Of a DNA stretch of 64,000 bases, positions 1 to 64,000 are shown piece after piece. Made by a program: the position numbers and the translations under genes. The DNA lies in the NCBI RefSeq assembly GCF_024494725.1, contig NZ_JANHDK010000003.1, positions 62,001 to 126,000 on the forward strand, read 5' to 3'. The notes below the pieces were generated by a model. The model saw only the letters and a list, made by a program, of their open reading frames with translations. It was not told the origin of the DNA and made no database searches. Positions within the stretch are counted from its first letter, which is position 1. Each line of letters starts with the position of its first letter. Origin of the DNA: Haloplanus ruber. Its GTDB lineage: Archaea > Halobacteriota > Halobacteria > Halobacteriales > Haloferacaceae.

Positions 1-1553
1 TCCGCGGGTTCGTGAGCTCCGCCGACTACTATACGGTGCTCACGGGCCACGGTGTCCTCCTCGCGCTCGTCTTTACGACCTTCGCCCTCGCCGGACTGTT
101 CACGTGGGGCGTCACGCGGAGCCTCGACCGCTCGCTGCCCAGTCCGCGGTTCTCGATGGCCTGGTTCAGCCTGATGCTCGTCGGGGCGATTACGGCGGCC
201 GTAACCATTCTTGGGGGACTGGTCCCCTCGATGCCGCTGAGCGCCGACGTGCTCTATACGTTCTACGCGCCCATGAAGGCCCACCCGCTGTTCTACATCG
301 GTCTGACGCTGTTCATCGTCGGCTCGTGGCTCGCGGGCGTCGACTGGTTCCGCACCTACTGGCACTGGCGCGGCGACAACCCCGACGAGCGCATCCCCCT
401 GCAGACGTTCATGGTGCTGACGACGATGCTGATGTGGTACATCTCCTCGGCCGGCGTGGCCGTGGAGGTGCTCTTTTTCCTCCTCCCGTGGTCGCTAGGC
501 CTGATCGCCGAGGTTGACCCGCTGCTCACCCGGACGCTGTTCTGGTACTTCGGGCACCCGGTCGTCTACTTCTGGCTCATGCCGGCCTACTTCATCTGGT
601 ACACCGTGTTGCCGAAGCTGTCCGGTGGGCGGCTGTTCAGCGACCCGCTCGCCCGCGTGGTGTTCGTCCTCTTCCTCTTGCTCTCGACGCCGGTTGGCTT
701 CCACCACCAGTACGTCGACCCCGGAATCCCCGAGGGCTTTAAGTTCATTGCGATGACAAACACCATGTTCCTCCTCTTGCCGAGCCTCCTCACCGCGTTT
801 ACCGTCGTCGCCAGCATCGAACACGGCGGCCGCCAGCGCGGCGGCGAGGGTCGGCTGGGGTGGCTGCGGACGCTCCCTTGGGACGAACCCGCCTTCGCCG
901 GCTGTGTGCTTGCGGGGCTGATGTTCGCTGCCGGCGGCTTCTCGGGCATGATCAACGCCGGGATGAACATCAACTATCTCGTCCACAACACGCTGTGGGT
1001 GCCGGGGCACTTCCACCTCACCGTCGGCACCGCCTCCGCGCTCACGTTCATGGCCGCGGGCTACTGGCTGTTCCCGCAGATCACCGGGAACCGCCTGCGC
1101 TTCCGGACGCTCGCGACCATCCAGCCATACCTCTGGTTTATCGGCATGACGTTCATGTCGAACGCCATGCACCGCGCCGGTCTCGCGGGCATCCCCCGGC
1201 GTACCGCCGAACCCCAGTACGACAGCGTCACCTTCCAGGGCGTCGTCGGCGGCGTGAGCGAGATGCGCCTCCAAATCGCCCTCGGTGGCACTCTGCTGTT
1301 CGTCGCCCTTCTCCTGTTCCTGATCGTCGTCTTCGGAACGTGGCTGGGCGGCGACGGCACCGACTCTCTCCGGGTCAACAGCTCGATTCCGGCGCCGCTC
1401 TCCGGCCCGGAACACAGCCCGAAGATCCTCGACAACCTGAAGCTCTGGACGGCCGTCGCCATCGTCCTGATCGTGCTCGCCTACGGCCTGCCGTTGTCGG
1501 CACTGGTCGCCGACGGCCTGTTCGCACCGGGAAGCCCGCCGATTCCGGTGTGA
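1..1553 (+). CDS. cbaA: ba3-type cytochrome c oxidase subunit I, 5'-truncated by the window edge
   Basis: Catalytic subunit of a ba3-type haem-copper oxygen reductase in the cytoplasmic membrane, which reduces O2 to water and pumps protons. The visible part aligns with Thermus ba3 subunit I from just before the low-spin haem ligand: LTGHGVLLA near base 45, GHPVVYFWLMPAY from about 553 (CuB His and cross-linked Tyr), VGFHHQYVDPG from about 694 (two CuB His) and VPGHFHLTVG from about 1000 (haem ligands). The frame is open to base 3. The GTG at 12 is unlikely to be the real start, because the family has roughly 60 more N-terminal residues including a membrane helix. The gene is followed at 10 bp by a small anchored protein, as in haloarchaeal cba loci. 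Family assignment is firm; the 5' end lies outside the window. Confidence 0.93.
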   Translation, partial: RGFVSSADYYTVLTGHGVLLALVFTTFALAGLFTWGVTRSLDRSLPSPRFSMAWFSLMLVGAITAAVTILGGLVPSMPLSADVLYTFYAPMKAHPLFYIGLTLFIVGSWLAGVDWFRTYWHWRGDNPDERIPLQTFMVLTTMLMWYISSAGVAVEVLFFLLPWSLGLIAEVDPLLTRTLFWYFGHPVVYFWLMPAYFIWYTVLPKLSGGRLFSDPLARVVFVLFLLLSTPVGFHHQYVDPGIPEGFKFIAMTNTMFLLLPSLLTAFTVVASIEHGGRQRGGEGRLGWLRTLPWDEPAFAGCVLAGLMFAAGGFSGMINAGMNINYLVHNTLWVPGHFHLTVGTASALTFMAAGYWLFPQITGNRLRFRTLATIQPYLWFIGMTFMSNAMHRAGLAGIPRRTAEPQYDSVTFQGVVGGVSEMRLQIALGGTLLFVALLLFLIVVFGTWLGGDGTDSLRVNSSIPAPLSGPEHSPKILDNLKLWTAVAIVLIVLAYGLPLSALVADGLFAPGSPPIPV

Positions 1554-1563
1554 ATTCTCAGTC

Positions 1564-2184
1564 GTGAGCGACGATAGCACCACGCCGGACGGCGGGCCTG
1601 ACGACAGGGGGCGTGATCCCGCCGACCCGCCGGACGGCTCGGACGGTGGGCTCTCGAAGCGCACCCTGATCCGCCTGCTCGTCGGATTCAGTATCGGCGT
1701 CCCGCTGCTCGTCGAGGGGGTCACGTTCTTCGGCCTCCTCAGCGACCAGTTCGGTGGCGGCGGTGACGACGGCGGAAGCGACGGCACGTCGACCGCTGCA
1801 GACGACGGCAACGCTGTCGGCGTCGGCGACGACATGCTCCCCGAGACCGACCGCTCGGAGACGCTCGCCAGCGCCATCCTCCGGGAGACCGGTGAGGACC
1901 GCTGGCCGCTCTCGCTGACCGTCGAGGTGACGAACACCGGGTCGACCGACTACGAGTTCCAGTTGCTCGATGTCCACCTGGCAGACGGACGGCGCGTCGA
2001 CGGGCGCACGAGTACCGACCGCCTGGCGCCGGACGAGGACCGGACCGTTACGGCCGAACGATCGATCCCTGCCGGATCGACCCCCGACTCCATCGCAGTC
2101 GTCGCGCTGATCTACCGGGAGGAGGGGGTCGAGACAGTCGAGCGACGCGTCGACTTGGCGAAGATTCCCGTTCGAGGCGGCTGA
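1564..2184 (+). CDS. Membrane-anchored acidic protein following cbaA (possible CbaE-like)
   Basis: Unknown function. The 206-aa protein has an acidic, Asp/Gly/Pro-rich cytoplasmic tail (residues 1-30), one hydrophobic segment (about 35-58), a Gly/Asp linker, and a beta-rich extracellular domain (about 95-205) with the V-T-N-T-G pattern of Ig-like or FxLYD-like domains. The GTG start lies 10 bp after the cbaA stop, so the two are almost certainly co-transcribed. The position matches the small accessory gene at the end of the cbaDBAE operon of Natronomonas; calling it CbaE-like rests on position only. Its TGA abuts the stop of the convergent gene that ends at 2185. Confidence 0.75.
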   Translation: MSDDSTTPDGGPDDRGRDPADPPDGSDGGLSKRTLIRLLVGFSIGVPLLVEGVTFFGLLSDQFGGGGDDGGSDGTSTAADDGNAVGVGDDMLPETDRSETLASAILRETGEDRWPLSLTVEVTNTGSTDYEFQLLDVHLADGRRVDGRTSTDRLAPDEDRTVTAERSIPAGSTPDSIAVVALIYREEGVETVERRVDLAKIPVRGG

Positions 2185-2826
2185 TCACGCCCCGCCGTCG
2201 GCGTCGCCGAAGGCCGTCGGCTTCCAGCGAACTGTTCCTCGCACTGCGTCCCACTCGTCGCGCTCCCGAAGACGATACCGGGCGAATGCGGTGTTTCGAA
2301 CCAGTTCGAGTTCGGCCAGCCGTAGCTGTACGGCCCACCGGAGTTGGTCCCACTCGCGTCGCTCTCGGCTCTCTTCGGTCGTCCCATCTTCCGGCACGAA
2401 ATCGATGTACTCGTCACCCGCCTCGAACCCCGAGACGGTGCCGCGCTGGGCGCGACGCCACCGCTCGTAGGTCTCTATGGGTTGTGTCTCGGTCGGCATG
2501 GGCGCCCGCGAGAACAGGGACTTGAATCGCACGTCCGCGTCCTCGCCACCCCACCGATATCCCCTGGCGGTCAGCTTGATCGTCCCCGCCCCGTCGACGG
2601 CGCAGTTGAACTGGATCCGCGCGTACTCGGCCGTCTCCGCCCCGTCGGCCGTCGGCGCTGTCGCGGGCGTCAGAAAGGCACCGTCGGTGTACTGGACCGG
2701 ATAGCGGGTCGCGTGTGCCCGCTCGACGACGGGCGTGGCCGGCGGGACTGCCGGCCGCTCGGGACCCTCCGCCGCCTCACTCCACGCTCCGGCGGCCGTT
2801 TCCTTCGGATCGACCCAGACCTTCAT
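2185..2826 (-). CDS. Conserved-looking soluble protein of unknown function
   Basis: Not recognised. The 213-aa product has no signal peptide or membrane segment. It is Trp/Arg-rich compared with its neighbours and has a probable helical second half (about residues 155-195) full of Glu/Arg pairs. The ATG at 2826 lies 50 bp after the stop of the upstream same-strand gene, so it may share that gene's transcript. The stop abuts the stop of the convergent cba-linked gene. Typical haloarchaeal acidic composition supports it being a real coding gene. Confidence 0.7.
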   Translation of the reverse strand: MKVWVDPKETAAGAWSEAAEGPERPAVPPATPVVERAHATRYPVQYTDGAFLTPATAPTADGAETAEYARIQFNCAVDGAGTIKLTARGYRWGGEDADVRFKSLFSRAPMPTETQPIETYERWRRAQRGTVSGFEAGDEYIDFVPEDGTTEESRERREWDQLRWAVQLRLAELELVRNTAFARYRLRERDEWDAVRGTVRWKPTAFGDADGGA

Positions 2827-2876
2827 GATCGATCATACGATATGCGGCGAAAAAACGATTCCGGCGCCGGCCGTCG

Positions 2877-3740
2877 TCAGTACCGCGACGGCATGTACGC
2901 CATGCCGAGCAGCAGGATGGCCGTCGCGAAACTCACGATAGAGACGCCCCAGAGTCCGTTGACGTGTCCGTGATACGTGTCGATTTCGTCGGTCTGTTGC
3001 TCGTACACGCCGTAGTCGCTCTCGAGGACGAGCGTGCTGTTGTCCGGGAAGTACGCGAAGTACTCCTGACCGTTTAGCGTAACGTTGGCCTCGTTGCCGA
3101 CGTCGACCGTGTTGGTCCGCGTGCCCGTCCAAGCGAGCGTCGCGCCGTCGCCCGACACGCTGGCGACCGTCGTCGCGTTGCCCTGGTACTGGACGGTGTC
3201 GCCCTCGCTGTACTGTGTCGACGACGGCTCCGGGAAGTACTCGCTCGCCGGCGTCAGCGACCGGTTGTCGCCGCTCTCACGGACGACGTACTCGGTGCCG
3301 TTGACCGTGACGAGTTCGTTCCTGACGGCCTCGTCGTTCTGCAGGATCGCGCTCCGGTTGATCCGCTCTTCGAGTCTGAACGCGGTGGGGTCCTCGGCTT
3401 CCTCGACGAGGACCTGGTACTCCTCGCCGTCGTAGGTGACGTTGGCTTCGTGTTCCCACGTCTGGGTGTAGCGCGCCGAGTCGTTGGTCCAGGAGACCTG
3501 CCCGGAGCGCGTGAGTTCGGGGCCGCCGCCGTGGCCACCGCCACCACCCGACATCTCGGCCGAAATCGTCGTGACGGTGTACGTCCGGTCGTCGACCGAG
3601 AACTCGCCACCCTGGGAGAGCCTGTGGTCGGGGTTATCGAACTGGACCGTCGGCGCGGTGGCCGTGGCGATCACCGAGTACGACGCCGCGCCGAGGACGA
3701 TAAAGAACGCGACGTAGATGGCCGCAGCGCGTCGTTGCAT
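2877..3740 (-). CDS. Two-helix membrane protein with four internal extracellular repeats
   Basis: Unknown function. The 287-aa protein has an N-terminal helix (about 7-27) and a C-terminal helix (about 263-283, ending in a short basic tail), so the middle of about 230 residues is probably extracellular. That middle contains four copies of a hydrophobic-X-G-X-EY-like unit (VDDRTYTV, YDGEEYQV, VNGTEYVV, LNGQEYFA), each inside a beta-rich stretch with N-X-S/T sequons. A Gly/His-rich loop (SGGGGGHGGG) follows the first unit. A TATA element at 3764-3769 places the transcript start at or next to the ATG. It lies close to the oxidase locus, but no functional link can be shown. Confidence 0.75.
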   Translation of the reverse strand: MQRRAAAIYVAFFIVLGAASYSVIATATAPTVQFDNPDHRLSQGGEFSVDDRTYTVTTISAEMSGGGGGHGGGPELTRSGQVSWTNDSARYTQTWEHEANVTYDGEEYQVLVEEAEDPTAFRLEERINRSAILQNDEAVRNELVTVNGTEYVVRESGDNRSLTPASEYFPEPSSTQYSEGDTVQYQGNATTVASVSGDGATLAWTGTRTNTVDVGNEANVTLNGQEYFAYFPDNSTLVLESDYGVYEQQTDEIDTYHGHVNGLWGVSIVSFATAILLLGMAYMPSRY

Positions 3741-3763
3741 ATCTGGGGCCTAGTCCACCCGGC

Positions 3764-3769
3764 GTATAA
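3764..3769 (-). promoter_or_regulatory. TATA box for the 3740 gene
   Basis: TTATAC on the minus strand, 24-29 nt before the ATG at 3740. This spacing predicts a leaderless transcript. It lies between the stop of the small upstream gene and this start, so the membrane protein probably has its own promoter. Confidence 0.55.
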
Positions 3770-3792
3770 CGATTACTAACTGACGACGACGC

Positions 3793-3975
3793 TCACCGAT
3801 GTGGGCCGTCGTCGGCTCCGACCAACTGCAACGCCTGCCGGAGGTGGAACCGGGTCTCTTGGGAGTCGGCAGCCTCGAGTGCCGCCCACAGTTGCCGTTC
3901 GACAGCCGCGTCCGCCGACACCGTTGGTTCGGCCGCGCGCTGCGTCCCTCGCTTGGTCGTGGACCGGGAATCCAT
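3793..3975 (-). CDS. Small acidic protein (60 aa), unknown
   Basis: Not recognised. The start was placed at the ATG at 3975 (MDSRSTTKRG...) rather than the longer frame, because a TATA-like ATACCTAAC at about 4001-4010 lies 26-35 nt upstream. The C-terminal half (AAVERQLWAALEAADSQETRF and following) is a plausible amphipathic helix pair. No Cys/His metal motif and no membrane segment are present. Confidence 0.55.
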   Translation of the reverse strand: MDSRSTTKRGTQRAAEPTVSADAAVERQLWAALEAADSQETRFHLRQALQLVGADDGPHR

Positions 3976-4201
3976 AGTTGGTCGTTCGACCCCATCTGTG
4001 TTAGGTATCCGGACCATACCGTCGTTCTATGATCCCGTGAACGTCCGGCATGGACAGGATAACCCCACCTGTCCCGGCCGCAGTCGACGACTCCTCGCTC
4101 GACCGGCGCGCCGTCGACACCGGATCTCGTTCCGGCGCCAGCCCGACACCGCCGGTTTAAACGGTCGGGTCGACGGCCAGTGCCGTGCAACGACCGACAG
4201 G

Positions 4202-4209
4202 TTTTGTAT
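4202..4209 (+). promoter_or_regulatory. TATA-like promoter element for hemH-hemG
   Basis: TTTTGTAT lies 24-31 nt before the hemH ATG, the spacing seen for leaderless haloarchaeal mRNAs. The roughly 220 bp further upstream hold no gene that I can support. Confidence 0.5.
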
Positions 4210-4232
4210 CGACCTTCCCCTAGACATAGCGT

Positions 4233-5282
4233 ATGACTACCGGGATCGTGTTGCTCAACTTTGGTGAGCCGGCGGAAGGAGAGAGAGAGACCGTACTCGA
4301 CTATCTCGAACGGATATTCATGGCAAATATGTCCATCGAAGGGGAGGAGACGACCGAGGCAGCGGCCCGGAAACGGGCGGCGAAACTGGCCGAGCGTCGG
4401 GCCCCCGGCCTCCTCGAGGAGTACGACGACATCGGTGGCTCTCCCCTGATCGACCACTCCACCACCCAGGCGGCGCTGCTGGACGAGGAGTTCTCCCGAC
4501 GGGGATACGACATCGAGACCTACCACGGGATGCAGTACACGGCACCGTTTATTACCGACGCCGTGGAGGCGGCCCGCGAGGACGGGGTCGACCACCTAGT
4601 CGGGCTTCCGATCTACCCGCTCTGTGGCCCCTCGACGACCGTCCAGTCGCTCGACGAACTCGACGAGGCACTCGACGAGGTCGGGTGGGACGTCCCTGTC
4701 GACGCTCTCACCGGCTGGCACAAACATCCGGCGTACACCCGGACTCGCATCGACAACATCCGGCGCTACTTGGACGACCACGACCTCTCGCTTGGCGACG
4801 GGACCCGACTCGTGTTCTCGTCCCACGGCACCCCCCAGTACTACCTCGACGAGGGAAGCCGGTACGAGGAGTACACCGAGGAGTTCTGTTCGGTAGTGGC
4901 GGCGGCACTCGACGCCCCGGAGTACGAACTCGGGTACCAGAACCACGAGAACCGCGACGTCGAGTGGACCGAACCCGACGTCGAGGAGGTCATCGAGACG
5001 GTCGACGCCGACCGCGTCGTCGTCGAACCCGTGAGCTTCATGCACGAACAGAGTGAGACGCTCTCGGAACTCGACATCGAACTCCGCGAGGAGGCCGAAG
5101 AGCGGGGACTCGAGTTCCATCGTGTCCCCATCCCGTACGACGACGACCGGTTCATCGGGGCGCTCGCGGACCTCGCCGAACCGTTCGTCGCGGGCTACGA
5201 TCCGGAGTACGCTGGCCTCCGGCAGTGTGAGTGTCGAGACGAACCGGGAACCATGTGCCTGAACGCGCCCCACGAGGCATGA
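4233..5282 (+). CDS. hemH: Ferrochelatase (HemH family)
   Basis: Inserts iron into a porphyrin or coproporphyrin in the last part of haem synthesis. The 349-aa chain carries the family blocks: LLNFGEP at the N-terminus, LPIYPLCGPSTT near residue 130, SSHGTPQYYLDEG with the metal-binding His near residue 200, and EPVSFMHEQSETLSELD near residue 270. The C-terminus adds Cys332, Cys334 and Cys342, which resembles the extra cysteines of [2Fe-2S] ferrochelatases. The TGA overlaps the ATG of hemG (ATGA), so the two genes are translationally coupled. Together with HemG and HemE, a coproporphyrin-type substrate as in Bacillus hemEHY is as likely as protoporphyrin. Confidence 0.92.
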   Translation: MTTGIVLLNFGEPAEGERETVLDYLERIFMANMSIEGEETTEAAARKRAAKLAERRAPGLLEEYDDIGGSPLIDHSTTQAALLDEEFSRRGYDIETYHGMQYTAPFITDAVEAAREDGVDHLVGLPIYPLCGPSTTVQSLDELDEALDEVGWDVPVDALTGWHKHPAYTRTRIDNIRRYLDDHDLSLGDGTRLVFSSHGTPQYYLDEGSRYEEYTEEFCSVVAAALDAPEYELGYQNHENRDVEWTEPDVEEVIETVDADRVVVEPVSFMHEQSETLSELDIELREEAEERGLEFHRVPIPYDDDRFIGALADLAEPFVAGYDPEYAGLRQCECRDEPGTMCLNAPHEA

Positions 5283-6574
5283 CCGTCGGTATCGTCGGCG
5301 CCGGCATCACGGGACTCGCCCTCTCGGAGTTCTGCCGCGAGCGCGGCGTCGACACCGTCACCTTCGAGGCATCCTCGGAGCCTGGCGGCGTGATCCGGTC
5401 GACCAGCGTCGACGGGCGCGTCCTCGAACACGGTCCCCAGCGCACCCGGATGACCGACGAGTTAGCGACGCTGATCGACGCCTGTGACCTCCGGGACGAC
5501 TTGCGGACCGCCGACACTGACCTCCCGCTGTACGTCTACGCTGACGGCCGTCTCCGGCAGGTCCCCTTCTCGATGGAGGGGTTCTTCCGGACCGATCTGC
5601 TCTCGGCGACGGGGAAGCTTCGGATGCTCGCCGAACCGCTGACCGACGGCGCCCGCGACGACGAGACGGCGGCCGACTACTTCACCCGGAAGTTCGGTGC
5701 CGAGGCGTATCACAACATGATCGCGCCACTGTTCGGCGGCATCTACGGCTCCGACCCCGCGGAGATGCCCGGAGAGTACGCCCTGCGGACGGTGCGGCGG
5801 ATGGAACGCTCCGGGAGCCTCGTTCGGGCCGCGGTTCGTCGTCGACTCGAGGGCAAAGAGCGGGAGTCGCCCATCTCCTTTGCCGACGGCATGGCACAGC
5901 TCCCCCAAGCGCTCTACGAGCGCAACACCGACCAGGTACACCTAGAGACGCCAGTCGAGGGTGTCGCCACCGCGGGAACGGGCTACCGCCTCGACACCGC
6001 CGACGGGAGCCACGTCGTCGACAAGGTGGTCGTCACCGCGCGGGCGGACGTGAGCGCGAGTCTCCTCGACGACGTGGATCCGGAGAGCGCGCGCGCGCTC
6101 CGTCAGCTCTACTACAACCCGCTGGCCTACGTCCACCTCGCCTCCGACGCCGACCCCGCGGGGTTCGGCTACCAGGTCCGACACAACGAGTCGCTCCGGA
6201 CTCTCGGCGTGACCTGGAACGCCAGCCTGTTCGACCGAGACGGCGTCTACACCTGCTTCCTCGGCGGGATGCAGGCGCCGGGGTTGGTCGACCGCGACGA
6301 CGACGAACTCGGGCGCATCGCCCGCGAGGAGTTCGAGACGGTGATGGGAGCGTCCGGCGAGGTGCTGAACGTCACCCGTCACCCCCGTGGCATGCCCGCC
6401 TACGACGGCTCGTGGACGGCGATGGAGGCGGTCGATCCGCCCGAAGGGATCACGCTGGCCACCAACTACACCGGCCGGATGGGCGTCCCGGCGCGGGTCC
6501 GGGAGGCAAAGCGCCTCGCCGAACGATTCGCGGACGACGGAGCGACGCCGACGGCCGCCGTCGCCGAGGCGTAG
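5279..6574 (+). CDS. hemG: Porphyrinogen oxidase (HemG/HemY family flavoprotein)
   Basis: FAD-dependent oxidase that aromatises protoporphyrinogen or coproporphyrinogen before iron insertion. The 431-aa protein starts with the dinucleotide-binding motif GIVGAGITGLALSEF. It has a Glu at the end of the second strand (FEASSEPGG), the PPO-type IAPLFGGIYGSDPAEM segment near residue 155, and a C-terminal FAD block ending ATNYTGRMGVP near residue 400. The start was set at the ATG overlapping the hemH stop rather than the longer upstream frame, because the Rossmann strand begins immediately. It converges exactly on hemE, with the two stop codons abutting at 6574/6575. Confidence 0.9.
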   Translation: MTVGIVGAGITGLALSEFCRERGVDTVTFEASSEPGGVIRSTSVDGRVLEHGPQRTRMTDELATLIDACDLRDDLRTADTDLPLYVYADGRLRQVPFSMEGFFRTDLLSATGKLRMLAEPLTDGARDDETAADYFTRKFGAEAYHNMIAPLFGGIYGSDPAEMPGEYALRTVRRMERSGSLVRAAVRRRLEGKERESPISFADGMAQLPQALYERNTDQVHLETPVEGVATAGTGYRLDTADGSHVVDKVVVTARADVSASLLDDVDPESARALRQLYYNPLAYVHLASDADPAGFGYQVRHNESLRTLGVTWNASLFDRDGVYTCFLGGMQAPGLVDRDDDELGRIAREEFETVMGASGEVLNVTRHPRGMPAYDGSWTAMEAVDPPEGITLATNYTGRMGVPARVREAKRLAERFADDGATPTAAVAEA

Positions 6575-7582
6575 CTACCGGCTGATCGATTTTGCCGTCT
6601 CGACGAACGCTCGCACGGATTCGACGGGCGTATCGCGGTTGACGCCGTGGCCCAGGTTGAGGATGTGGCCGCGTGGCCCGGCAGCGTCGATTACCGCCCG
6701 CGTCCGCTCGCGGACGAAGTCGGTCGGGCCGAAGAGATACTGGGGATCGAGGTTGCCCTGTACCGGCCGGTCTCCGAGTGTTTCCCGCGCGTCGGCCATG
6801 TCGACGGTCCAGTCGAGACCGACCACGTCGGCGCCAGCCGTATCGAGGCTGTCGAGACGGCCGGCCATGTTGCGCACGAAGACGATGGAGGGGACCGAAA
6901 GGTCCGAGAGAATCTCACGGTGGAGCGGTAGGACGAACTCGCGGTAGTCCGCGGGCGAGAGCACCCCGGCGTAGGTGTCGAACAGTTGCACCACGTCCGC
7001 GCCGTGGGCAGCCTGATACTCCAGATAATCCCGGACCACGTCCGCGAACGCCGCGAGGAGCGTACGGAACGCCTCGGGGTGGCGGGCCCGGAAGCGCCGT
7101 ATCGGCCCGTGGTTCCGCGAGGCGCCGCCCGCGACGGCGTAGGAGGCGAGGGTAAAGGGGCCGCCAGCGAAGCCGATAACCGCCGTCTCCGAACCCACCC
7201 GCTTGACGAGGTTGTCGAGGAGCGCGCCGACGAAATCGAGATCCTCGGCCACCGTCCCCCGCGGGCGCTCGGCGTCCGCAGGCCCCTCGACGGGGTTCTC
7301 CACGACTGGGCCGACGCCGCTTTCCAGGTGGTAGTCAAAGCCCAGCGGCTCCAAGACAGTCAGGATGTCGGAGAACATCACCACCCCGTCGGGTTCGTAC
7401 AGATCCCACGGTAGAAGGGTGATCCGGGTGGCTACCTCGGGGTCCTCGATAGCCTCGCGGAATCCGTAGTCGGCGCGGATTTCGCGGTACTCGGGGATGT
7501 GTCGGCCGGCCTGTCGCATCAACCAGACGGGCGGCCGCTCGGTTCGTTCGCCCCGCGCCGCGCGGACGAGGAGATGCGTCAT
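6575..7582 (-). CDS. hemE: Uroporphyrinogen decarboxylase
   Basis: Decarboxylates uroporphyrinogen III to coproporphyrinogen III. The 335-aa product opens with PPVWLMRQAGRHIPEYR, the invariant substrate-binding Arg block, and continues with EPDGVVMFSDILTVLEPLG (catalytic Asp), FAGGPFTLASY, QLFDTYAGVLSP and the C-terminal LNLGHGVNRDTP with its conserved His. The start at 7582 (MTHLLVRAARG) matches the family; the longer frame adds 34 unrelated residues. It is expressed from the other strand than hemH-hemG and ends flush against hemG. TTAGG near 7610 could serve its promoter. Confidence 0.95.
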   Translation of the reverse strand: MTHLLVRAARGERTERPPVWLMRQAGRHIPEYREIRADYGFREAIEDPEVATRITLLPWDLYEPDGVVMFSDILTVLEPLGFDYHLESGVGPVVENPVEGPADAERPRGTVAEDLDFVGALLDNLVKRVGSETAVIGFAGGPFTLASYAVAGGASRNHGPIRRFRARHPEAFRTLLAAFADVVRDYLEYQAAHGADVVQLFDTYAGVLSPADYREFVLPLHREILSDLSVPSIVFVRNMAGRLDSLDTAGADVVGLDWTVDMADARETLGDRPVQGNLDPQYLFGPTDFVRERTRAVIDAAGPRGHILNLGHGVNRDTPVESVRAFVETAKSISR

Positions 7583-7667
7583 GACCGGTGCTCGGGCCGA
7601 AGGCGGCCTAAGTATGTCGCCTCGTTCCCATCCGGTAGTATATGTGTCGCGGTCCCATAGCGCGCCC

Positions 7668-8018
7668 ATGCGTTTCCCAACCATTAATCGTGATCAACTC
7701 TCCCCGCTAAACGTCTCCTTGCTCGGCCTTATCGCCACCATCGTCGGCGGATACGGGCGAACGATTTCGGTGCCGCCCGACACCTCGCCGCATCTCATCC
7801 GGTTCTTCTCGGTGTCGCCGGACCGAAGCTATGCGGCGGTGATGCCACAGGACAAGGCGTTGCTCCTCCTGAGTGACCCGGCGACGGGGGAGGCTACCCG
7901 CGGGGCCACCGACGCCGCCGGATCACTCCACGGACTCTGGACGCTCGTCGCCTTCGTGGGGTTGATACTCCTGTTCGCGGGGCCGGTCCTCGTCTGGCGG
8001 AACCGCGACGGCGGCTGA
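7668..8018 (+). CDS. Small two-helix membrane protein, unknown
   Basis: The 116-aa protein has hydrophobic segments at about 13-32 and 90-110, separated by an outward-facing loop of about 55 residues. No family recognised. The start at 7668 follows a TATA-like GTATATG at about 7637-7643. It shares a short divergent region with hemE, but there is no sequence evidence for a haem role. Confidence 0.65.
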   Translation: MRFPTINRDQLSPLNVSLLGLIATIVGGYGRTISVPPDTSPHLIRFFSVSPDRSYAAVMPQDKALLLLSDPATGEATRGATDAAGSLHGLWTLVAFVGLILLFAGPVLVWRNRDGG

Positions 8019-8075
8019 TACCGCCGCCGATGGGCGTATTCGCCGCTTCACCGCGGTGACGCCCCGATTCCTCGA

Positions 8076-8414
8076 TCAGGCCTCCAGTTCCTCCTTGGCG
8101 ACCCACTCCCGTGCCCAGTCGCCGATGGCGTCGAACACCGGACAGAGCGACTCGCCTTTCTCCGTCAGGGAGTAGTACGTCGCTACCGGGGCGTCTTCCT
8201 CCAGTCGCCGGTCGACGAAGCCCATCTCCTGTAGGTCGTCGACGACGCGAGAGAGCGTCCGCGAACTCGCGCCGGTGGAACGCTTGAGTTCGTTGAATCG
8301 CTTCTCGCCGTCCTGTAGGTCGTGCAGGACCGCCAGGCGCCACTGCGAGCCGATCTGTTCGAGCGAGTCGATGACGTAACACGTCTCGGTGTCGGATCCC
8401 GATCCGATGGCCAT
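8076..8414 (-). CDS. HxlR-family winged-helix transcriptional regulator
   Basis: A 112-aa DNA-binding protein of the HxlR (MarR-like) family. It has the family opener with a single Cys (ETCYVIDSLEQIGSQWRLAVL, Cys12), the recognition helix region TGASSRTLSRVVDDLQEMGFV (about 47-67) and the wing and helix YYSLTEKGESLCPV. Members of this family often sense thiol-reactive or electrophilic compounds through this N-terminal Cys; here that is inference. It is divergent to a DoxX gene, and the intergenic region carries several inverted repeats, so it most likely controls that gene and itself. Confidence 0.92.
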   Translation of the reverse strand: MAIGSGSDTETCYVIDSLEQIGSQWRLAVLHDLQDGEKRFNELKRSTGASSRTLSRVVDDLQEMGFVDRRLEEDAPVATYYSLTEKGESLCPVFDAIGDWAREWVAKEELEA

Positions 8415-8469
8415 ACGCTTTCCTCGTTCTCTCCCCGGTTAGCAGTTCCGGAGCGAATCAGGTGTCGAA

Positions 8470-8543
8470 ATGTTACCGTAGGAGCACAACCCCCGGTAAC
8501 ATCCGCGCCACCTGGTGACATCAATGTCAGATAACATATATGT
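8470..8543. promoter_or_regulatory. Cluster of inverted repeats between HxlR and DoxX genes (candidate operator)
   Basis: Three palindromic elements lie in 74 bp. ATGTTACC (8470-8477) is matched by GGTAACAT (8495-8502). TGACATCAATGTCA (8516-8529) is a perfect inverted repeat with a 2-bp spacer. ACATATATGT (8534-8543) is a perfect 10-bp palindrome that also looks like a TATA region for the DoxX transcript. All contain related ACAT/ATGT half-sites, as expected for repeated binding of a dimeric HxlR regulator. Confidence 0.6.
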
Positions 8544-8634
8544 CTATGCAGGGCGTGAAGTAGTGTACGATGATCTGTTCATCCACTACCGACGCACCGC
8601 TTCGGACGACTACCCCCGCCGGGGTGGTCGCCTA

Positions 8635-9051
8635 ATGGTCTTCGACACCGCCGGCGCGGGCGTGGCCTTTCTGCTCGCTCGCGTCCTCTTTGGCGCCGTC
8701 TTGGCGTTCACGGGCGTGAATCACTTCCTGGACGCCGAGGGGATGATTGGCTACGCACAGGCCAAGGGCATCCCCGCGGCGTCGCTGGGCGTTCCCTTCT
8801 CGGGTGGACTCCTGATCGCTGGTGGTCTGGGAATCGTCCTCGGCGTCTATCCGACGCTCGCGGCCGGCGCGCTTGCCGTCTTCCTCGCCGTCGCGACGCC
8901 GACGATGCACGACTTCTGGAACGCCCCCGAGGAGGAGTACCAGGGCGAGTTCAACAACTTCCTGAAAAACGTCGCGCTCCTCGGTGGTGCGCTTGCCTTC
9001 CTCGTGTTCGCCAGCGAAACGTGGCCCCTCGCGGTCAACGTTGGCCTCTAA
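8635..9051 (+). CDS. DoxX-family membrane protein
   Basis: The 138-aa integral membrane protein has four predicted helices and the DoxX-family opening RVLFGAVLAFTGVNHFLDAEGM, followed by an amphipathic AKGIPAASLGVP loop. The start was set at 8635; the longer frame would translate through the palindromic promoter region. Such proteins are linked in other prokaryotes to redox and thiol stress or quinone-related functions, but no reaction is proven here. Expression is probably controlled by the divergent HxlR regulator. Confidence 0.85.
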   Translation: MVFDTAGAGVAFLLARVLFGAVLAFTGVNHFLDAEGMIGYAQAKGIPAASLGVPFSGGLLIAGGLGIVLGVYPTLAAGALAVFLAVATPTMHDFWNAPEEEYQGEFNNFLKNVALLGGALAFLVFASETWPLAVNVGL

Positions 9052-9106
9052 GGCGGGTACTGCGCCGAGCCGAGTTTTTATCAGCGCCGATTTCCTGCGT
9101 TAGCGT

Positions 9107-10210
9107 ATGCACAGTGATCGGAAACGCCACGTCGTGTCAGGCCTACTCGCGGGACTGGTCGTCGCCGCACGACCTGTCGAAGCACACGTCGACTACGTCA
9201 CCGAGGAAGGCGGCGACAGTCCCACCGTCGTTGAGTTCCTGACCGCCGTCCTCTCGGACCCGCTTCACCTCCTGCTTCTCGGTGGTGGCGGCGTCGGCGT
9301 CGCCGTCGCGACGGCGGGGTGGCTCCGGTACGGCGACCACCTGCAGGACGTGACGGTCATTCGGCGGACGCTCCGCTCGTACCAGCCGTATCTCGGCTGG
9401 CTGTTGCGTCTCGCCATCGGCCTTCCGCTCATGGGCGCCGGCTTCGGCGGCTACTTTTTCTCTCCTGCCGTCCCCGTCGAGGCGCGCCTCGTCCAGATCA
9501 CACTCGCTTTTCTCCTCCTGTTCGGGTTCGCGACGCGGTTGGCGGCCGCCGCGGGCCTCGTTACTTACGCCGTCGGCCTGACGACGCACTTCCCGACGCT
9601 CCTGCTGGCCTCCGAGTACGTCGCCGGCTTCCTCGGCATTCTCGTCGTCGGCCCTGGCCAGCCGAGCGCGGACCTCCTCTTGCGTCGGGTGGTCCTCACC
9701 GACGGGACGTTCATGAGTCGGTTCCGGGAGACGACAACCGTCTCTGACCTCCTCACTAGGGCTGGCGTCGGGAAGTCCGCCGCACCCCTGCTCATTCGGG
9801 TCTTCCTCGGGTTCAACTTCGCCTTCCTCGGCGTGACCGAGAAGTGGCTCACCCCGGGCCGGGCGCTTCAGGTCGTCGATAAATACGACCTCACGGCGGT
9901 TCTCCCGGTTGCCCCGGAGATGTGGGTGTTCGGTGCCGGCCTCGGTGAACTCGCCGTCGGGCTCTGTATCCTCACCGGCACCTTCACGCGAAGTGCCGCG
10001 GGCGCCGGCTTCCTCATTCTCACGACCACGCTGTTTGGCCTCCCGGACGACCCGGTGCTCGCCCACGTCACCCTCTTCGGTCTCACCTCCGCGCTGTTGA
10101 TCACCGGGAGCGGTCCCGTCGCGCTCGACCGGTCGCTGATCCCGACACTCCGGGCGCGCTTCGGCCACTCCCCCTCGACCGACCCCGAGGTGACGACGCC
10201 AGCGGACTGA
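9107..10210 (+). CDS. Long DoxX-like membrane protein
   Basis: The 367-aa polytopic protein has a possible cleaved signal (to about residue 26, ending VEAHVDY) and about eight hydrophobic segments. The second half (about 225-345) has DoxX features: LLIRVFLGFNFAFLGVTEKWL followed by a GELAVGLCILTG segment. The first half looks like a diverged copy (LLRLAIGLPLMGAGFG), so this is probably an internal duplication. It lies 55 bp after the short DoxX gene on the same strand and may share regulation with it. Function unknown. Confidence 0.75.
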   Translation: MHSDRKRHVVSGLLAGLVVAARPVEAHVDYVTEEGGDSPTVVEFLTAVLSDPLHLLLLGGGGVGVAVATAGWLRYGDHLQDVTVIRRTLRSYQPYLGWLLRLAIGLPLMGAGFGGYFFSPAVPVEARLVQITLAFLLLFGFATRLAAAAGLVTYAVGLTTHFPTLLLASEYVAGFLGILVVGPGQPSADLLLRRVVLTDGTFMSRFRETTTVSDLLTRAGVGKSAAPLLIRVFLGFNFAFLGVTEKWLTPGRALQVVDKYDLTAVLPVAPEMWVFGAGLGELAVGLCILTGTFTRSAAGAGFLILTTTLFGLPDDPVLAHVTLFGLTSALLITGSGPVALDRSLIPTLRARFGHSPSTDPEVTTPAD

Positions 10211-10285
10211 TCGACCCCGTCGCCGCGCCCGCGGAACCCCGACGCGTCCAGCTAATTATCAGATATTGTATTGGGAGGGGTGGGG

Positions 10286-10295
10286 TTATTATTAC
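10286..10295 (+). promoter_or_regulatory. AT-rich promoter element for htr2-sop2
   Basis: TTATTATTAC lies 24-33 nt before the chosen ATG at 10319 in an otherwise GC-rich stretch. This supports the downstream start and a leaderless transducer-opsin mRNA. Confidence 0.5.
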
Positions 10296-10318
10296 CTATT
10301 CGTTACACGGTAGCAGGC

Positions 10319-12640
10319 ATGGGTACTCCCCTTTTAGACCGCATACGAGAGCGGTATGGGCTCAAGTTGGTAGCTGCCCTCCTTGCGGCACTGCTGCTGA
10401 CGGTTGCGGTCGGCGGTATCGTGAGTGCCGACGCGTCGGCACAACTACGTGAGGACGTGCAGCAACAGATGACGGATCGGACGGAACAGCGGTCGGCTCA
10501 GCTCGATGCGTGGCTCACGGGGCTGACGACACAGGCGCGGGTGGCCTCGGACCACCCCGCGCTCCGGAGCGACGACACGGCGGCAGTCGAGTCACAACTC
10601 GACGAACTGGCTAGCGAGGAACGCGCGCCGCCGGGCGTCGTGGCGGTCCACTACGTCGACGCCACGTCGGGTACCATCGTGGCGAGTTCCGACGACGCCC
10701 TCGACGGCGTCGACGCTCGCGCACAGGGTGCCCCGTTCGCACAGGAAAGCGTTTCCTTCGAGAGCGCCGACGACGTACTCGTTACCGATCCGTTCCGCCC
10801 CGATGTCGTCGATTTCACGACCGTCGCCGTCGCGACGCCGGTCGAGGGGCGCTCGGATCGACTCCTGGTTTACATGATCAACTTCGAGCAGCAGGTGGGT
10901 CAGTTCGCGACTGCCGACGACGGGACCGAGACGGTCGTCGTCGGTCAGAGCGGCACGATCATCGCCCACCCGGACACGACACTGATCGGCTCGAACGTCG
11001 ATGAGACGTCGACGTTCGTCCCCGACGGCGCCTTCGAGGGGTCGACCTTCGCGGAGACCGACGACCAGGCCGTCGCCGCCGCGCCGATGACGGCCGCCGA
11101 CTGGTCGGTCGTCGTCTCACAGCCGGCCGATGCCGCCTTCGCCGTTCAGCGTGGCGTCGTCTCCGGCATCGTCGGCCTCATTCTCGTCGCGGTCATCTCG
11201 CTTTCCCTGATCGGTGTCACCGTCGGGAGTCGCTCCTCGCTGTCGCTACGGCGGCTGGCGGACAAGGCCGAGGCGATGGCCGGCGGCGACCTCGACGTCG
11301 ACCTGACGACCGGTCGGACCGACGAAATCGGCCAGCTTTACTGGTCGTTCGACCAGATGCGTGACTCCCTCCGCGAGCGGATCGCCGAGGTCGAGGAAGC
11401 CCTCGACGAGGCCGAGGCGGCCCGCGCCGAAGCCGAGGCGGCCCGCGCCGAGGCGACCCGCACCAGCGAGCGTCTCGAACGCACCGCCGAGACCTACGGC
11501 GAGGTGATGCAGGACGTGGCCGACGGCGACCTCACCCGTCGGATCGACGTGAACGACTCCAACGAGGCGATGGCCACCATCGGTGTCGCCTTCAACGACA
11601 TGGTCTCGTCCATCGAATCGACGATCCACGAGGTGAAGACCTTCGGGGCGGAGGTCGCAAACGCCGCGGAAGCGGTCGACAGCAACGCCGCCGAGGTCAA
11701 GGCGGCGAGTGAGGAGGTCAACGAGTCGGTCGCCGAGATTGCCGACGGCGCGCGCACGCAGACCGAGAGCCTCCAGGATATGACCGGCGAGGTGAACGAC
11801 CTATCGGCCAGCGCCGAGGAGATTGCGGCCACCGTCGACACCGTCGCCGACACCTCCGAGCACGCCTCCGAGGCCGGCGCCGACGGCCGCGCCGCCGCCG
11901 AGGCTGCCGTCGAGGAACTCGACGGGATCGAAGAGACGACCGAAGCCACCCAGACGGAGGTCGAGGCGCTCAACGAGGAGATGGCCGAGATCGGCGAAAT
12001 CGTCGATGTCATCTCCGATATCGCCGAGCAGACGAATCTGCTCGCCCTGAACGCCTCCATCGAGGCCGCCCACGCCAACGGCGAGGCTGGCGACGCCGAC
12101 GGCTTCGCGGTCGTCGCGGACGAGGTGAAGAACCTCGCCGAGGAGACCAAAGAGTCCGCGAGCGAAATCGAGGCCCGGATCGAGTCGGTCCGCGACCGGA
12201 CCGAGGACGTCGTCTCCGGCACTCAGGAGACCGGACGGCGCGTCGCCGAGGGTGTCGACACCGTCGAGGGCGCCATCGACGCGCTCGAACAGATCGCCGA
12301 CTACGTCGAGGAGATCGACACCAGTATCCAGGGGATCGCCGACGCCACCGACGGGCAGGCCGACTCCACCGAGCGGGTCGTCGAGAGCCTCGACGAGGTG
12401 GCGGCGATCAGCAAGCAGACCGCGGAGGAGGCCACCGGCGTGACCGACACCGCCAGCCGGCAGGAGCGGACCCTCACCGAAGTCGACGACGCGGCCGACG
12501 AGTTGACCCGCCAGGCCGAGCGCCTGCGCGAGCAACTCGCCGACTTCGAGGTCGACAGCGCCGGTCCCGATCCGGCGACGGCCGGCGGGCGGTCGAGCGC
12601 GCTCGGTGACGGTGGCTACGAGGAGGGAGGGTACCAATGA
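10319..12640 (+). CDS. htr2: Sensory rhodopsin II transducer (methyl-accepting, Cache-containing)
   Basis: Membrane transducer that carries the sensory-rhodopsin signal to CheA/CheW. The 773-aa order is: TM1 (about 13-33), an extracellular double-Cache-like domain (about 34-275, ending in the typical ADWSVVVSQ strand), TM2 (about 280-302), HAMP (about 303-355), a helical linker with repeated EAEAARAEA, a second HAMP-like unit (about 395-440), and the coiled-coil signalling domain with tip DIAEQTNLLALNASIEAAH near residue 566 followed by FAVVADEVKNLAEETK. The start at 10319 (MGTPLLDRI) fits the promoter. It overlaps sop2 by ATGA. The large extracellular domain resembles the Halobacterium HtrII type, which also senses a chemical ligand, and not HtrI. 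Confidence 0.9.
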   Translation: MGTPLLDRIRERYGLKLVAALLAALLLTVAVGGIVSADASAQLREDVQQQMTDRTEQRSAQLDAWLTGLTTQARVASDHPALRSDDTAAVESQLDELASEERAPPGVVAVHYVDATSGTIVASSDDALDGVDARAQGAPFAQESVSFESADDVLVTDPFRPDVVDFTTVAVATPVEGRSDRLLVYMINFEQQVGQFATADDGTETVVVGQSGTIIAHPDTTLIGSNVDETSTFVPDGAFEGSTFAETDDQAVAAAPMTAADWSVVVSQPADAAFAVQRGVVSGIVGLILVAVISLSLIGVTVGSRSSLSLRRLADKAEAMAGGDLDVDLTTGRTDEIGQLYWSFDQMRDSLRERIAEVEEALDEAEAARAEAEAARAEATRTSERLERTAETYGEVMQDVADGDLTRRIDVNDSNEAMATIGVAFNDMVSSIESTIHEVKTFGAEVANAAEAVDSNAAEVKAASEEVNESVAEIADGARTQTESLQDMTGEVNDLSASAEEIAATVDTVADTSEHASEAGADGRAAAEAAVEELDGIEETTEATQTEVEALNEEMAEIGEIVDVISDIAEQTNLLALNASIEAAHANGEAGDADGFAVVADEVKNLAEETKESASEIEARIESVRDRTEDVVSGTQETGRRVAEGVDTVEGAIDALEQIADYVEEIDTSIQGIADATDGQADSTERVVESLDEVAAISKQTAEEATGVTDTASRQERTLTEVDDAADELTRQAERLREQLADFEVDSAGPDPATAGGRSSALGDGGYEEGGYQ

Positions 12641-13386
12641 TATCCACCATCACCACTTGGGCGGCCCTCGGTGCCATCGGCATGGCTCTCGGTACCCTCG
12701 CGCCGCTGTGGGGGCTCACCAACGACCCCGACCACCGTGAGCACTACCTCGTACTCGCCGGCGTCACCGGCGTCGCGGCCGTCGCCTACACCCTGATGTC
12801 GTTCCGTATCGGCGACATCGGTGTCTCCGGGCGGGTTGTCTCTATTCCCCGGTACGTGGACTGGCTGATCACGACCCCTCTCATCCTCCTCTTCCTGGCG
12901 ATGCTGGGGAATACCGGCCGCGGGTCGCTCGGCCGCCTGATCGTCGCCGACATCACTCTGCTCGTCCTCGGTGCCGTGGCAGTCGCCATTCCCGGCCCGA
13001 TCCGCTGGCTGGCCTTTGCCGGTGGGCTCGCCGCCTTCGGCGTGCTGGTGTACGAACTCTACGTGCGCATCCCGCGGTTGGCGTCGTTCACGAACGAGCG
13101 GACGCGCATCCTGTTTGTCACCCTCCGGAATCTGACCATCGCACTCTGGACGCTCTACCCGCTGGTCTGGGTGCTCGCACCCTCCGGGATCGGCCTGCTC
13201 ACTCGCGACATGACGATGCTGGTGATCGCCTACCTCGATCTGATCAGCAAGTCGGCGTTCGTCGTGCTGGCGGTCGACGGGATGGACGCCCTCTCCGAGA
13301 CTGGACGCGGAGCGACGACCCCCGACGCCGTCACGGTTGACGGCGGTGACGCCGCCACAGACGCGAGCACCGATCCCGCCGACTGA
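12637..13386 (+). CDS. sop2: Sensory rhodopsin II (phoborhodopsin opsin)
   Basis: Seven-helix retinal protein that triggers repellent phototaxis to blue-green light through Htr2. The 249-aa numbering coincides with Natronomonas SRII: Arg72, Asp75 (Schiff-base counter-ion, in RYVDW), Phe86 where proton pumps have the donor Asp, Tyr174, Tyr199, Asp201 and the retinal Lys205. Residue 204 is Ser instead of the Thr that signals through Tyr174 in NpSRII; a hydroxyl is kept. The C-terminal tail (about 222-249) is acidic and disordered. Lack of a donor carboxylate argues against a pump. The 4-bp overlap with the transducer gene secures pairing. Retinal supply is encoded at 50.9-52.7 kb. Confidence 0.93.
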   Translation: MISTITTWAALGAIGMALGTLAPLWGLTNDPDHREHYLVLAGVTGVAAVAYTLMSFRIGDIGVSGRVVSIPRYVDWLITTPLILLFLAMLGNTGRGSLGRLIVADITLLVLGAVAVAIPGPIRWLAFAGGLAAFGVLVYELYVRIPRLASFTNERTRILFVTLRNLTIALWTLYPLVWVLAPSGIGLLTRDMTMLVIAYLDLISKSAFVVLAVDGMDALSETGRGATTPDAVTVDGGDAATDASTDPAD

Positions 13387-13434
13387 CCACCGCCCGACTG
13401 GCAGGCAGTTGCGGCCTGCCACCGCCCTCCCGAC

Positions 13435-15321
13435 ATGACTTCCGAGTCGCCAATCTCCGTCCTCCACGTCGACGACGAATCAGCCGACACCGTCGCCACT
13501 CGCTTAGAGCGGGCCGACGCCCGAGTGTCCGTCCGGACAGCCGCCTCCACCGACGACGCGCTCGCCGCCCTCGATGCGGCGCCCACCCCACCGGTCGACT
13601 GTCTGGTGAGCGAGTACGACCTCGCCGAAACGAACGGTATCGCGTTACTCGACGCCGTCCGGGAGGACTATCCGGATCTACCGGTGATTCTCTACACCGA
13701 CGCAGGCGACGAGACGGTCGCTAGCGACGCCATCGCCGCCGGGGTGACCGACTACGTCCCGAAGCGGCACGGCCCCGATCACCTCGCCGACCGCCTCCGT
13801 GACGCGGTCGACGGGACGCGAACCGACGCCACCCCAGCCCTCGGTCACGACCCGGACGCCCAGTATCGCCGGCTCTTCGAGGACGCCCCGGTGATGTACG
13901 TCGTCGTCCACGAGGTGGACGGAGCGTCCGTCCTCGCGGACTGTAACGACCGGTTTCTCGACCGACTCGGCTACGACCCCGACGAGGTGCTCGGCCGGCC
14001 GATCTGGGAGCTCTACGCCGCGCCGCCGCTGCCCGACGCGGTCGAGGGGGTCGACCGGGGCCGCGAGGGCACCGTCGGACGCCGAGAGCGGACGCTGATC
14101 GCCGCGGACGGGAGCCACGTCGAGACGCTGTTTCGCGCCAGTCCCTGGGTGGGCGCCGACGGCGACGTCATCGGGACGCTGGGCCTCTACGTCGATCTCA
14201 CGGAGGCGAAACGGCGCGAGCGGACGCTCGACCGTCTCCACGACGTAACTCGCTCGCTCGTCCGCGCCGAGGGGCGAACCGAGGTGGCGGAAAGCATCAT
14301 CGACGCCGTGAGCGACGTGCTCGGCTACCCGCGGAATCTCGTCCGCCTCCTCGACGACGACGGGACCGAACTCCGGCCGGTCGCAATCACCGATGCGGCC
14401 GAGGCGGCGTTCGGCGAGCGGCCACGCTACGCGGTCGGCGAGGGAACGGCCGGGCGCTCCTTCGCCGCCGGCGAGACACGCGTCTACGACGACGTCCAAA
14501 CGGTCGACGACGGCTACGACCGGTCGGGGATCCGCGCGGCGATGTTCGTCCCCATCGGCGAGCACGGCGTGTTGTGCCTCGGGAGCGCCACAGTCGGCGC
14601 CTTCGACGACGTGGACGTCCACCTCGCGGAGGTGTTCGCCGCCAACGCCGACACGGCGCTGACGCTGCTCGACCGCACTCACGAACTCGAACGACAGAAC
14701 GAGCGACTGAGCGACTTCGCCAGCGTCGTCTCACACGACCTCCGCACACCGCTTTCGGTCGTCGACGGCTCGCTCGAACTCGCCCGCGAGCGGTACGGCG
14801 ACGACGCGGACCTCGCCCGCGCGGTGCGGTCGCTCGACCGCGCGTTCGACCTCATCGAGGAACTGTTGACGCTCGCCCGCGGCACCGATACGCTCTCGTT
14901 CGAAGCGCTCTCCCTCCGGGCGATGGTCGAGGCGTGTTGGGACCCGCTCACGACCGACGGCGCGACACTCGTCGTCGCCGACGACGCGACGATCCGCGCC
15001 GACGAGACGGCGCTCCGTCGCTTGCTCGAGAATCTCCTCAGGAACTGCGTCACCCACGGCGCTACCGACGGCGACGTGACCGTCACCGTCGGTCTTCTCG
15101 ACGGCGGCCGAGGCTTCTACGTCGCCGACGACGGGCCGGGCGTCGACGCCGACGTCGGCGACGCGGTCTTCAACGTGGGGTACACGACCGCCGACACGGG
15201 GACGGGGCTAGGCCTCGCCATCGTCAAACGGATCGCGGAGGAACACGGGTGGGCCGTCGGCCTCGGTGACGCCGACGGTGCGCGCTTCGAGATCGAGGGT
15301 GTCGATGTCGAGACGCCCTAG
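13435..15321 (+). CDS. Hybrid REC-PAS-GAF sensor histidine kinase
   Basis: The 628-aa soluble kinase has a receiver domain (about 8-125), PAS (about 143-262), GAF (about 270-410), HisKA with FASVVSHDLRTPL (His434) and HATPase with N-box LENLLRNC, G1 VADDGPGVD and G2 GTGLGLAIVK. In the receiver, the acidic pair Asp13-Asp14 and the YVPK lysine are kept, but the phospho-acceptor position is Glu60 (VSEYDL), so ordinary phosphorylation is unlikely. There is no membrane helix. It begins 48 bp after sop2 on the same strand, so it may be co-transcribed with the phototaxis receptor. Signal and partner are unknown. The stop shares CTAG with the convergent ferredoxin gene. Confidence 0.9.
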   Translation: MTSESPISVLHVDDESADTVATRLERADARVSVRTAASTDDALAALDAAPTPPVDCLVSEYDLAETNGIALLDAVREDYPDLPVILYTDAGDETVASDAIAAGVTDYVPKRHGPDHLADRLRDAVDGTRTDATPALGHDPDAQYRRLFEDAPVMYVVVHEVDGASVLADCNDRFLDRLGYDPDEVLGRPIWELYAAPPLPDAVEGVDRGREGTVGRRERTLIAADGSHVETLFRASPWVGADGDVIGTLGLYVDLTEAKRRERTLDRLHDVTRSLVRAEGRTEVAESIIDAVSDVLGYPRNLVRLLDDDGTELRPVAITDAAEAAFGERPRYAVGEGTAGRSFAAGETRVYDDVQTVDDGYDRSGIRAAMFVPIGEHGVLCLGSATVGAFDDVDVHLAEVFAANADTALTLLDRTHELERQNERLSDFASVVSHDLRTPLSVVDGSLELARERYGDDADLARAVRSLDRAFDLIEELLTLARGTDTLSFEALSLRAMVEACWDPLTTDGATLVVADDATIRADETALRRLLENLLRNCVTHGATDGDVTVTVGLLDGGRGFYVADDGPGVDADVGDAVFNVGYTTADTGTGLGLAIVKRIAEEHGWAVGLGDADGARFEIEGVDVETP

Positions 15322-15914
15322 GGCGCTTCGCCGGTCTCGATGGTGAAGTCGCCTTTCGGATAGGCCACACAGGTCAGGGTGTAGCCGTCGCCGAGTTCGT
15401 TGTCGTCGAGCATCTGCTGGTCGTCGTGGACGACGTAGTCCTCGGAGCTTCCGCCGGAGGTGATCTGCCCGGCACACGAGACACACTGCCCCTGCCGACA
15501 GGCGTAGGGCATGTCCCAACCGGCGTCTTCGCCGGCTTCGAGGACGGTCTCGTTTTCGGCCACCTCGATGGTGTCGCCCTCCTTGGCGTATTCGATCTCG
15601 AAGGTGTCAGCCTCGTCGTCGGGCACGTCCCACGGCCCGGACTCCTCGGCCGCCTCGCCGCCTTCGAGTTCGGCCCCCTCCTCCTCGCCCGCAACCGCGC
15701 CCGCCGCGACGGCCCCGCCGCCGCCGGCGCCGATGGCCCGGTTCATGGGTTCGGGGAAGTCGGTCTCGGGCACCGACTCGGCCCGCCGTTCGAGAACCTC
15801 CTGACTGATGTCGGTCGTGGGCGTCCACCCCGTCCCCTTCGCGAGGTGGAGGGCAACGGCCGTGAGCGTGAGGGCCGCGCCGATACCCAGTCCCACCATG
15901 TTTACCTCGACCAT
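15318..15914 (-). CDS. Membrane-anchored [2Fe-2S] ferredoxin
   Basis: Electron carrier of 198 aa. A short hydrophobic N-terminus (about 6-26) anchors it. Residues 60-100 are a Gly/Ala/Glu-rich flexible linker. The C-terminal plant-type ferredoxin fold (about 103-198) has the cluster ligands Cys139, Cys144, Cys147 and Cys182 in C-x4-C-x2-C...C spacing. It lacks the extra acidic insertion domain of the main soluble haloarchaeal ferredoxin and is therefore a distinct paralogue that probably serves a membrane redox partner. The partner is not evident from neighbouring genes. Confidence 0.9.
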   Translation of the reverse strand: MVEVNMVGLGIGAALTLTAVALHLAKGTGWTPTTDISQEVLERRAESVPETDFPEPMNRAIGAGGGGAVAAGAVAGEEEGAELEGGEAAEESGPWDVPDDEADTFEIEYAKEGDTIEVAENETVLEAGEDAGWDMPYACRQGQCVSCAGQITSGGSSEDYVVHDDQQMLDDNELGDGYTLTCVAYPKGDFTIETGEAP

Positions 15915-15972
15915 GGCTGGCGCTATGGATGCGGGGGTTAAGGGAATTGTGATCGGCGTCGCCCGCCGGGAC

Positions 15973-16869
15973 TCACTCCTCGCGTCGCGCGACCTCGTGG
16001 CGCCCGAACCCGTAGCGCAGGCGGTTGGCCAGGCGCCGCGAGAACCGATCCCGACGCGACGCGAACCGCTCGGTCAGCGCTTGCTGAATCAACGGGACCG
16101 GTACCTCCCGCTCAAGCGCCTCCCGAACCGTCCACGTCCCCGTCGACCCGCCGGCGACGTGGTCGGCCACGTCGCCCAGATCGCTGCCCTCCTCGCGGAA
16201 CGCCTCCTCGCAGAGTTCCAGTAGCCACGAGCGGATCACCGCGCCGTTGTTCCAGGTCCGCGCGACCGCCTCCAGATCCAGGTCGTAGCGCCCCTCGTGG
16301 AGCAACTCGAACCCTTCGCCGTAGGCCTGCATCAGCGCGTACTCGACGCCGTTGTGGACCATCTTCACGTAGTGGCCCGACCCCGCCGGCCCCATCCGGT
16401 CGTGGCCGTCCGGGCCGGTGGCGACGGCGTCGAAGACCGGCACGAGTTCCTCGTAGGCCCACTCCGGCCCGCCGATCATGAGCGAGAAGCCGAGTTCGGC
16501 GCCGGCGGGGCCGCCGCTCGTCCCGCAGTCGAGGTAGGCGGCGTCGGTCGCCTCCGCCCGCCGAGTCGAATCCTCGAAGTGGGAGTTGCCGCCGTCGACG
16601 ACCACGTCCGTCTCGGACAGCCCCGGTTCGAGTTCGTCGAGGGCGGCGTCCACGGGGTCGCCCGCGGGCACCATCAGCCAGATCCGTTTCTCGCTCCCTA
16701 GACGCTCCGCGAGGTCGGGGATCGAGTCGGCCGGCGTCGCCCCCTCGTCGGCCACACTCGCCACCGCCGCCTCGTCGATGTCGAACGCGACGACCTCGTG
16801 GCCGGCTGCGAGCACCCGCTCGACGACGATCTGTCCCATCCGTCCCAGCCCGATGACGCCCAGTTGCAT
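15973..16869 (-). CDS. gnd: 6-phosphogluconate dehydrogenase (decarboxylating, short type)
   Basis: Oxidises 6-phosphogluconate to ribulose 5-phosphate and CO2, the second oxidative step of the pentose phosphate pathway shown in Haloferax. The 298-aa chain has N-terminal Rossmann motif GVIGLGRMGQIVV, the substrate-binding DGGNSHFEDSTRR (about 88-100), CGTSGGPAGAELG and the catalytic KMVHNGVEYALMQAYGEGF (about 165-183). It belongs to the short GntZ-like class, which often prefers NAD+; cofactor preference is inferred. The start at 16869 (MQLGVIGLGRMG) begins directly with the first strand; the much longer open frame upstream is opposite the divergent aminopeptidase and is a shadow. Confidence 0.93.
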   Translation of the reverse strand: MQLGVIGLGRMGQIVVERVLAAGHEVVAFDIDEAAVASVADEGATPADSIPDLAERLGSEKRIWLMVPAGDPVDAALDELEPGLSETDVVVDGGNSHFEDSTRRAEATDAAYLDCGTSGGPAGAELGFSLMIGGPEWAYEELVPVFDAVATGPDGHDRMGPAGSGHYVKMVHNGVEYALMQAYGEGFELLHEGRYDLDLEAVARTWNNGAVIRSWLLELCEEAFREEGSDLGDVADHVAGGSTGTWTVREALEREVPVPLIQQALTERFASRRDRFSRRLANRLRYGFGRHEVARREE

Positions 16870-16953
16870 ATCCCTCCTTCCCACACGCCGGGAGGTAGTG
16901 GTTGCGGTCTCCTCCCTCGCTGCCCTTTTGCGCCCTCGCGGCCATCCTCTCTC

Positions 16954-18039
16954 ATGGACGACCGCATCCGCGCCCACGCCGAGACGCTCGTCGACTGGAG
17001 CGCCCGGGTCGACCCCGGCGACGACGTGGTGGTGCGCGTCGACGAGGGGGCCCACGACCTCGCCGTCGCCGTCGCCGCCGCCCTCGGCGACAGGGGTGCG
17101 AATCTGCTCGCTACCTACGGTTCCGACGAGATGACCCGTGCCTATCTCCGCGCCCACGACGGCGACTTCGCCCCCGCCACGGCCGAGCGCACACTCTACG
17201 AGCGTGCCGACGTTACCCTCTCGCTTCGCGGTAGTCGAAACACCGCGGCCACCGCCGACGTCCCCGGCGACGTGCGAAACGCTCACGCCCGCGCCCGACG
17301 CGATGTCCGCGAGGCGCGTCTGGCGACCGACTGGGTGTCGACGGTCCACCCCACCCGCTCGCTCGCGCAGGCCGCCGGGATGTCCTACGAGGCCTACCGC
17401 GAGTTCGTCTACGACGCCGTTCTCCGGGATTGGGCATCGCTTGCCGACGAGATGGGACGGGTGAAAACGCGCCTCGACGACGCCGACGAGGTTCGGATCG
17501 TCGCCGACGGCACGGATCTCACGCTCTCGGTCGGCGGCCGAACCGCCGTCAACAGCGCCGCGAGCGTCGCCTACGACTCTCATAACCTTCCCAGCGGTGA
17601 GGTGTTCACCGCGCCCGTGACCGCCGAGGGCGAGGTGACCTTCGACGTGCCCGTCACCGTCGAGGGGACTCGCGTCCGCGACGCTACCCTCGTTCTCTCG
17701 GACGGCGACGTCGTCGAGTTCGCGGCGGCGACCGGCGAGTCCGCGCTCGCCGACCTGCTCGCTACCGACGACGGCGCGAAGCGCCTGGGTGAACTCGGGA
17801 TCGGCATGAACCGCGGCATCACCCGCCCAACGGACAACGTCCTCTTCGACGAGAAGATGGCCGGGACCGTCCACCTCGCTCTCGGCCGCGCCTACGACGC
17901 CTGTCTGCCCGACGGGGAGACCGGCACGGAGAGCGCCATCCACGTCGACCTCATCACCCGGATGGGTGAGGGTTCGCGGCTCCTCGTCGACGGCGACCCG
18001 ATCCAGCGCGACGGCCGCTTCGTCTGGGAAGGCGCGTGA
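16954..18039 (+). CDS. M29-family metallo-aminopeptidase
   Basis: The 361-aa protein resembles thermophilic aminopeptidases (AmpS/PepS), which release N-terminal residues using two metal ions. The family metal-binding region is present: GEVFTAP with its Glu (about residue 213), a second Glu in LGELGIGMNRGI, the FDEKMAGTVHLALGRAY block (about 295-310) and HVDLI (about 330). The start at 16954 fits the family; longer frames run through the gnd promoter region. Its stop overlaps the GTG of the next gene by 4 bp, indicating coupled translation with a phosphodiesterase, although their reactions are unrelated. Confidence 0.9.
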   Translation: MDDRIRAHAETLVDWSARVDPGDDVVVRVDEGAHDLAVAVAAALGDRGANLLATYGSDEMTRAYLRAHDGDFAPATAERTLYERADVTLSLRGSRNTAATADVPGDVRNAHARARRDVREARLATDWVSTVHPTRSLAQAAGMSYEAYREFVYDAVLRDWASLADEMGRVKTRLDDADEVRIVADGTDLTLSVGGRTAVNSAASVAYDSHNLPSGEVFTAPVTAEGEVTFDVPVTVEGTRVRDATLVLSDGDVVEFAAATGESALADLLATDDGAKRLGELGIGMNRGITRPTDNVLFDEKMAGTVHLALGRAYDACLPDGETGTESAIHVDLITRMGEGSRLLVDGDPIQRDGRFVWEGA

Positions 18040-18791
18040 CGTCCGTCGTCGCCCACCGCGGATTCGCCGGCGTCAACCCGGAGAACACCGTTGGCGCCGT
18101 CCGTGCCGCCGCCGATCACGCCGCCCTCGTCGAAGTCGACGTCGTCGCCTGCGCCGACGGCACGCCGGTCGTCTTTCACGACGACCGACTCGACGACGGC
18201 GACGGGAGCCGCGGGATCACTGACGGGGAAGGGGCGGTGCGGAACCGCCACCCGTCGACGGTGACGGACGCCATAGTGCTAGCAAGCGGCGAGACGGTCC
18301 CGACCCTCGACCGACTGCTCGCCGAGACGGCCACCCCGCTCAACGTCGAACTCAAGCGGCCGCGAGCGGCGACGATCCGTCGGGGGACGCTTTCGCCCGC
18401 CGACCGCGCGGCCGCCCGCGAGCGCTGGCAACCGTTCGTCGACCGAGTGCTGGCGGCGCTCGACGACCGGCGCGTCCTCGCCTCCTCGTTCTGTGAGGGG
18501 GCGCTCGCGGCCGTCCGAGCGGAGAGCCAGGGCGTCGATCTGGCGCCGCTCTGTCGGGGCTTCGAGACCGGTCGCGAACTCGCCGCGCGCTACGATGCCG
18601 ACGCCATCCACCCGTCGCTCGACGCCCTCCGAGCGGCCGACCCCGACGCCGTCGCGGCCGCCCGCGACGCCGGCCACGCCATCAACGCGTGGACGGTGCG
18701 GACGTGGACCGAGGCGCGGGACGCGGCGCGGGCCGGGGCCGACGGGGTGATCGCTGACTACCCCGGGCTAGAGCGGTGGCTGGACGAGTGA
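18036..18791 (+). CDS. Glycerophosphodiester phosphodiesterase (GDPD/UgpQ family)
   Basis: Hydrolyses glycerophosphodiesters to glycerol 3-phosphate and an alcohol. The 251-aa TIM-barrel protein shows HRGFAGVNPENTVGAV with the general acid/base His, VEVDVVACADGTPVVFHDD (metal-binding Glu/Asp and second His), NVELKRP, and a C-terminal NAWTVRTWTEARDAARAGADGVIADYP that closes the barrel. No signal peptide, so it is cytoplasmic. It starts with GTG overlapping the aminopeptidase stop (GTGA). The gene ends directly at the 3' end of the RNase P RNA on the opposite strand. Confidence 0.9.
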   Translation: MTSVVAHRGFAGVNPENTVGAVRAAADHAALVEVDVVACADGTPVVFHDDRLDDGDGSRGITDGEGAVRNRHPSTVTDAIVLASGETVPTLDRLLAETATPLNVELKRPRAATIRRGTLSPADRAAARERWQPFVDRVLAALDDRRVLASSFCEGALAAVRAESQGVDLAPLCRGFETGRELAARYDADAIHPSLDALRAADPDAVAAARDAGHAINAWTVRTWTEARDAARAGADGVIADYPGLERWLDE

Positions 18792-19199
18792 GCGGCTGAG
18801 AGGAGTAAGCCCCCTTCTGTTCGTCCCGGCATTCGGCTGAGCGTCCACCTCCGCGTCCGGACTACCTTGACGAGGCGGACTTGCACCGGTGAAGATTCGC
18901 CGTTCCATCCGTTCTCGGCCGTCGCGGTTCGCGGCTCGCGCCGGTCACCGTTCGGGGACGTACTCCCCTGTTCGCGGCTGACGCCGCGCACACCGAGGCA
19001 CATTGCGCCTCGCTACCCTCGGTGGGTCAACTCCCCTCGCTCGCGCTCGGGTTCGCACACCTCATCGGTCGGGCCGAGTGGTCTCGTTTCTGTTCCAGAG
19101 CCAGCCGTCTCCGACTCCGGGCTTGCGCCCGGTCACCTGTCCGGACGGTGGGGGGACTTTCCTCGTGCTCGCGCACGGGGGCCGGGCTCTCTCTGCCGC
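18792..19199 (-). ncRNA. rnpB: RNase P RNA (archaeal type A)
   Basis: Catalytic RNA of RNase P, which removes 5' leaders from pre-tRNAs. On the minus strand the universal CR-I sequence GAGGAAAGTCCCCCC lies at 19164-19150 and the CR-V sequence ACAGAAGGGGGCTTA at 18820-18806. The ends pair as helix P1: GCGGC-A-GAGAG (19199-19189) with CTCTC-A-GCCGC (18802-18792), including an A-A mismatch. The length is about 408 nt, normal for haloarchaea. A TATA-like TTATTC lies at 19221-19226. Exact termini are inferred from P1. The 3' end touches the stop codon of the convergent GDPD gene, with no room for a separate terminator. Confidence 0.93.
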
Positions 19200-19220
19200 G
19201 TTTATGTACATTCGCCGCTC

Positions 19221-19226
19221 GAATAA
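19221..19226 (-). promoter_or_regulatory. Candidate TATA element for rnpB
   Basis: TTATTC on the minus strand lies 22-27 nt before the inferred RNA 5' end. It is a weak match, supported mainly by spacing. Confidence 0.4.
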
Positions 19227-19320
19227 GGCGTTCGGTCGCCTGACCCGTCGGTCAAAATTCATCACGGTCGTCCACGGTGCAAAGGAAGGGTTCAAGTCAG
19301 TTCGGGGCAAGGTATGGCGT

Positions 19321-19923
19321 ATGTCAGAGGCGCAGATGGTCCGCCTTTCTTACGAGGATGGCGCCCGAGCGGTGGAACTGGCTCGCGAGGCCGTCGAAGC
19401 GTACGTACTCCAGGGGCAGCGAGAGCAGCCTGGGAGCATGCGTGACGCGTTCTACGCGCGAACCGGGGCGTTCGTTCGGATCACCTCGACCCGGGGACGG
19501 GGACGGCTTCGCGGGTGTTCCGGCGCCTATCGTGGCAACGACCAACTCGGACACGCCATCGTCGACGCGGCCATCACGGCCGCCTCCGACGACTCCTGTG
19601 GCTCCGAAATCGAACCACCTGAACTCCAGACGCTCAATATCTCCATCTGCGTCGTCTGCAATCACGTTCTGACCAACGACCCGCTCGCGGACCTCGAACT
19701 CGGGACACACGGTATTGCCATCGATATCGACGGCCAACACGCCTGGATGTACCCCACCCTTCCGGTGGAGAACGATTGGAACGAAGAACAGTTCCTCACC
19801 CACGCCTGCCGAAAAGCCGGTCTCCCGCCGCTCGCCTGGCAGGACGACGACGCCATGATCACGCTCTTCGAGGGCCAAGTCTTCCGCGAGCGCCCCGAGG
19901 GCGGCAGCGTCGAACAGCTCTAA
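19321..19923 (+). CDS. AMMECR1-domain protein
   Basis: The 200-aa protein is a stand-alone AMMECR1 domain, conserved in archaea and eukaryotes with no established reaction. The family signature LRGCSGAY lies near residue 62 and is followed by DAAITAASDD and the strand ELQTLNISICVV, with a C-terminal AGLPPLAWQDDDAMITLFEGQVF. The start at 19321 matches family length; longer in-frame extension would run antisense through rnpB. The TAA overlaps the stop of the convergent pncB by 4 bp. Confidence 0.9.
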   Translation: MSEAQMVRLSYEDGARAVELAREAVEAYVLQGQREQPGSMRDAFYARTGAFVRITSTRGRGRLRGCSGAYRGNDQLGHAIVDAAITAASDDSCGSEIEPPELQTLNISICVVCNHVLTNDPLADLELGTHGIAIDIDGQHAWMYPTLPVENDWNEEQFLTHACRKAGLPPLAWQDDDAMITLFEGQVFRERPEGGSVEQL

Positions 19924-21071
19924 GTCGCGCCAAAGCCGACCGTCTCAGCGTCCGCCAGCGCTCGCTCCGTCGCGGCGTCGAGGTCGAACTCTCGAACGAC
20001 CTCTCCGTCCCGGACCAGCGGTTCGAGCAACGGCTCGCCCTCTGACGACCCCTCTCGCTCCGCGAGGCCGACGTGGTGGCCACCCTCGGGAGTCCGGTAG
20101 GCCTGTTTCGCCCCCGAGAGCTTTCCTCGCTTTGCCGCCGGCTCCCCGTCGACTTCCACGATATCGAGCGCGAAATCCACCGGGTCAGCGTTGGCGACGT
20201 ACCCCCCGACGCCGAACCCGTCGGCGACGTCGCGAAGCGTCCGTAGCTCCGTAGGGCCGAGGCCGCCGCTCACGAACAGGTCCACGTCCCCGTGCCCTCG
20301 GGCGTCGAGTTCCCAACGTACCTCTCGGAGGATATGCTGGAAGTCGCCCCGCCGCGACCCCGTGGTGTCGAGGCGAACGCTGTCGAGGTCCTCACCCAGC
20401 GTCTCGACGGCGCGCAACACCTCGTCGACTTCGTCGCCGTAGGTGTCACACAGTGCCACCCGCGGCACCTCGGGGCCGACCGCCTCGTCGAACGCTTGCC
20501 ACCCCGCCTCCTGGTTTCCGCGCCCGAAACAGATCAACAGCGCGTGGGGCATCGTGCCGCCGGCCTCCCGGCCCAACACCTCGCCCGCGGCGACGTGCGA
20601 GAAGCCGTCGAGGCCGCCGAGCAACGCGCACCGCTCGACGACCGCCGCGAGCGACGGGTGGACGTGGCGCGCGCCAAAGGAGAGCACGGTCGACTCCGGT
20701 GCCGCCCGTCGAGCCTCGAGGGCCGCCGTCGCGATACCACTCGCGTGTGAGAGCAGGCCGAGCAACGACGTCTCGTACCGTGCGAACGCCAGATACGGCC
20801 CCTCGATCCGAAGGACCGGCCCCCCGTCGAACAGGCGCCCCTCGGGTATCGCGTCGACGTCGACGTCCAACCCCGACAGCAACGCGGCCGCGTCCTTCAC
20901 GCCCGCGAGCAGTTCGAACTCGCCGTCGGGGAACTGGTCGGCTGTCACCTCCGCAACGACCGTCGGGTTCCGACCGGCGTGGCGCAACGTCGTCTCCGTC
21001 CGCTGGAAGTAGGCGTCGGTCGCCGTCCCGTCGCTGATCGCCTCGGGACCGACGATGTCGAACGGTTCCAT
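19920..21071 (-). CDS. pncB: Nicotinate phosphoribosyltransferase
   Basis: Makes nicotinate mononucleotide from nicotinate and PRPP in NAD salvage. The 383-aa product has the N-terminal substrate motif TDAYFQRT (about 18-25), the active-site region VLSFGARHVHP (about 129-139), GTMPHALLICFG (about 171-182), the phosphate-binding VRLDTTGSRRGDF (about 248-260) and VSGGLGPTELR. The compact length fits the archaeal/Thermoplasma type. It ends in a 4-bp convergent overlap with the AMMECR1 gene. Confidence 0.9.
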   Translation of the reverse strand: MEPFDIVGPEAISDGTATDAYFQRTETTLRHAGRNPTVVAEVTADQFPDGEFELLAGVKDAAALLSGLDVDVDAIPEGRLFDGGPVLRIEGPYLAFARYETSLLGLLSHASGIATAALEARRAAPESTVLSFGARHVHPSLAAVVERCALLGGLDGFSHVAAGEVLGREAGGTMPHALLICFGRGNQEAGWQAFDEAVGPEVPRVALCDTYGDEVDEVLRAVETLGEDLDSVRLDTTGSRRGDFQHILREVRWELDARGHGDVDLFVSGGLGPTELRTLRDVADGFGVGGYVANADPVDFALDIVEVDGEPAAKRGKLSGAKQAYRTPEGGHHVGLAEREGSSEGEPLLEPLVRDGEVVREFDLDAATERALADAETVGFGAT

Positions 21072-21142
21072 GTCTCCGAGCTTTGGCTCCCCCTGGTGAA
21101 AAACCCATTCGTTCGGTCGACCGTATCGAAGAGGATTCCTCT

Positions 21143-22567
21143 TCAGTCGCCCTCGGCGTGGACGGCATCGAGCGTCCCGACCGTCGGTGCGTTCACCACC
21201 GTGACCGTCCGCCCGTCGCGGGTCACACGGAACGCGTCGGCGTAGGGTCCCGTCGGCACCACCAAGACACCGTCGCCGCGGCGCTCGGCACCCCGGCGCT
21301 CCCGGAGGAGCGAGCGGTAAGCGGCCGCAAACGCGGCGGCGTCGTCAGCCGTTGCCCACTCGGTCCGGAGGACGTACCCCGTCCGCCCGTCCGCACTCCG
21401 GTAGGGGACCAGTCGGTCGCCGGCCCACCCCGCGGTCGTGGGGTGGGTGTAGTTGTACGCCCGATACGGTCGGCTCGGCCGTTGCAGGTGGAACGTCTCG
21501 ACACCCCCGTTGGCCCACACCGTCGCGAACAGCGACGCCTCGCCGACGGTCGTTCCCGGCGGCGAGCGGTCGAACTGCGACCAGTTCCCGGCCGACCGGT
21601 CTGGGACACGCACGCTCCGCGGCGACCAGTCCGGATCCCGTTCGGGATGGATCACCGCCGTCGCCGTCGTTGGGGGGGCCGCGTACGCGGCGTTCACCGC
21701 CGCCCACCCGCCGCGCTCTCGGAGGTGATGGACGAACGCCGGGCCGTCGCTGTACGGTTGGTAGGCGGCGACGTAGACGCCGGCGTCGCCGTCGAGGCTC
21801 GCCCCCGGCCCGGTCGACGGCCGCGGCACGCAGGTCCAGTTCGACTCACACCGGCGCTCGTAGAGGGTCGTGACATAGCCCGCGTCGCCCTCGATCAACC
21901 CCTGCCGCGCCAGTCGCTCGTCGCGTGTGGTCGCCCCCTCGCGCACCCGGTCGAGGTCGAACTGCTGGTCCTGGAGCGCGTGGACGAGTTCGTGGGCTAG
22001 CGTCCGCCGGTCCACCGCTGGCTGTGCCGCGTCGCTCACGAGCACAACCCGGGCCTCGCTCGGGCGATACGATCCCTGGACCGACGCCCCGTAGAACGAC
22101 TCGAACACCGTCTCGACCGACCGATCCTCGCCGACGAGGAGGAGTGCCTCCCACACCACCTCGTCGAACCCCGTCGCGGTCACGTTCTCCTGCCGGCGGT
22201 AGGTCTCTCGGTCGACCACCGCCACCGGCACGGACGACTCGAACTCCAGTCCCCGGAGCCGTTCGACCCGGGCCATCGTCCGCGCGACGACTGCGCGCCG
22301 CTCGCTCCGGTTCAGGCCGTTCGAGGCGTTCGTCGACAGTGGCTCGTCGTACCACCGACCGGCCTCCCACCCTAAGCGGTCCGTCGCCGGGTCGTCGTAC
22401 CCGTCGCCGGACCCCGCCCCGGTGGTCGTGGTTGGCGCGGGCGTCGCTGTCGCCGTCGGGTCCGTGCCGGGTTTCGCCGTCGTCGTCGGCTCCGCCGGGC
22501 TGTCCGCGACGCCGCCACACCCGGCGAGGACGACCAGCAACGCGGCCACGAGGGCGAACGGACGCAT
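21143..22567 (-). CDS. Hvo_1808-like lipoprotein, putative gluzincin metalloprotease
   Basis: Secreted protein of 474 aa. A signal peptide ends in lipobox LAGC (Cys17), followed by a Thr/Pro/Ala-rich stalk (about 20-55), so it is probably lipid-anchored on the cell surface. The body has a zinc-peptidase motif HELVH (His192, His196) and a Glu30 residues later (Glu226, in IEGDAGY), the arrangement of gluzincins. Conserved Trp/Tyr/Cys-containing blocks are shared with the neighbouring paralogue. The substrate is unknown and proteolysis has not been shown for this family as far as I know. The gene follows the paralogue by 45 bp and is probably co-transcribed. Confidence 0.85.
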   Translation of the reverse strand: MRPFALVAALLVVLAGCGGVADSPAEPTTTAKPGTDPTATATPAPTTTTGAGSGDGYDDPATDRLGWEAGRWYDEPLSTNASNGLNRSERRAVVARTMARVERLRGLEFESSVPVAVVDRETYRRQENVTATGFDEVVWEALLLVGEDRSVETVFESFYGASVQGSYRPSEARVVLVSDAAQPAVDRRTLAHELVHALQDQQFDLDRVREGATTRDERLARQGLIEGDAGYVTTLYERRCESNWTCVPRPSTGPGASLDGDAGVYVAAYQPYSDGPAFVHHLRERGGWAAVNAAYAAPPTTATAVIHPERDPDWSPRSVRVPDRSAGNWSQFDRSPPGTTVGEASLFATVWANGGVETFHLQRPSRPYRAYNYTHPTTAGWAGDRLVPYRSADGRTGYVLRTEWATADDAAAFAAAYRSLLRERRGAERRGDGVLVVPTGPYADAFRVTRDGRTVTVVNAPTVGTLDAVHAEGD

Positions 22568-22612
22568 CTCCTCGGCTCTCGGCGTCGCCAGGTAAAAAGG
22601 GTGCCGTCGCGT

Positions 22613-24217
22613 TCAGTCCCGCCGTCGAAGTGCCACCAGCGCGGCGGCGAGCACCGCGATGACGGCCGGGAGCACCCCGAAGCCGGGCGCTTCGAGGCCA
22701 CTCGTGCCGCCGTCGCTGTCGGTCGACTCGCCGTCGCCCTCGCCGGCGCCGGCGCTCGCGGTCGTTCCGCTCGATGCGCCGTCGTCCCCGCTGTCGGCGC
22801 TCGGGCGGATGTTCTCGACCGCCTCGGGCGTCGGCCCGTTGACGATAGTGACGCGCGTGCCCGACCGGTCGATGCGGAAGGCGTCGGCGAACTCACCGTC
22901 CGGGATCACCAGCGTCCCGTCGTCACGCTGCTCTACGTCGTGGGCCGTGAGGATGGCGCGGTACGCCTGGGCGAACTCCGCGGCGTCCTCGGGAGTGTCC
23001 CACTCGGTCACCCAGACGTAGCCGCCCCGAGCGTCGTCACCGCTCCCCTGATGGTAGGGGTACACCCGGTCGTTCCCCCAGCCAGCCGAGGGTTCGGCGT
23101 CGTAGTTGTAGATGTCGTAGAGTCCGGACGTGCGGGCCACCGACCGAACCGGGACGGTGTCCGCGCGGGCCGTCCGCGCCTGATACCAGAACATCACGTA
23201 CATCGACGCCTCGCCGACGGTATCGGCCCCGTCCTGACCCTGGTTCGGGAACGTCTCCCAGCCGTTCCGCGCCCGGTCCTCGTACTCGATGGGCGTCGGC
23301 TCCTCGTCGGTCAGGTGGATGACCTGCTCGCTCGACTCCGGCGGCTCGGTGAAGGCGGCGTCGACCGCCTCCCAGCCACCTTGCTCCCGCAACCAGTCGA
23401 TGTACGCCGGGCCGTCGGAATACGGCTGGAGCAGGGTCAACAGGATGCCGAGGTTCGGCGGATCGCCCGCACTCGACCCGTCGCTCGGCGTACCGACACA
23501 CTCCCACTCGATCCCGCACCGGTCGGTGTATCGCCCCTCGACGTAGTTCGCCTCGCCCTCGACGACGCCGTCGACCGCTAGGTCCCCGTCCTGGGTCTCG
23601 GCACTACTGATCCGCTCGCCGAGGTTACCGCTCTGGTCCTGAAGCGCGTGGACGAGTTCGTGGACCAGCGTCGCGTTGTCGATGGTCGGACTCTCCGGCG
23701 AGTCGGTGATGATTCGGATGCGGTCGTCGCCCGGCGCGTAGAAGCCGGCGGTGGACTGCCCCGATGCGGTCTGGAGGGCGTCGTTCGCACCTTGGTCCTC
23801 GCCGATCACGAACAGCGCCTCCCACACCTGGTCGTTCCACGCGTCGTACGAGGCGTTGCTCGTCCGGTTCTCCTCGGACTGTTGCTGGAACTCGTCCCGA
23901 GAGATGACTTCGACGGGCACCTCGGAGTCGAACTCTCGCTCGCGGATGTACTCGACCCGGGCCATCGCCCGGCTCACGTACGCGTCGAGTTCTGCGTCGG
24001 AGAGACCGTCGGACTGGTTGACCTCGATGGATTCGTTGTGCCAGTACCCACCTTCCCAGCCGATGACGTCCTCACCGGGATCCGCACGCTGGGGAGCCAT
24101 GTCGTCACCCTCGGCCCCCGCGTCGACGGCGGCCGGCGGCCCGGACGCCCCGACTGCGGGAGCGACCGACGCCAGCACAAGCAGTACCGCGAGACCGACG
24201 GATACCCGCTTTCGCAT
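22613..24217 (-). CDS. Hvo_1808-like surface protein with PGF-CTERM, putative metalloprotease
   Basis: Paralogue of the next gene downstream, 534 aa. It has a cleavable Sec signal (about 1-24). The body carries HELVH (His186, His190) and Glu220 in VVEGEANY, with the same 30-residue spacing as its partner. An acidic Ser/Gly/Thr-rich stalk (about 470-505) leads to the PGF-CTERM sorting signal: APGFG near residue 508, a hydrophobic helix, then a terminal RRRD. This predicts cleavage and lipid attachment by archaeosortase A. The two copies therefore use different anchors: Cys lipobox versus archaeosortase. N-X-S/T sequons are frequent, suggesting S-layer-type glycosylation. Confidence 0.88.
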   Translation of the reverse strand: MRKRVSVGLAVLLVLASVAPAVGASGPPAAVDAGAEGDDMAPQRADPGEDVIGWEGGYWHNESIEVNQSDGLSDAELDAYVSRAMARVEYIREREFDSEVPVEVISRDEFQQQSEENRTSNASYDAWNDQVWEALFVIGEDQGANDALQTASGQSTAGFYAPGDDRIRIITDSPESPTIDNATLVHELVHALQDQSGNLGERISSAETQDGDLAVDGVVEGEANYVEGRYTDRCGIEWECVGTPSDGSSAGDPPNLGILLTLLQPYSDGPAYIDWLREQGGWEAVDAAFTEPPESSEQVIHLTDEEPTPIEYEDRARNGWETFPNQGQDGADTVGEASMYVMFWYQARTARADTVPVRSVARTSGLYDIYNYDAEPSAGWGNDRVYPYHQGSGDDARGGYVWVTEWDTPEDAAEFAQAYRAILTAHDVEQRDDGTLVIPDGEFADAFRIDRSGTRVTIVNGPTPEAVENIRPSADSGDDGASSGTTASAGAGEGDGESTDSDGGTSGLEAPGFGVLPAVIAVLAAALVALRRRD

Positions 24218-24302
24218 ACCCGCTGTTAGGAAGCGGTACGGAAGTACCTTGCCCGCTGGGGAATCACTCCGACCGGGCGCGCCGCCGCGCCGAAGAAGCT
24301 AC

Positions 24303-25238
24303 CTAGCGTTCGAGGACCGTCGCGCTCGCGCCGACGACAACCTCGGGTTCGCCGTCGACCACGCCCCGCAGGTTCGCTCCCGCGGGCGTCGCCTCCTGGG
24401 TCCAGCCCTCGGCGTCGCGGCGGAAGACGGCGCCGCCGACGGCCAGTCCCGTCTCGCCGTCCATCTCCACGTCGCGGAGCGCGCCGTCGCCGGTATCCTC
24501 GCGGACCCACTCGGCCCCGTCCCAGTGGTAGACCGTCCCACCGCCGCCGACGACCGTCAGATCGTCCGGCGCGTCGGAGTCGACGCCGTAGAAGTTATTG
24601 TTGGCGTCGGCGATACCCACCTTCTCCCACGTCGAGCCGTCGTCGGTGACGAACACCGTCTTGTTGCCGTCGACGGCGTGGCCCGACCGGGGACCGTGGA
24701 AGTCGATGGCGTTGAGGTTCGACCCGCTTCCGGGGGTTACCGAGTCCCAGGTCCCGGCCTCACCGTTCTCGAAGCTATAGTAGATCTGTCCCGAGTCGCC
24801 GGCGACGTAGACGTTCGCGCTCCCGGCCTCGCCGGTCACCGCCACGTCGTTGAAGTTGTTCGTCACGTCGTTCGGCGCCGAGTGGTCGTTCAGCCCTCGG
24901 GTCCGCACGTCGTACTCACCGATGGCGCCGCTCGATCCGACGAACCAGAGTCGTTCGCCGTCGTCGGTCACGTCGGACCCGTAGAGGTCGTTGCCGTTAC
25001 CGGTCGGGCCGCCACTGGCCGCGATACCCCACGCGTCGTCGCCACGTTCGAGGACGTATCCGCTCCCGCCCACCGCGTACGCGCCCTCGATAGTCGTCTC
25101 CACGTCGTACAGCGTCACGTCCACCGCCGTTTTCTCGCTGGTCCAGACGCGATCCGCGGCGCCGATGACCGGCACAGTCGCCAGCGCGGCGGCTGCTGCG
25201 CTACCTCGAAGGAACGTCCGTCGGGTCGTCTCGTGCAT
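24303..25238 (-). CDS. Tat-exported beta-propeller-like protein
   Basis: The 311-aa secreted protein starts with a twin-arginine signal (TRRTFLRGSAAAAALATV, about 4-25). The mature part consists of repeated YAVGGSG / WFVGSSG / YVAGDSG / TVVGGGG turn motifs with W or Y before each next strand, the pattern of Ycf48/BNR-like propeller blades; about six blades can be counted. No catalytic residues stand out, so it is probably a binding or assembly factor outside the cell. ATG at 25238 is chosen; another in-frame ATG lies 9 bp upstream. Confidence 0.82.
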   Translation of the reverse strand: MHETTRRTFLRGSAAAAALATVPVIGAADRVWTSEKTAVDVTLYDVETTIEGAYAVGGSGYVLERGDDAWGIAASGGPTGNGNDLYGSDVTDDGERLWFVGSSGAIGEYDVRTRGLNDHSAPNDVTNNFNDVAVTGEAGSANVYVAGDSGQIYYSFENGEAGTWDSVTPGSGSNLNAIDFHGPRSGHAVDGNKTVFVTDDGSTWEKVGIADANNNFYGVDSDAPDDLTVVGGGGTVYHWDGAEWVREDTGDGALRDVEMDGETGLAVGGAVFRRDAEGWTQEATPAGANLRGVVDGEPEVVVGASATVLER

Positions 25239-25334
25239 ATTGAACACTCCACCTGACTCTGTGGGCGCTCGGCTGTTAATAGGGGATGGCGGTTAACGCC
25301 AGTTTACCGACGGTTAAGGAGAGTTTACCCGAAT

Positions 25335-25631
25335 TTACGCCGTGTCGTCGGCCGATTCGTCGTCGACGCCGAACAGGTCGTCGACGGCGGCCCGGGCCGT
25401 CCGCGCGGCCTCGTCCGCGACCGCGTCGGGATCGGCCTCCTCGTCGGGCGCGTTCAGATACACGTCGACCTCGAGGACCCCCTCCTCGAAGGTCACTGTC
25501 ACGTCCAGATCACGGACCGAGGACTGTCGGTAGTTGGCGAACACGACCCCTTCGGCGGCCTCGGCGGCCGTCCGCACGACCGTTTCGTCGTCCGGCGCGG
25601 ACGATTCCGCTTCCGAATCGGTGTCAGCCAC
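25335..25631 (-). CDS. Small acidic protein next to prefoldin (DUF3194-like)
   Basis: The 98-aa acidic protein starts with GTG at 25631, 7 bp after the prefoldin stop, and is clearly translated from the same mRNA. The core YRQSSVRDLDVTVTFEEGVLEVDVYLNAP is a beta hairpin set typical of the DUF3194 proteins found beside archaeal prefoldin beta. Function unknown. Earlier in-frame starts would overlap pfdB and are disfavoured. Confidence 0.8.
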   Translation of the reverse strand: MADTDSEAESSAPDDETVVRTAAEAAEGVVFANYRQSSVRDLDVTVTFEEGVLEVDVYLNAPDEEADPDAVADEAARTARAAVDDLFGVDDESADDTA

Positions 25632-25638
25632 GGCGTCC

Positions 25639-26028
25639 TCAGTCGCCGCCGGCGCCGCCCGGACCCATCGGCCCGCCGCCGGCGCCACCCTGGAGCATCT
25701 GCTGGAGTTCCTGCTGGAGCGACTCGAACTGCTCGCGGACGCGCTCCTCTTGCTTGCTCAGCTGTTCGACGCGAACTTCCAGGTTCTCGACTTTCTCTTC
25801 GAGGTCCTCGCGAGCGGCACCGTACTCCGTCTCGACGAGCAGTTCGCCGACCTCTCGGTACATGACGGTGTCTTCGCCGATATCGTCGAGGGCGTCGAGC
25901 GCCGTCTCGGACTCGTTGAGCTGCGTCTCCGACTGCTGTTTCTGGGCCGCGACCTGCTGGGCCGTCTCCTGGAGATCCTGCAGTTCCTCGAGTTTCTCCT
26001 GGGCTTCCGGCGGCAGATTTCCTTGCAT
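25639..26028 (-). CDS. pfdB: Prefoldin beta subunit
   Basis: Forms the alpha2-beta4 jellyfish-shaped chaperone that hands unfolded proteins to the thermosome. The 129-aa protein shows two long coiled coils (about 5-48 and 72-118) joined by the beta-hairpin segment [19 protein letters not shown], then a Gly-rich tail. The start is placed at the ATG at 26028 ([16 protein letters not shown]). It belongs to a block with pcc1, rpoP and rpl37ae in the same order as in many archaea. Confidence 0.94.
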
Positions 26029-26094
26029 GGGCAAATCGTCGGGACCCGGAGTGAAAAAGCCCCGTATTCCCGACTGCGGGGGCGTCGCCGCCGA

Positions 26095-26370
26095 CTATCG
26101 TCCGGCCGCCGTTTCGGCCACCCGTTCTGCCACCGACAGCAGCCGTCGCCACGTGTTCGCCCCTGCCCGGAGGGCAACGAGGTCCGCGGCGCCGACCCGC
26201 ACCTCGACGGTGCGTCCCGCCCGCTCGACCCGGGCCGTCGACCGAGCGTCGTCGATTTCGCCCATCTCGACGCGGACCGCCCGTTCGACGATTCGTGCGC
26301 GCCGCTCGGTGTCGTAGTCGAACTGCAGGGAGAGACGGTGTGGCGCGTCGTCCGTGGACTCGGCCGCCAC
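26095..26370 (-). CDS. pcc1: KEOPS complex subunit Pcc1
   Basis: Small dimerising subunit of KEOPS, which makes N6-threonylcarbamoyladenosine (t6A37) on tRNA. The 91-aa alpha/beta fold matches archaeal Pcc1: an N-terminal strand LSLQFDYDTERRARIVERAV, central RVERAGRTVEVRVGAADLVALRAG (about 45-68) and the terminal helix NTWRRLLSVAERVAE. GTG start at 26370, 4 bp after the rpoP stop. Its position beside rpoP, rpl37ae and prefoldin supports the call. Confidence 0.88.
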   Translation of the reverse strand: MAAESTDDAPHRLSLQFDYDTERRARIVERAVRVEMGEIDDARSTARVERAGRTVEVRVGAADLVALRAGANTWRRLLSVAERVAETAAGR

Positions 26371-26374
26371 GGGG

Positions 26375-26509
26375 TTACTCGACGTCGACTTCCTTGATCG
26401 TCGGGGCGCGCTCCTTCAGGAGCACGCGGTGTCCGCAGTACGGACACCGGACCCCGCCGTACTCGTCGAGTTCGACGTCGCGCTTACACCGGGAACACTT
26501 GTAGCTCAT
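26375..26509 (-). CDS. rpoP: RNA polymerase subunit P (Rpb12-like)
   Basis: Tiny 44-aa zinc-ribbon subunit of archaeal RNA polymerase. The sequence begins [19 protein letters not shown], giving a C-x2-C pair at Cys5/Cys8, with a second pair in [16 protein letters not shown] (Cys22/Cys25). The ATG at 26509 overlaps the rpl37ae stop by one base (TAATG). It is easily missed because of its size, but composition, zinc ligands and gene order make it secure. Confidence 0.95.
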
Positions 26510-26781
26510 TACTCCTCGTCGTCGGTGGCGAGCGCGGCGCGGATCGAGCGCTTCACCGTGCGCCCACCGGGCGTCTCCGGTCGGTACGCGCCGCCGGTGA
26601 ACGTCTCGCCCGTTTCCTCGTTCTTCCAGACGCCCGTCCCGATTCGGGTGACGCTGTCGCCATCGAGCGTCGCGTTCTGCATCTCGCCTTCGATTTCCTT
26701 GACGCGGCGGCGGGCGACGCGCCCGTAGCGCGCGCCGAATCGGCCCGCGCTCCCGGTACTGCGTGCCTTGTTCTCGGCCAT
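26509..26781 (-). CDS. rpl37ae: Large-subunit ribosomal protein L37Ae lacking its zinc-finger cysteines
   Basis: Ribosomal protein of 90 aa. The N-terminus [20 protein letters not shown] (about 8-27) and the C-terminal [21 protein letters not shown] are diagnostic. The central zinc ribbon of the family normally has C-x2-C and C-x2-C around IGTGVWK; here both pairs are replaced (NATLDGDSV and NEETGETF) and the protein contains no Cys at all. Start at MAENKARS (26781). Apart from that loss the length is normal, so the domain is degraded by substitution and not deleted. Confidence 0.93.
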
Positions 26782-26833
26782 AGTACCGCCCAATACCGGC
26801 ACGGAACGGATAAACCCTGCGAGTCTCTCCCCG

Positions 26834-27553
26834 CTACTGCAGGTCGGCGGCGTCGAGTTCCTCGTTCAGGTCGTCGCGCACTCGCTCGCCCGTCTCGCGG
26901 TCCATGGCCGTCGTCACGATCCGGTTTTCCTGCACGCTCGACCCGTCGCGCAGGAGGAGACGGACGTTGCCGTTGCCGTCTGCTCGCGTCACCTTCGCCC
27001 GCAGGCCGGACTGCGATCCCGTCCCCCCGGCGTCGATAGGCCCCGGAACGATCTTCTTGACGTGGGGGTGTTCGGCTACCGTCGAGATGGCCCGCCGCCC
27101 AGTCCGCCCGCCGATCAGCGTCGTGTGTCGTCCGCCGAGTTTCTCCTTCGGCGCCGTCTCGACAACCTCCAGCGCCCGCTCGCCCCGCCGCTCCAGCACC
27201 GTCGCCACGGGGTCCTCGCCCGCGACGCGGTAGAATTCGTAGTGGGTCTCGGCCCGCACCGCACGGATGATCTCTCGGTCACCCGCCGCGAACACCGTCT
27301 CCGGACGCTTGCGCTGGATCTCGTCGGCGATCAGCCCGGCGAAGTTCCGCCGCTCGACCACTCGACTCCGCCCTTCCTCCTCCGGACGGGTCGTGATCGT
27401 CGTCTCTCCGAGTACCGACTCGTCGTCGAGCATGGTCAGTGTCGCACGATCCGTTGCGACGTCTAGAACGACCGCATCGCAGTTGCCGGTATGACAGACT
27501 AAACAGTAATCACCCGGGCGATCCAGCGGCGACCCACACCGCCCACACTCCAT
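26834..27553 (-). CDS. DUF2103-family archaeal protein with N-terminal zinc ribbon
   Basis: Unknown function. The 239-aa protein starts with a zinc ribbon ([22 protein letters not shown]-x2-C...C-x2-C in residues 3-22). Then come an alpha/beta domain and a C-terminal segment resembling the DUF2103 signature: [28 protein letters not shown] and [15 protein letters not shown], which is likely to bind RNA or nucleotide. ATG at 27553 begins just before the first Cys; a GTG 21 bp upstream is possible. It follows truD in the same orientation. Confidence 0.82.
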
Positions 27554-27608
27554 GTCGGTCGCAGGCGACGACACCGGATAAGTCCGTCCCTCGCGTCCGA
27601 CGGGCGAC

Positions 27609-28943
27609 TCAGAGATCCCGCGGGTCGACCTTCAGGAACTCTCGGAGGACAGCGGTGGCGTACGACCCACGTGGCAGCGAAAACGAGAGGGTGAGAGGGT
27701 CACGACTGACCGACAGGTCGGTCCCGACGAGCAGCGCCCGCCGGGTGCCCGACGAGTCGAAGTTGCCGGGCAGGTCGAAGTCGGCCGGCGACAGATCGAG
27801 GTCGGCGAGCACCTCGCGCTCGATATCCCCGGGTTCGCCCTCGCCCAGTTCCGTCCCGGTGCCGACCAGCGGCGCGGTGACGAAGGCCCGTCCCCGCTCG
27901 CAGTGGCGACGGACCACGTCGACCCGTTCGTCGGTCACCCGCTGGAGGCGGTCGGTGTCGGGCACCGCGAGGTCGGCCGGTGTGTCCGCGTCCGCGAACG
28001 CCACCACGTCTCCGGCCACGGGGCGGTCGAAAGGCAGGCCGCGCCGTAGGCGCTCGGAGACGATCCGGTTGAAGGCAAACGACTGAGCGGCGTTGACGAA
28101 CAGGCGCTGGAGATTCCAGGGGACGGCCTCCAGCGCGTCCCGGAAATCCGCCGGCTCGTTCCCGCCGTTCTCGACCAGGCGATGGAGCATCGACCGCTCG
28201 TAACCCAGGTGGCCAGGGGTCGCATCGAGCGCCGCCGCCCAGTCGGGGTCGTCCGCGGCGGCAACCTCTTCGACCCTCGCCCGCGCCGTCTGCGTCCGCT
28301 CCGGCTCCGTCGTGGCCGGGTTCCCGACGTAGGCTAGGACCGCCGCCCGCCACTCCCCGCGGACGACACACAGCCCCACCTCGTGGGTGACGGGCCGTCG
28401 GCTCCCGAACCGCTGGTGGCCGAAGACGTTCGGCACCGCGGGCTGCCCGCCACCGAAGGCCGTCAGCGCGTCGATCACGTCCTCGACCGCCGCGGGGCGA
28501 CTCGGCTCGCTCACCCGAATCTCGAAGGCGTTGCCGGCGAGGTCGCCGAACTCTAAGTTCCGACCAACCCGGCCCAGCGGCTCCAGGTCGACGCCGTCGA
28601 GGTCAGGTAGGTCGCCGCTCTCGACCCCCCGGATCGAGAACAACTGTGTGGTGACCGCGCGCTTGTCCTTGGTGCCGGCCCACGACACCCGCTCGCGGCT
28701 CACACCCAGCGTGTTCGACAGCGCCCCCGCGAAGTCGTTGGTATCCCAGTCGACGAGCGTCGCCCGCACGAGCAGGTGGGGGTAGGCCCCGGGGTCGGAA
28801 TCGAGTGGTTCGGGATCGACTCCTTCGAGCTCTCGGACCCGGAAGTCGGCGGGGTCGCTCCGAAGCCGACCACCGACTCCAGGCCCGTCGCTCACGTAGT
28901 AGTCGATACCGACCTGTCGTTCGAGCGGGTGTGCCTCGCGCAT
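27609..28943 (-). CDS. truD: tRNA pseudouridine(13) synthase TruD
   Basis: Isomerises U13 of tRNA to pseudouridine. The 444-aa protein carries the TruD catalytic motif [12 protein letters not shown] (catalytic Asp93). It also has [16 protein letters not shown] (about 170-185) and the conserved [16 protein letters not shown] segment after an archaeal insertion. Length is normal for archaeal TruD. It is 76 bp downstream of pth2 on the same strand, making a small tRNA-metabolism group. Confidence 0.95.
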
Positions 28944-29019
28944 CGAAGTCGTCGACGATTCGCGGCGCCGACGGGTGAGGGTATCGGTTCGCCCAGCCGA
29001 TGCGACCGATTCGGCCGAC

Positions 29020-29358
29020 TTAATACAGAGAGAGGTCGCCCGTCACCCGGTCGATCGCCGCGTCATCACCCGGTCCCACTGCCAGCGCGGTCACGGTTCC
29101 GGGGTCCAGTTGCGTGTGGCCGGCGTCCCGGATAACGGCGTGTGGCACCCCTGCCCGTTCGGCGGTGTCGGCCAACTCGAACAGTTCGGACTCTCCGCTC
29201 GCTTTCAGTACCACCTTCTTCTGTCCCTCGCCTTTCCACGCCCGGCGGGTGCGGTCGTCGGCGTCCTCGTACGCCGAGAGTGCGGCGTGAGCGACCTGTG
29301 CGGCGAGCTTTCCCTGTCCCATCCCGAGATCCGTGCGCGCGACGATGGCCTGTTTCAT
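29020..29358 (-). CDS. pth2: Peptidyl-tRNA hydrolase, archaeal type
   Basis: Releases tRNA from prematurely dropped peptidyl-tRNA. The 112-aa Pth2 fold shows [26 protein letters not shown] at the N-terminus (Gly/Lys nucleotide-binding region and catalytic His), [18 protein letters not shown] in the middle, and the terminal [21 protein letters not shown]. The start at 29358 is the family start; earlier codons add unrelated residues. Confidence 0.95.
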
Positions 29359-29489
29359 GCGCCGTCGTCCGGGCGGCCGGGTCAAAGCGTCGTCGGTACC
29401 CGCCCGCGCCACGCCCGATGCGGCGGACAGATGCCGAAGCGTGTCCGTCGTGAGGGACCTCGCGACGAGGCGGAACAGCCGTTTCGACG

Positions 29490-30581
29490 CTAGTACGCGT
29501 CGGCGTCGACCAGTCGTTGCGCGATACGCTGGGCGCCGACCGCCGCCGACAGCGACGGTTCGTCGGGCGCCACCGCCTCGACGTCCCGCTGAAGTTCCTC
29601 GCTTAGGCGCTCCTCGAACTCCGCGACGATGCCCGGAATGCAGGCCATCCCCCCCGTCAGCACGATGGGGCGATCCAGCGCCAACTGGTAGACCTTGATG
29701 TGGTCGTTGGCGAGTTCGGGCAGGAAGGCGTTGGCCACCTCCTCGACGGCCTCGTCGACGTACTCGTCGACGGCGTCCATGACGCTGCGCTCGATGGTGA
29801 ACTCGTGGGAGCCGCCACCGGGCTGCTGGATTACGTCCGTGAACGGCTCGAAGTCGACGAAGTCGGCGTGTTCCTCCTTGTACTCTCGGGCGGTTGTGGT
29901 GTCGATGTTGACCCGCCCTTGGGTCTCTTCCTCGACGTAGTTGGCGACCCGCCGGTCCACCTCGTTGCCGGTGACCGCACCCGTGGTGAACGGAACGAGT
30001 TGCTCGCCGCGACGGTATGCCGAGGCTTCGAGGTTTGTCGATCCCAGGTTCACCGTGACGAAGATGTCCTCGACGGCCTCCAAGTCGCCGCCGAGAGCCG
30101 GGACCGCCCCGCAGAGCGACTCGGGGTAGCTCCGGATCAGCGCCTCGCCGATGGTGCTCCCCTCGATGACCGATTCGAGGTTCGCCAACCCCTGCTCGTT
30201 GTCAATCGTCGGGATGGCGTACACCACCGCGCTATCGGTGGGCACGTCGTTGGCCTCGATGACCTTCTCGAAGAATGTCGCCGTCAACTCCGCCCGGGAC
30301 TCGTCCTCTGGCAGCCCCGAGCGAAGGGTGTACTGCACGCGGTCGGGGTACTCCCGCGCTGCCTCCTCGCCGTAGAGAACGCGCTCCTCGCCCGTAATGG
30401 CGTCCTCGTAGGTCGCGAGGCAAGTGAGCGTCTTGACCGTCCGCAGGCCGTCGCCGTCAGGGATGGCAATCACCGTCCGGGTGCTTCCGAGTTTCACGCC
30501 GATTGGCGCGGGTTCGTCTTCGCTTGCTGTCGGCTCCTCCGTCGGCTCCTCGTCCCCGTCCTCGTTCTCGGAGTCACTCAT
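29490..30581 (-). CDS. Haloarchaeal actin homologue (salactin/volactin type)
   Basis: Predicted ATP-dependent cytoskeletal filament protein of 363 aa. After an acidic disordered N-terminus (about 1-27), the actin/Hsp70 fold is marked by phosphate-1 loop [14 protein letters not shown], phosphate-2 loop [15 protein letters not shown] (about 175-190) and the adenosine motif [13 protein letters not shown] (about 315-327). This matches the haloarchaeal actin group that includes the dynamically unstable salactin. It is not an FtsA or Hsp70, since it lacks their extra domains. The preceding same-strand gene 67 bp upstream encodes an archaellum D/E-domain protein, so both may be co-expressed. Subfamily name is a judgement from sequence resemblance. 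Confidence 0.82.
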
Positions 30582-30648
30582 GTGGCCGGCGCTACACGCG
30601 GGCGCGATAAATAAGCACTCCCCGATTCCTCGGGTCGCCGTTCGGGGT

Positions 30649-31152
30649 TCACCGACCGGCGAGCGAGGCCAGGCGCGCGACGTAGTGGAGGCTCACCCGG
30701 TGGTCGTCGGCATCGAGGTCGTTGTCGGCGTTCGCCCGCGGGTCGTCGATGCCCGTCAGGTAGGCGTCAAGCGCCTCGGCGGCGTCGGCACCGAGCCACC
30801 CGACGGACTCGTAGAAGGCCACGGCGTCGTTCACCGACTCGCGGCCCGCCTGCAACACGAGAAACTCCAACCACTCGAAGATCAGCGCCTCGGCGACCAG
30901 CGACGCCGGGAGCGCGGGGAGGTAGGGCCGTTCCATCGACTCGCCTTGGGCGTCCATCGCGGCCAGATCACGGGTTAACGACGCTTCGAACGCGGCGTCG
31001 GCCGCCGAGCGGTCGTCCTCGTCCTCGCTCTCGGCGTCGGCAGCCCCGTCTGGCCGCTCCGACCCCACGTCCGCGTCCGTCCGGTCCAGCGCCGACCCGC
31101 CGCTGGCCGTCCGGAGTTCGTCGAGGTCGTAGTTCCGCGGGTCGATGGCCAT
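30649..31152 (-). CDS. ArlD/E (FlaD/E)-domain protein
   Basis: The 167-aa protein begins MAIDPRNYDLDELR, the N-terminal motif shared by haloarchaeal archaellum accessory proteins. An acidic linker follows. The C-terminal domain (about 75-140) fits the FlaD/FlaE family: YLPALPASLVAEALIFEWL, then a YESVGWLGADAAEALDAYLTG block. ArlD/E proteins bridge the archaellum motor to the polar chemosensory apparatus. No archaellum operon is present in the window; the neighbour is an actin homologue. The ATG at 31152 is preferred over one 15 bp upstream because it starts the conserved motif. Confidence 0.82.
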   Translation of the reverse strand: MAIDPRNYDLDELRTASGGSALDRTDADVGSERPDGAADAESEDEDDRSAADAAFEASLTRDLAAMDAQGESMERPYLPALPASLVAEALIFEWLEFLVLQAGRESVNDAVAFYESVGWLGADAAEALDAYLTGIDDPRANADNDLDADDHRVSLHYVARLASLAGR

Positions 31153-31220
31153 CGAACGACGAGACATACGGGCGCCTGCGAATTAAAGCTTCCCGACCGT
31201 GTGACGCCCGTCGGACGGCC

Positions 31221-32393
31221 TCAGGCGTCGATCCCTACCGTGTGGACTCCAACGAGAAGCGCCACGAGCGCCGCCAGTAGGACGGCTACCAGCGCGTAGG
31301 CGGCGAACCAGCCGGACGCCTCCGCGACGGTTCCCGTCACCCCGCTCCCGAGCGAACTGACGAGCAACACGACGGTGCGCACGAGACCGAACCCCGTCCC
31401 GCGCTCCTCGGCCGCGAGGTGGTCCATGAACCGCGAGTTGAGTGCCCCAGGCCACGAGAGACCCAGGCCGACGAGCCCCGCCCCCGCAACTACCGCAACC
31501 GGCCTTCCGCCGCCAAACAGAAAGCAGGCGTAGCCGCCGGTCCCCGCCAGGAACGACACGACCAGCGCCGGATCGCGCCCCGTCGAATCCGAGAGCCACC
31601 CCAGTCCCGGGGCGGTGACCATCGTGAGCGCGAACACCGCGCCGAAGGTGAGGCTTGACTGCCCGGCGGTGAGTCCCACGTGCTCTACGAGAAAGGTCGG
31701 AAAGAAGGAGGCGAACGATTGCCAGGTGAAAAAGCCGCCCATCGCGAGCACGGTGGTGAAGGCGATGCTCGGACGGGTGAGCAGGGCACACAGCTGTCCG
31801 ATGTCGACGACCCCGTCGCCACCGTCGTCGCCGTCCGCCGACGTTGCCGGCGCCCGCCACGCGAACAGGACGAGGACGACTGGCGCGACGACGGCGGGGA
31901 CGAGCACTCCCGCCCGCCAGCCGAACCGGGTCGCGGCGGCCGTACTCGCGACAGGGGCGATGAGTCCCGCGGCCGACACGCCAATCTCGTGGATTCCAAG
32001 CGCACGGCCGGTGTTCTCGAAGCGGGCGGTGAGAAACGAGGTGCCAGCGGTGAAATACAGCCCTGCGGCGGCGCCGAGGCCGACGGCCGCGACGGCGAAG
32101 ACACCGAAGGTTGGCGCGCCCGCGAGCGCGAGACTCGCCACGGTGACCCCGGCCATCGCGACGAGGATCACCCGTCGTTCGCCAACTCGGTCGGCGACGA
32201 CCCCGCCAGGAAACTGAAAGAGCGCGTAGGCGGCCCACATCCCGGAGAGTGCGAGGCCGACCGTCCCCGTCGTCGCCCCGAAGGCGTCGATGATGTCGGG
32301 GACGAGCGGACTCGGCGCCAGCCGGGCGACCATGGTCACGAAGAACGCCGCCGTCGTCACGCCAAGTAAGTCCCAGCCGCTGGATCGACCCAT
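31221..32393 (-). CDS. Major facilitator superfamily transporter
   Basis: The 390-aa polytopic protein has 12 predicted helices in two halves. The MFS loop-2 motif is visible as FPGGVVADRVGERR (about 60-73), with its relaxed counterpart GLGWLSDSTGRDP (about 257-270) in the second half. An acidic cytoplasmic loop (DGDDGGDGV, near residue 190) joins the halves. Substrate cannot be predicted; organic anions or drugs are possible. It is divergent to the PhoU-RCK gene. Confidence 0.88.
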   Translation of the reverse strand: MGRSSGWDLLGVTTAAFFVTMVARLAPSPLVPDIIDAFGATTGTVGLALSGMWAAYALFQFPGGVVADRVGERRVILVAMAGVTVASLALAGAPTFGVFAVAAVGLGAAAGLYFTAGTSFLTARFENTGRALGIHEIGVSAAGLIAPVASTAAATRFGWRAGVLVPAVVAPVVLVLFAWRAPATSADGDDGGDGVVDIGQLCALLTRPSIAFTTVLAMGGFFTWQSFASFFPTFLVEHVGLTAGQSSLTFGAVFALTMVTAPGLGWLSDSTGRDPALVVSFLAGTGGYACFLFGGGRPVAVVAGAGLVGLGLSWPGALNSRFMDHLAAEERGTGFGLVRTVVLLVSSLGSGVTGTVAEASGWFAAYALVAVLLAALVALLVGVHTVGIDA

Positions 32394-32473
32394 CGTCGGT
32401 CGGTCGACCCCGATCCGCTTCGTTCTTGCGTTCGTCGGGAGGGTTTTATCGCCTCGGGGACATGGGTCTGGGT

Positions 32474-33670
32474 ATGGATCCCGGGGACGTCGAGTACGAA
32501 CCGGTCAGCGTGAAGGCCGTCCTCGTCGAGATGAAGGACACGGCCGAACTCCTCATCGACCTCGCGTATTCGGCGGTTCTCCACGGGAGCGACGAGGTCG
32601 CCGCGGAGGTACTGGAACTCGAAGAGCGGATGGACGTGTTACAGCTTCAGGCGCGGATGAGCCTCCTGATGGCCGCCCGAAGCCCGGAAGATGCGGAGGC
32701 GCTGGCGCCCGTTCTCGGGGTCGTCGGCGCCGCCGAGAAGATCAGCGACGCCGCGGGCGACATCGCAAAGGTGGTGCTCGAGGACATCGGCGTCCCCGAG
32801 GCGATGCGGACGGCCATCCCGGCGGCCGTCGAGACGGTCGTCCGCGGGGAGATTGCCGCCGACTCCGCGTACGCCGGCACCTCGCTCGGCGACTGCAACC
32901 TCGAGACGGACACCGGCGTCCGGGTCATCGCCATCCGCCGTGCCGGCGACTGGATCGTCAACCCCGACCGGGACACGGTGCTCTCGGCCGCCGACGTGGT
33001 CCTTCTCCGGGGCACCGAGACGGCGCTCGCACCGGTATACGAGTCCGTCACCGGCGACGCCTACGTCCCACCCGAACCGGTCGACTCCTCTATCGACGAC
33101 CTCGACCGCGCGGTCGACTCCATCGTGTTGATGAAAAACATGAGCGAGTTGGCGGTCGACCTGGCCTACGGATCGGTGTTGTTCGACAGCGAGGGCGTCG
33201 CCGCGGAGGTGGTCGAACTCGAAGCCGAGGTCGACGCGCTGAAATCCCGGTTCGAGGCGTGGGTGTTGCGGGCCGCCGGCCGGGTCGAGGACCCCATCAC
33301 GCTCCGGGGACTGGTCCACCTCGCGAGCGCGACGGAGGTGATCAGCGACGCCGCCCTGGAGATCAGCGAGGGGGTGCTCCGCGGACTCGACACCCATCCG
33401 GTCGTCGCCGCCGCCGTCGAGGAATCCGACGAGGTGATCGTCCGCGCCGGCGTGGCCGCCGACGGGCGACTCGCCGACGCCTCACTGGGCGACCTGCAGG
33501 TCAAAACGGAGACGGGGATGCGCGTCATCGCCGTCCGCCGCGGTGACGGGGACTGGGTCGTCTCGCCCGGCCCCGAGACGACCGTCCACCCCGACGACGT
33601 CCTCATCGCGAAGGGGACCCGCGCCGGCGCCGACCGACTCGCCGACCTGGCGGGCGACGCCGAACCTTAG
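32474..33670 (+). CDS. Duplicated PhoU-RCK_C regulatory protein
   Basis: The 398-aa soluble protein is made of two tandem copies of a PhoU-like helical domain followed by an RCK C-terminal (TrkA-C) ligand-binding domain: PhoU about 10-110, RCK_C about 120-200, PhoU about 215-315, RCK_C about 320-395. The copies align directly (ELLIDLAYSAVLHGSDEVAAEVLELE versus ELAVDLAYGSVLFDSEGVAAEVVELE; IAADSAYAGTSLGD versus VAADGRLADASLGD). RCK_C domains bind nucleotides or ions to gate K+ or other cation transporters, so a role as transporter regulator is likely, but no channel gene adjoins. ATG at 32474 is chosen because the conserved repeat begins there. Confidence 0.88.
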   Translation: MDPGDVEYEPVSVKAVLVEMKDTAELLIDLAYSAVLHGSDEVAAEVLELEERMDVLQLQARMSLLMAARSPEDAEALAPVLGVVGAAEKISDAAGDIAKVVLEDIGVPEAMRTAIPAAVETVVRGEIAADSAYAGTSLGDCNLETDTGVRVIAIRRAGDWIVNPDRDTVLSAADVVLLRGTETALAPVYESVTGDAYVPPEPVDSSIDDLDRAVDSIVLMKNMSELAVDLAYGSVLFDSEGVAAEVVELEAEVDALKSRFEAWVLRAAGRVEDPITLRGLVHLASATEVISDAALEISEGVLRGLDTHPVVAAAVEESDEVIVRAGVAADGRLADASLGDLQVKTETGMRVIAVRRGDGDWVVSPGPETTVHPDDVLIAKGTRAGADRLADLAGDAEP

Positions 33671-33957
33671 AGGCGACGCGCCAGACGAACGGCGGTCACG
33701 ACTGTCAGCGCTGCCGTCACGAACAGTGCTGTCGCCGACGCGAGAACGAACGCGAGGCCGAGAAACCAGCCCTCGGGACCGAGGATCGGATACCGTTGCG
33801 TGCCGGTGACCGGCCCGATCAACTCGAAGACACGGACGAGATAGACTAGCGCCGCGAGGACGATGCCGGCGACGACGCCGGCAGTCGCGTTGCGTCGCAC
33901 CCGTAACGCGTCGAGCAGCCCTGCCGCGGGGGGTCGCTCCGGTCGTTCGTCGCTCAC
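33667..33957 (-). CDS. Small membrane protein, unknown
   Basis: The 96-aa protein has a short basic N-terminus, then helices at about 24-46 and 60-92 with GPVTGTQRYPILGPEGW between them. This looks like a haloarchaea-specific family of unknown role. The GTG start at 33957 (VSDERPERP) avoids a long Arg-rich extension that overlaps the next promoter. Its TAA lies inside the last four bases of the convergent PhoU-RCK gene. Confidence 0.72.
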   Translation of the reverse strand: MSDERPERPPAAGLLDALRVRRNATAGVVAGIVLAALVYLVRVFELIGPVTGTQRYPILGPEGWFLGLAFVLASATALFVTAALTVVTAVRLARRL

Positions 33958-34066
33958 GGTCGAAGTCCGGACTCCACGATCAAAGCCCCATCGTTGTCCC
34001 GCCGTCGTTCGGTCCGGGGCGGTCGGGACCGAATCGCTCAAAGGGCACGAGTGCCTGGGTCGAACA

Positions 34067-35023
34067 ATGACTTCGGTGGGAAGCGCGGACGCGTCGCCCG
34101 GGACGGCCGATACCGGCCGTCTGGAGGTCGGCGAGACCCGCGACGGCAGTACGTTCGGTCTCCCTGTCGCCGTTATCGAAGGCGCCCGCGACGGGCCGAC
34201 CCTCTACGTGCAAGCGGCCAGTGATGGCGACGAACTCAACGGTGTCGGCGTGGTGCAGCGCGTCGTCCCCCAACTCGACCCCGACGAACTCTCGGGGACG
34301 GTAATCGTCGTCGGCATCGTCAACTACCACGCCTTCCAGGTGGCCGAACACCGCAACCCCATCGACGACACGAAGATGAACCGGGCCTATCCCGGCGACG
34401 AGAACGGCACGTCGAGCGAGCGCATTGCCGCCGCCACCTACGACGTCGCCCGCGACGCCGACCTCGTTCTCGACCTCCACCAGGGGTCGACCAGTCGGAT
34501 GATCGACGAGGTGCGGGTCCGGTGTGGCCGCCGACATCGCCTCCACTCGCAGTGTCTCGACCTCGCCAAGACCTTCGGGTGTGGCTACGTCCTCGACCAG
34601 AAAGGCCCCGACGGGCAGTTGGCCCGGGTCGCCCCGTCCGACGGCGTGCCCGCGGTCGATCCCGAACTCGGCGGCGCCGTCGGCTGGGACGAGACGAGCA
34701 TCGCGAAGGGGGTCGAAGGCGTGTTCAACGTGCTCCGCGGGTACGACTTCCTCGACGGTGACGCCGGTATCGAACCGCAGACGCGCGCCAAGGCGTTCGA
34801 CCAGTACGGCTCGCCCGTCGGCGGTCTCGTCCGCTTCAAACACGATCTCGGCGACCGCGTGACCGCCGACGAGACGCTGTTCGAGGTCACCGATCCCTTC
34901 GGCGGGTTGAAAGCCCGGATCACCGCCGACAACGACGGTATCTTCTGGCGGAGTCGCCGCCTCCCACAGGTCGCCACCGGCGAGTACGTCTGCTCGGTCG
35001 GGAAGAACGTCGACTCGTACTGA
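34067..35023 (+). CDS. Succinylglutamate desuccinylase/aspartoacylase-family protein
   Basis: Predicted M14-like zinc amidohydrolase of 318 aa, probably removing an acyl group from an amino acid. The metal site reads ASDGDELNG (about 51-59), where the family usually has H-G-N/D-E, so the first ligand His is Asp here. The later DLHQGS (about 137-142) keeps its His. NRAYPGDENGT with the substrate-binding Arg is present, and a C-terminal barrel-sandwich-like domain (about 245-315) resembles other members. It overlaps the next gene by one base (TGATG). The true substrate is unknown. Confidence 0.82.
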   Translation: MTSVGSADASPGTADTGRLEVGETRDGSTFGLPVAVIEGARDGPTLYVQAASDGDELNGVGVVQRVVPQLDPDELSGTVIVVGIVNYHAFQVAEHRNPIDDTKMNRAYPGDENGTSSERIAAATYDVARDADLVLDLHQGSTSRMIDEVRVRCGRRHRLHSQCLDLAKTFGCGYVLDQKGPDGQLARVAPSDGVPAVDPELGGAVGWDETSIAKGVEGVFNVLRGYDFLDGDAGIEPQTRAKAFDQYGSPVGGLVRFKHDLGDRVTADETLFEVTDPFGGLKARITADNDGIFWRSRRLPQVATGEYVCSVGKNVDSY

Positions 35024-36093
35024 TGCCGGCCCGTCTCGCCTGTCCGGACTGCGGCGAAACGTACGCCGACCGCTGGCGCTGCACCTGCGGGGCACCCCTC
35101 TCGTTTGCTTCGACGCCCCGGCCCGACGGACCGGCACCCGACGCTTCCTCGTTCGACGCCCGCCGTGGCCTGTGGGCGTTCGACGGCTTCCTGCCCGTGG
35201 AGCGGCGGGTCACCCTGGGCGAGGGGTTCACGCCGCTCGTCGACGCCCCCGCGTGGGACGTGACGTTCAAACTGGAGTACGTCTCACCGACGGGGAGTTT
35301 CAAGGACCGCGGCGCCGCGACGGTCGTCTCGCGCGCGGTGGAACTCGGCGTCGACCGATTGATCGAGGACTCCTCGGGCAACGCGGGCACGGCCGTCGCC
35401 ACCTACGCCGCCCGCGCGGGCCTCGACGCCGACATCTACGTCCCCGCGTCGGTCATGGACGGGAAGCGACGCGCCATCGCCGCGACCGGCGCGCGGGTGC
35501 GGGAGGTGCCGGGGGACCGCGAGGCGGTCGCCACCGCGTGTCGGGACGCGGTCACGGCGGGCGAGGGCTGGTACGCCAGCCACGCCTGGAACCCGGCTTT
35601 CTTTGCCGGCACCGCCACCTTCGGCATCGAACTCGCCGCACAGCGGGACTGGTCGGTGCCCGACGCCGTCGTCGTCCCGCTCGGTCACGGAACGCTCTTG
35701 CTTGGCGCCTACCGGGGCTTTCGCGCGCTCGTCGAAGCGGGGTGGACCGACGAACTCCCGCAGTTGCTGGCCGTCCAGGCGACCGGGTACGCGCCGGTCG
35801 CCGACGACCGAGACGGCGGGACGACCGGACACAACGACCTCGCGGACGGCATCCAGGTGCGCGAGCCGGTCCGCCGCGGAGCCATCGACACCGCCCTCGA
35901 TACGACCGACGGCGACGCTATCGCGGTGTCCGAGGCGACCGTCGAGACGGCTCTCGCCGACCTGCGGGACGCGGGGTTCGGCGTCGAGCCGACCGCTGCG
36001 GTCGGCTTGGCGGGACTCCGTGCGTACCGGGACCGAGGGATCCTCGACTCCGATGCCGATGTCGTCGTCCCGCTCACCGGCCGCGCGAAGTGA
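35023..36093 (+). CDS. Threonine synthase-like PLP enzyme
   Basis: The 356-aa fold-type II PLP enzyme probably converts O-phosphohomoserine to threonine. It has an N-terminal zinc ribbon (Cys7, Cys10, Cys20, Cys22), PLP lysine Lys94 in SPTGSFKDRGA, the cofactor loop SSGNAGTAVATYAA (about 115-128) and a phosphate loop VVPLGHGTLLLG. The fourth ribbon pair is C-x-C instead of C-x2-C. Haloarchaea have several ThrC-like paralogues, so the exact substrate is less certain than the family. It is co-transcribed with the deacylase before it. Confidence 0.82.
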   Translation: MPARLACPDCGETYADRWRCTCGAPLSFASTPRPDGPAPDASSFDARRGLWAFDGFLPVERRVTLGEGFTPLVDAPAWDVTFKLEYVSPTGSFKDRGAATVVSRAVELGVDRLIEDSSGNAGTAVATYAARAGLDADIYVPASVMDGKRRAIAATGARVREVPGDREAVATACRDAVTAGEGWYASHAWNPAFFAGTATFGIELAAQRDWSVPDAVVVPLGHGTLLLGAYRGFRALVEAGWTDELPQLLAVQATGYAPVADDRDGGTTGHNDLADGIQVREPVRRGAIDTALDTTDGDAIAVSEATVETALADLRDAGFGVEPTAAVGLAGLRAYRDRGILDSDADVVVPLTGRAK

Positions 36094-36145
36094 GGGTTCC
36101 CGTCCTCGCCACCGCGGTCTGAGGCCGTCGCCGGTGACGAGGGTC

Positions 36146-36397
36146 TCACCGGATTTCGTCGAGCGTGACGAAGGCGTCGTCGGTCGCCGTGATCCAGGCC
36201 GTGAGCCGGCGATCCTCGGGAACGTTCGAGGGGTGTATCGTACACCGACTCCCGTCGCTCCCGACGGCTTCGACGGTGTGATCCAGCGTGAACGTCGGCC
36301 AACGGTCGAGTGCGGGGCTGTCGACTACCGCCGGGCGGTCGTCCTCGTCGGCCGAACTCACGGCCCGATCACCCGACGAGGTGTGGGTCGTTGACAC
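36146..36397 (-). CDS. Small haloarchaeal protein (DUF7511-like)
   Basis: The 83-aa protein has a disordered acidic N-terminus and a conserved C-terminal beta domain: HTVEAVGSDGSRCTIHP, VPEDRRLTAWITA and a terminal FVTLDEIR, a pattern found in many small haloarchaeal proteins. Function unknown. GTG at 36397 is chosen; the longer frame runs through low-complexity, non-acidic sequence. Confidence 0.72.
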   Translation of the reverse strand: MSTTHTSSGDRAVSSADEDDRPAVVDSPALDRWPTFTLDHTVEAVGSDGSRCTIHPSNVPEDRRLTAWITATDDAFVTLDEIR

Positions 36398-36489
36398 ATC
36401 ACCTCCACCGTTGGCTTCGTCCCTCTTCGCTATTCGCTCCTTACCACCGGGTAACGACTCGTTGAAGCGTGGATGGCTACCGTATACGA

Positions 36490-37758
36490 TCAGCGCTCGG
36501 GGTGGATCGGCGCGTCGAACCCGCCCCGGATCAGCGGTTTGGCGACGTGACGGCGTGCACAGGGTGGCACCTCGTACCACCCGGGATCGAGTTGCCGGTC
36601 GAGGTCACGTTCGACCCGGCCGGGGGCCGTCGTTTTGCAGTCCCGGCACCGGTAGCCCTGCCCCCGGCCGGCGCTCTCCATCGAACGCTCGCAGTCCGGA
36701 CACGTCGGCACGACGCGTTCGGTCGTCACCGCCTCTCGGACCGCGAACTTCTCGAGTTTGAGCGTTCCCTCGCTCACCTCGCCACAGACGGTCACGCGGT
36801 CGCCGACCCGAAGCGCACGCACCCGATCCCGGAATCGCTTGGTGGGTTCGAACGCCACGCAGGGGAGGCGGTCGTCGCCCTCGGAAAGCGTCAGGTGGAC
36901 ATGCCCCCCAGCCCGCGTCTCGGGGGCCTCGTCGACAACGCCGTCGACCCGGTAGGCCCGTCCGTCTTGGACCGTCCCGACCGTTCCCGGGCGCAGGTGG
37001 GCGTCGGTCCCCTGGTTGGTCACGAAGGTGGCGGTGCGGGCGACGGGTTCGCTCTCGATGGCGGCAGCCACGCGCTGGACCGTCTCTGGGTCGTCACCGC
37101 GGATTCCGTAGAGGATCGGCCCGGGCGCCGCGGGGACACAGACGAGTTCGTCCTCGACCCGGTCGACGGTGTCCCAGGCGTCGGGATAGGCCGCTTGCGC
37201 GGCCGCGACCACGGAGTCGTGATCGACCGTCCGGACGGTCCCACACCGATCCAGTTCCCGGTAGGCGATGTGTTCGTACGTCCAGTCTTCGAAGGCTTGG
37301 GCGGCGCCGACGGCCGCGAGAGCGCCGACTCGCCCCCGGCCCCCGGCCCATCCGTGATGGCGGTAGCCGGCGTCCTCGATCAGTGCCAGCGCATCCGCGG
37401 GGTCGACCCGTTCGCGAAGCGCCCGGCGCGCGAACGCGGCGACTGGATCGGGGACGGCCTCGGCCCCGCCCGGTGCCACGACGACGCCCGGACTCGTCCG
37501 CGGATCGTCGACCGCCGCGAAGCGGTCGATCAGGCGCTCGGCGAGGGCGCCCGTTCGGTCGGGTGCGAGGTCGGTCTCGACACAGAGGGCGGCGTTGCCC
37601 CGGGTCTTCCACTCGACGGCGGGGTTGAGACGGATCAGTCGTCGCTCGGTGACTCGTCCACCCGCGTCCGCGATGGCCTCCGCGAGACGGGTCGCCACGT
37701 AGGTCGTACACATCCCTCTGTCTCGGGAGTCCGTATCGTCGAGGCCGACGAGTGTCAC
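36490..37758 (-). CDS. tiaS: tRNA(Ile2) 2-agmatinylcytidine synthetase TiaS
   Basis: Attaches agmatine to C34 of the AUA-reading tRNA-Ile, an archaeal-specific decoding modification. The 422-aa protein begins VTLVGLDDTDSRDRGMCTTY, the kinase-like ATP domain of TiaS. It continues with HHGWAGGRGRVGALAAVG, an OB-fold region (about 280-350, AYRVDGVVDEAP then RVGDRVTVCGEV) and a C-terminal zinc ribbon CPDCERSMESAGRGQGYRCRDC (about 370-391). GTG start at 37758 begins exactly at the first strand. Confidence 0.93.
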   Translation of the reverse strand: MTLVGLDDTDSRDRGMCTTYVATRLAEAIADAGGRVTERRLIRLNPAVEWKTRGNAALCVETDLAPDRTGALAERLIDRFAAVDDPRTSPGVVVAPGGAEAVPDPVAAFARRALRERVDPADALALIEDAGYRHHGWAGGRGRVGALAAVGAAQAFEDWTYEHIAYRELDRCGTVRTVDHDSVVAAAQAAYPDAWDTVDRVEDELVCVPAAPGPILYGIRGDDPETVQRVAAAIESEPVARTATFVTNQGTDAHLRPGTVGTVQDGRAYRVDGVVDEAPETRAGGHVHLTLSEGDDRLPCVAFEPTKRFRDRVRALRVGDRVTVCGEVSEGTLKLEKFAVREAVTTERVVPTCPDCERSMESAGRGQGYRCRDCKTTAPGRVERDLDRQLDPGWYEVPPCARRHVAKPLIRGGFDAPIHPER

Positions 37759-37866
37759 GGAGGCGATACGCCGGGCGGCGTTGAAAGCCGTTTCGCGTCG
37801 TCGGACTGTGGCTCGCCCCCCGTGTGACACCCAATCGCCGGACAGCGGCCGGATCTCCGACACAAC

Positions 37867-37874
37867 TTATATAT
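37867..37874 (+). promoter_or_regulatory. TATA box for the COG1395 regulator gene
   Basis: TTATATAT lies 25-32 nt before the ATG at 37899. It is among the strongest TATA boxes in the window and fixes the downstream start as leaderless. Confidence 0.7.
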
Positions 37875-37898
37875 GCCGCGGAACGCTTACCTTTCGGT

Positions 37899-38870
37899 AT
37901 GTCACGGTCAGCACTGGTCGGAAACATCACTGCGATGCTCCAAGACGCGGGATTCGTGGTGAGCGACCGGTGTTCGATCCGCCCCAAGAGCTTCGACCTG
38001 GCGGCTCGTCACGGCGACGACCTGCTGTTGGTGAAGATTCTCGCCAACGTCGACGGTCTCGACGCTGCGACGGCGACCGAGATGCGTCGGCTCGGGTCGT
38101 ATCTCTCCGCGACGCCGCTGGTCATCGGGCTGCGGACGCGCGACGAGGAGTTGAAACCCGAGGTGGTGTACTTCCGGCACGGCATTCCGGCGATCAACCC
38201 CGATACCGCCTTCGACCTGTTCGTCGAGAACGTCTCGCCGCTCATCTACGCGGCGCCCGGCGGTCTCTACGTCAACATCGACGGCGACCTGCTCGCGGAC
38301 GAACGCGAGGAACGCGGCTGGAGTCTCGGTCGGCTGGCGACCGAACTCGGTGTCTCGCGCCGGACCGTCTCGAAGTACGAGGACGGCATGAACGCCAGTA
38401 TCGACGTGGCCATCCAGCTCGAGGAACTCTTCGACCAGCCGTTCAGCGACCCCGTGGACGTGATGGAGGGTGCCGAAGGGGTCCGCGAGGCTGATCCGAC
38501 CCCCGAAGATCCCGCCCTCGACCCCGAGGCAGACCACGTTCTCGCCGTCCTCGCTCGCGTCGGCTTTACCGTTCACCCGACGGACCGCGCCCCCTTCTCG
38601 GCCGTCAGCGAGGACGGCGACCGCGAAATCGCGAACCTGCTCACCGGGCACTCCGCGTTCACCCGAAGCGCCGAGAAGCGCGCCCGGATCATGTCCTCAA
38701 TCGGGGAGGTGACACAGACCCGCGCCGTGTACGTCACCGAGGAACGCGAGAAGCGAGACGCTGTCGAGGGGACGGCGCTCGTGAGCGAGGACGAACTCGC
38801 CGCACTCCGGGACGCCGAGGACCTGCGGGATCTGATCCTCGAACGCGCCAGAGCGCCGGCCGAGAGCTAA
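37899..38870 (+). CDS. HTH-type transcriptional regulator (COG1395 family)
   Basis: The 323-aa archaeal regulator has an N-terminal nuclease-like alpha/beta domain (about 1-120), a Cro/C1-type helix-turn-helix [32 protein letters not shown] (helices about 130-162) and a C-terminal alpha/beta domain. This architecture is broadly conserved in Euryarchaeota; targets are unknown. Start at 37899 is supported by the TATA box; the longer frame would translate the promoter. It ends 6 bp before the stop of the convergent glutaredoxin. Confidence 0.9.
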
Positions 38871-38876
38871 TCGCCG

Positions 38877-39137
38877 TCAGTTCTCCGCACGGGCGCCGTA
38901 GGTCTTCTCTAAGTACGCGACGATATCGTCACTCTCGGGCATCCCTTCGACCTCGTGGTCCGGATCGACGAGGACCGGGACGCCAGTCTGACCGCTTACC
39001 GCTTCGACTTCGGTCCGCTCCGAGTGGGATCGGGGGACCTCGTGAGAGACGTACTCCAGGTCGAGTTCGTCGAGTTTCTCGATTACCTTCGCGCAGTAGG
39101 GACAGCCGGGCAGCTCGTAGAGTTCGAGGTTCGACAT
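38877..39137 (-). CDS. Glutaredoxin/thioredoxin-like protein
   Basis: The 86-aa thiol-disulfide oxidoreductase has active site CPYC in YELPGCPYCAKVIEKLDELD (about 7-26), cis-Pro segment TGVPVLVDPDHEVEG and terminal helix SDDIVAYLEKTYG. Haloarchaea use gamma-glutamylcysteine as main thiol, which may be the reductant. Start at 39137; a second ATG lies one codon upstream. Confidence 0.92.
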   Translation of the reverse strand: MSNLELYELPGCPYCAKVIEKLDELDLEYVSHEVPRSHSERTEVEAVSGQTGVPVLVDPDHEVEGMPESDDIVAYLEKTYGARAEN

Positions 39138-39197
39138 CACGCAACTGTATGGCTTCGGGGAACTTGAGGGCGGCGGGCGTGTGCGCCGTCGGCGTCG

Positions 39198-40598
39198 CTA
39201 CGCGAGCGTGTTCGTCCGCACGACGTAGTACAGGACGAACGCGGCGGCAAGCGCCCAGTGCCCAGGCCGGATGTCATCCCACTCGCCGCGGGCGGCATTC
39301 ACTATCGGGTAGGTGACGATACCGGCCGCGATGCCCGTCGCGATGGAGTAGGTCAGCGGCATGACGAGGATGGTCATCCCCGCGGGAATCGCATAGGAGA
39401 GGTCGTCCCACGCGATGTCGACGACGTTGCCGAGCATGACGACCCCGATGACGACGAGGGCGATGTGAGAGGCATAGAGGGGAATCGCCGCCGCCAGCGG
39501 GACGACCGCGAGCGACCCAAGAAAGAGCAGGGCGACCACGAACGCGGTCATGCCGGTCCGCCCGCCCTCCTCGACGCCGGCGGCCGACTCGACGTACGTC
39601 GTCACCGTCGACGTGCCGAGCATTCCTCCCACCGTCGTGCCGACGGCGTCGGCCATCAGTGGCTTGTCGATGTCGGGTAGGTTACCGTCGTCGTCGAGGA
39701 AGCCGGCAATCTGTGCGACGCCGGTGAGCGTGCCGGCAGTGTCGAAGAAGTCGACGAAGAAGAACGTGAAGACGACCAGCGCGAAGGTGAACGCCTCGAT
39801 GTCTGCCAGCCCCGAGACGAACGCGCCGGCCAGCGGCGTGATGTCGTAGGTGGCGCTCGGACCGCCGGCGACGAGTCGGCCGGCGGCATCGCTCCCGACG
39901 ACCCCGGCGTTGGCAACGACCCAGCCCATGGCAGCGGTGGCGACGATGCCGAGGACGATAGAACCCTTGATCCCGCGGGCATAGAGCGCGAAGGTAAAGA
40001 GGAGACCGACGATGGAGACGATGGCGACGGGATCGGAGGCGACTGCCCCTAACTGTACGAGCGTCGCGGGGTCGTCGACGACGATGCCCATCGCCTGTAA
40101 CCCGATGATGGCCAGAAAGAGGCCGATCCCGGTACCGACGGCGAACTTGACCGGTTCGGGGAACGCCCGGATGACGTACTCGCGGGCGCCGACGGCGGTG
40201 AGGAGAATAAAGACGATTCCCTCGACGACGACGGCCGCGAGCGCGGTTTGCCAGGGAATACCGAGCGCCCCGACGACGGTGAACGCAAAGAAGGCGTTCA
40301 GCCCGAGACCCGGCGCCTGTCCGAATGGACGGTTCGCGTAAAATGCCATGACGAGCGTCGCCGTCGCCGCCGCAATGATGGTAACCACCGCGAGCATCGA
40401 CTGTACCTCCGGCGGGCTGTATCCTTGGACGATGATCCCGGGCTTCTCGCCGGGGATGCCGGCGAGAATACTCGGGTTCACCACCACGATGTACGACATC
40501 GTCAGAAAGGTAGTGATCCCCGCGATGATCTCCGTCCGGAGATCTGTTCCGTGCTCCTCGAGTGCGAAGTAGTTCGACAGCGAATCGCTCAGCGCCAT
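39198..40598 (-). CDS. Purine permease, AzgA-like (NCS2 superfamily)
   Basis: The 466-aa transporter has about 13 hydrophobic segments. It matches AzgA/PbuG-type hypoxanthine/guanine/adenine permeases: N-terminal RTEIIAGITTFLTMSYIVVVNP (about 21-42), GQAPGLGLNAFFAFTVV (about 93-109), VDFFDTAGTLTGVAQ (about 289-303) and GTSTVTTYVESAAGVEEGGRTG (about 334-355). It probably imports purine bases with protons or Na+. A TATA element gives it its own leaderless transcript downstream of pyrE. Confidence 0.93.
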   Translation of the reverse strand: MALSDSLSNYFALEEHGTDLRTEIIAGITTFLTMSYIVVVNPSILAGIPGEKPGIIVQGYSPPEVQSMLAVVTIIAAATATLVMAFYANRPFGQAPGLGLNAFFAFTVVGALGIPWQTALAAVVVEGIVFILLTAVGAREYVIRAFPEPVKFAVGTGIGLFLAIIGLQAMGIVVDDPATLVQLGAVASDPVAIVSIVGLLFTFALYARGIKGSIVLGIVATAAMGWVVANAGVVGSDAAGRLVAGGPSATYDITPLAGAFVSGLADIEAFTFALVVFTFFFVDFFDTAGTLTGVAQIAGFLDDDGNLPDIDKPLMADAVGTTVGGMLGTSTVTTYVESAAGVEEGGRTGMTAFVVALLFLGSLAVVPLAAAIPLYASHIALVVIGVVMLGNVVDIAWDDLSYAIPAGMTILVMPLTYSIATGIAAGIVTYPIVNAARGEWDDIRPGHWALAAAFVLYYVVRTNTLA

Positions 40599-40621
40599 CT
40601 ATACCACAGCGTATCCGGGAT

Positions 40622-40627
40622 GTATAA
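40622..40627 (-). promoter_or_regulatory. TATA box for the purine permease
   Basis: TTATAC on the minus strand lies 24-29 nt before the ATG at 40598, inside an AT-rich patch (40599-40640) between pyrE and the permease gene. Confidence 0.6.
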
Positions 40628-40689
40628 CTTAACGTTTGGCATGCCTCATCCGCGAAAGCCGAACGAACGTCGATACCCGCTGGCGGTTC

Positions 40690-41211
40690 TCACTCTTCGC
40701 CGAGCAGGTCGTCGGCGGTCAGCAGGGCGTCGAGGTCGATTCCGTGGTCGGCCAAGAGTTCGCTCGCGCCCTCTCCTCGGTCGACGACCACCAGCACTCG
40801 GTCGACGACGGCGCCGGCTGCCCGGAGCGCCTCGACGGCGTCCAGTGCGCTCTTGCCCGTCGTGGCGATATCCTCGAGGACGACCACGCGCTCGCCGTCG
40901 TCGAGACGGCCCTCGATGCGGTTGCCCGTCCCGTACTCCTTTGCCTCCTTGCGGGCGATGACGTAGGGCCGGTCGGTCTCGGCACTCGTCACCGCCACCA
41001 GCGGCACTGCGCCGAGGGCGACGCCCGCGAGTTTCGGCTCGTCGATCCGCGCGGCGAAGGCTGTCGCGATGCGCCGCAGACACTCGGGGTCGGTCTCGAA
41101 GAGATACTTGTCGACGTAGTAGTCGCTCGTCCCGCCGTGGGAGAGTTCGAATTCGCCGAACTTGACGGCGTCCGCGTCCCGGAGCGCCGCGATGAGATCC
41201 TGGTCAGCCAT
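40690..41211 (-). CDS. pyrE: Orotate phosphoribosyltransferase
   Basis: Forms orotidine monophosphate from orotate and PRPP in pyrimidine synthesis. The 173-aa enzyme shows [22 protein letters not shown] (substrate region), [16 protein letters not shown] with catalytic Lys, and PRPP motif [25 protein letters not shown] (about 109-133). This is the short archaeal form. It lies downstream of carS on the same strand, but no functional link is evident. Confidence 0.95.
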
Positions 41212-41257
41212 TGCCGTGATCCGGGCCGCGAACGGACATAAACGGGACGGTCCCCGC

Positions 41258-41800
41258 TTACCACGGCTCCGACTTCAGCCCCAAGAGGTACGCCCCAGCG
41301 TTGGTCGTGACATGGAGGAGGGGCGTGGCGATCAGGACCACCGCCAGGCGCGCGGGCGAGAACGTCGCGAGCGTCCACGCGGGTTCGAGAAGCGCTGCCA
41401 GTGCGAGCGCCCCGACGACGAAGTCGAGTTGGTCCAGTCCCGGGACGGCCGCACCACGCTCGCGGTCGAGACGTCGCTTGACGAACGAGGCCCCGATATC
41501 ACCGAGCATCGCGCCGAGCGCCAGCCCGACCGCCGCCCGGAGCGGGAAGGCCGGGAGCGAAGCCCCGAGTGCCGCGGCGACGCTCGGCCGGGCGGCATCG
41601 AGTCCCAGCGCCAGCGCGACGCCCGCAGTCGTCCCGGCCGCCGTGCCGCGCCACGTTTTGCCGTCGCCGAGCAGACGCCGGCCGTCGACCGTCCGCCCGC
41701 CGTCGATGGGGCGGCCACCGCCCGCAAGCACCGCGACGTTGTTCGGGACGTACGCCGGTAACATCGCCCAGAGCGCGCCCGCGACGAGCGAGACGACCAT
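41258..41800 (-). CDS. carS: CDP-archaeol synthase
   Basis: Integral membrane enzyme that activates unsaturated archaetidic acid with CTP to CDP-archaeol, the precursor of polar archaeal lipids. The 180-aa protein has about five helices and the family cytoplasmic motifs: [35 protein letters not shown] (about 39-52), [17 protein letters not shown] (about 100-116) and the C-terminal [18 protein letters not shown]. Start at 41800; longer frames run through non-conserved sequence. Confidence 0.93.
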
Positions 41801-41891
41801 ACCGTCCGTAGGTGGCTGGGGGGGCAAAAGCTCCGGCGGTTCGCAGCCCGACGTAGACACGCTGAAGACCCCGGCACTCCATCCTCCGGTA

Positions 41892-42545
41892 ATGTCCTCG
41901 TGGAGACGCGACGTCGCCAGCGGACTGGTGGTCCTCGTCCCCATCCTCGTCACCCTCTTTGTCCTCAACTGGCTGTACGCCAAGGTCGCGGAACTGCCGG
42001 TCGTCCGGACGCTCCCGCCGTACTACGGCGTCCCCGTGGCCATCGTCGTGTTCGTCATGCTGGTGCTGTCGGTTGGTTACCTGATGCGGACCACCGTCGG
42101 CCGCCTGTTCGAGCGCGGCCTCGACAGCGCGATGAACCACGTCCCACTGATCCGGGTGCTCTACAACGCCTCGAAGCTCGCGGTCGAGACGGCACTCACC
42201 GGAACCGAGGACCTCCAGAAGCCGGTACGACTGGAGACTTGGCCCGGGATCAACATGACGGCGTTCAAGACCGGACAGACCACCGCCGATGGCAAGGTCG
42301 TCCTGTTTATGCCCACCGCCCCCAACATCACCACCGGCTTCGTCATCGAGGTGGCGCCCGACCGGATCGAGGAGACCGGAGAGAGCGTCGAGGAGGCGCT
42401 GACGCGCATCCTCAGCGCCGGGTTCGCCGAGGACGAACACGCCCAGGGGGTCGAGGTCCCCGTCGAGGAGGCGGTGGCGGACGCCGGTCGTGAGAGCGAC
42501 GCGGGGACCGACGTGTCGACCGACGGAAGCGGTGATCCCGACTAG
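41892..42545 (+). CDS. DUF502-family membrane protein
   Basis: The 217-aa protein has two N-terminal helices (about 9-27 and 44-66) and a soluble domain with the DUF502 pattern ([15 protein letters not shown], then [20 protein letters not shown]). The acidic tail (about 185-217) is likely disordered. The function of this widespread prokaryotic family is not established. It is divergent to carS and converges with ilvE through a shared CTAG. Confidence 0.87.
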
Positions 42546-43489
42546 GCGTCGACGTACGTGAACCAGTCCTCGTGGGCGTCGGTGCGGCGTTCGACCAGGT
42601 CGAAAAACGCCTGTTGGATGTCGGCGGTCACCGGACCGCGGCTCCCCTCTCCGATGACGACGTTGTCGACCTTGCGGATCGGTGTGACCTCCGCCGCGGT
42701 GCCCGAGAAGAACAGTTCGTCGGCGGTGTTGAGTTCGCCGCGGCTGATCGTCGCGTCGTCGTGGACGGTGTAGCCCTGTTCGCGTGCGAGCGTGACGACG
42801 GTGTTCCGGGTGATGCCGTCGAGGATTCCCTCGGCGAGTCCGGGGGTGTAGATTTCGTCGTCACGGACGAGAAACAGGTTCTCGCCCGGTCCCTCGGCGA
42901 CGTTGCCCTCGCTGTTCAGGAGGAGGGCCTCGGTGTAACCCTCGCGTTTCGCCTCCAGACTCGCCAGCACGCTGTTGACGTACGGCCCCGTCGTCTTGGC
43001 GTTGGTCGGAATCTGTGCCGAGGAGTACTTCTGCCACGACGACACCGTAACCTCGACGCCCTGCTCTAGGGCGTCCTCACCGAGATAGGCCCCCCAGGGC
43101 CAGACAGCGATGGCCACCTGTTCGGGACAGGTCTCGGGACTCAGTCCCAGCATGTCATAGCCGTAGTACGCTATCGGGCGGATATAACAGGAGGGAAGGT
43201 CCTGACGGCGGATGAGTTCCGCCGTCGCCTCGGTCAGTTCCTCGCGGTCGAAGGGAATCTCTAGGTTGTACGGCTTCCCCGACTGATAGAACCGATCCAG
43301 ATGCTCCTCCCAGCGGAAGATGGCCGGTCCCTTCTCGGTGTCGTAACAGCGGACTCCCTCGAAGATTCCCGTGCCGTAGTGCAGGCCGTGGGTGAGCACG
43401 TGAATCTGGGCGTCGTCCCAATCGACGAACTCGCCGTCCATCCAGATGGTATCGACGTCGCCGGCCTCACGCATCTCGTCGAATCCCAT
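42542..43489 (-). CDS. ilvE: Branched-chain amino-acid aminotransferase
   Basis: Transaminates valine, leucine and isoleucine with 2-oxoglutarate. The 315-aa fold-type IV PLP enzyme has the HVLTHGLHYGTGIFEGVRCY opening (about 30-49), PLP-binding Lys165 in IPTNAKTTGPYVNS, EGPGENLFLV, GILDGITRNTVV and LFFSGTAAEVTPI. The start at 43489 (MGFDEMREAG) is chosen over one 9 bp upstream. The upstream region to ribB is a long non-coding stretch. Confidence 0.93.
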   Translation of the reverse strand: MGFDEMREAGDVDTIWMDGEFVDWDDAQIHVLTHGLHYGTGIFEGVRCYDTEKGPAIFRWEEHLDRFYQSGKPYNLEIPFDREELTEATAELIRRQDLPSCYIRPIAYYGYDMLGLSPETCPEQVAIAVWPWGAYLGEDALEQGVEVTVSSWQKYSSAQIPTNAKTTGPYVNSVLASLEAKREGYTEALLLNSEGNVAEGPGENLFLVRDDEIYTPGLAEGILDGITRNTVVTLAREQGYTVHDDATISRGELNTADELFFSGTAAEVTPIRKVDNVVIGEGSRGPVTADIQQAFFDLVERRTDAHEDWFTYVDA

Positions 43490-44009
43490 CTCACGCACCC
43501 TCCGTGTGCCGGCTTGGACGTCCCGTCCGAATCCCGTCGCGAGAAGTCGTCGTATCGAACAACATACGTTAGTGTAATTTGTCCCAATCCGCTCTTAACA
43601 GTTTCCGTGCGGACGCTCCGATCACCCCGTGGGCGTTCCCCGTAACCCGCCGTGACCGCCGAGCGACCCTCGCGGGGGACACCCAGGACGGCCGGCACGA
43701 CCCTCGCGGCCGACGGAGGCTAACACAATTGGTTTACTATTGGTCATGAGTTTACGAAATTTTAACGCATATCGATTACATCACCTGTGTGAGAGGCCGC
43801 CGATGCCGGCGGGGGCTCACTCGGGATGACGTCTCACTCTGTGCCATGGGGTCAGACTGCCCCCGCCCCCGAATGCGCCATCGTCGCCTCTCACTCCTCT
43901 GTACCTAGCGATCCGGAGTCGCCGTCGTCGCCGTCCGCTGATAACTGTGCGGCGCGGGCGCGCTTGGTTCGATAGCCCTGCGTGTGTCCGATGCCCGCCG
44001 GTCGACGAT
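43490..44009. other. 520-bp intergenic region between ilvE and ribB
   Basis: No protein gene can be supported. The part next to ilvE should hold its promoter. An AT-rich block at about 43725-43785, unlike the surrounding GC-rich DNA, is followed by a strong hairpin (43789-43820). A minus-strand frame just after ribB reads as an acidic tail (QLSADGDDGDSGSLGTEE, ending near 43896) but has no start of its own. The block could be a small RNA gene with its promoter, a gene remnant or simple regulatory DNA. Confidence 0.5.
43789..43820. repeat. Hairpin-forming inverted repeat in the ilvE-ribB intergenic region
   Basis: Outer arms GTGAG (43789-43793) and CTCAC (43816-43820) enclose inner arms CCGCCG (43797-43802) and CGGCGG (43807-43812), with a 3x3 internal loop and ATGC apical loop. 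The structure lies just downstream of an AT-rich, promoter-like block. It has no T tract, so a simple terminator role is not favoured. Confidence 0.5.
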
Positions 44010-44699
44010 TCAGGCGAGTACGTCCACGAGCGTCGCGCCCTCGACGAACGGCACGCCGTGTTCTCGGGCGTAGGCTCGGGCGTCGGCGGTCGAGAGCGCC
44101 CCGCCCGTCTCGTCGTCGAGCATCTCACACCCGGCGACTGCGGGGGCGACGCCGGCCTCGCGAGCCAGCGCCACGCCGAGTTCGGTGTGGCCGCGGCGCT
44201 CGGCGAGGAGACCCGGGGCCGCGCGTAGCAGGTGGACGTGTCCGGGCGTGCGGAACTCCTCGGCAAAGGCGGCGACTCCGTAGCCTGCATCGTCGCTCAC
44301 CTCGCCCAGACGGCGGATGGTCAGCGCCCGGTCGTCGTCGGTGATCCCGGTGAACCCGTCCCGGTGGTTGACCGTCAGCGAGAACGAGGGGTGGGCGTCG
44401 TACTCCAGGTCGCTGTGGTCGTTCGCCGGGTGGTCGAGCACCTCGTGGAGGAACGGGAGGTCGAACCGCTCGGCGACGGCGTCGGGAAGTGCGACGAACA
44501 CGAGGCCGCCGCCGTCGTTTCGGAGGCGACTCATCGCGGCCGGGGTCACTGCACTCGCGGGGTAAAGCAGGTCCGTCTCGCCCTCACGGTCGTCGGCGTC
44601 GTGGACGAGCACCGGGTTGCCGGCACGAAACGCCGCGACGGCGCGGTCGAGTGCGTCCCGGTCCGGTTCCGTTGACTCCTCCTGACCCTGGACGGTCAC
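44010..44699 (-). CDS. ribB: 3,4-dihydroxy-2-butanone 4-phosphate synthase
   Basis: Makes the four-carbon riboflavin precursor from ribulose 5-phosphate. The 229-aa protein shows the catalytic acidic loop [16 protein letters not shown] (about 31-46), THEAMRN-like [41 protein letters not shown] (about 114-136) and [16 protein letters not shown] with its conserved His. A GTG start at 44699 overlaps the rbkR stop by 4 bp. The ribulose 5-phosphate substrate is the product of Gnd encoded at 16 kb. Confidence 0.94.
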
Positions 44700-45412
44700 G
44701 CGTCTTCGCCCCCCAGACGGACGGTCAGTGTGTCGCCGTCGTCGAGGCCGAGTTCGTCGCGAAGCTTCACCGGAGCGATGAGTTCGAGTTGTGTCTCGTC
44801 GTGGTGGGTCCGATCCGGGACGATGACGTGTGCGCCCTCGTACGAGTTCGTGTCGGCGTCGACCCGAGCGGCGTAACACGTCGCCGGCCCGAAGGTTCGG
44901 TCGCCGTCCTCCCAACCGTCGATGCGGGTCGTCCCCGTTTCGAGTGCGTCCATCTCTCCACGGGAGCGGACGCTCTCGGCCGTCAACTCGACGTTGAGCG
45001 TGCCGGGAAACGGCTCGTACCCGAGTCGCTCGCGGAACTGGCGCATGTAGCCCGACAGCGAGATGTAGTGACGCCCCTCACCCATGCCGCTCGTGACGGT
45101 TCCGTTGAGTGACAGCGTCGCGCCGTCCTCGAACAGTCGCCGGTAGTCGGCGTACTCGCGCCGTAACGCCGTCACCCCCGCGTCGGTGAGTGTCACCAAC
45201 TGGCCGTCGGCCAGCATCTCCCGGTCGAGTAACCCCGCCTCGTCCAGTCGCTGGAGGCGGCGGGAGGCGGTCTGTGCCGACGCGTCGAGTCGCTCGGCCA
45301 GTCCAGAACACGAGACTTTCGCCCGTCCCGAGAGCCCGCCGTCGAGACCGATCCGCTTCAGGGCGGCGAGTTCGTCGTGGCTCACCGACGACGCCGCTGC
45401 GCTCTCTGCCAT
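44696..45412 (-). CDS. rbkR: CTP-dependent riboflavin kinase fused to a DNA-binding domain (RbkR type)
   Basis: Bifunctional 238-aa protein. The N-terminal winged helix (about 8-90, [28 protein letters not shown]) should bind DNA. The C-terminal archaeal CTP-dependent riboflavin kinase domain (about 98-235) has [23 protein letters not shown] and the terminal [17 protein letters not shown]. RbkR proteins repress riboflavin genes in response to flavins, so ribB-rbkR is probably autoregulated. Upstream (45437-45476) are a TATA-like CTTATAG and a TATGCATA palindrome flanked by CGAAT...ATTCG arms, a candidate operator. Confidence 0.92.
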
Positions 45413-45454
45413 ACCGCAGTTTGTCGCTCGCCGCCTATAAGCACACCGAATCCG

Positions 45455-45476
45455 GTATGCATAACATATTCGTGAT
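45455..45476. promoter_or_regulatory. Candidate RbkR operator upstream of rbkR-ribB
   Basis: An 8-bp palindrome TATGCATA sits within outer inverted arms CGAAT/ATTCG, upstream of the TATA-like CTTATAG of the rbkR-ribB transcript. Autoregulation is known for RbkR proteins; binding to this exact site is inferred, and bounds are approximate. Confidence 0.35.
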
Positions 45477-45533
45477 GGTTGGCGGCGCGAGTATGTCGGT
45501 CTCCGGCCGCGGGTCAGCGTCCCGCGCCCGTCG

Positions 45534-45662
45534 TCACACCGGGAGGACGACGCCGGCGATCAGCGATCCCCCGATGCTCGACACCGCCAACGCGCCGATA
45601 CCCAGCGAGAGCAACAGGAATAGCAGTACCCACCAGAACGGGATCGTATTCGACTCTGCCAT
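45534..45662 (-). CDS. 42-aa single-helix membrane microprotein downstream of minD
   Basis: A small ORF reading [18 protein letters not shown]..., followed by [24 protein letters not shown]. Nearly the whole chain is hydrophobic, with one or two short helices, a polar N-terminus and a W-W pair at the interface. It starts 38 bp after the minD stop on the same strand, so it is likely co-transcribed. Unlike shadow frames it has a coherent membrane-protein composition and normal start and stop. Function unknown; a membrane partner of the MinD-like ATPase is conceivable. Confidence 0.6.
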
Positions 45663-45700
45663 ACCGACCCGTGTATCCGATGTCCCAAAGGGTTTCCCGT

Positions 45701-46600
45701 TTATCCGAGGAGCCAGCGGAGGAATCCGGTCCGTTCGTTCGCGTCGTCGCCCTCCTCCGATCCGGTGTCGATGCCTTCCGCCGATTCGTCGTCCGCCTCC
45801 GTCCCACCGTCGAGGGCTTCGTCGCCCTCGGCCACCGCCTCTGCGTCGGCGACAGCCGCGGGACCTGTGGTCGACGCCGGTTCGTCGGCCGTCGCGGTGA
45901 TCGAGTCGTCTCCGGTCAGCGCGGCCGCGAGCCGACGGTACGCAGCCGTCGCCGGCGCGGCCGGGGCGGCGGTGACCAGTGGCGTTCCGTCCGCCGCGGC
46001 GGCCGCCACGGCCGGATCGTCGGGGATCGACTCCAGGAGTTCGACGCCGAGTCGCTCACCGACCGATTCGGCGTCCGTCTCGGCGGTCGTCCGGGTCACC
46101 ACGACCCCCATTACGGGTGTGCCGACCCGGTCTGCCACCTCGCTTGTCTTCGCGGTGTCGCCAATAGCGCCTCGCTCGGCCGTCGACACCAACACTACCT
46201 CGTCGGCGACCCGAAGCGGTTCGACGCTGTCGTGGCTCAGCCCTGCAGAGGTGTCGAGCAACACCACGTCCGCGTCAAGGGCGTCGAGAACCGCCGGCAA
46301 CCCCGTTGGATCGGCCTTCCCGAAGTCATCGAGCGCGTCCGACGCCGGGAGGACAGACAGGCCGGCGGGACCCTCGCGGACGGTCTCACTAACCTCTGCC
46401 GTCCCCGCGAGTGCATCGTTGAGTGTTTCGCCCGCGCCAGCGTCGATGCCGAGCACGCCCGCCAGGTTCCCCATCCCGAGGTCGACGTCCACGACCACCG
46501 CCTCGTGTCCCGCCTCGGCGAGGACGGCCCCGAGGTTTGCCACCGTCGTGGTCTTGCCGACGCCGCCTTTCCCGCTGGCGACTGCGTACACCCGGGTCAT
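45701..46600 (-). CDS. minD: MinD/ParA-family ATPase
   Basis: The 299-aa P-loop ATPase has the deviant Walker A KGGVGKTT (about 10-17), VDVDLGMGNLAG (about 37-48) and switch motif VLLDTSAGLS (about 112-121). A long acidic disordered linker (about 230-290) ends in FLRWLLG, a short amphipathic membrane-targeting helix as in MinD. Haloarchaeal MinD paralogues place polar structures such as archaella and chemosensory arrays; which role this paralogue has is not evident. A TATA box at 46627-46632 gives a leaderless mRNA. Confidence 0.9.
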   Translation of the reverse strand: MTRVYAVASGKGGVGKTTTVANLGAVLAEAGHEAVVVDVDLGMGNLAGVLGIDAGAGETLNDALAGTAEVSETVREGPAGLSVLPASDALDDFGKADPTGLPAVLDALDADVVLLDTSAGLSHDSVEPLRVADEVVLVSTAERGAIGDTAKTSEVADRVGTPVMGVVVTRTTAETDAESVGERLGVELLESIPDDPAVAAAAADGTPLVTAAPAAPATAAYRRLAAALTGDDSITATADEPASTTGPAAVADAEAVAEGDEALDGGTEADDESAEGIDTGSEEGDDANERTGFLRWLLG

Positions 46601-46626
46601 CTCGTGGTGAACCTCCGCCGACGGCC

Positions 46627-46632
46627 ATATAA
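46627..46632 (-). promoter_or_regulatory. TATA box for minD
   Basis: TTATAT on the minus strand lies 27-32 nt before the minD ATG. Confidence 0.65.
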
Positions 46633-46671
46633 CTCTACTCCCCGATGTCCGCCGACCGGCCCAGTCAAAGG

Positions 46672-46678
46672 TTACTTA
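46672..46678 (+). promoter_or_regulatory. TATA-like element for prf1
   Basis: TTACTTA lies 26-32 nt before the prf1 ATG. It is back-to-back with the minD promoter, the two being separated by about 40 bp. Confidence 0.5.
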
Positions 46679-46703
46679 GCCGCGGACGGGGCTAGAAGCA
46701 CCA

Positions 46704-47948
46704 ATGAGTACCGACACGCAGGACGCCGACGACGACCGTCGGAAATACGAGTTCCGGAAGGTCATCGAGGACCTGAAGGAGTACGAGGGCTCCGGCACCC
46801 AACTCGTCACCATCTACATCCCGCCGGACAAGCAGATTTCCTCCGTCGTCGCCCACGTCACCCAGGAACACTCCGAGGCCAGCAACATCAAGTCGAAACA
46901 GACCCGAACCAACGTCCAGGACGCGCTGACGAGTATCAAGGATCGTCTCCGATACTACGACACCTTCCCACCGGAGAACGGTATCGTGATCTTCAGCGGC
47001 GCCGTCGACGCCGGCGGCGGCCAGACCGACATGGTGACGAAGGTCCTGGAGAGTCCGCCAGACCCGATTCAGTCCTTTCGCTACCACTGTGACTCAGATT
47101 TCCTCACCGAACCCCTGGAGTCGATGCTCTCGGATAAGGGGCTGTTCGGCCTCATCGTCCTCGACCGCCGCGAGGCGAACGTCGGCTGGCTGAAAGGCAA
47201 GCGGGTCGACCCCGTCAAGAGCGCCTCCTCGCTCGTTCCCGGCAAACAACGGAAGGGTGGCCAGTCCGCCCAGCGGTTCGCCCGCCTCCGACTCGAGGCT
47301 ATCGACAACTTCTACCAGGAGGTGGCGGAGATGGCCAACGACCTGTTCGTGCCGGAGCGTCACGACCTGGACGGCATCCTCGTCGGCGGTCCCTCGCCGA
47401 CCAAAGACGAATTCCTCGACGGCGACTACCTCCACCACGAACTTCAGGACCACGTCGTCGGCAAGTTCGACGTGTCCTACACCGACGAGTCCGGTCTCTA
47501 CGACCTGGTCGACGCCGCACAGGACGTCCTCGCCGACCAGGAGATCATGAAGGACAAGGTGCAGATGGAGGAGTTCTTCGAGAACCTCCACTCCGGTGAC
47601 CTTGCCACCTACGGGTTCGAACAGACCCGCCGGAACCTCGTCATGGGCTCTGTCGACCGCCTGCTCATCAGCGAGGACCTCCGCAAGGACGTGGTCGTCT
47701 TCGACTGCGACGGCGTCGAGGAGTTCGAGGTGATCGACCGTCGTCACTCGACACCCGACCACGAGTGCGACGACGGGAGCGAGGCCGAGGTGCAGGAACG
47801 CGAGGACGTGATCGAACACCTGATGACCATCGCCGGACAGCGCGGCACCGAGACGAAGTTCATCAGCACCGACTTCGAGAAGGGCGAACAGCTCTACGAC
47901 GCCTTCGGCGGCGTCGCCGGCATCCTGCGGTACTCCACCGGCATCTGA
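46704..47948 (+). CDS. prf1: Peptide chain release factor aRF1
   Basis: Decodes all three stop codons and releases the finished peptide in archaea. The 414-aa protein carries the stop-recognition NIKS motif (residues 61-64) and the catalytic GGQ (185-187, in KQRKGGQSAQRF). The YRYD-like regions and C-terminal domain for ABCE1/aEF1A contact are intact, ending in AFGGVAGILRYSTGI. Length is standard. Confidence 0.96.
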   Translation: MSTDTQDADDDRRKYEFRKVIEDLKEYEGSGTQLVTIYIPPDKQISSVVAHVTQEHSEASNIKSKQTRTNVQDALTSIKDRLRYYDTFPPENGIVIFSGAVDAGGGQTDMVTKVLESPPDPIQSFRYHCDSDFLTEPLESMLSDKGLFGLIVLDRREANVGWLKGKRVDPVKSASSLVPGKQRKGGQSAQRFARLRLEAIDNFYQEVAEMANDLFVPERHDLDGILVGGPSPTKDEFLDGDYLHHELQDHVVGKFDVSYTDESGLYDLVDAAQDVLADQEIMKDKVQMEEFFENLHSGDLATYGFEQTRRNLVMGSVDRLLISEDLRKDVVVFDCDGVEEFEVIDRRHSTPDHECDDGSEAEVQEREDVIEHLMTIAGQRGTETKFISTDFEKGEQLYDAFGGVAGILRYSTGI

Positions 47949-47988
47949 TCGCGGCCCTTTTGATCGTCGCCGTTCCAGCCCCCACCGC

Positions 47989-49215
47989 ATGTCGCTCCTC
48001 CGCCGACTGCTCGCCCGGCGCGACGACACCCCTCTTTTCGTCGTCGCCTCCCTCCTCCTCGTTCTCGCGCTGGCGACCTACCCCGCCGTCGACTGGTATC
48101 TCCAGTCGGTCGGCGTCGCCCCCCGCTTCGGCTTCTGGGACTTCGGCGCCTACGCCAACGCCGTCGACCGCTGGGTCGCCGGCGACTCCCTCTACGTCCG
48201 AAACGAGAGCGGCGGATACCACGGTAGTTACCTCTATCCCCCAATCGCAATTCTCGCGCTCGCCCCCTTCCGCCTCGCTTTCGGCTTCCGGCCTGCCGCC
48301 ATCCTGTGGACGGCCTGTACGGTCCTTTTCCTCTGGGCCGCGATCCAGCGCCTCGTCGGTGCCCTCGGTGTCACGCTCCGGCGCTGGGAACGGGTCGCGC
48401 TCCTCCCACTCGTCGCTGGCTTCCAGCCGGTCTTCCTCGCAGTGAAGCTCGGACAGACCGCCGCCGGTCTCGCCGCCCTCCTCACTCTCGCCGCCTCGGC
48501 GTCGCTTCGGGGCCGCTCACGGCTCGCCGGCGGGCTCACCGCCTGCTGTGGCGTGGTCAAACTTCCCTACGCACCTGCCGGTGCCCACCTGCTCGGCGAC
48601 CGTGATCGCTTCGTCGGCGCCGTCGCCGGCGGCCTCGCCCTTCTCGCGCTCTCGATTTTGCTGTTCGGCGTCGAGGCCCACCGGACCTTCTTGGACGTAC
48701 TGGCCTGGGGCATCGAAACGGGACGTGTCGCCCGGTCTCCGCGCATCTGGCTCCCGCCGTACTACCGCCCGCTGTACGGCGTGCCGTACAGCCTGGCGCT
48801 CCGCCTCCTCGCCAGTCTCGCCATCGTCGCCGGCGCTCTCCGGGCGCCCGCCGACGCCGTCCGCGAGCTCACCGCCCTCGGCTTCGCCGCCGTCCCGCTA
48901 CTCGCGCCGCTGACCTACACCTACTACTTCGCCGCCGCCCTCCCCGCCGGAATCCTGCTCTTGGCCGCCGAACTGGACCGCCCCGACGGTCGCCCGACCC
49001 TCCCTGTCGTCGGCCTCCTCCTGCTTCACGTTCACTCCTACGGACTCCGGGCGGCCGGCACCCTGACCCCCGAGTGGGTCCCCGGTCTCCTCATCCAGCC
49101 CGGGCTCTGGGGAAATCTCCTGCTCGTCGGCCTCGCGGCCGTCCGCGTCGCCGCCGCCGCTGACCTCGGCGGGGTGCACTCGCTCGTGCCCGCGGTCGGC
49201 CGACACGAGGACTAG
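47989..49215 (+). CDS. GT87-family (DUF2029) membrane glycosyltransferase
   Basis: The 408-aa polytopic protein has about 9-10 helices. The first extracellular loop holds DFGAYANAVDRWVAGDSLY (about 45-63) and YLYPPIAILALAP, features of polyprenyl-phosphate-sugar-dependent mannosyltransferases of GT87, whose catalytic Asp lies in the DF-x-Y loop. It probably adds a sugar to lipid- or protein-linked glycans outside the membrane. It begins 40 bp after prf1 and converges with the next gene through a shared CTAG. Confidence 0.85.
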   Translation: MSLLRRLLARRDDTPLFVVASLLLVLALATYPAVDWYLQSVGVAPRFGFWDFGAYANAVDRWVAGDSLYVRNESGGYHGSYLYPPIAILALAPFRLAFGFRPAAILWTACTVLFLWAAIQRLVGALGVTLRRWERVALLPLVAGFQPVFLAVKLGQTAAGLAALLTLAASASLRGRSRLAGGLTACCGVVKLPYAPAGAHLLGDRDRFVGAVAGGLALLALSILLFGVEAHRTFLDVLAWGIETGRVARSPRIWLPPYYRPLYGVPYSLALRLLASLAIVAGALRAPADAVRELTALGFAAVPLLAPLTYTYYFAAALPAGILLLAAELDRPDGRPTLPVVGLLLLHVHSYGLRAAGTLTPEWVPGLLIQPGLWGNLLLVGLAAVRVAAAADLGGVHSLVPAVGRHED

Positions 49216-49604
49216 CGGAGGAGTTCGGCCAACTGCCGGCGGCGACGGTTGAGGTCGACGTACGGATCGACCGCCTCGTCGCCCGCCAGTCGGTCGAGCG
49301 TCAACAGGACGTCCGCCCCCGCCCGTTCGGCGTAGGCACAGCAGTCGTCGACGGCGTCCCGACGGAGGGCAAGCGAGTCCAGCAAGCCGAGCGCGAGCGA
49401 CAGCGCCGCGCCCGCCTCACCGCTCGGGAAAGTGGCGTGAATCGTCGAGAAGTCCGGGTTCTCGTCGATGACGCTGTCGGTCGCGTGCGTTCGCAGACAG
49501 GTCGTACAGACGACAGCCCGCTCGCCCCCACCTGGCGCGTGATCGTTGAGCGTCGCTGGCACGGGGAAGGCGAGCGTTTCGCCGCCACAGGCCGGACACG
49601 TCAT
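49212..49604 (-). CDS. Zinc-ribbon protein (DUF6276-like)
   Basis: The 130-aa haloarchaeal protein has a zinc ribbon, MTCPACGG (Cys3, Cys6) and VVCTTCLRTH (about 33-42). It is followed by a helical region with LSLALGLLDSLALRRDAVDDCCAYAERAG and DVLLTLDRLAGD. No known activity. The start is set at 49604, just before the first zinc pair. Confidence 0.78.
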   Translation of the reverse strand: MTCPACGGETLAFPVPATLNDHAPGGGERAVVCTTCLRTHATDSVIDENPDFSTIHATFPSGEAGAALSLALGLLDSLALRRDAVDDCCAYAERAGADVLLTLDRLAGDEAVDPYVDLNRRRRQLAELLR

Positions 49605-49724
49605 CTCGGCCCCTCCGACGGGGACGGCCACCGCCGTCGTCGTCCCGGCTCACCGCCTGCGGTCGGATTGGTGCCGTCGTTCACGTTCTCCTTCTCCGCG
49701 CGCTGGACGGAAAAGCGTCGGTCC

Positions 49725-50060
49725 TCAGAGGATGAGCCAGAGGTTGACGCCGACGGCACCGATCCACGGAACGGCCAAGGCCACGAGCGTGAGTCGACCG
49801 GAGGGGGTCGGCAACAGAAACCAGCCGGTGACCCCAATCACCAGCGCCGGCACCTTGATGAACGCGAGGGCGGCGTACCCGAACACGTCGAGACCGAACA
49901 ACAGGATCGGGTTGCGTTCGAGCAATCCCTGTTGCAACCCGTAGACCGTCAGTCCGATGTCTGCCAGCATCGCGGCGATCACGAGCGACCAGAGGTGTAC
50001 GTCGCGCCGTTCGACCGACCACGAGGGCGACACCTCCCCGACCAGGTCCACTGTATCCAT
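49725..50060 (-). CDS. DUF5658-like membrane protein
   Basis: The 111-aa protein has three predicted helices (about 25-43, 53-80, 88-110) and the family signature ADIGLTVYGLQQGLLERNP, in which an Asp in the first helix and a Glu-x-Asn-Pro follow each other. Unknown function, widespread in prokaryotes. It follows atpD with a gap of about 130 bp. Confidence 0.78.
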   Translation of the reverse strand: MDTVDLVGEVSPSWSVERRDVHLWSLVIAAMLADIGLTVYGLQQGLLERNPILLFGLDVFGYAALAFIKVPALVIGVTGWFLLPTPSGRLTLVALAVPWIGAVGVNLWLIL

Positions 50061-50191
50061 CCCATACGTATCGAGCAGTCGATGGAATAAGTGTTATTGC
50101 CGCTACGGGGTGTTTCGAAATCGTCCACCGGCGCGCGCTTCGAGCCTGGGACCCGCGGACGCTTCGGTAGCGCGGCAGGTGCCTCTCGCCG

Positions 50192-50881
50192 TCAGTCGCC
50201 GACTTCGACGACTTCGAGTTCGCTCTCGGCCTCGGTGGCCGCCGCCTCGCTTTCCTCCTCTTCTTTCTTCGCCTTGATCTTCTTCAGGCGGAAAATCTCC
50301 TCGCGCTCCTGTTCCTCCAGCTTTTGCTCGATATACTCCTTGTTCTCGTGGAGGTCGGGCAGAAGCTTGAACTCGAGTGCGTTGACGCGGCGCTTGGTGG
50401 TCTCGATTTCGGTCAGCATCTTCTTCATCGCCGTCTCCACCTCGGCGGCGAGGATGATCGATTCGAGGAGTTCCTCGTAGGCGTCGGCCGCCTCGTCGAT
50501 GCGGGCCGAGGAGCCGAGCAGGCCGTAGCCACGCTGATCGAGGCTCTTTCGCACCCGCGAGGACTCGATCTGTGGCACGACCACGCCCATGATGTTCTTC
50601 GACTGGGTGGTGATCTCCGGGTGCTCCTTGAGCGCCGCGGCGGCGCCACGGACAGCGACGTCGCCTTCCATCGCCCGCGCCATGTTGATCTTCCGCTGTG
50701 CCGTCTCGTAATTTGCGTCGAGGTCTTCGCGGATGTCCTGGGCCTGATCCAGGATGTCCATGAACTCCATGATGAGGCCGTCCCGCTTCTGTTCGAGCGT
50801 GTCGTGTCCCCGCTCGGAGAGTTCGATCCGGTCCTCGATAGCCATGAGGTTCTTGCGAGTGGGTTTGACGTCCTCGGCCAT
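50192..50881 (-). CDS. atpD: A-type ATP synthase subunit D (central stalk)
   Basis: Rotor shaft of the A1 sector. The 229-aa protein is a long two-helix coiled coil: N-terminal [21 protein letters not shown] and C-terminal [20 protein letters not shown] (about 155-174) are family signatures. An acidic tail (about 200-229) is typical of halophiles. It lies 34 bp after brp and is separated from atpB by crtY and brp. An AT-rich patch (about 50905-50921) may provide its own promoter inside the end of brp. Confidence 0.94.
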
Positions 50882-50915
50882 TGGGGAATGGTTGTGGACC
50901 GAACCTCTTATCCTT

Positions 50916-51974
50916 TTACTGTTCGGCAGACCGCCAGCCCAGCCCCTTTCGCTCCGTTCGATCCATCCACGCCACCACGACGACGTGTGGTAGCGTCAAC
51001 ACGGCGATGAAGACCAGATACAGCGCCGCCAGTGTCTCGGGAGCGGTGTCTACCCCGGCGACGACGCCGACGCCGACGAGCAAGACGACAGACACGGCGG
51101 TCAGCGGAACGGCGTCTCGGCCCGTCCGTCGGAGCGCCGCGACCGGGCCACCCGTCGCGAGCGCGCTCCGTGCCCCTTCGTCCACCCCGACCAGCCGGAC
51201 GATGTGCCGAAGCGAGTGCCAGACACAGAAGTACACCCCGACGGCGACGAGCGGTGGGACGAGCAAGAAGTACGCCCACAGGAGTCCCGTCTCGGCGGCG
51301 TCGCGGCGCCACCCCGCGTCGTCGCTCCGATAGCCCGCCAAGAGCGTCCCTACGGTCAGGGCCGCGAACCCGACTCCGAGTCCAAGACGCACGTCGGGCG
51401 CGGTCAGCCACGCCGCATCGAGGCCGCGGCCGAACAGCGCCACCCACGCGTCGATCACCGCGCGGTAGCGCTCGGGGTAGCGAAGCAGGGGAACTAGCAT
51501 CGGCAGGCCACCCCGGACGAGCAACGTTCCCGCGCGCACGCCCGCGCTCTCTAGATGATCTCCCCCCAGCACGTCGAGCGCGTAGAGGTCACCCTGGCCC
51601 CAGTGGAACCACGTCAGGCCGACGAAGAGCGCGGCCGACGCGGCCGGCGCGACGACCCACAGCACGGTGTAGGCACCCCCGAGCAGGAGGTAGCCGAGAC
51701 CAACCGCCGCCATCGACCGGACGGTCGGCGCCTGCCCCGCGGCCCGCGCCGGCGCTAGGTGGTCTACGGCACCGTGTGGCAACCCGAACAGCAGGAGGCT
51801 CGCGGCCAGCGGGAGATAGCGCACGACCGGTGGTAGCGACGCCTCCACGCCGACTGCCGACGCGAGACCGACCCCGAGGGTTAGGACTCCGACGACGACC
51901 CAGGCGGGCCAACAGCCCACGGTGCGCATGAACGCCGCCAGATCCGGGGTCGACACCGACTGCGATTCCCTCAC
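50916..51974 (-). CDS. brp: Brp/Blh-type beta-carotene 15,15'-dioxygenase (retinal synthase)
   Basis: Membrane dioxygenase that splits beta-carotene into two retinals. The 352-aa polytopic protein carries the iron-binding His motifs on helices: [10 protein letters not shown] (about 64-73), [10 protein letters not shown] (about 122-131), [11 protein letters not shown] (about 250-260) and [12 protein letters not shown] near the C-terminus. It starts with GTG 3 bp after crtY, so the two are certainly one transcription unit. The product is the chromophore of the SopII opsin encoded at 12.6 kb. Confidence 0.92.
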
Positions 51975-51977
51975 GTC

Positions 51978-52745
51978 TCACCTCGTGTCGATGCCAGTCG
52001 CCGTCTCGTTTGCGTACCGGTCACGTACCCACCGGTAGAGCACCAGTCCTTGGACGACAAAGCAGTTCGTCACGAGGAAAAATAGCGCCTCCTCGACGGG
52101 AAGTCCCGCGAGTGTGCGGCCGGTCGTGTACTGCGCAGAGAGCACCCAGATCCCGTATTCGATGGCGACCCGGTCGGCCACGCAGAGATACGCCGCCGGC
52201 ACGAGGACACCGAGCGCGACGAGTCGCCGCCGCGCCCACAGCTGTGGCGCGCCAACGGCCCACTGGAGTGCCAACACCGGTGCCGCCCACACGAGAATCG
52301 CCCCAAGGTAAAACGTCGCCGGCGTCCCGAGCGCCGCCCAGCCACCGACACCGATCACAGCCGCGAGCGCGAGGCCTACGAGTCGTGGCCGACGGGTACC
52401 CACGCCTGCCGGCCACGCCGGGAGCGACAGATGTGAGAGCCACAGCGCCGTTAGCCACGGCTGGACGACGATGAACAGGTACTCCTCGACGGGTGCGTGG
52501 CCGAGCGTTGCGAGCGTACTGCCCGGCGCGTACGACCAGACGCCCCTCGCGATGAGGTAGTTGTCCCACGGCGTCGTGTACACGAGCGCGGCGACGGTGA
52601 TGACCGCGACGCCGGACCAGTAGTCGCGGCCACGGAGCGGGCGGACGGCGGTTGCCCGCCATCCCGCGAACGTCGTCGCGACCAGCAGGCTCATCGCCGG
52701 CAGCAGAAAGGCGAGGTGGAACTGCAGGTAGGTGGGTCCGGTCAT
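51978..52745 (-). CDS. crtY: Lycopene beta-cyclase, membrane (CrtYcd-fusion) type
   Basis: Converts lycopene to beta-carotene. The 255-aa protein has about seven helices and two copies of the cyclase domain: the first with TTPWDNYLIARGVWSY (about 54-69) and APVEEYLFIVVQPWL (about 80-94), the second with ADRVAIEYGIWVLS and LPVEEALFFLVTNCFV (about 212-227). The PxEE motifs are the catalytic acid positions of CrtYcd-type enzymes. The start at 52745 (MTGPTYLQFHLAF) matches the family. It is coupled to brp downstream and lies between atpB and atpD. Confidence 0.92.
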   Translation of the reverse strand: MTGPTYLQFHLAFLLPAMSLLVATTFAGWRATAVRPLRGRDYWSGVAVITVAALVYTTPWDNYLIARGVWSYAPGSTLATLGHAPVEEYLFIVVQPWLTALWLSHLSLPAWPAGVGTRRPRLVGLALAAVIGVGGWAALGTPATFYLGAILVWAAPVLALQWAVGAPQLWARRRLVALGVLVPAAYLCVADRVAIEYGIWVLSAQYTTGRTLAGLPVEEALFFLVTNCFVVQGLVLYRWVRDRYANETATGIDTR

Positions 52746-52891
52746 CGATGGGTGCGTTTCGCGCCTGCCGCCGAACAGGTCGGCGGGAGTTGGCCCGGTC
52801 CGCGTATCGCTTCGGGAGTCCCGTCGTCGGCAAGCGCCCTCCGTCGGAGACACACGCCGTTCGGGGCGGCGCCGAAGTCCGGTGATGGCGG

Positions 52892-54304
52892 TTAGTCCGC
52901 CGTCGCCTCTTCTTCGACGCTCTCGTCGCCGCCGTAGTACTTCTCGATGAGTTCCTCGTCGATCCGGTTGAGCTCCGCCTCGGGGAGCGTCGAGAGGAGG
53001 TCCCAGCCGATGTCGAGCGTCTCGCCGATGTCGCGGTTCGTGTTGAACCCTTGGTCGACGAAGCCGCTCTCGAACTCGTCGGCGAAGTCGAGATACTTGT
53101 TGTCACGGTCCGACAGCGCCTCGCGACCGACGATGTTCACCAGGTCGCGCAGGTCTTCACCCTCCGCGTACGCGGCGTACATCTGGTCGGAGACGTCGGC
53201 GTGGTCCTCGCGGGTGAGGCCCTCGCCGATCCCGTCGTCCATCAGGCGCGAGAGCGAGGGGAGCACGTTCACCGGGGGCTGGACGCCCTGACTGTTGAGG
53301 TCACGGTCGACGTAGATCTGCCCCTCGGTGATGTAGCCCGTCAGGTCGGGGATCGGGTGTGTGTCGTCGTCACCCGGCATCGTGAGGATCGGGATCTGCG
53401 TGACCGACCCTTCACGGCCCTGGATCCGACCGGCTCGTTCGTAGAGTTGGGCCAGGTCGGTGTACATGTATCCGGGGTAGCCACGGCGTCCCGGGACCTC
53501 CTCGCGGGCGGCACCGATCTCGCGGAGCGCCTCGCAGTAGTTGGTCATGTCCGTCAGGATCACCAGCACGTGGTAATCCTTGTCGAAGGCGAGGTACTCG
53601 GCGGTCGTCAGGGCCATTCGCGGCGTGACCGTCCGCTCGACAGCGGGGTCGTCCGCGAGGTTCATGAAGACCACGGACCGTTCGAGCGCGCCGGTGCGCT
53701 CGAAGTCGTCCATGAACTCGTTTGCCTCCTCGGCGGTGATCCCCATCGCGCCGAAGATGACGGCAAACTCGGAGTCGTCGCCGCCCTCCTCTTCCTCGGG
53801 GACACTGGCCTGGCGGGCAATCTGAAGCGCGAGTTCGTTGTGGGGCAGCCCCGATCCGGAGAAGATGGGGAGCTTCTGGCCCCGAACGAGGGTGTTCATC
53901 CCGTCGATGGCGGAGACACCGGTCTGGATGAACTCCTCCGGGTACTCCCGGGCGTATGGGTTGATCGCCGCGCCGACGATGTCGCGGCGCTCGTCGGGTT
54001 CGATTGGCGGCCCACCGTCGATGGGTTCGCCCGACCCGGACAGCACGCGACCGAGCAGGTTCTCGGTCAGCTTCATCTTCAGCGTCTCGCCCTGGAAGCG
54101 GACGAACGCGTTCTTGTCGATGCCGGACGTGCCCTCGAACACCTGGATAGCGACGAGTCCGTCCTCCGATTCGAGCACCTGGCCGCGCCGGATTTCGCCG
54201 TCCTCGGTCTCGATTTCGACCATCTCGTCGTAGCCGATGGGTTTGTCGACCTCGGCGAACACCAGCGGGCCACTGATCTCGGTGATCGTCTTGTACTCTT
54301 TCAT
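52892..54304 (-). CDS. atpB: A-type ATP synthase subunit B
   Basis: Non-catalytic nucleotide-binding subunit of the A1 hexamer. The 470-aa chain opens [21 protein letters not shown], has [16 protein letters not shown] in place of a classical Walker [22 protein letters not shown], and [20 protein letters not shown] near residue 340. One base separates it from atpA. Its 3' side is followed by crtY on the same strand after 146 bp. Confidence 0.96.
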
Positions 54305-54305
54305 G

Positions 54306-56063
54306 TTAGTACAGCTCCCGGAGCTGTGCCGCGATGTCGTCTTTCAGTTCGTCCATGTATGCCTCGTAGTCCTCTTGGACGCCGATGCGGTTGATCCGCG
54401 GCAGGGCGTCGATGTCCGTAATCTCCTCGACGGGGACGCCCGCTTCGAGGGCGTCGAACGCCTCGTCGTTGAACGTCTTGATCGTCGTGAGGATCAGGTA
54501 GGTCTTGTCTGGCTCGCAGTACGTGTCCACGTCGTGGAACGCGTTCTGCTGGAGCCACGCTTCGCGGAGGTACCGTGCTACCTCGAGGGTGAGTTGCTGG
54601 TCCTCCGGCAGGGCGTCCTTGCCGACGAGTTGGACAATCTCTTGGAGTTCGCCCTCCTCGTCGAGGGTGTCGACCGCCCACTGGCGGACCTCCGCCCAGT
54701 CGTCGGCGACGTTCTCCTCGAACCACGGGTCGAGCTGTTCCCGGTAGAGGGAGTACGACTCGTTCCAGTTGATCGAGGGGAAGTGCCGGCGCTCGGCCAG
54801 GTCGGCGTCGAGCGCCCAGAAGCACTTCACGATCCGCAGGGTGTTCTGGGTCACCGGCTCGGAGAAGTCCCCGCCCGGCGGCGAAACGGCGCCGACGACG
54901 GAGATGGAGCCTTCGGTGCCGTTGATGTTGTCGAAGTACCCCGCCCGCTCGTAGAACTGGGAGAGTCGCGCGGCGAGGTACGCAGGGTAGCCCTCCTCGC
55001 CGGGCATCTCCTCTAGGCGCGAACTGATCTCGCGCATGGCCTCTGCCCACCGCGAGGTGGAGTCGGCCATCAGCGCCACGTCGTAGCCCATGTCGCGGTA
55101 ATACTCCGCGATGGTGATGCCCGTGTACACGCAGGACTCGCGGGCCGCGACCGGCATGTTCGACGTGTTGGCGATGAGTGTCGTCCGGGCCATCAGCGGG
55201 TTCCCGGTCTGGGGGTCGGGCAGTTCCGGGAAGTCCTCGATGACCTCCGTCATCTCGTTCCCGCGCTCGCCACAGCCGATGTAGACGACGATGTCCGCGT
55301 CGGACCACTTCGCCAACTGCTGTTGGGTGACGGTCTTCCCGGAGCCGAACGGACCGGGAATCGCCGCCGTCCCGCCCTTGGCGATGGGGAACAGGCCGTC
55401 CTGCACCCGCTGGCCGGTCAGGAGCGGCTCCGTCGGCGTCTTCTTGTCGCCGGCGGGGCGCGCCTCGCGCACCGGCCACTCCTGTCGCATCCGGATCTCC
55501 TCGCCGCTGTCGAGTTCGACGACCGTCTCCTCGACGGTGAACTCGCCGGCCTCGATGGCGACGACCTCGCCGCCCTCGGAGTTCGGCGGGACGAGCACCT
55601 TGTGCTCGATGGTCACCGTCTCCGGCACCGTGCCGACCACGTCACCGGCTTCGACCGTGTCGCCTTCCTCGACCTCGGGGGTGAACTCCCACTCCTTTTC
55701 GAGGTCGATCCCGGGCGCGTCGACCCCGCGGTCGAGGAACGCGCTGTTCATCTTCTCTTGGAGTACGTCGAGGGGACGCTGAACGCCGTCGTAGATGGTG
55801 TCCAGCACTCCCGGTCCGAGGTCGACGGTCAGCGGGTCGCCCGTGTTCTCGACGGGTTCGCCCGGACCGACGCCGGAGGTCTCTTCGTACACCTGGATGG
55901 TCGTGATATCGCCTTCGATCTCGATGACCTCGCCCATCAGCCCTTCGTCGCCCACGTAGACGACGTCGTTCATTCGGGCGTCGAGATCGACGGCGGTCAC
56001 GACCGGACCACTCACGCTGTCGATGATGCCGTCCTCTCGGACGGTCGTGTCTGCCTGACTCAT
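54306..56063 (-). CDS. atpA: A-type ATP synthase subunit A (catalytic)
   Basis: Catalytic subunit that makes ATP. The 585-aa chain carries Walker [11 protein letters not shown] (about 237-246), the archaeal non-homologous insertion region (about 125-205), [10 protein letters not shown] with the catalytic Glu, and [27 protein letters not shown]. There is no intein, although archaeal atpA genes sometimes carry one near this P-loop. Spacing of one base on both sides shows a tight operon. Confidence 0.97.
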
Positions 56064-56064
56064 G

Positions 56065-56388
56065 TTAGTCTTCCTCCATCAGATCGATACCGATGGCTCG
56101 CTTGATCTGCTCGCGCAGGCCGCCGCTGCCGGCGCCGCCACCCAGGGTGACGAGCACCGGTTCGATGCTGCCCTCGACCGCCTCTCGGGCGCTCCGAGAG
56201 AGATGCGCCATGTCGTCGTCGTGCATCACGACGATGCCGACGTCGTCGTCCTCCAGCGTCCGCATGACGGCCTCGTCGAGCGCGTCGTCCTTTTCATCCT
56301 CCGGTACGTTCTCGAACTTCCGTACGCCCGCGAGTCGAAAGCCCGTGGTGAAATCGGGGCTCCCGATGACGGCAATTTCCTGGCTCAT
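56065..56388 (-). CDS. atpF: A-type ATP synthase subunit F
   Basis: Small central-stalk subunit of 107 aa with a CheY-like fold: [21 protein letters not shown] at the N-terminus, [14 protein letters not shown] in the middle and a C-terminal helix [14 protein letters not shown]. It starts inside the atpC stop (4-bp overlap). Confidence 0.93.
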
Positions 56389-57434
56389 AGGATCACCAGT
56401 TCCTCTTCGATCTCCTCCTCGGACAGTCCGGCCTCGCGGCCGCGGGCGATGGCGCGGATGTTGTCGACCTCGCGCTCCTTGGCGAGGATGTAGGAGACGA
56501 TTGGCGCCACCGACAGCGGGTGGATGAAGCCGAGCCGATCCGAGTATTCGAGCAACGCGACGTCGAGCGCCCGCTCGAACGAGATCAGACTGTCGGCCGC
56601 CTCGAACTCGTCGAGCGCGCTGTCGAGGTCGTCGCCGTACGTGCTATCACGAATGACCGCGACGAGTTCCTCGACGTTCCCGCCAATGGCGCTCAACTGA
56701 CTCGCGCCGAACAGCTGCCCCCCCTCGATGTAATACTCCGAGGGGTCGATGTCGGCCCCGCTTCGGGCCAGACGCAGCGCGTTCCGCGCGTTGCGGAAGT
56801 CGATCTCCGCTTCGAGGAACTCGCGGTAGGTCTGATTGGCCTCGCCGCCGGGCAGATCCGACAGGAGCTGTTCGTAGAAGACGCGGTCGACCGCGTTCTC
56901 CAACGGCACGAGGACGCCGGTCTCCTCGTACTCCTCCAGCGCCGCGCGGAGCGGGTCCGCGAACGTGGTGCGGTCGAGCAGGTCGATGACCTCCTCGATG
57001 GAGCCTGCGTCCAGCAGGCGGTCGAGCAGGCGGTCGTCCATCTCGCCCGCCCGGATGAGGTCCGTCTCGACGTCCGCGCTATCGGCCTCGGAGTAGATCC
57101 CGCGAAGCACCGTCTTGACGTTCCACGCGTCGAACTTCCGCAGGTACCGAGCGATCAGGTCGTACAGCCGACCGTCCGCCCAGTCCAGCAGATCGTTGAA
57201 GTGCTTCGCCAGGTTCCGGTTGAGCGCGTACTCGATGAGATCAACCCCCGAGTGTCGCGCTCCGAGCGCGTTGATCTCGCGCTCGTACTCCGATTCCTCC
57301 ATGAAGCGGGCGATCTCCGCCGGCCCCATCCGAATCAGTTTCCGGTAGTCCTCGTCGTTGAACAGCACCGACCGCCGCGACCGAACGCGGGTGGTGACGT
57401 ACTCCGGATTCGAACTGCCGGGGCTCGTGCTCAT
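56385..57434 (-). CDS. atpC: A-type ATP synthase subunit C
   Basis: Links the central stalk to the membrane ring. The 349-aa helical funnel protein has the family segments YVTTRVRSRRSVLFN, KHFNDLLDWADGRLYDLIARYLRKFDAWNVKTVLRG (about 86-121) and the terminal FIHPLSVAPIVSYILAKEREVDNIRAIARG. It overlaps atpE and atpF by 4 bp each. Confidence 0.94.
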   Translation of the reverse strand: MSTSPGSSNPEYVTTRVRSRRSVLFNDEDYRKLIRMGPAEIARFMEESEYEREINALGARHSGVDLIEYALNRNLAKHFNDLLDWADGRLYDLIARYLRKFDAWNVKTVLRGIYSEADSADVETDLIRAGEMDDRLLDRLLDAGSIEEVIDLLDRTTFADPLRAALEEYEETGVLVPLENAVDRVFYEQLLSDLPGGEANQTYREFLEAEIDFRNARNALRLARSGADIDPSEYYIEGGQLFGASQLSAIGGNVEELVAVIRDSTYGDDLDSALDEFEAADSLISFERALDVALLEYSDRLGFIHPLSVAPIVSYILAKEREVDNIRAIARGREAGLSEEEIEEELVIL

Positions 57435-58012
57435 CGCTCGAACAGTCGGTTGCTCAGTTCCTTCAAGTTGTCCTCCCAGACCGTCTCGAGCAGCGAGTCG
57501 AAGGTGTTGTTCACGCGGACCCGCGACTCCTCGCTCTCGACGACGACGCCACCGAGACAGTCGTAGGTCCCGGCGACACCGAAGCCGTCGTAGTCCTCGA
57601 GCAGGTCTTCGAGCAGCGCTTCGTCGTCGGCGCGACCGTACACCGACACCGACTCGCCCTCGCCGAACTCCTCGGCGGCCGCGTCGAGCAGCGACGCGGT
57701 GAGCGACCGGCGGCGCTCGCCTTCGAGGTCGGCGAGGGTCTCTTCGACTGCCGTCCGCACGTCTTCGAGTGCGTCACGCCGGGCCTCCAGCCGGGCCTGC
57801 TTGGCCTCGAGCTTCGCGCTGGAGACGGCCTGTTCGCGTTGCTGGGTGATCTCCCGCTCGACCGCGGCCTCGCGTTCCTCGCGGATCTCCTCGGCGTCGG
57901 CCTCGGCATCCTCGACGATTTCGCTCGCCCGCGTTTCGCCCTCCTCACGGATCTCCTCCGCACGCGCGCGGGCCTCGTCTCGGATGTCCTCGGCGACTGT
58001 GTCCAAACTCAT
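57431..58012 (-). CDS. atpE: A-type ATP synthase subunit E
   Basis: Peripheral-stalk subunit of 193 aa. The N-terminal half (about 1-95) is a continuous, highly charged helix (Glu/Arg/Ala heptads) that pairs with AtpH as a right-handed coiled coil. The C-terminal globular domain (about 100-193) binds the A1 head and ends VNNTFDSLLETVWEDNLKELSNRLF. Confidence 0.93.
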   Translation of the reverse strand: MSLDTVAEDIRDEARARAEEIREEGETRASEIVEDAEADAEEIREEREAAVEREITQQREQAVSSAKLEAKQARLEARRDALEDVRTAVEETLADLEGERRRSLTASLLDAAAEEFGEGESVSVYGRADDEALLEDLLEDYDGFGVAGTYDCLGGVVVESEESRVRVNNTFDSLLETVWEDNLKELSNRLFER

Positions 58013-58033
58013 AGTGGAGAGAACTGGGGAGAG

Positions 58034-58351
58034 TTAGCTTGCCGCGCTGAACATCGCCTCGAAGAACTCGGCGGTGTCCCACGGAATCCCCGTCGTGAGG
58101 AACAGGGTAACCAGCGCCAGGATCACCAGTGTCTCCGGCAGGACCGTGAGGATCAGCCCACGGACGAACATGTCGTCGTCCTCGGCGACGGCGCCGACGG
58201 CGGCCGCACCGATACCTCGCTCCGCGTAGCCCGCGCCGAGCGCCGCCAGCCCGACCGCCAGCGCGGCGGCGGCCTGTGCGGGGATCAGCGGGAACGACGT
58301 GGCGTTGTTCTGCAGTACGACCGTCGCGAGTTGTGAAGTAGCTTCGAGCAT
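58034..58351 (-). CDS. atpK: A-type ATP synthase subunit K (c-ring proteolipid)
   Basis: Rotor-ring subunit that carries protons or Na+. The 105-aa protein has two helices (about 25-50 and 62-87) with a polar loop GAVAEDDD. The ion-binding carboxylate is Glu73 in TVLPETLVILALV. Start at 58351 (MLEATSQLATVV); the longer frame would translate the internal promoter region. It has its own T-tract and TATA upstream, consistent with the high copy number of this subunit in the ring. Confidence 0.93.
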   Translation of the reverse strand: MLEATSQLATVVLQNNATSFPLIPAQAAAALAVGLAALGAGYAERGIGAAAVGAVAEDDDMFVRGLILTVLPETLVILALVTLFLTTGIPWDTAEFFEAMFSAAS

Positions 58352-58400
58352 TGGGGTCACTTCGGGTTTCCGAACAGGCACACGTCCGTATAGACTGGGC

Positions 58401-58418
58401 ATAAAACTTCCCAAAAAA
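58401..58418 (-). promoter_or_regulatory. Internal T-tract and TATA box upstream of atpK
   Basis: In the 198-bp gap between atpI and atpK, the minus strand reads a T6 tract (58418-58413), the usual archaeal termination signal, and immediately after it TTTTAT (58406-58401). The TATA would start transcription about 25-30 nt before the atpK ATG. Together they suggest partial termination after atpI and a fresh start for the c-ring and A1 genes. Confidence 0.5.
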
Positions 58419-58549
58419 GACGGGCACTGTGGGCGTTGGAACCGCTGATTTCGGCCGAATCCATGAGACTCGTTCACAGCGCTCGCGCCCGTCGAGACGC
58501 AGCCACCGCTGGCGAGGCGAACGAAACGCGGCGAACGGAAGGGTGGCCG

Positions 58550-60700
58550 TCAGTCGTCGGTCGTGTACTGCCGGTCGTAGCCGAGCGGCTCGTACTCGCG
58601 GCCACCGCCCTCGTAGAACTTCCCGAAGAACTCGACGTACTCGAGACGCACCGCCTGCAGGCCGGCGCTCGTGACCCCGAGGGCGAGCACGAGCAAGTGA
58701 CCGACCAGCAGGACGACGATGCCGAGGACCAGCATTCCCGGTCCCATGTTCATGAGCCCCTCGAACATCACCGTGCCGTGTCCGTGGGCCTCTCCCGAGT
58801 ACATGAAGTGATACGCCCCGTCGCTGCTGGCGTAGGCTCCGAAAAAGAGGAGGTTGACCGTGAAGGCCATCCCCGCCTTCGCGAGCAACACCGCAGCGAT
58901 CCGGGTGTACGACAGCGCGTTGACGAACACGTTGAGGAACTCGATGGCCTCGACGGGTTCGCCGACGATCAGCAACACGAGGCCGACGGCGAAGAGCACG
59001 CCGGCGACAATCCCGACCGTCGGGCCGATACCGAGGCCGCCCTCCAGTCCGACGATCTGCCACACGGAGTACAGCAGTTCCGGCTTGGAGGCCCGGGCGT
59101 GCTCGGAGAACACCCACACCCACAGGCCGTTGAGCATCAGCAGCCACGACCCGCTTTCGAGCACCGCGTGCTTCAGGTCGTGCAGTTGCGAGTTCTCGAC
59201 GAAGTCGAACAGCCACCCGATGTTGAGGTGGAGGACGCCGACGAGGACGCTGATCACGAGCCACGCCTGCGCCCAGAGCAGGTAGGTCGGCTGGAGTCCC
59301 TTATGAAGCGGCGCGTGCCCGCCCCAGACGTACGTCGAGACCAGGTGTGTCCCGAAGAGTTCGCCGTAGAGGATGCCGAACAGTACCGTGAAGGCGCCGG
59401 CGAAGATGGTCACGCCGCCCATGCTCTGGAAGGCGTCGCTGTCGAAGTTGGTGAGGAGGTAGTAGCCGATCAGCGTGTAGACGACCCCGTAGCCGACGTC
59501 GCCGATCATGAACCCGAAGAAGGCCGGGAAGGTCAGAAAGAGCACGACCGTCGGGTCGAACTCGCTGTACCGCGGGCGGCTCACCGCTTGGGTGAGCACC
59601 TCGAAGGGCCGGACCGCTCCGGGGTTGTTCTGGACGACCGGCGGGTCGTCGTCGGCCATCACGACGCCGCCACCGTCGGCTCGCACCTCGTCGCCGCCGT
59701 CGGCGGTCGCCGCTCCCTCGGCGCCGTCGGAAACCTCCTCGCGAACCGCCTCCTCGCCGTGGGCGTCGAAGGTCGCCCGCTGGAGTTCCTCGACCTCGGC
59801 GTGATCCCCGACGGCCTCGGTGATCGCCGCGGCGAAGTCGGTGTACTCGTCGGTCGGAATCCACCCCTCGGCGACGAAGGCGTTGTCCGTCGTCGCAAAG
59901 GAGAGCGGGGCCTCTCGCTTCTGAACGTCGATTGAGAGTTTCTCCTCGGCGGCCAACAGGAAGCCCGCGGCGTCGAGTTTCACCTCTTCGAGTTCGTTCT
60001 CGGCGGTTCGGAGCTTCGATTCGAGTTGCTGTCGTCGATGTTCGAGCTCCGAGACGTACTCCTCGGGGGAGCCCTCGGCGTCCGGCACTTCGAGTGCGGT
60101 GAAGTCGACGCCGACCATGGCGTCCGTGATCACGTCGTCGTCGTCGGCCTCGGTCGGCCGGGCGAAGACGGCGATCACGCCGTTCTCCTCGAACACCTCG
60201 ACGTCCGAGATGCCGTCCGCGTCGACCATCGCACGCTCGACCTCGTCGACGTTCCCCTCACCGACCGCCACGTCGAGCGTGTCGTAGCCGGCAAGCAGAT
60301 CCAGGTCGATCCCCAGCGCCGCGAACGGTTCGACAGACGCGAGTCGGTCCTCGACCGTGCTGAGTTCGCTCCGAACCTCGTCGCGCTGGTCCTCGAGGTT
60401 GTTGACGCGCTCTCGAATCTCCTCGAGTTCCTCTTCGAGGGCGTCGTCGGTGACGATCCGTGTCGGGCCGGCGTCGGTGTCGTCCACGTCGAGGATGCTC
60501 TCGATGGAGCGGACGGTCACCAGCTTCTCGGAGGCCGCTTCGGCGCCGTCAATCGGGTTTCCCGGTTCGAACCCCTCCCAGGTCCCGTCGTACTCGGTGA
60601 CGTGAAGCAGGTTACGGTCGTGGACCGCCTCGACGACATCGTCCATGACCGCCTTTGCCCCCGTCACCGACACTTTGCTCATCCGCTCAGGTCTGAGCAT
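58550..60700 (-). CDS. atpI: A-type ATP synthase subunit I (stator membrane subunit)
   Basis: Membrane stator that forms the ion path against the c-ring. The 716-aa protein has a large cytoplasmic, coiled-coil-rich domain (about 1-370, MLRPERMSKVSVTGAKAVMDD at the start) and a C-terminal membrane domain with about seven to eight helices (about 380-710). The conserved ion-path Arg and Glu region is within ALSYTRIAAVLLAKAGMAFTV, and VEFFGKFYEGGG sits at the C-terminus. ATG at 60700 overlaps atpH by 14 bp; an internal ATG at 60682 would avoid this overlap and is the alternative. Confidence 0.94.
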   Translation of the reverse strand: MLRPERMSKVSVTGAKAVMDDVVEAVHDRNLLHVTEYDGTWEGFEPGNPIDGAEAASEKLVTVRSIESILDVDDTDAGPTRIVTDDALEEELEEIRERVNNLEDQRDEVRSELSTVEDRLASVEPFAALGIDLDLLAGYDTLDVAVGEGNVDEVERAMVDADGISDVEVFEENGVIAVFARPTEADDDDVITDAMVGVDFTALEVPDAEGSPEEYVSELEHRRQQLESKLRTAENELEEVKLDAAGFLLAAEEKLSIDVQKREAPLSFATTDNAFVAEGWIPTDEYTDFAAAITEAVGDHAEVEELQRATFDAHGEEAVREEVSDGAEGAATADGGDEVRADGGGVVMADDDPPVVQNNPGAVRPFEVLTQAVSRPRYSEFDPTVVLFLTFPAFFGFMIGDVGYGVVYTLIGYYLLTNFDSDAFQSMGGVTIFAGAFTVLFGILYGELFGTHLVSTYVWGGHAPLHKGLQPTYLLWAQAWLVISVLVGVLHLNIGWLFDFVENSQLHDLKHAVLESGSWLLMLNGLWVWVFSEHARASKPELLYSVWQIVGLEGGLGIGPTVGIVAGVLFAVGLVLLIVGEPVEAIEFLNVFVNALSYTRIAAVLLAKAGMAFTVNLLFFGAYASSDGAYHFMYSGEAHGHGTVMFEGLMNMGPGMLVLGIVVLLVGHLLVLALGVTSAGLQAVRLEYVEFFGKFYEGGGREYEPLGYDRQYTTDD

Positions 60701-61019
60701 GCACCGCCTCCTCGAACTGTGCGATGGCGAACTCGACCGCCTCGTCCATGCGCTCCTCGGCCTGCGCGATGAGTTCCTCCCGGGTCGCCTCCCCGTCCTG
60801 CCGGATCTCCTCGGCTTCCGCCTCGATTTCGGCGGTCGCCTCTTCGAGACGCCGTTCGGCCATCTCGTCGGCCTCCCGTTCGGCCTCGGCGCGGATCTCG
60901 TCGGCCCGCTCCCGCGCCTCGGCGATCCGTTCCTCCCGGTCCGCCTCGGCCTCCTCGACGATCTCTTCGGCCTCGGACTCGGCCGCCTTGATCCGTTCGA
61001 GAACCTCTGGTCTCGGCAT
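60687..61019 (-). CDS. atpH: A-type ATP synthase subunit H (peripheral stalk)
   Basis: The 110-aa protein is an almost pure charged coiled coil (EAEEIVEEAEADREERIAEA and similar heptads), which pairs with AtpE to form the peripheral stalk. Start at 61019 (MPRPEVLERIKAAE). It is the first gene of the ATP synthase operon, preceded by a TATA box at 61051-61056. Confidence 0.9.
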   Translation of the reverse strand: MPRPEVLERIKAAESEAEEIVEEAEADREERIAEARERADEIRAEAEREADEMAERRLEEATAEIEAEAEEIRQDGEATREELIAQAEERMDEAVEFAIAQFEEAVHAQT

Positions 61020-61050
61020 ACTACTGATCCTTTGAACCTTGCAGCATCGG

Positions 61051-61056
61051 ATATAA
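61051..61056 (-). promoter_or_regulatory. TATA box of the ATP synthase operon
   Basis: TTATAT on the minus strand lies 32-37 nt before the atpH ATG, leaving a leader of only a few nucleotides. Confidence 0.6.
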
Positions 61057-61155
61057 GGTGTTTGCGGAACGGGCCGGGTCCGGAACCCCCCCTCGCGACT
61101 CGGTACGCCGCCGATGGAGGCGTGCCCCGGCTCACGCCGACGTGTCCGCGATCTG

Positions 61156-61758
61156 TTAGCTAGACAGTTCGATAACCGCCAGTTTGAGGTCTTCCCGCAG
61201 GATCCAGATGGCACCGCCGACACCGGAGATCCACAGCCATCTGAAAAACAGCGCGGCGACGGACTGGTAGATTCCGTAGACGATCAGTGCGACCGCAATC
61301 AGCTTGAACACCCGCGATAGGGTCCGCTGGAGCCGCTTGTCCCCGTCGTAACAGGACTGACAGACCACCCGAGCGTTGTTCCGACGGGTCACGATGCTGA
61401 ACCCCGAGAAGTCGAACCCACCGCTGATCCCGCGGAATCGAAGCGTCCCGAGCAGGGCAATCCCGGTCAAGAGGAACGCCGGCTTGAGCCCCAAACGTAG
61501 ATACAGCGGCTTGCCGGCTACCGACGCCAGTGCGAGCCAGATTCCTCGGGGGAGCGCGTCGAGGAGCACCAGCGAGCCTGCAATCAACAGCAGCCCGACG
61601 ATGAGCCGACGGACGCCGCCGGCGCCGTAGTCATCGAGTGTCACGTCGGTCACCCGGTTCGAACAGTCGCCACAGAGTGGGTCGCCACACTCGCCACAGA
61701 CCTGTCCCGCCCCCCGGTCGCCGTGGTTCCGACAGGAGAGGGTGGATCCGCTGGCCAT
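61156..61758 (-). CDS. B-box-like zinc-finger membrane protein
   Basis: The 200-aa protein has an N-terminal zinc-binding module (CRNHGDRGAGQVCGECGDPLCGDC compressed over residues 8-33: C-x2-H, C-x2-C and C-x2-C pairs) like the B-box fingers attached to bacterial and archaeal membrane proteins. Then come hydrophobic segments at about 52-72, 74-90, 95-110 and 155-190, and a further C-x2-C pair (VVCQSC) between helices. Function unknown. The ATG overlaps the stop of the upstream large gene (TGATG), so the two form a translationally coupled pair. Confidence 0.75.
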   Translation of the reverse strand: MASGSTLSCRNHGDRGAGQVCGECGDPLCGDCSNRVTDVTLDDYGAGGVRRLIVGLLLIAGSLVLLDALPRGIWLALASVAGKPLYLRLGLKPAFLLTGIALLGTLRFRGISGGFDFSGFSIVTRRNNARVVCQSCYDGDKRLQRTLSRVFKLIAVALIVYGIYQSVAALFFRWLWISGVGGAIWILREDLKLAVIELSS

Positions 61759-63209
61759 CACATCTCACCCCCGAAGGCTTCCTCGATTGTCGAGAGGAAC
61801 CGCGAGTTGAGCTCCGCGTCCGCCGAGCGTGCGTCGATATCGAGGGTCGCCCGACCGGCGTCGTCGAGACCCCCTTTGGTCCGACGGACGAGGCGGTCCT
61901 CTGTCTCGTCGAACGTCGACACCTGCGCCTCCTCGCTCATCGCGGTGTACCGTCCGGTGATCTCCATGCCCGCGTACACGACCCCTTCGTCGCCGTATTC
62001 GCGTCGCACGTCGAGTTCTCCGGCGTCTTCGCCGCTCACATCGTAGACGCCCTCGCGTCCCTCGACCGGCGTTCCGTCGCCGGGCGGCGACCGTTCGGTG
62101 ATGTTGATCCCGTTCCGGTCACAGACCTTCACGAGTTCGTTGAACAGTGCAACCGGGGTCGTCTGCATGGTGATCCGAGAACTGGATACCTCCTTCGACT
62201 CGCCACGGAGTGCCGACGGATCGATCTCCACCTCGGCGGTGATCGTCGTCTTCTCCGAAACCGTCGGCGTCGACTCCTGCCACTGCTGGGTCGACTCGCC
62301 GCTCTCGTCGAACAGTTCGGCGACTGTGACGCCGGACAGCGTGCGCCCGCCAAGTGTCGCCTGCAGTCGGGCGTCCAATCGGTCCACCTCCAGCAACTCG
62401 GAAATCGGACCGATGATCGCGTACCGCGCCGTATCACCGGGCTGAACGGTACGCGATCCCCACTTCACCTGCCGGCTCTGTGGATCGTACGACGACCCGT
62501 GTTCCGGGTCGAACTGGATCTGCGGAAACGTCCGTGACAGCCCGACCTGCAACCCCTCGACCCGAAGCGGCGCGGAGTCGGCTCCCGACTCCGTCCGGTG
62601 TTCGATATCGAGCACCAACGCCGCCTGCCCTTCGTACTGTTGTCGTCCCCGAAGGTCGTCGCGCTGTCCGTCCTCCTCGTTGCGAAGCACACGCAAGATC
62701 CGCTTGGCGTCACGGTAGAGTTCGGCACGTACGATGATCGGCAACTGGTCGTTCGGCAGCCCCGAGATATCGTAGCGCTCGGTCGCGACCCGAGCCGTGT
62801 CGTCCGCCATCGACTCCCGTGCCTCTGCAGCGTCCCAATCGAGATCGACCCCGACCACGCCGTCCTCGGGAATGCCATCCACGTCGATTGCCTTCATGAC
62901 GTAGTCGTCTTGGAACGCGTCCTCGTCCTGTTCGAGCGGTGGTTCGCGCGCCACGCCGACATACAGCGTCGTCCCCGGATACGCCGACTCGGACTCCCCG
63001 CTTACGCCGCCCGTCAGCACACCTAGGGGATGGGCGGGCGGATACTCCCGGTCCCTGATCACTTGGTCGTCTGCTCGGTTGAACACGCGGATCTCCCCGT
63101 CCGTCGAGTGCTCGGACTGATAGGCCTCGTCAGTGATCGTGAGATCGAACGAGAGCCGTTCGAGTAACCGCACTTCGGAGACAGTCCGATGTACCTCCGC
63201 CTGATACAT
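61758..63209 (-). CDS. Large acidic beta-rich protein, unknown
   Basis: Not recognised. The 483-aa soluble protein lacks signal peptide and membrane segments. Alternating strand patterns run throughout; the central part (about 215-310) has RTFPQIQFDPEHGSSYDP, then QVKWGSRTVQPGDTARYAIIGP, resembling an Ig- or arrestin-like beta sandwich. The final third repeats basic-acidic strands and ends in a helix. N-terminal TVSEVRLLERLSFDLTITDEA reads like the first strand of the same fold. It is the first gene of a pair with the zinc-finger membrane protein. AT-rich TAATTATC at about 63231-63238 is its likely promoter. Confidence 0.72.
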   Translation of the reverse strand: MYQAEVHRTVSEVRLLERLSFDLTITDEAYQSEHSTDGEIRVFNRADDQVIRDREYPPAHPLGVLTGGVSGESESAYPGTTLYVGVAREPPLEQDEDAFQDDYVMKAIDVDGIPEDGVVGVDLDWDAAEARESMADDTARVATERYDISGLPNDQLPIIVRAELYRDAKRILRVLRNEEDGQRDDLRGRQQYEGQAALVLDIEHRTESGADSAPLRVEGLQVGLSRTFPQIQFDPEHGSSYDPQSRQVKWGSRTVQPGDTARYAIIGPISELLEVDRLDARLQATLGGRTLSGVTVAELFDESGESTQQWQESTPTVSEKTTITAEVEIDPSALRGESKEVSSSRITMQTTPVALFNELVKVCDRNGINITERSPPGDGTPVEGREGVYDVSGEDAGELDVRREYGDEGVVYAGMEITGRYTAMSEEAQVSTFDETEDRLVRRTKGGLDDAGRATLDIDARSADAELNSRFLSTIEEAFGGEM

Positions 63210-63307
63210 GCAATCGATGATCCATCCGCTGATAATTATGTTTTTTGACGGTGTCCCCGACGAAATACGCCGACAGCACCGAAAATCACCGATATCCTCA
63301 ATCTGTC

Positions 63308-63323
63308 ATATAGATAACTATAT
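63308..63323. promoter_or_regulatory. AT-rich perfect inverted repeat
   Basis: ATATAG and CTATAT arms with a 4-bp ATAA spacer, about 100 bp upstream of the 63209 start. The surrounding 63210-63426 has no supported gene and is unusually AT-rich for this chromosome. It may be an operator or a second promoter. Confidence 0.4.
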
Positions 63324-63426
63324 CAGCTGCCTTCGAGTTACAGATCACGGTGAGATCGGTCGCCCCACAACTCGCGATTCCGGCTGTTTCCCGCCCGGTT
63401 CGGATTCGACGGCCCGTCGCGGCTGG

Positions 63427-63657
63427 TCACTCCGTCAGCGGCATGAGGACGCCGAAAACCAGCGGCGACAGCAAGAACAGACACACGCCGAGCACCTCGG
63501 CGTCGAACAGCAGCGTCGCCTCCCATCCCGGAATCCCGAAGCCCATCGCGTGGGCTGCGAGTTCACCGAGCGCGCCGACCGCAAACAGCGCGAGGCCGAG
63601 CAGCGTCCCCCGTTTCGTCAGCGTTCCGTAGTCTAAGTCGCCGTACCGTCCGGTCAT
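63427..63657 (-). CDS. Small two-helix membrane protein
   Basis: The 76-aa protein begins MTGRYGDLDYGTLTKRG, an N-terminal motif seen in a family of small haloarchaeal membrane proteins, and has helices at about 18-38 and 50-72. Function unknown. The start at 63657 is preferred because the motif begins there; an upstream start adds 19 residues that overlap the divergent promoter. Confidence 0.7.
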   Translation of the reverse strand: MTGRYGDLDYGTLTKRGTLLGLALFAVGALGELAAHAMGFGIPGWEATLLFDAEVLGVCLFLLSPLVFGVLMPLTE

Positions 63658-63739
63658 ACGCTCTGGTCGGTCACAGCCGGCAAGAAGGTTCCGTTCCGCG
63701 ACCGAAAGATCCACTACGGGTGATCCTCCATCGGTAGGT

Positions 63740-63991
63740 ATGAACGCGACCCTGCTTGAACTGCTCCCGCAACTGTTCGAACTGCTGGCCTTCGGCCTCG
63801 GAAGCCTCGGCCTGTCGGCCGCTGGCCTCTACTTCGAGCAATTTGCCCTCGCCACCGCCGAGAGCGGACAGGTCAAACTCGGGGCGTGGCTCGGGTTCAT
63901 GGGTCTCATGGCGTTTTACTTCGCCTACCTCATGGGGACCGACAAGTTCCGGCCGAAACTGGCGGCATTCCGGCAGCGCACCGCCGAGTAA
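63740..63991 (+). CDS. Small two-helix membrane protein, unknown
   Basis: The 83-aa protein has a first hydrophobic region (about 8-35) and a second (about 46-66), then a basic C-terminus KFRPKLAAFRQRTAE. No family recognised beyond small haloarchaeal membrane proteins. ATG at 63740 is divergent to the gene ending at 63427, and the stop falls 9 bases before the window end. Confidence 0.68.
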   Translation: MNATLLELLPQLFELLAFGLGSLGLSAAGLYFEQFALATAESGQVKLGAWLGFMGLMAFYFAYLMGTDKFRPKLAAFRQRTAE

Positions 63992-64000
63992 GACGACCGT

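Follow-up and report, generated by a model that had tools for sequence, protein, structure and literature searches.

The closest known relative of the actin described here is salactin (VNG0153C) of Halobacterium salinarum, the only species in which dynamically unstable salactin filaments have been shown; a salactin-GFP fusion forms filaments that extend from foci at the cell poles and then collapse back onto them (Zheng et al. 2023, PMC10746226). Its deletion causes no motility defect, and a DNA-distribution defect is seen in low phosphate (PMC10746226). The original paper offered no usable gene context for the polar tether or the cargo of salactin; synteny of the gene was reported to be poor, and the paper named no partner. 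A second described system is ArlD (FlaD) of Haloferax volcanii, a protein of ~160 aa with a single C-terminal D/E domain and the N-terminal motif P..YDxxELR, which is required for archaella and swimming (Li et al. 2019, PMC6509185). FlaD/ArlD-GFP forms unipolar or bipolar foci, small foci sometimes travel from pole to pole, and the localisation of FlaD/ArlD does not depend on CheW, nor that of CheW on FlaD/ArlD (PMC6509185). The contacts of ArlD with ArlCE, ArlH and CheF are known in addition to its polar focus (PMC6509185; review PMC8978795), ArlCDE are thought to build a cytosolic ring facing the polar cap (PMC8978795), and ArlD serves as a polar motor marker (PMC11588486).

The window analysed here, a stretch of 64,000 nucleotides from Haloplanus ruber, contains the actin gene that an earlier note on this DNA had proposed; it is real, and runs from an ATG at 30581 to a stop at 29490 (29490..30581, minus strand). 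The 363 aa product matches curated salactin models over its full length, with 622 bits (E 2.3e-187, cut-off 27) against PF25229 in a Pfam profile search and 600 bits (cut-off 400) against the NCBIfam “salactin” equivalog NF053533. Of the earlier label, “salactin/volactin-like”, the first half is supported by these matches, and volactin identity is ruled out by a PF25216 score of 22 bits, which is below the cut-off of 35. The nearest named relative is a Haloplanus MAG, whose salactin is 89% identical. The AlphaFold model has an actin fold (pLDDT 88.8, with residues 1-20 below 50), and the window protein and VNG0153C belong to the same family over the full domain, with an acidic disordered N-terminal tail and a predicted MreB/MamK-like fold in common. 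In the published tree, the closest actin subfamily to salactin is MamK of magnetotactic bacteria. The nearest solved structures found by a Foldseek search with the model are likewise MreB/Mbl and MamK (MamK 5ljv, TM 0.73/0.81). MamK works with magnetosome proteins, and we know of no D/E-domain partner for it.

Directly upstream of salactin lies the gene for a 167 aa archaellum D/E-domain protein (30649..31152, minus strand; ATG at 31152, stop at 30649), and the shared strand and the 67 bp gap (30582..30648) are exactly as the earlier note had them. The PF04659 match (83 bits, E 1.5e-23, cut-off 21) covers residues 79-167 of the longer ORF, and the protein consists of the N-terminal motif MAIDPRNYDLDELR, an acidic low-confidence linker and the C-terminal Arch_fla_DE domain, with no FlaC domain detected in the profile search. 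The start at 31152, at MAIDPRNYDLDELR, is favoured by the conserved N-terminus; an alternative start at 31167 is also open (172 aa). The predicted model is helical, with a pLDDT of 79 overall and above 90 in the DE domain. A structure search with it returned no fold neighbour (best E 9.4), and the predicted fold therefore gave no functional clue; a sequence search likewise retrieved no matching solved structure.

The motif P..YDxxELR, in which P, Y, D, E, L and R are invariant over 50 aligned rows, is common to the short D/E proteins: it is present in the Halobacterium-type arl-cluster ArlD and the salactin-linked proteins inspected, and in none of the ArlCE proteins examined. A tree of 119 D/E domains (99 columns) separates the short D/E proteins from the ArlCE domains, with a weakly supported central branch (37/90). 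The short side holds the Halobacterium-type arl-cluster ArlD together with nearly all salactin-linked proteins, and a few long-branched or ORF-extended rows are placed elsewhere. Together with synteny, the motif and the tree position indicate that the protein, which the earlier note treated as an orphan, is not an unrelated orphan and belongs to the ArlD type, a single-domain subunit of the archaellum switch complex that is placed with salactin instead of in the arl cluster. The window protein shares the domain layout, motif and approximate length of H. volcanii ArlD, whereas the Haloferax-type salactin-linked gene lies inside an archaellum/chemotaxis island and the window gene lies outside the arl cluster, adjoining salactin.

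The arl cluster of the window genome (C1:892000-911999) encodes archaellins, DUF7500, CheC, CheD, ArlCE, an archaellin-like ArlG-type gene, ArlH, ArlI, ArlJ and CheF, and contains no ArlD; the ArlD-salactin pair is on another contig. A tblastn search of the whole window with 15 archaellum and chemotaxis proteins found only the D/E gene, in agreement with the earlier observation that archaellum genes are absent nearby. The pair is flanked by unrelated genes, namely Pth2 and TruD downstream and an MFS transporter and a PhoU/TrkA-C protein upstream. The last of these (32426-33670, plus strand) has two PhoU and two TrkA-C domains, is divergent from the MFS gene and is possibly a transport regulator. 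Upstream of arlD, the TATA-like sequence CTTTAATT (in 31153..31200, minus strand) is a candidate promoter of the pair. The TATA-like TTATTTA, located in the intergenic gap ~30 nt upstream of the salactin ATG, may additionally provide salactin with a leaderless promoter of its own, and similar boxes precede salactin in other Haloplanus-like, Halorhabdus, Natronomonas and Halorientalis loci. The window genome also has a third D/E gene (L180:9370-9858, minus strand; C2:347384), which carries the ArlD motif as PSEYDASELR and has a 7TM histidine kinase as its neighbour on one side and an MCP transducer on the other. A third D/E gene of Haloferax (L170:16339-16890), without the motif, also adjoins a 7TM histidine kinase.

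The pairing is not restricted to this genome. In a sample of 292 haloarchaeal genomes, 140 have salactin above the cut-off, and their salactin neighbourhoods were searched for D/E domains. A D/E gene lies within 700 bp of 122 of the 152 salactin matches and, in 118, directly upstream on the same strand, against ~0.05 such pairings expected by chance in a simple estimate that ignores relatedness. A few of the 152 are split matches of one gene, so that counts by genome are safer: a D/E gene adjoins salactin in ~120 of the 140 genomes and in 25 of 28 genera from three families, nearly always directly upstream. An independent named set shows the pairing in 73 of 80 loci; of the seven loci without it, two lie at contig edges. 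Apart from antisense shadows of both genes, no other neighbour family of salactin is common to more than six genera. The spacing elsewhere is often hundreds of bases, the reading frames overlap by 4 bp in Halorubrum, and no fusion of the two genes was noticed. The pair is thus an actin and an archaellum D/E protein that are conserved together across haloarchaea.

The exceptions are instructive. In Halobacterium-type genomes the link is broken and ArlD lies beside ArlCE in the archaellum cluster; the poor synteny reported among close relatives of H. salinarum (PMC10746226) concerns this very lineage. In Halosimplex-type genomes (L239:438-5917), ArlD and salactin share a strand but are separated by ~5 kb, in which genes for a TrmB regulator and an MMPL transporter occupy the opposite strand. 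A same-strand distance of about 5-6 kb is also seen in genus g64 (L058 with L162, L051 with L164), and in Halovenus and a relative (L054, L069) a stretch of 11 kb holds two salactin genes together with three long frames that contain D/E domains. Genus g30 (L166, L168, L181) has no salactin and a short ArlD-type gene outside the archaellum cluster, adjoined by PAS/GAF histidine kinases in L166 and L168. In two Halobellus genomes (G218, G288), the arl locus contains a short D/E gene that is not accompanied by salactin. Conversely, salactin has no D/E neighbour at the outgroup methanogen loci examined, several of these genomes being incomplete. From these three cases it follows that neither protein strictly needs the other.

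The gene pairing and the published polar localisations point to a simple mechanism in which ArlD would hold or nucleate salactin. We assign a probability of about one half to the reading that ArlD anchors polar salactin filaments or is positioned by them. The suggestion of the earlier note, a filament and its polar adaptor, is therefore a reasonable hypothesis in that the pair is conserved and both orthologues are published at the poles, with the amendment that the D/E protein is no orphan. An old adjacency that has persisted by chance, or was transferred as a block, would require no functional meaning. Related genomes are not independent, and block transfer of the pair is compatible with the correlated distances of its members: across 18 genomes, the partial correlation of salactin and ArlD distances given ArlCE is 0.60 (permutation p 0.0005), and that of ArlD and ArlCE given salactin is -0.04. 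Once the genomes in which the pair lies in the arl locus, five in number, are removed, ArlD and ArlCE distances also correlate (0.43). The distances are in line with the anchoring mechanism, but linked inheritance could be the cause of the salactin-ArlD correlation in this small test, which is confounded by linkage. However, the adjacency survives in three families with scrambled neighbourhoods, often across gaps of hundreds of bases, and in a few genomes it has been re-established as a divergent or downstream arrangement, which makes such neutral persistence very improbable.

For some genera, an archaellum/chemotaxis island is the place of origin or residence of the pair. The order DUF7500-CheC-CheD-ArlD-salactin is found in Haloferax mucosum, Halobellus and genus g16, in an island with archaellins and ArlCE, and in Haloferax CheY precedes CheC. 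In H. volcanii, “ArlD/HVO_1202” is reported as one transcription unit that is up together with other archaellum units in a csmR mutant; HVO_1202 is neither identified as salactin nor discussed in that study (PMC13286277, 2026). Since the gene order is the same as in H. mucosum (CheY/C/D, ArlD, next gene), HVO_1202 is probably salactin, and the unit would represent the same two-gene arrangement as the pair in the window. The island position in three genera and the response of this unit to CsmR may instead reflect shared regulation only, in which salactin and ArlD are co-expressed in the motile rod-shaped state without contact and salactin has a separate job, such as chromosome partitioning. The deletion phenotype of salactin, which concerns DNA distribution and not motility, is also in line with this explanation. 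Outside the island, however, the pair persists while its other neighbours change and the remaining arl cluster is elsewhere, which is not what island regulation predicts. Additionally, one genome, discussed below, retains both genes after loss of the motor and CheA. Co-expression without contact is accordingly considered possible but doubtful.

That genome, the complete single-contig congener G289, has no ArlJ and no ArlCE-type D/E gene and has kept the ArlD-salactin pair (L013, L151, L296, L328). It has one archaellin-like gene and a single CheW-domain match beside a small transducer, which indicates the absence of CheA. The pair is under purifying selection in G289, with dN/dS of 0.16-0.29 versus 0.13-0.25 in relatives, and its retention after motor loss makes a role in the motor alone less likely. 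In genus g67, archaellin and ArlJ are absent, whereas salactins, a divergent D/E gene and a transducer-CheW-CheY-CheA-CheC cluster are retained. Several salactin copies are present per genome in this genus (L053, L076, L100, L126, L137, L150), with up to four intact-looking copies and one apparently broken copy in G182.

The salactin-linked D/E gene as the only one kept in G289, and the co-occurrence of salactin and a D/E gene without an archaellum in g67, would also fit a paralogue of ArlD that is reserved for salactin in some lineages, the genus of the window among them (for example as an adaptor at the pole for DNA partitioning), with a different D/E protein acting in the motor. Three D/E genes are present in six of the seven genomes of this genus, and the third gene of the window genome has the ArlD motif. 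This third gene, however, lies outside the arl cluster between a histidine kinase and a transducer, and in most genera (Haloarcula, Halorubrum and others) the salactin-linked gene is the sole short D/E gene beside ArlCE. Moreover, the ArlD of the H. volcanii ArlD/HVO_1202 unit is the very protein needed for archaella and swimming (PMC6509185), and a paralogue reserved for salactin therefore appears rather unlikely.

Returning to ArlD as the anchor or cargo of polar salactin, the distribution of the actin was compared with those of chemotaxis and archaellum genes. Salactin genomes almost always have CheW (139/140) and archaellin (138/140). Within the family of the window, salactin is present in 80 of 87 CheW-bearing genomes and in none of 18 CheW-less genomes, and Fisher values for these co-occurrences are only indicative because the genomes are related. 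Eight of the 18 have archaellins, which indicates that the association of salactin with chemotaxis is no looser than that with the filament. Joint loss of archaellin, CheW, D/E and salactin is seen in single genomes of Halorubrum, Halobellus and g10 (G205, G014, G183). An ancestral chemotaxis link of all salactins is unsupported, as CheW is found in only 7 of 18 outgroup salactin genomes, several of which are incomplete.

In the proposed mechanism, ArlD would be located at the pole, either in the motor base or in the polar cap, and salactin filaments may attach to it or nucleate on it. The filaments would in turn position, partition or renew polar ArlD-bearing complexes during cell growth and division. 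The normal motility of the H. salinarum mutant argues against an essential swimming role of salactin in that lineage, in which the gene link is broken, and the DNA-distribution phenotype and G289 leave room for a role beyond motility. The mutual independence of FlaD/ArlD and CheW localisation in H. volcanii also speaks against the mechanism. A broader but unlikely version casts ArlD as the receptor at the pole for a spindle-like salactin system. The partitioning of polar machines or chromosomes would then also be organised from the archaellum base or polar cap, and the pair would be able to work without an archaellum, as in G289 and g67.

ArlD is the first concrete candidate for a protein that ties salactin to the pole. 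As this conserved partner is a standard polar marker, and an arlD deletion and an ArlD-GFP strain of H. volcanii exist, the question is testable in that organism. If the anchoring reading is true, the archaeal cytoskeleton would be tied to the placement of the motility apparatus, which would explain why ArlD foci arise at new poles and move between poles.
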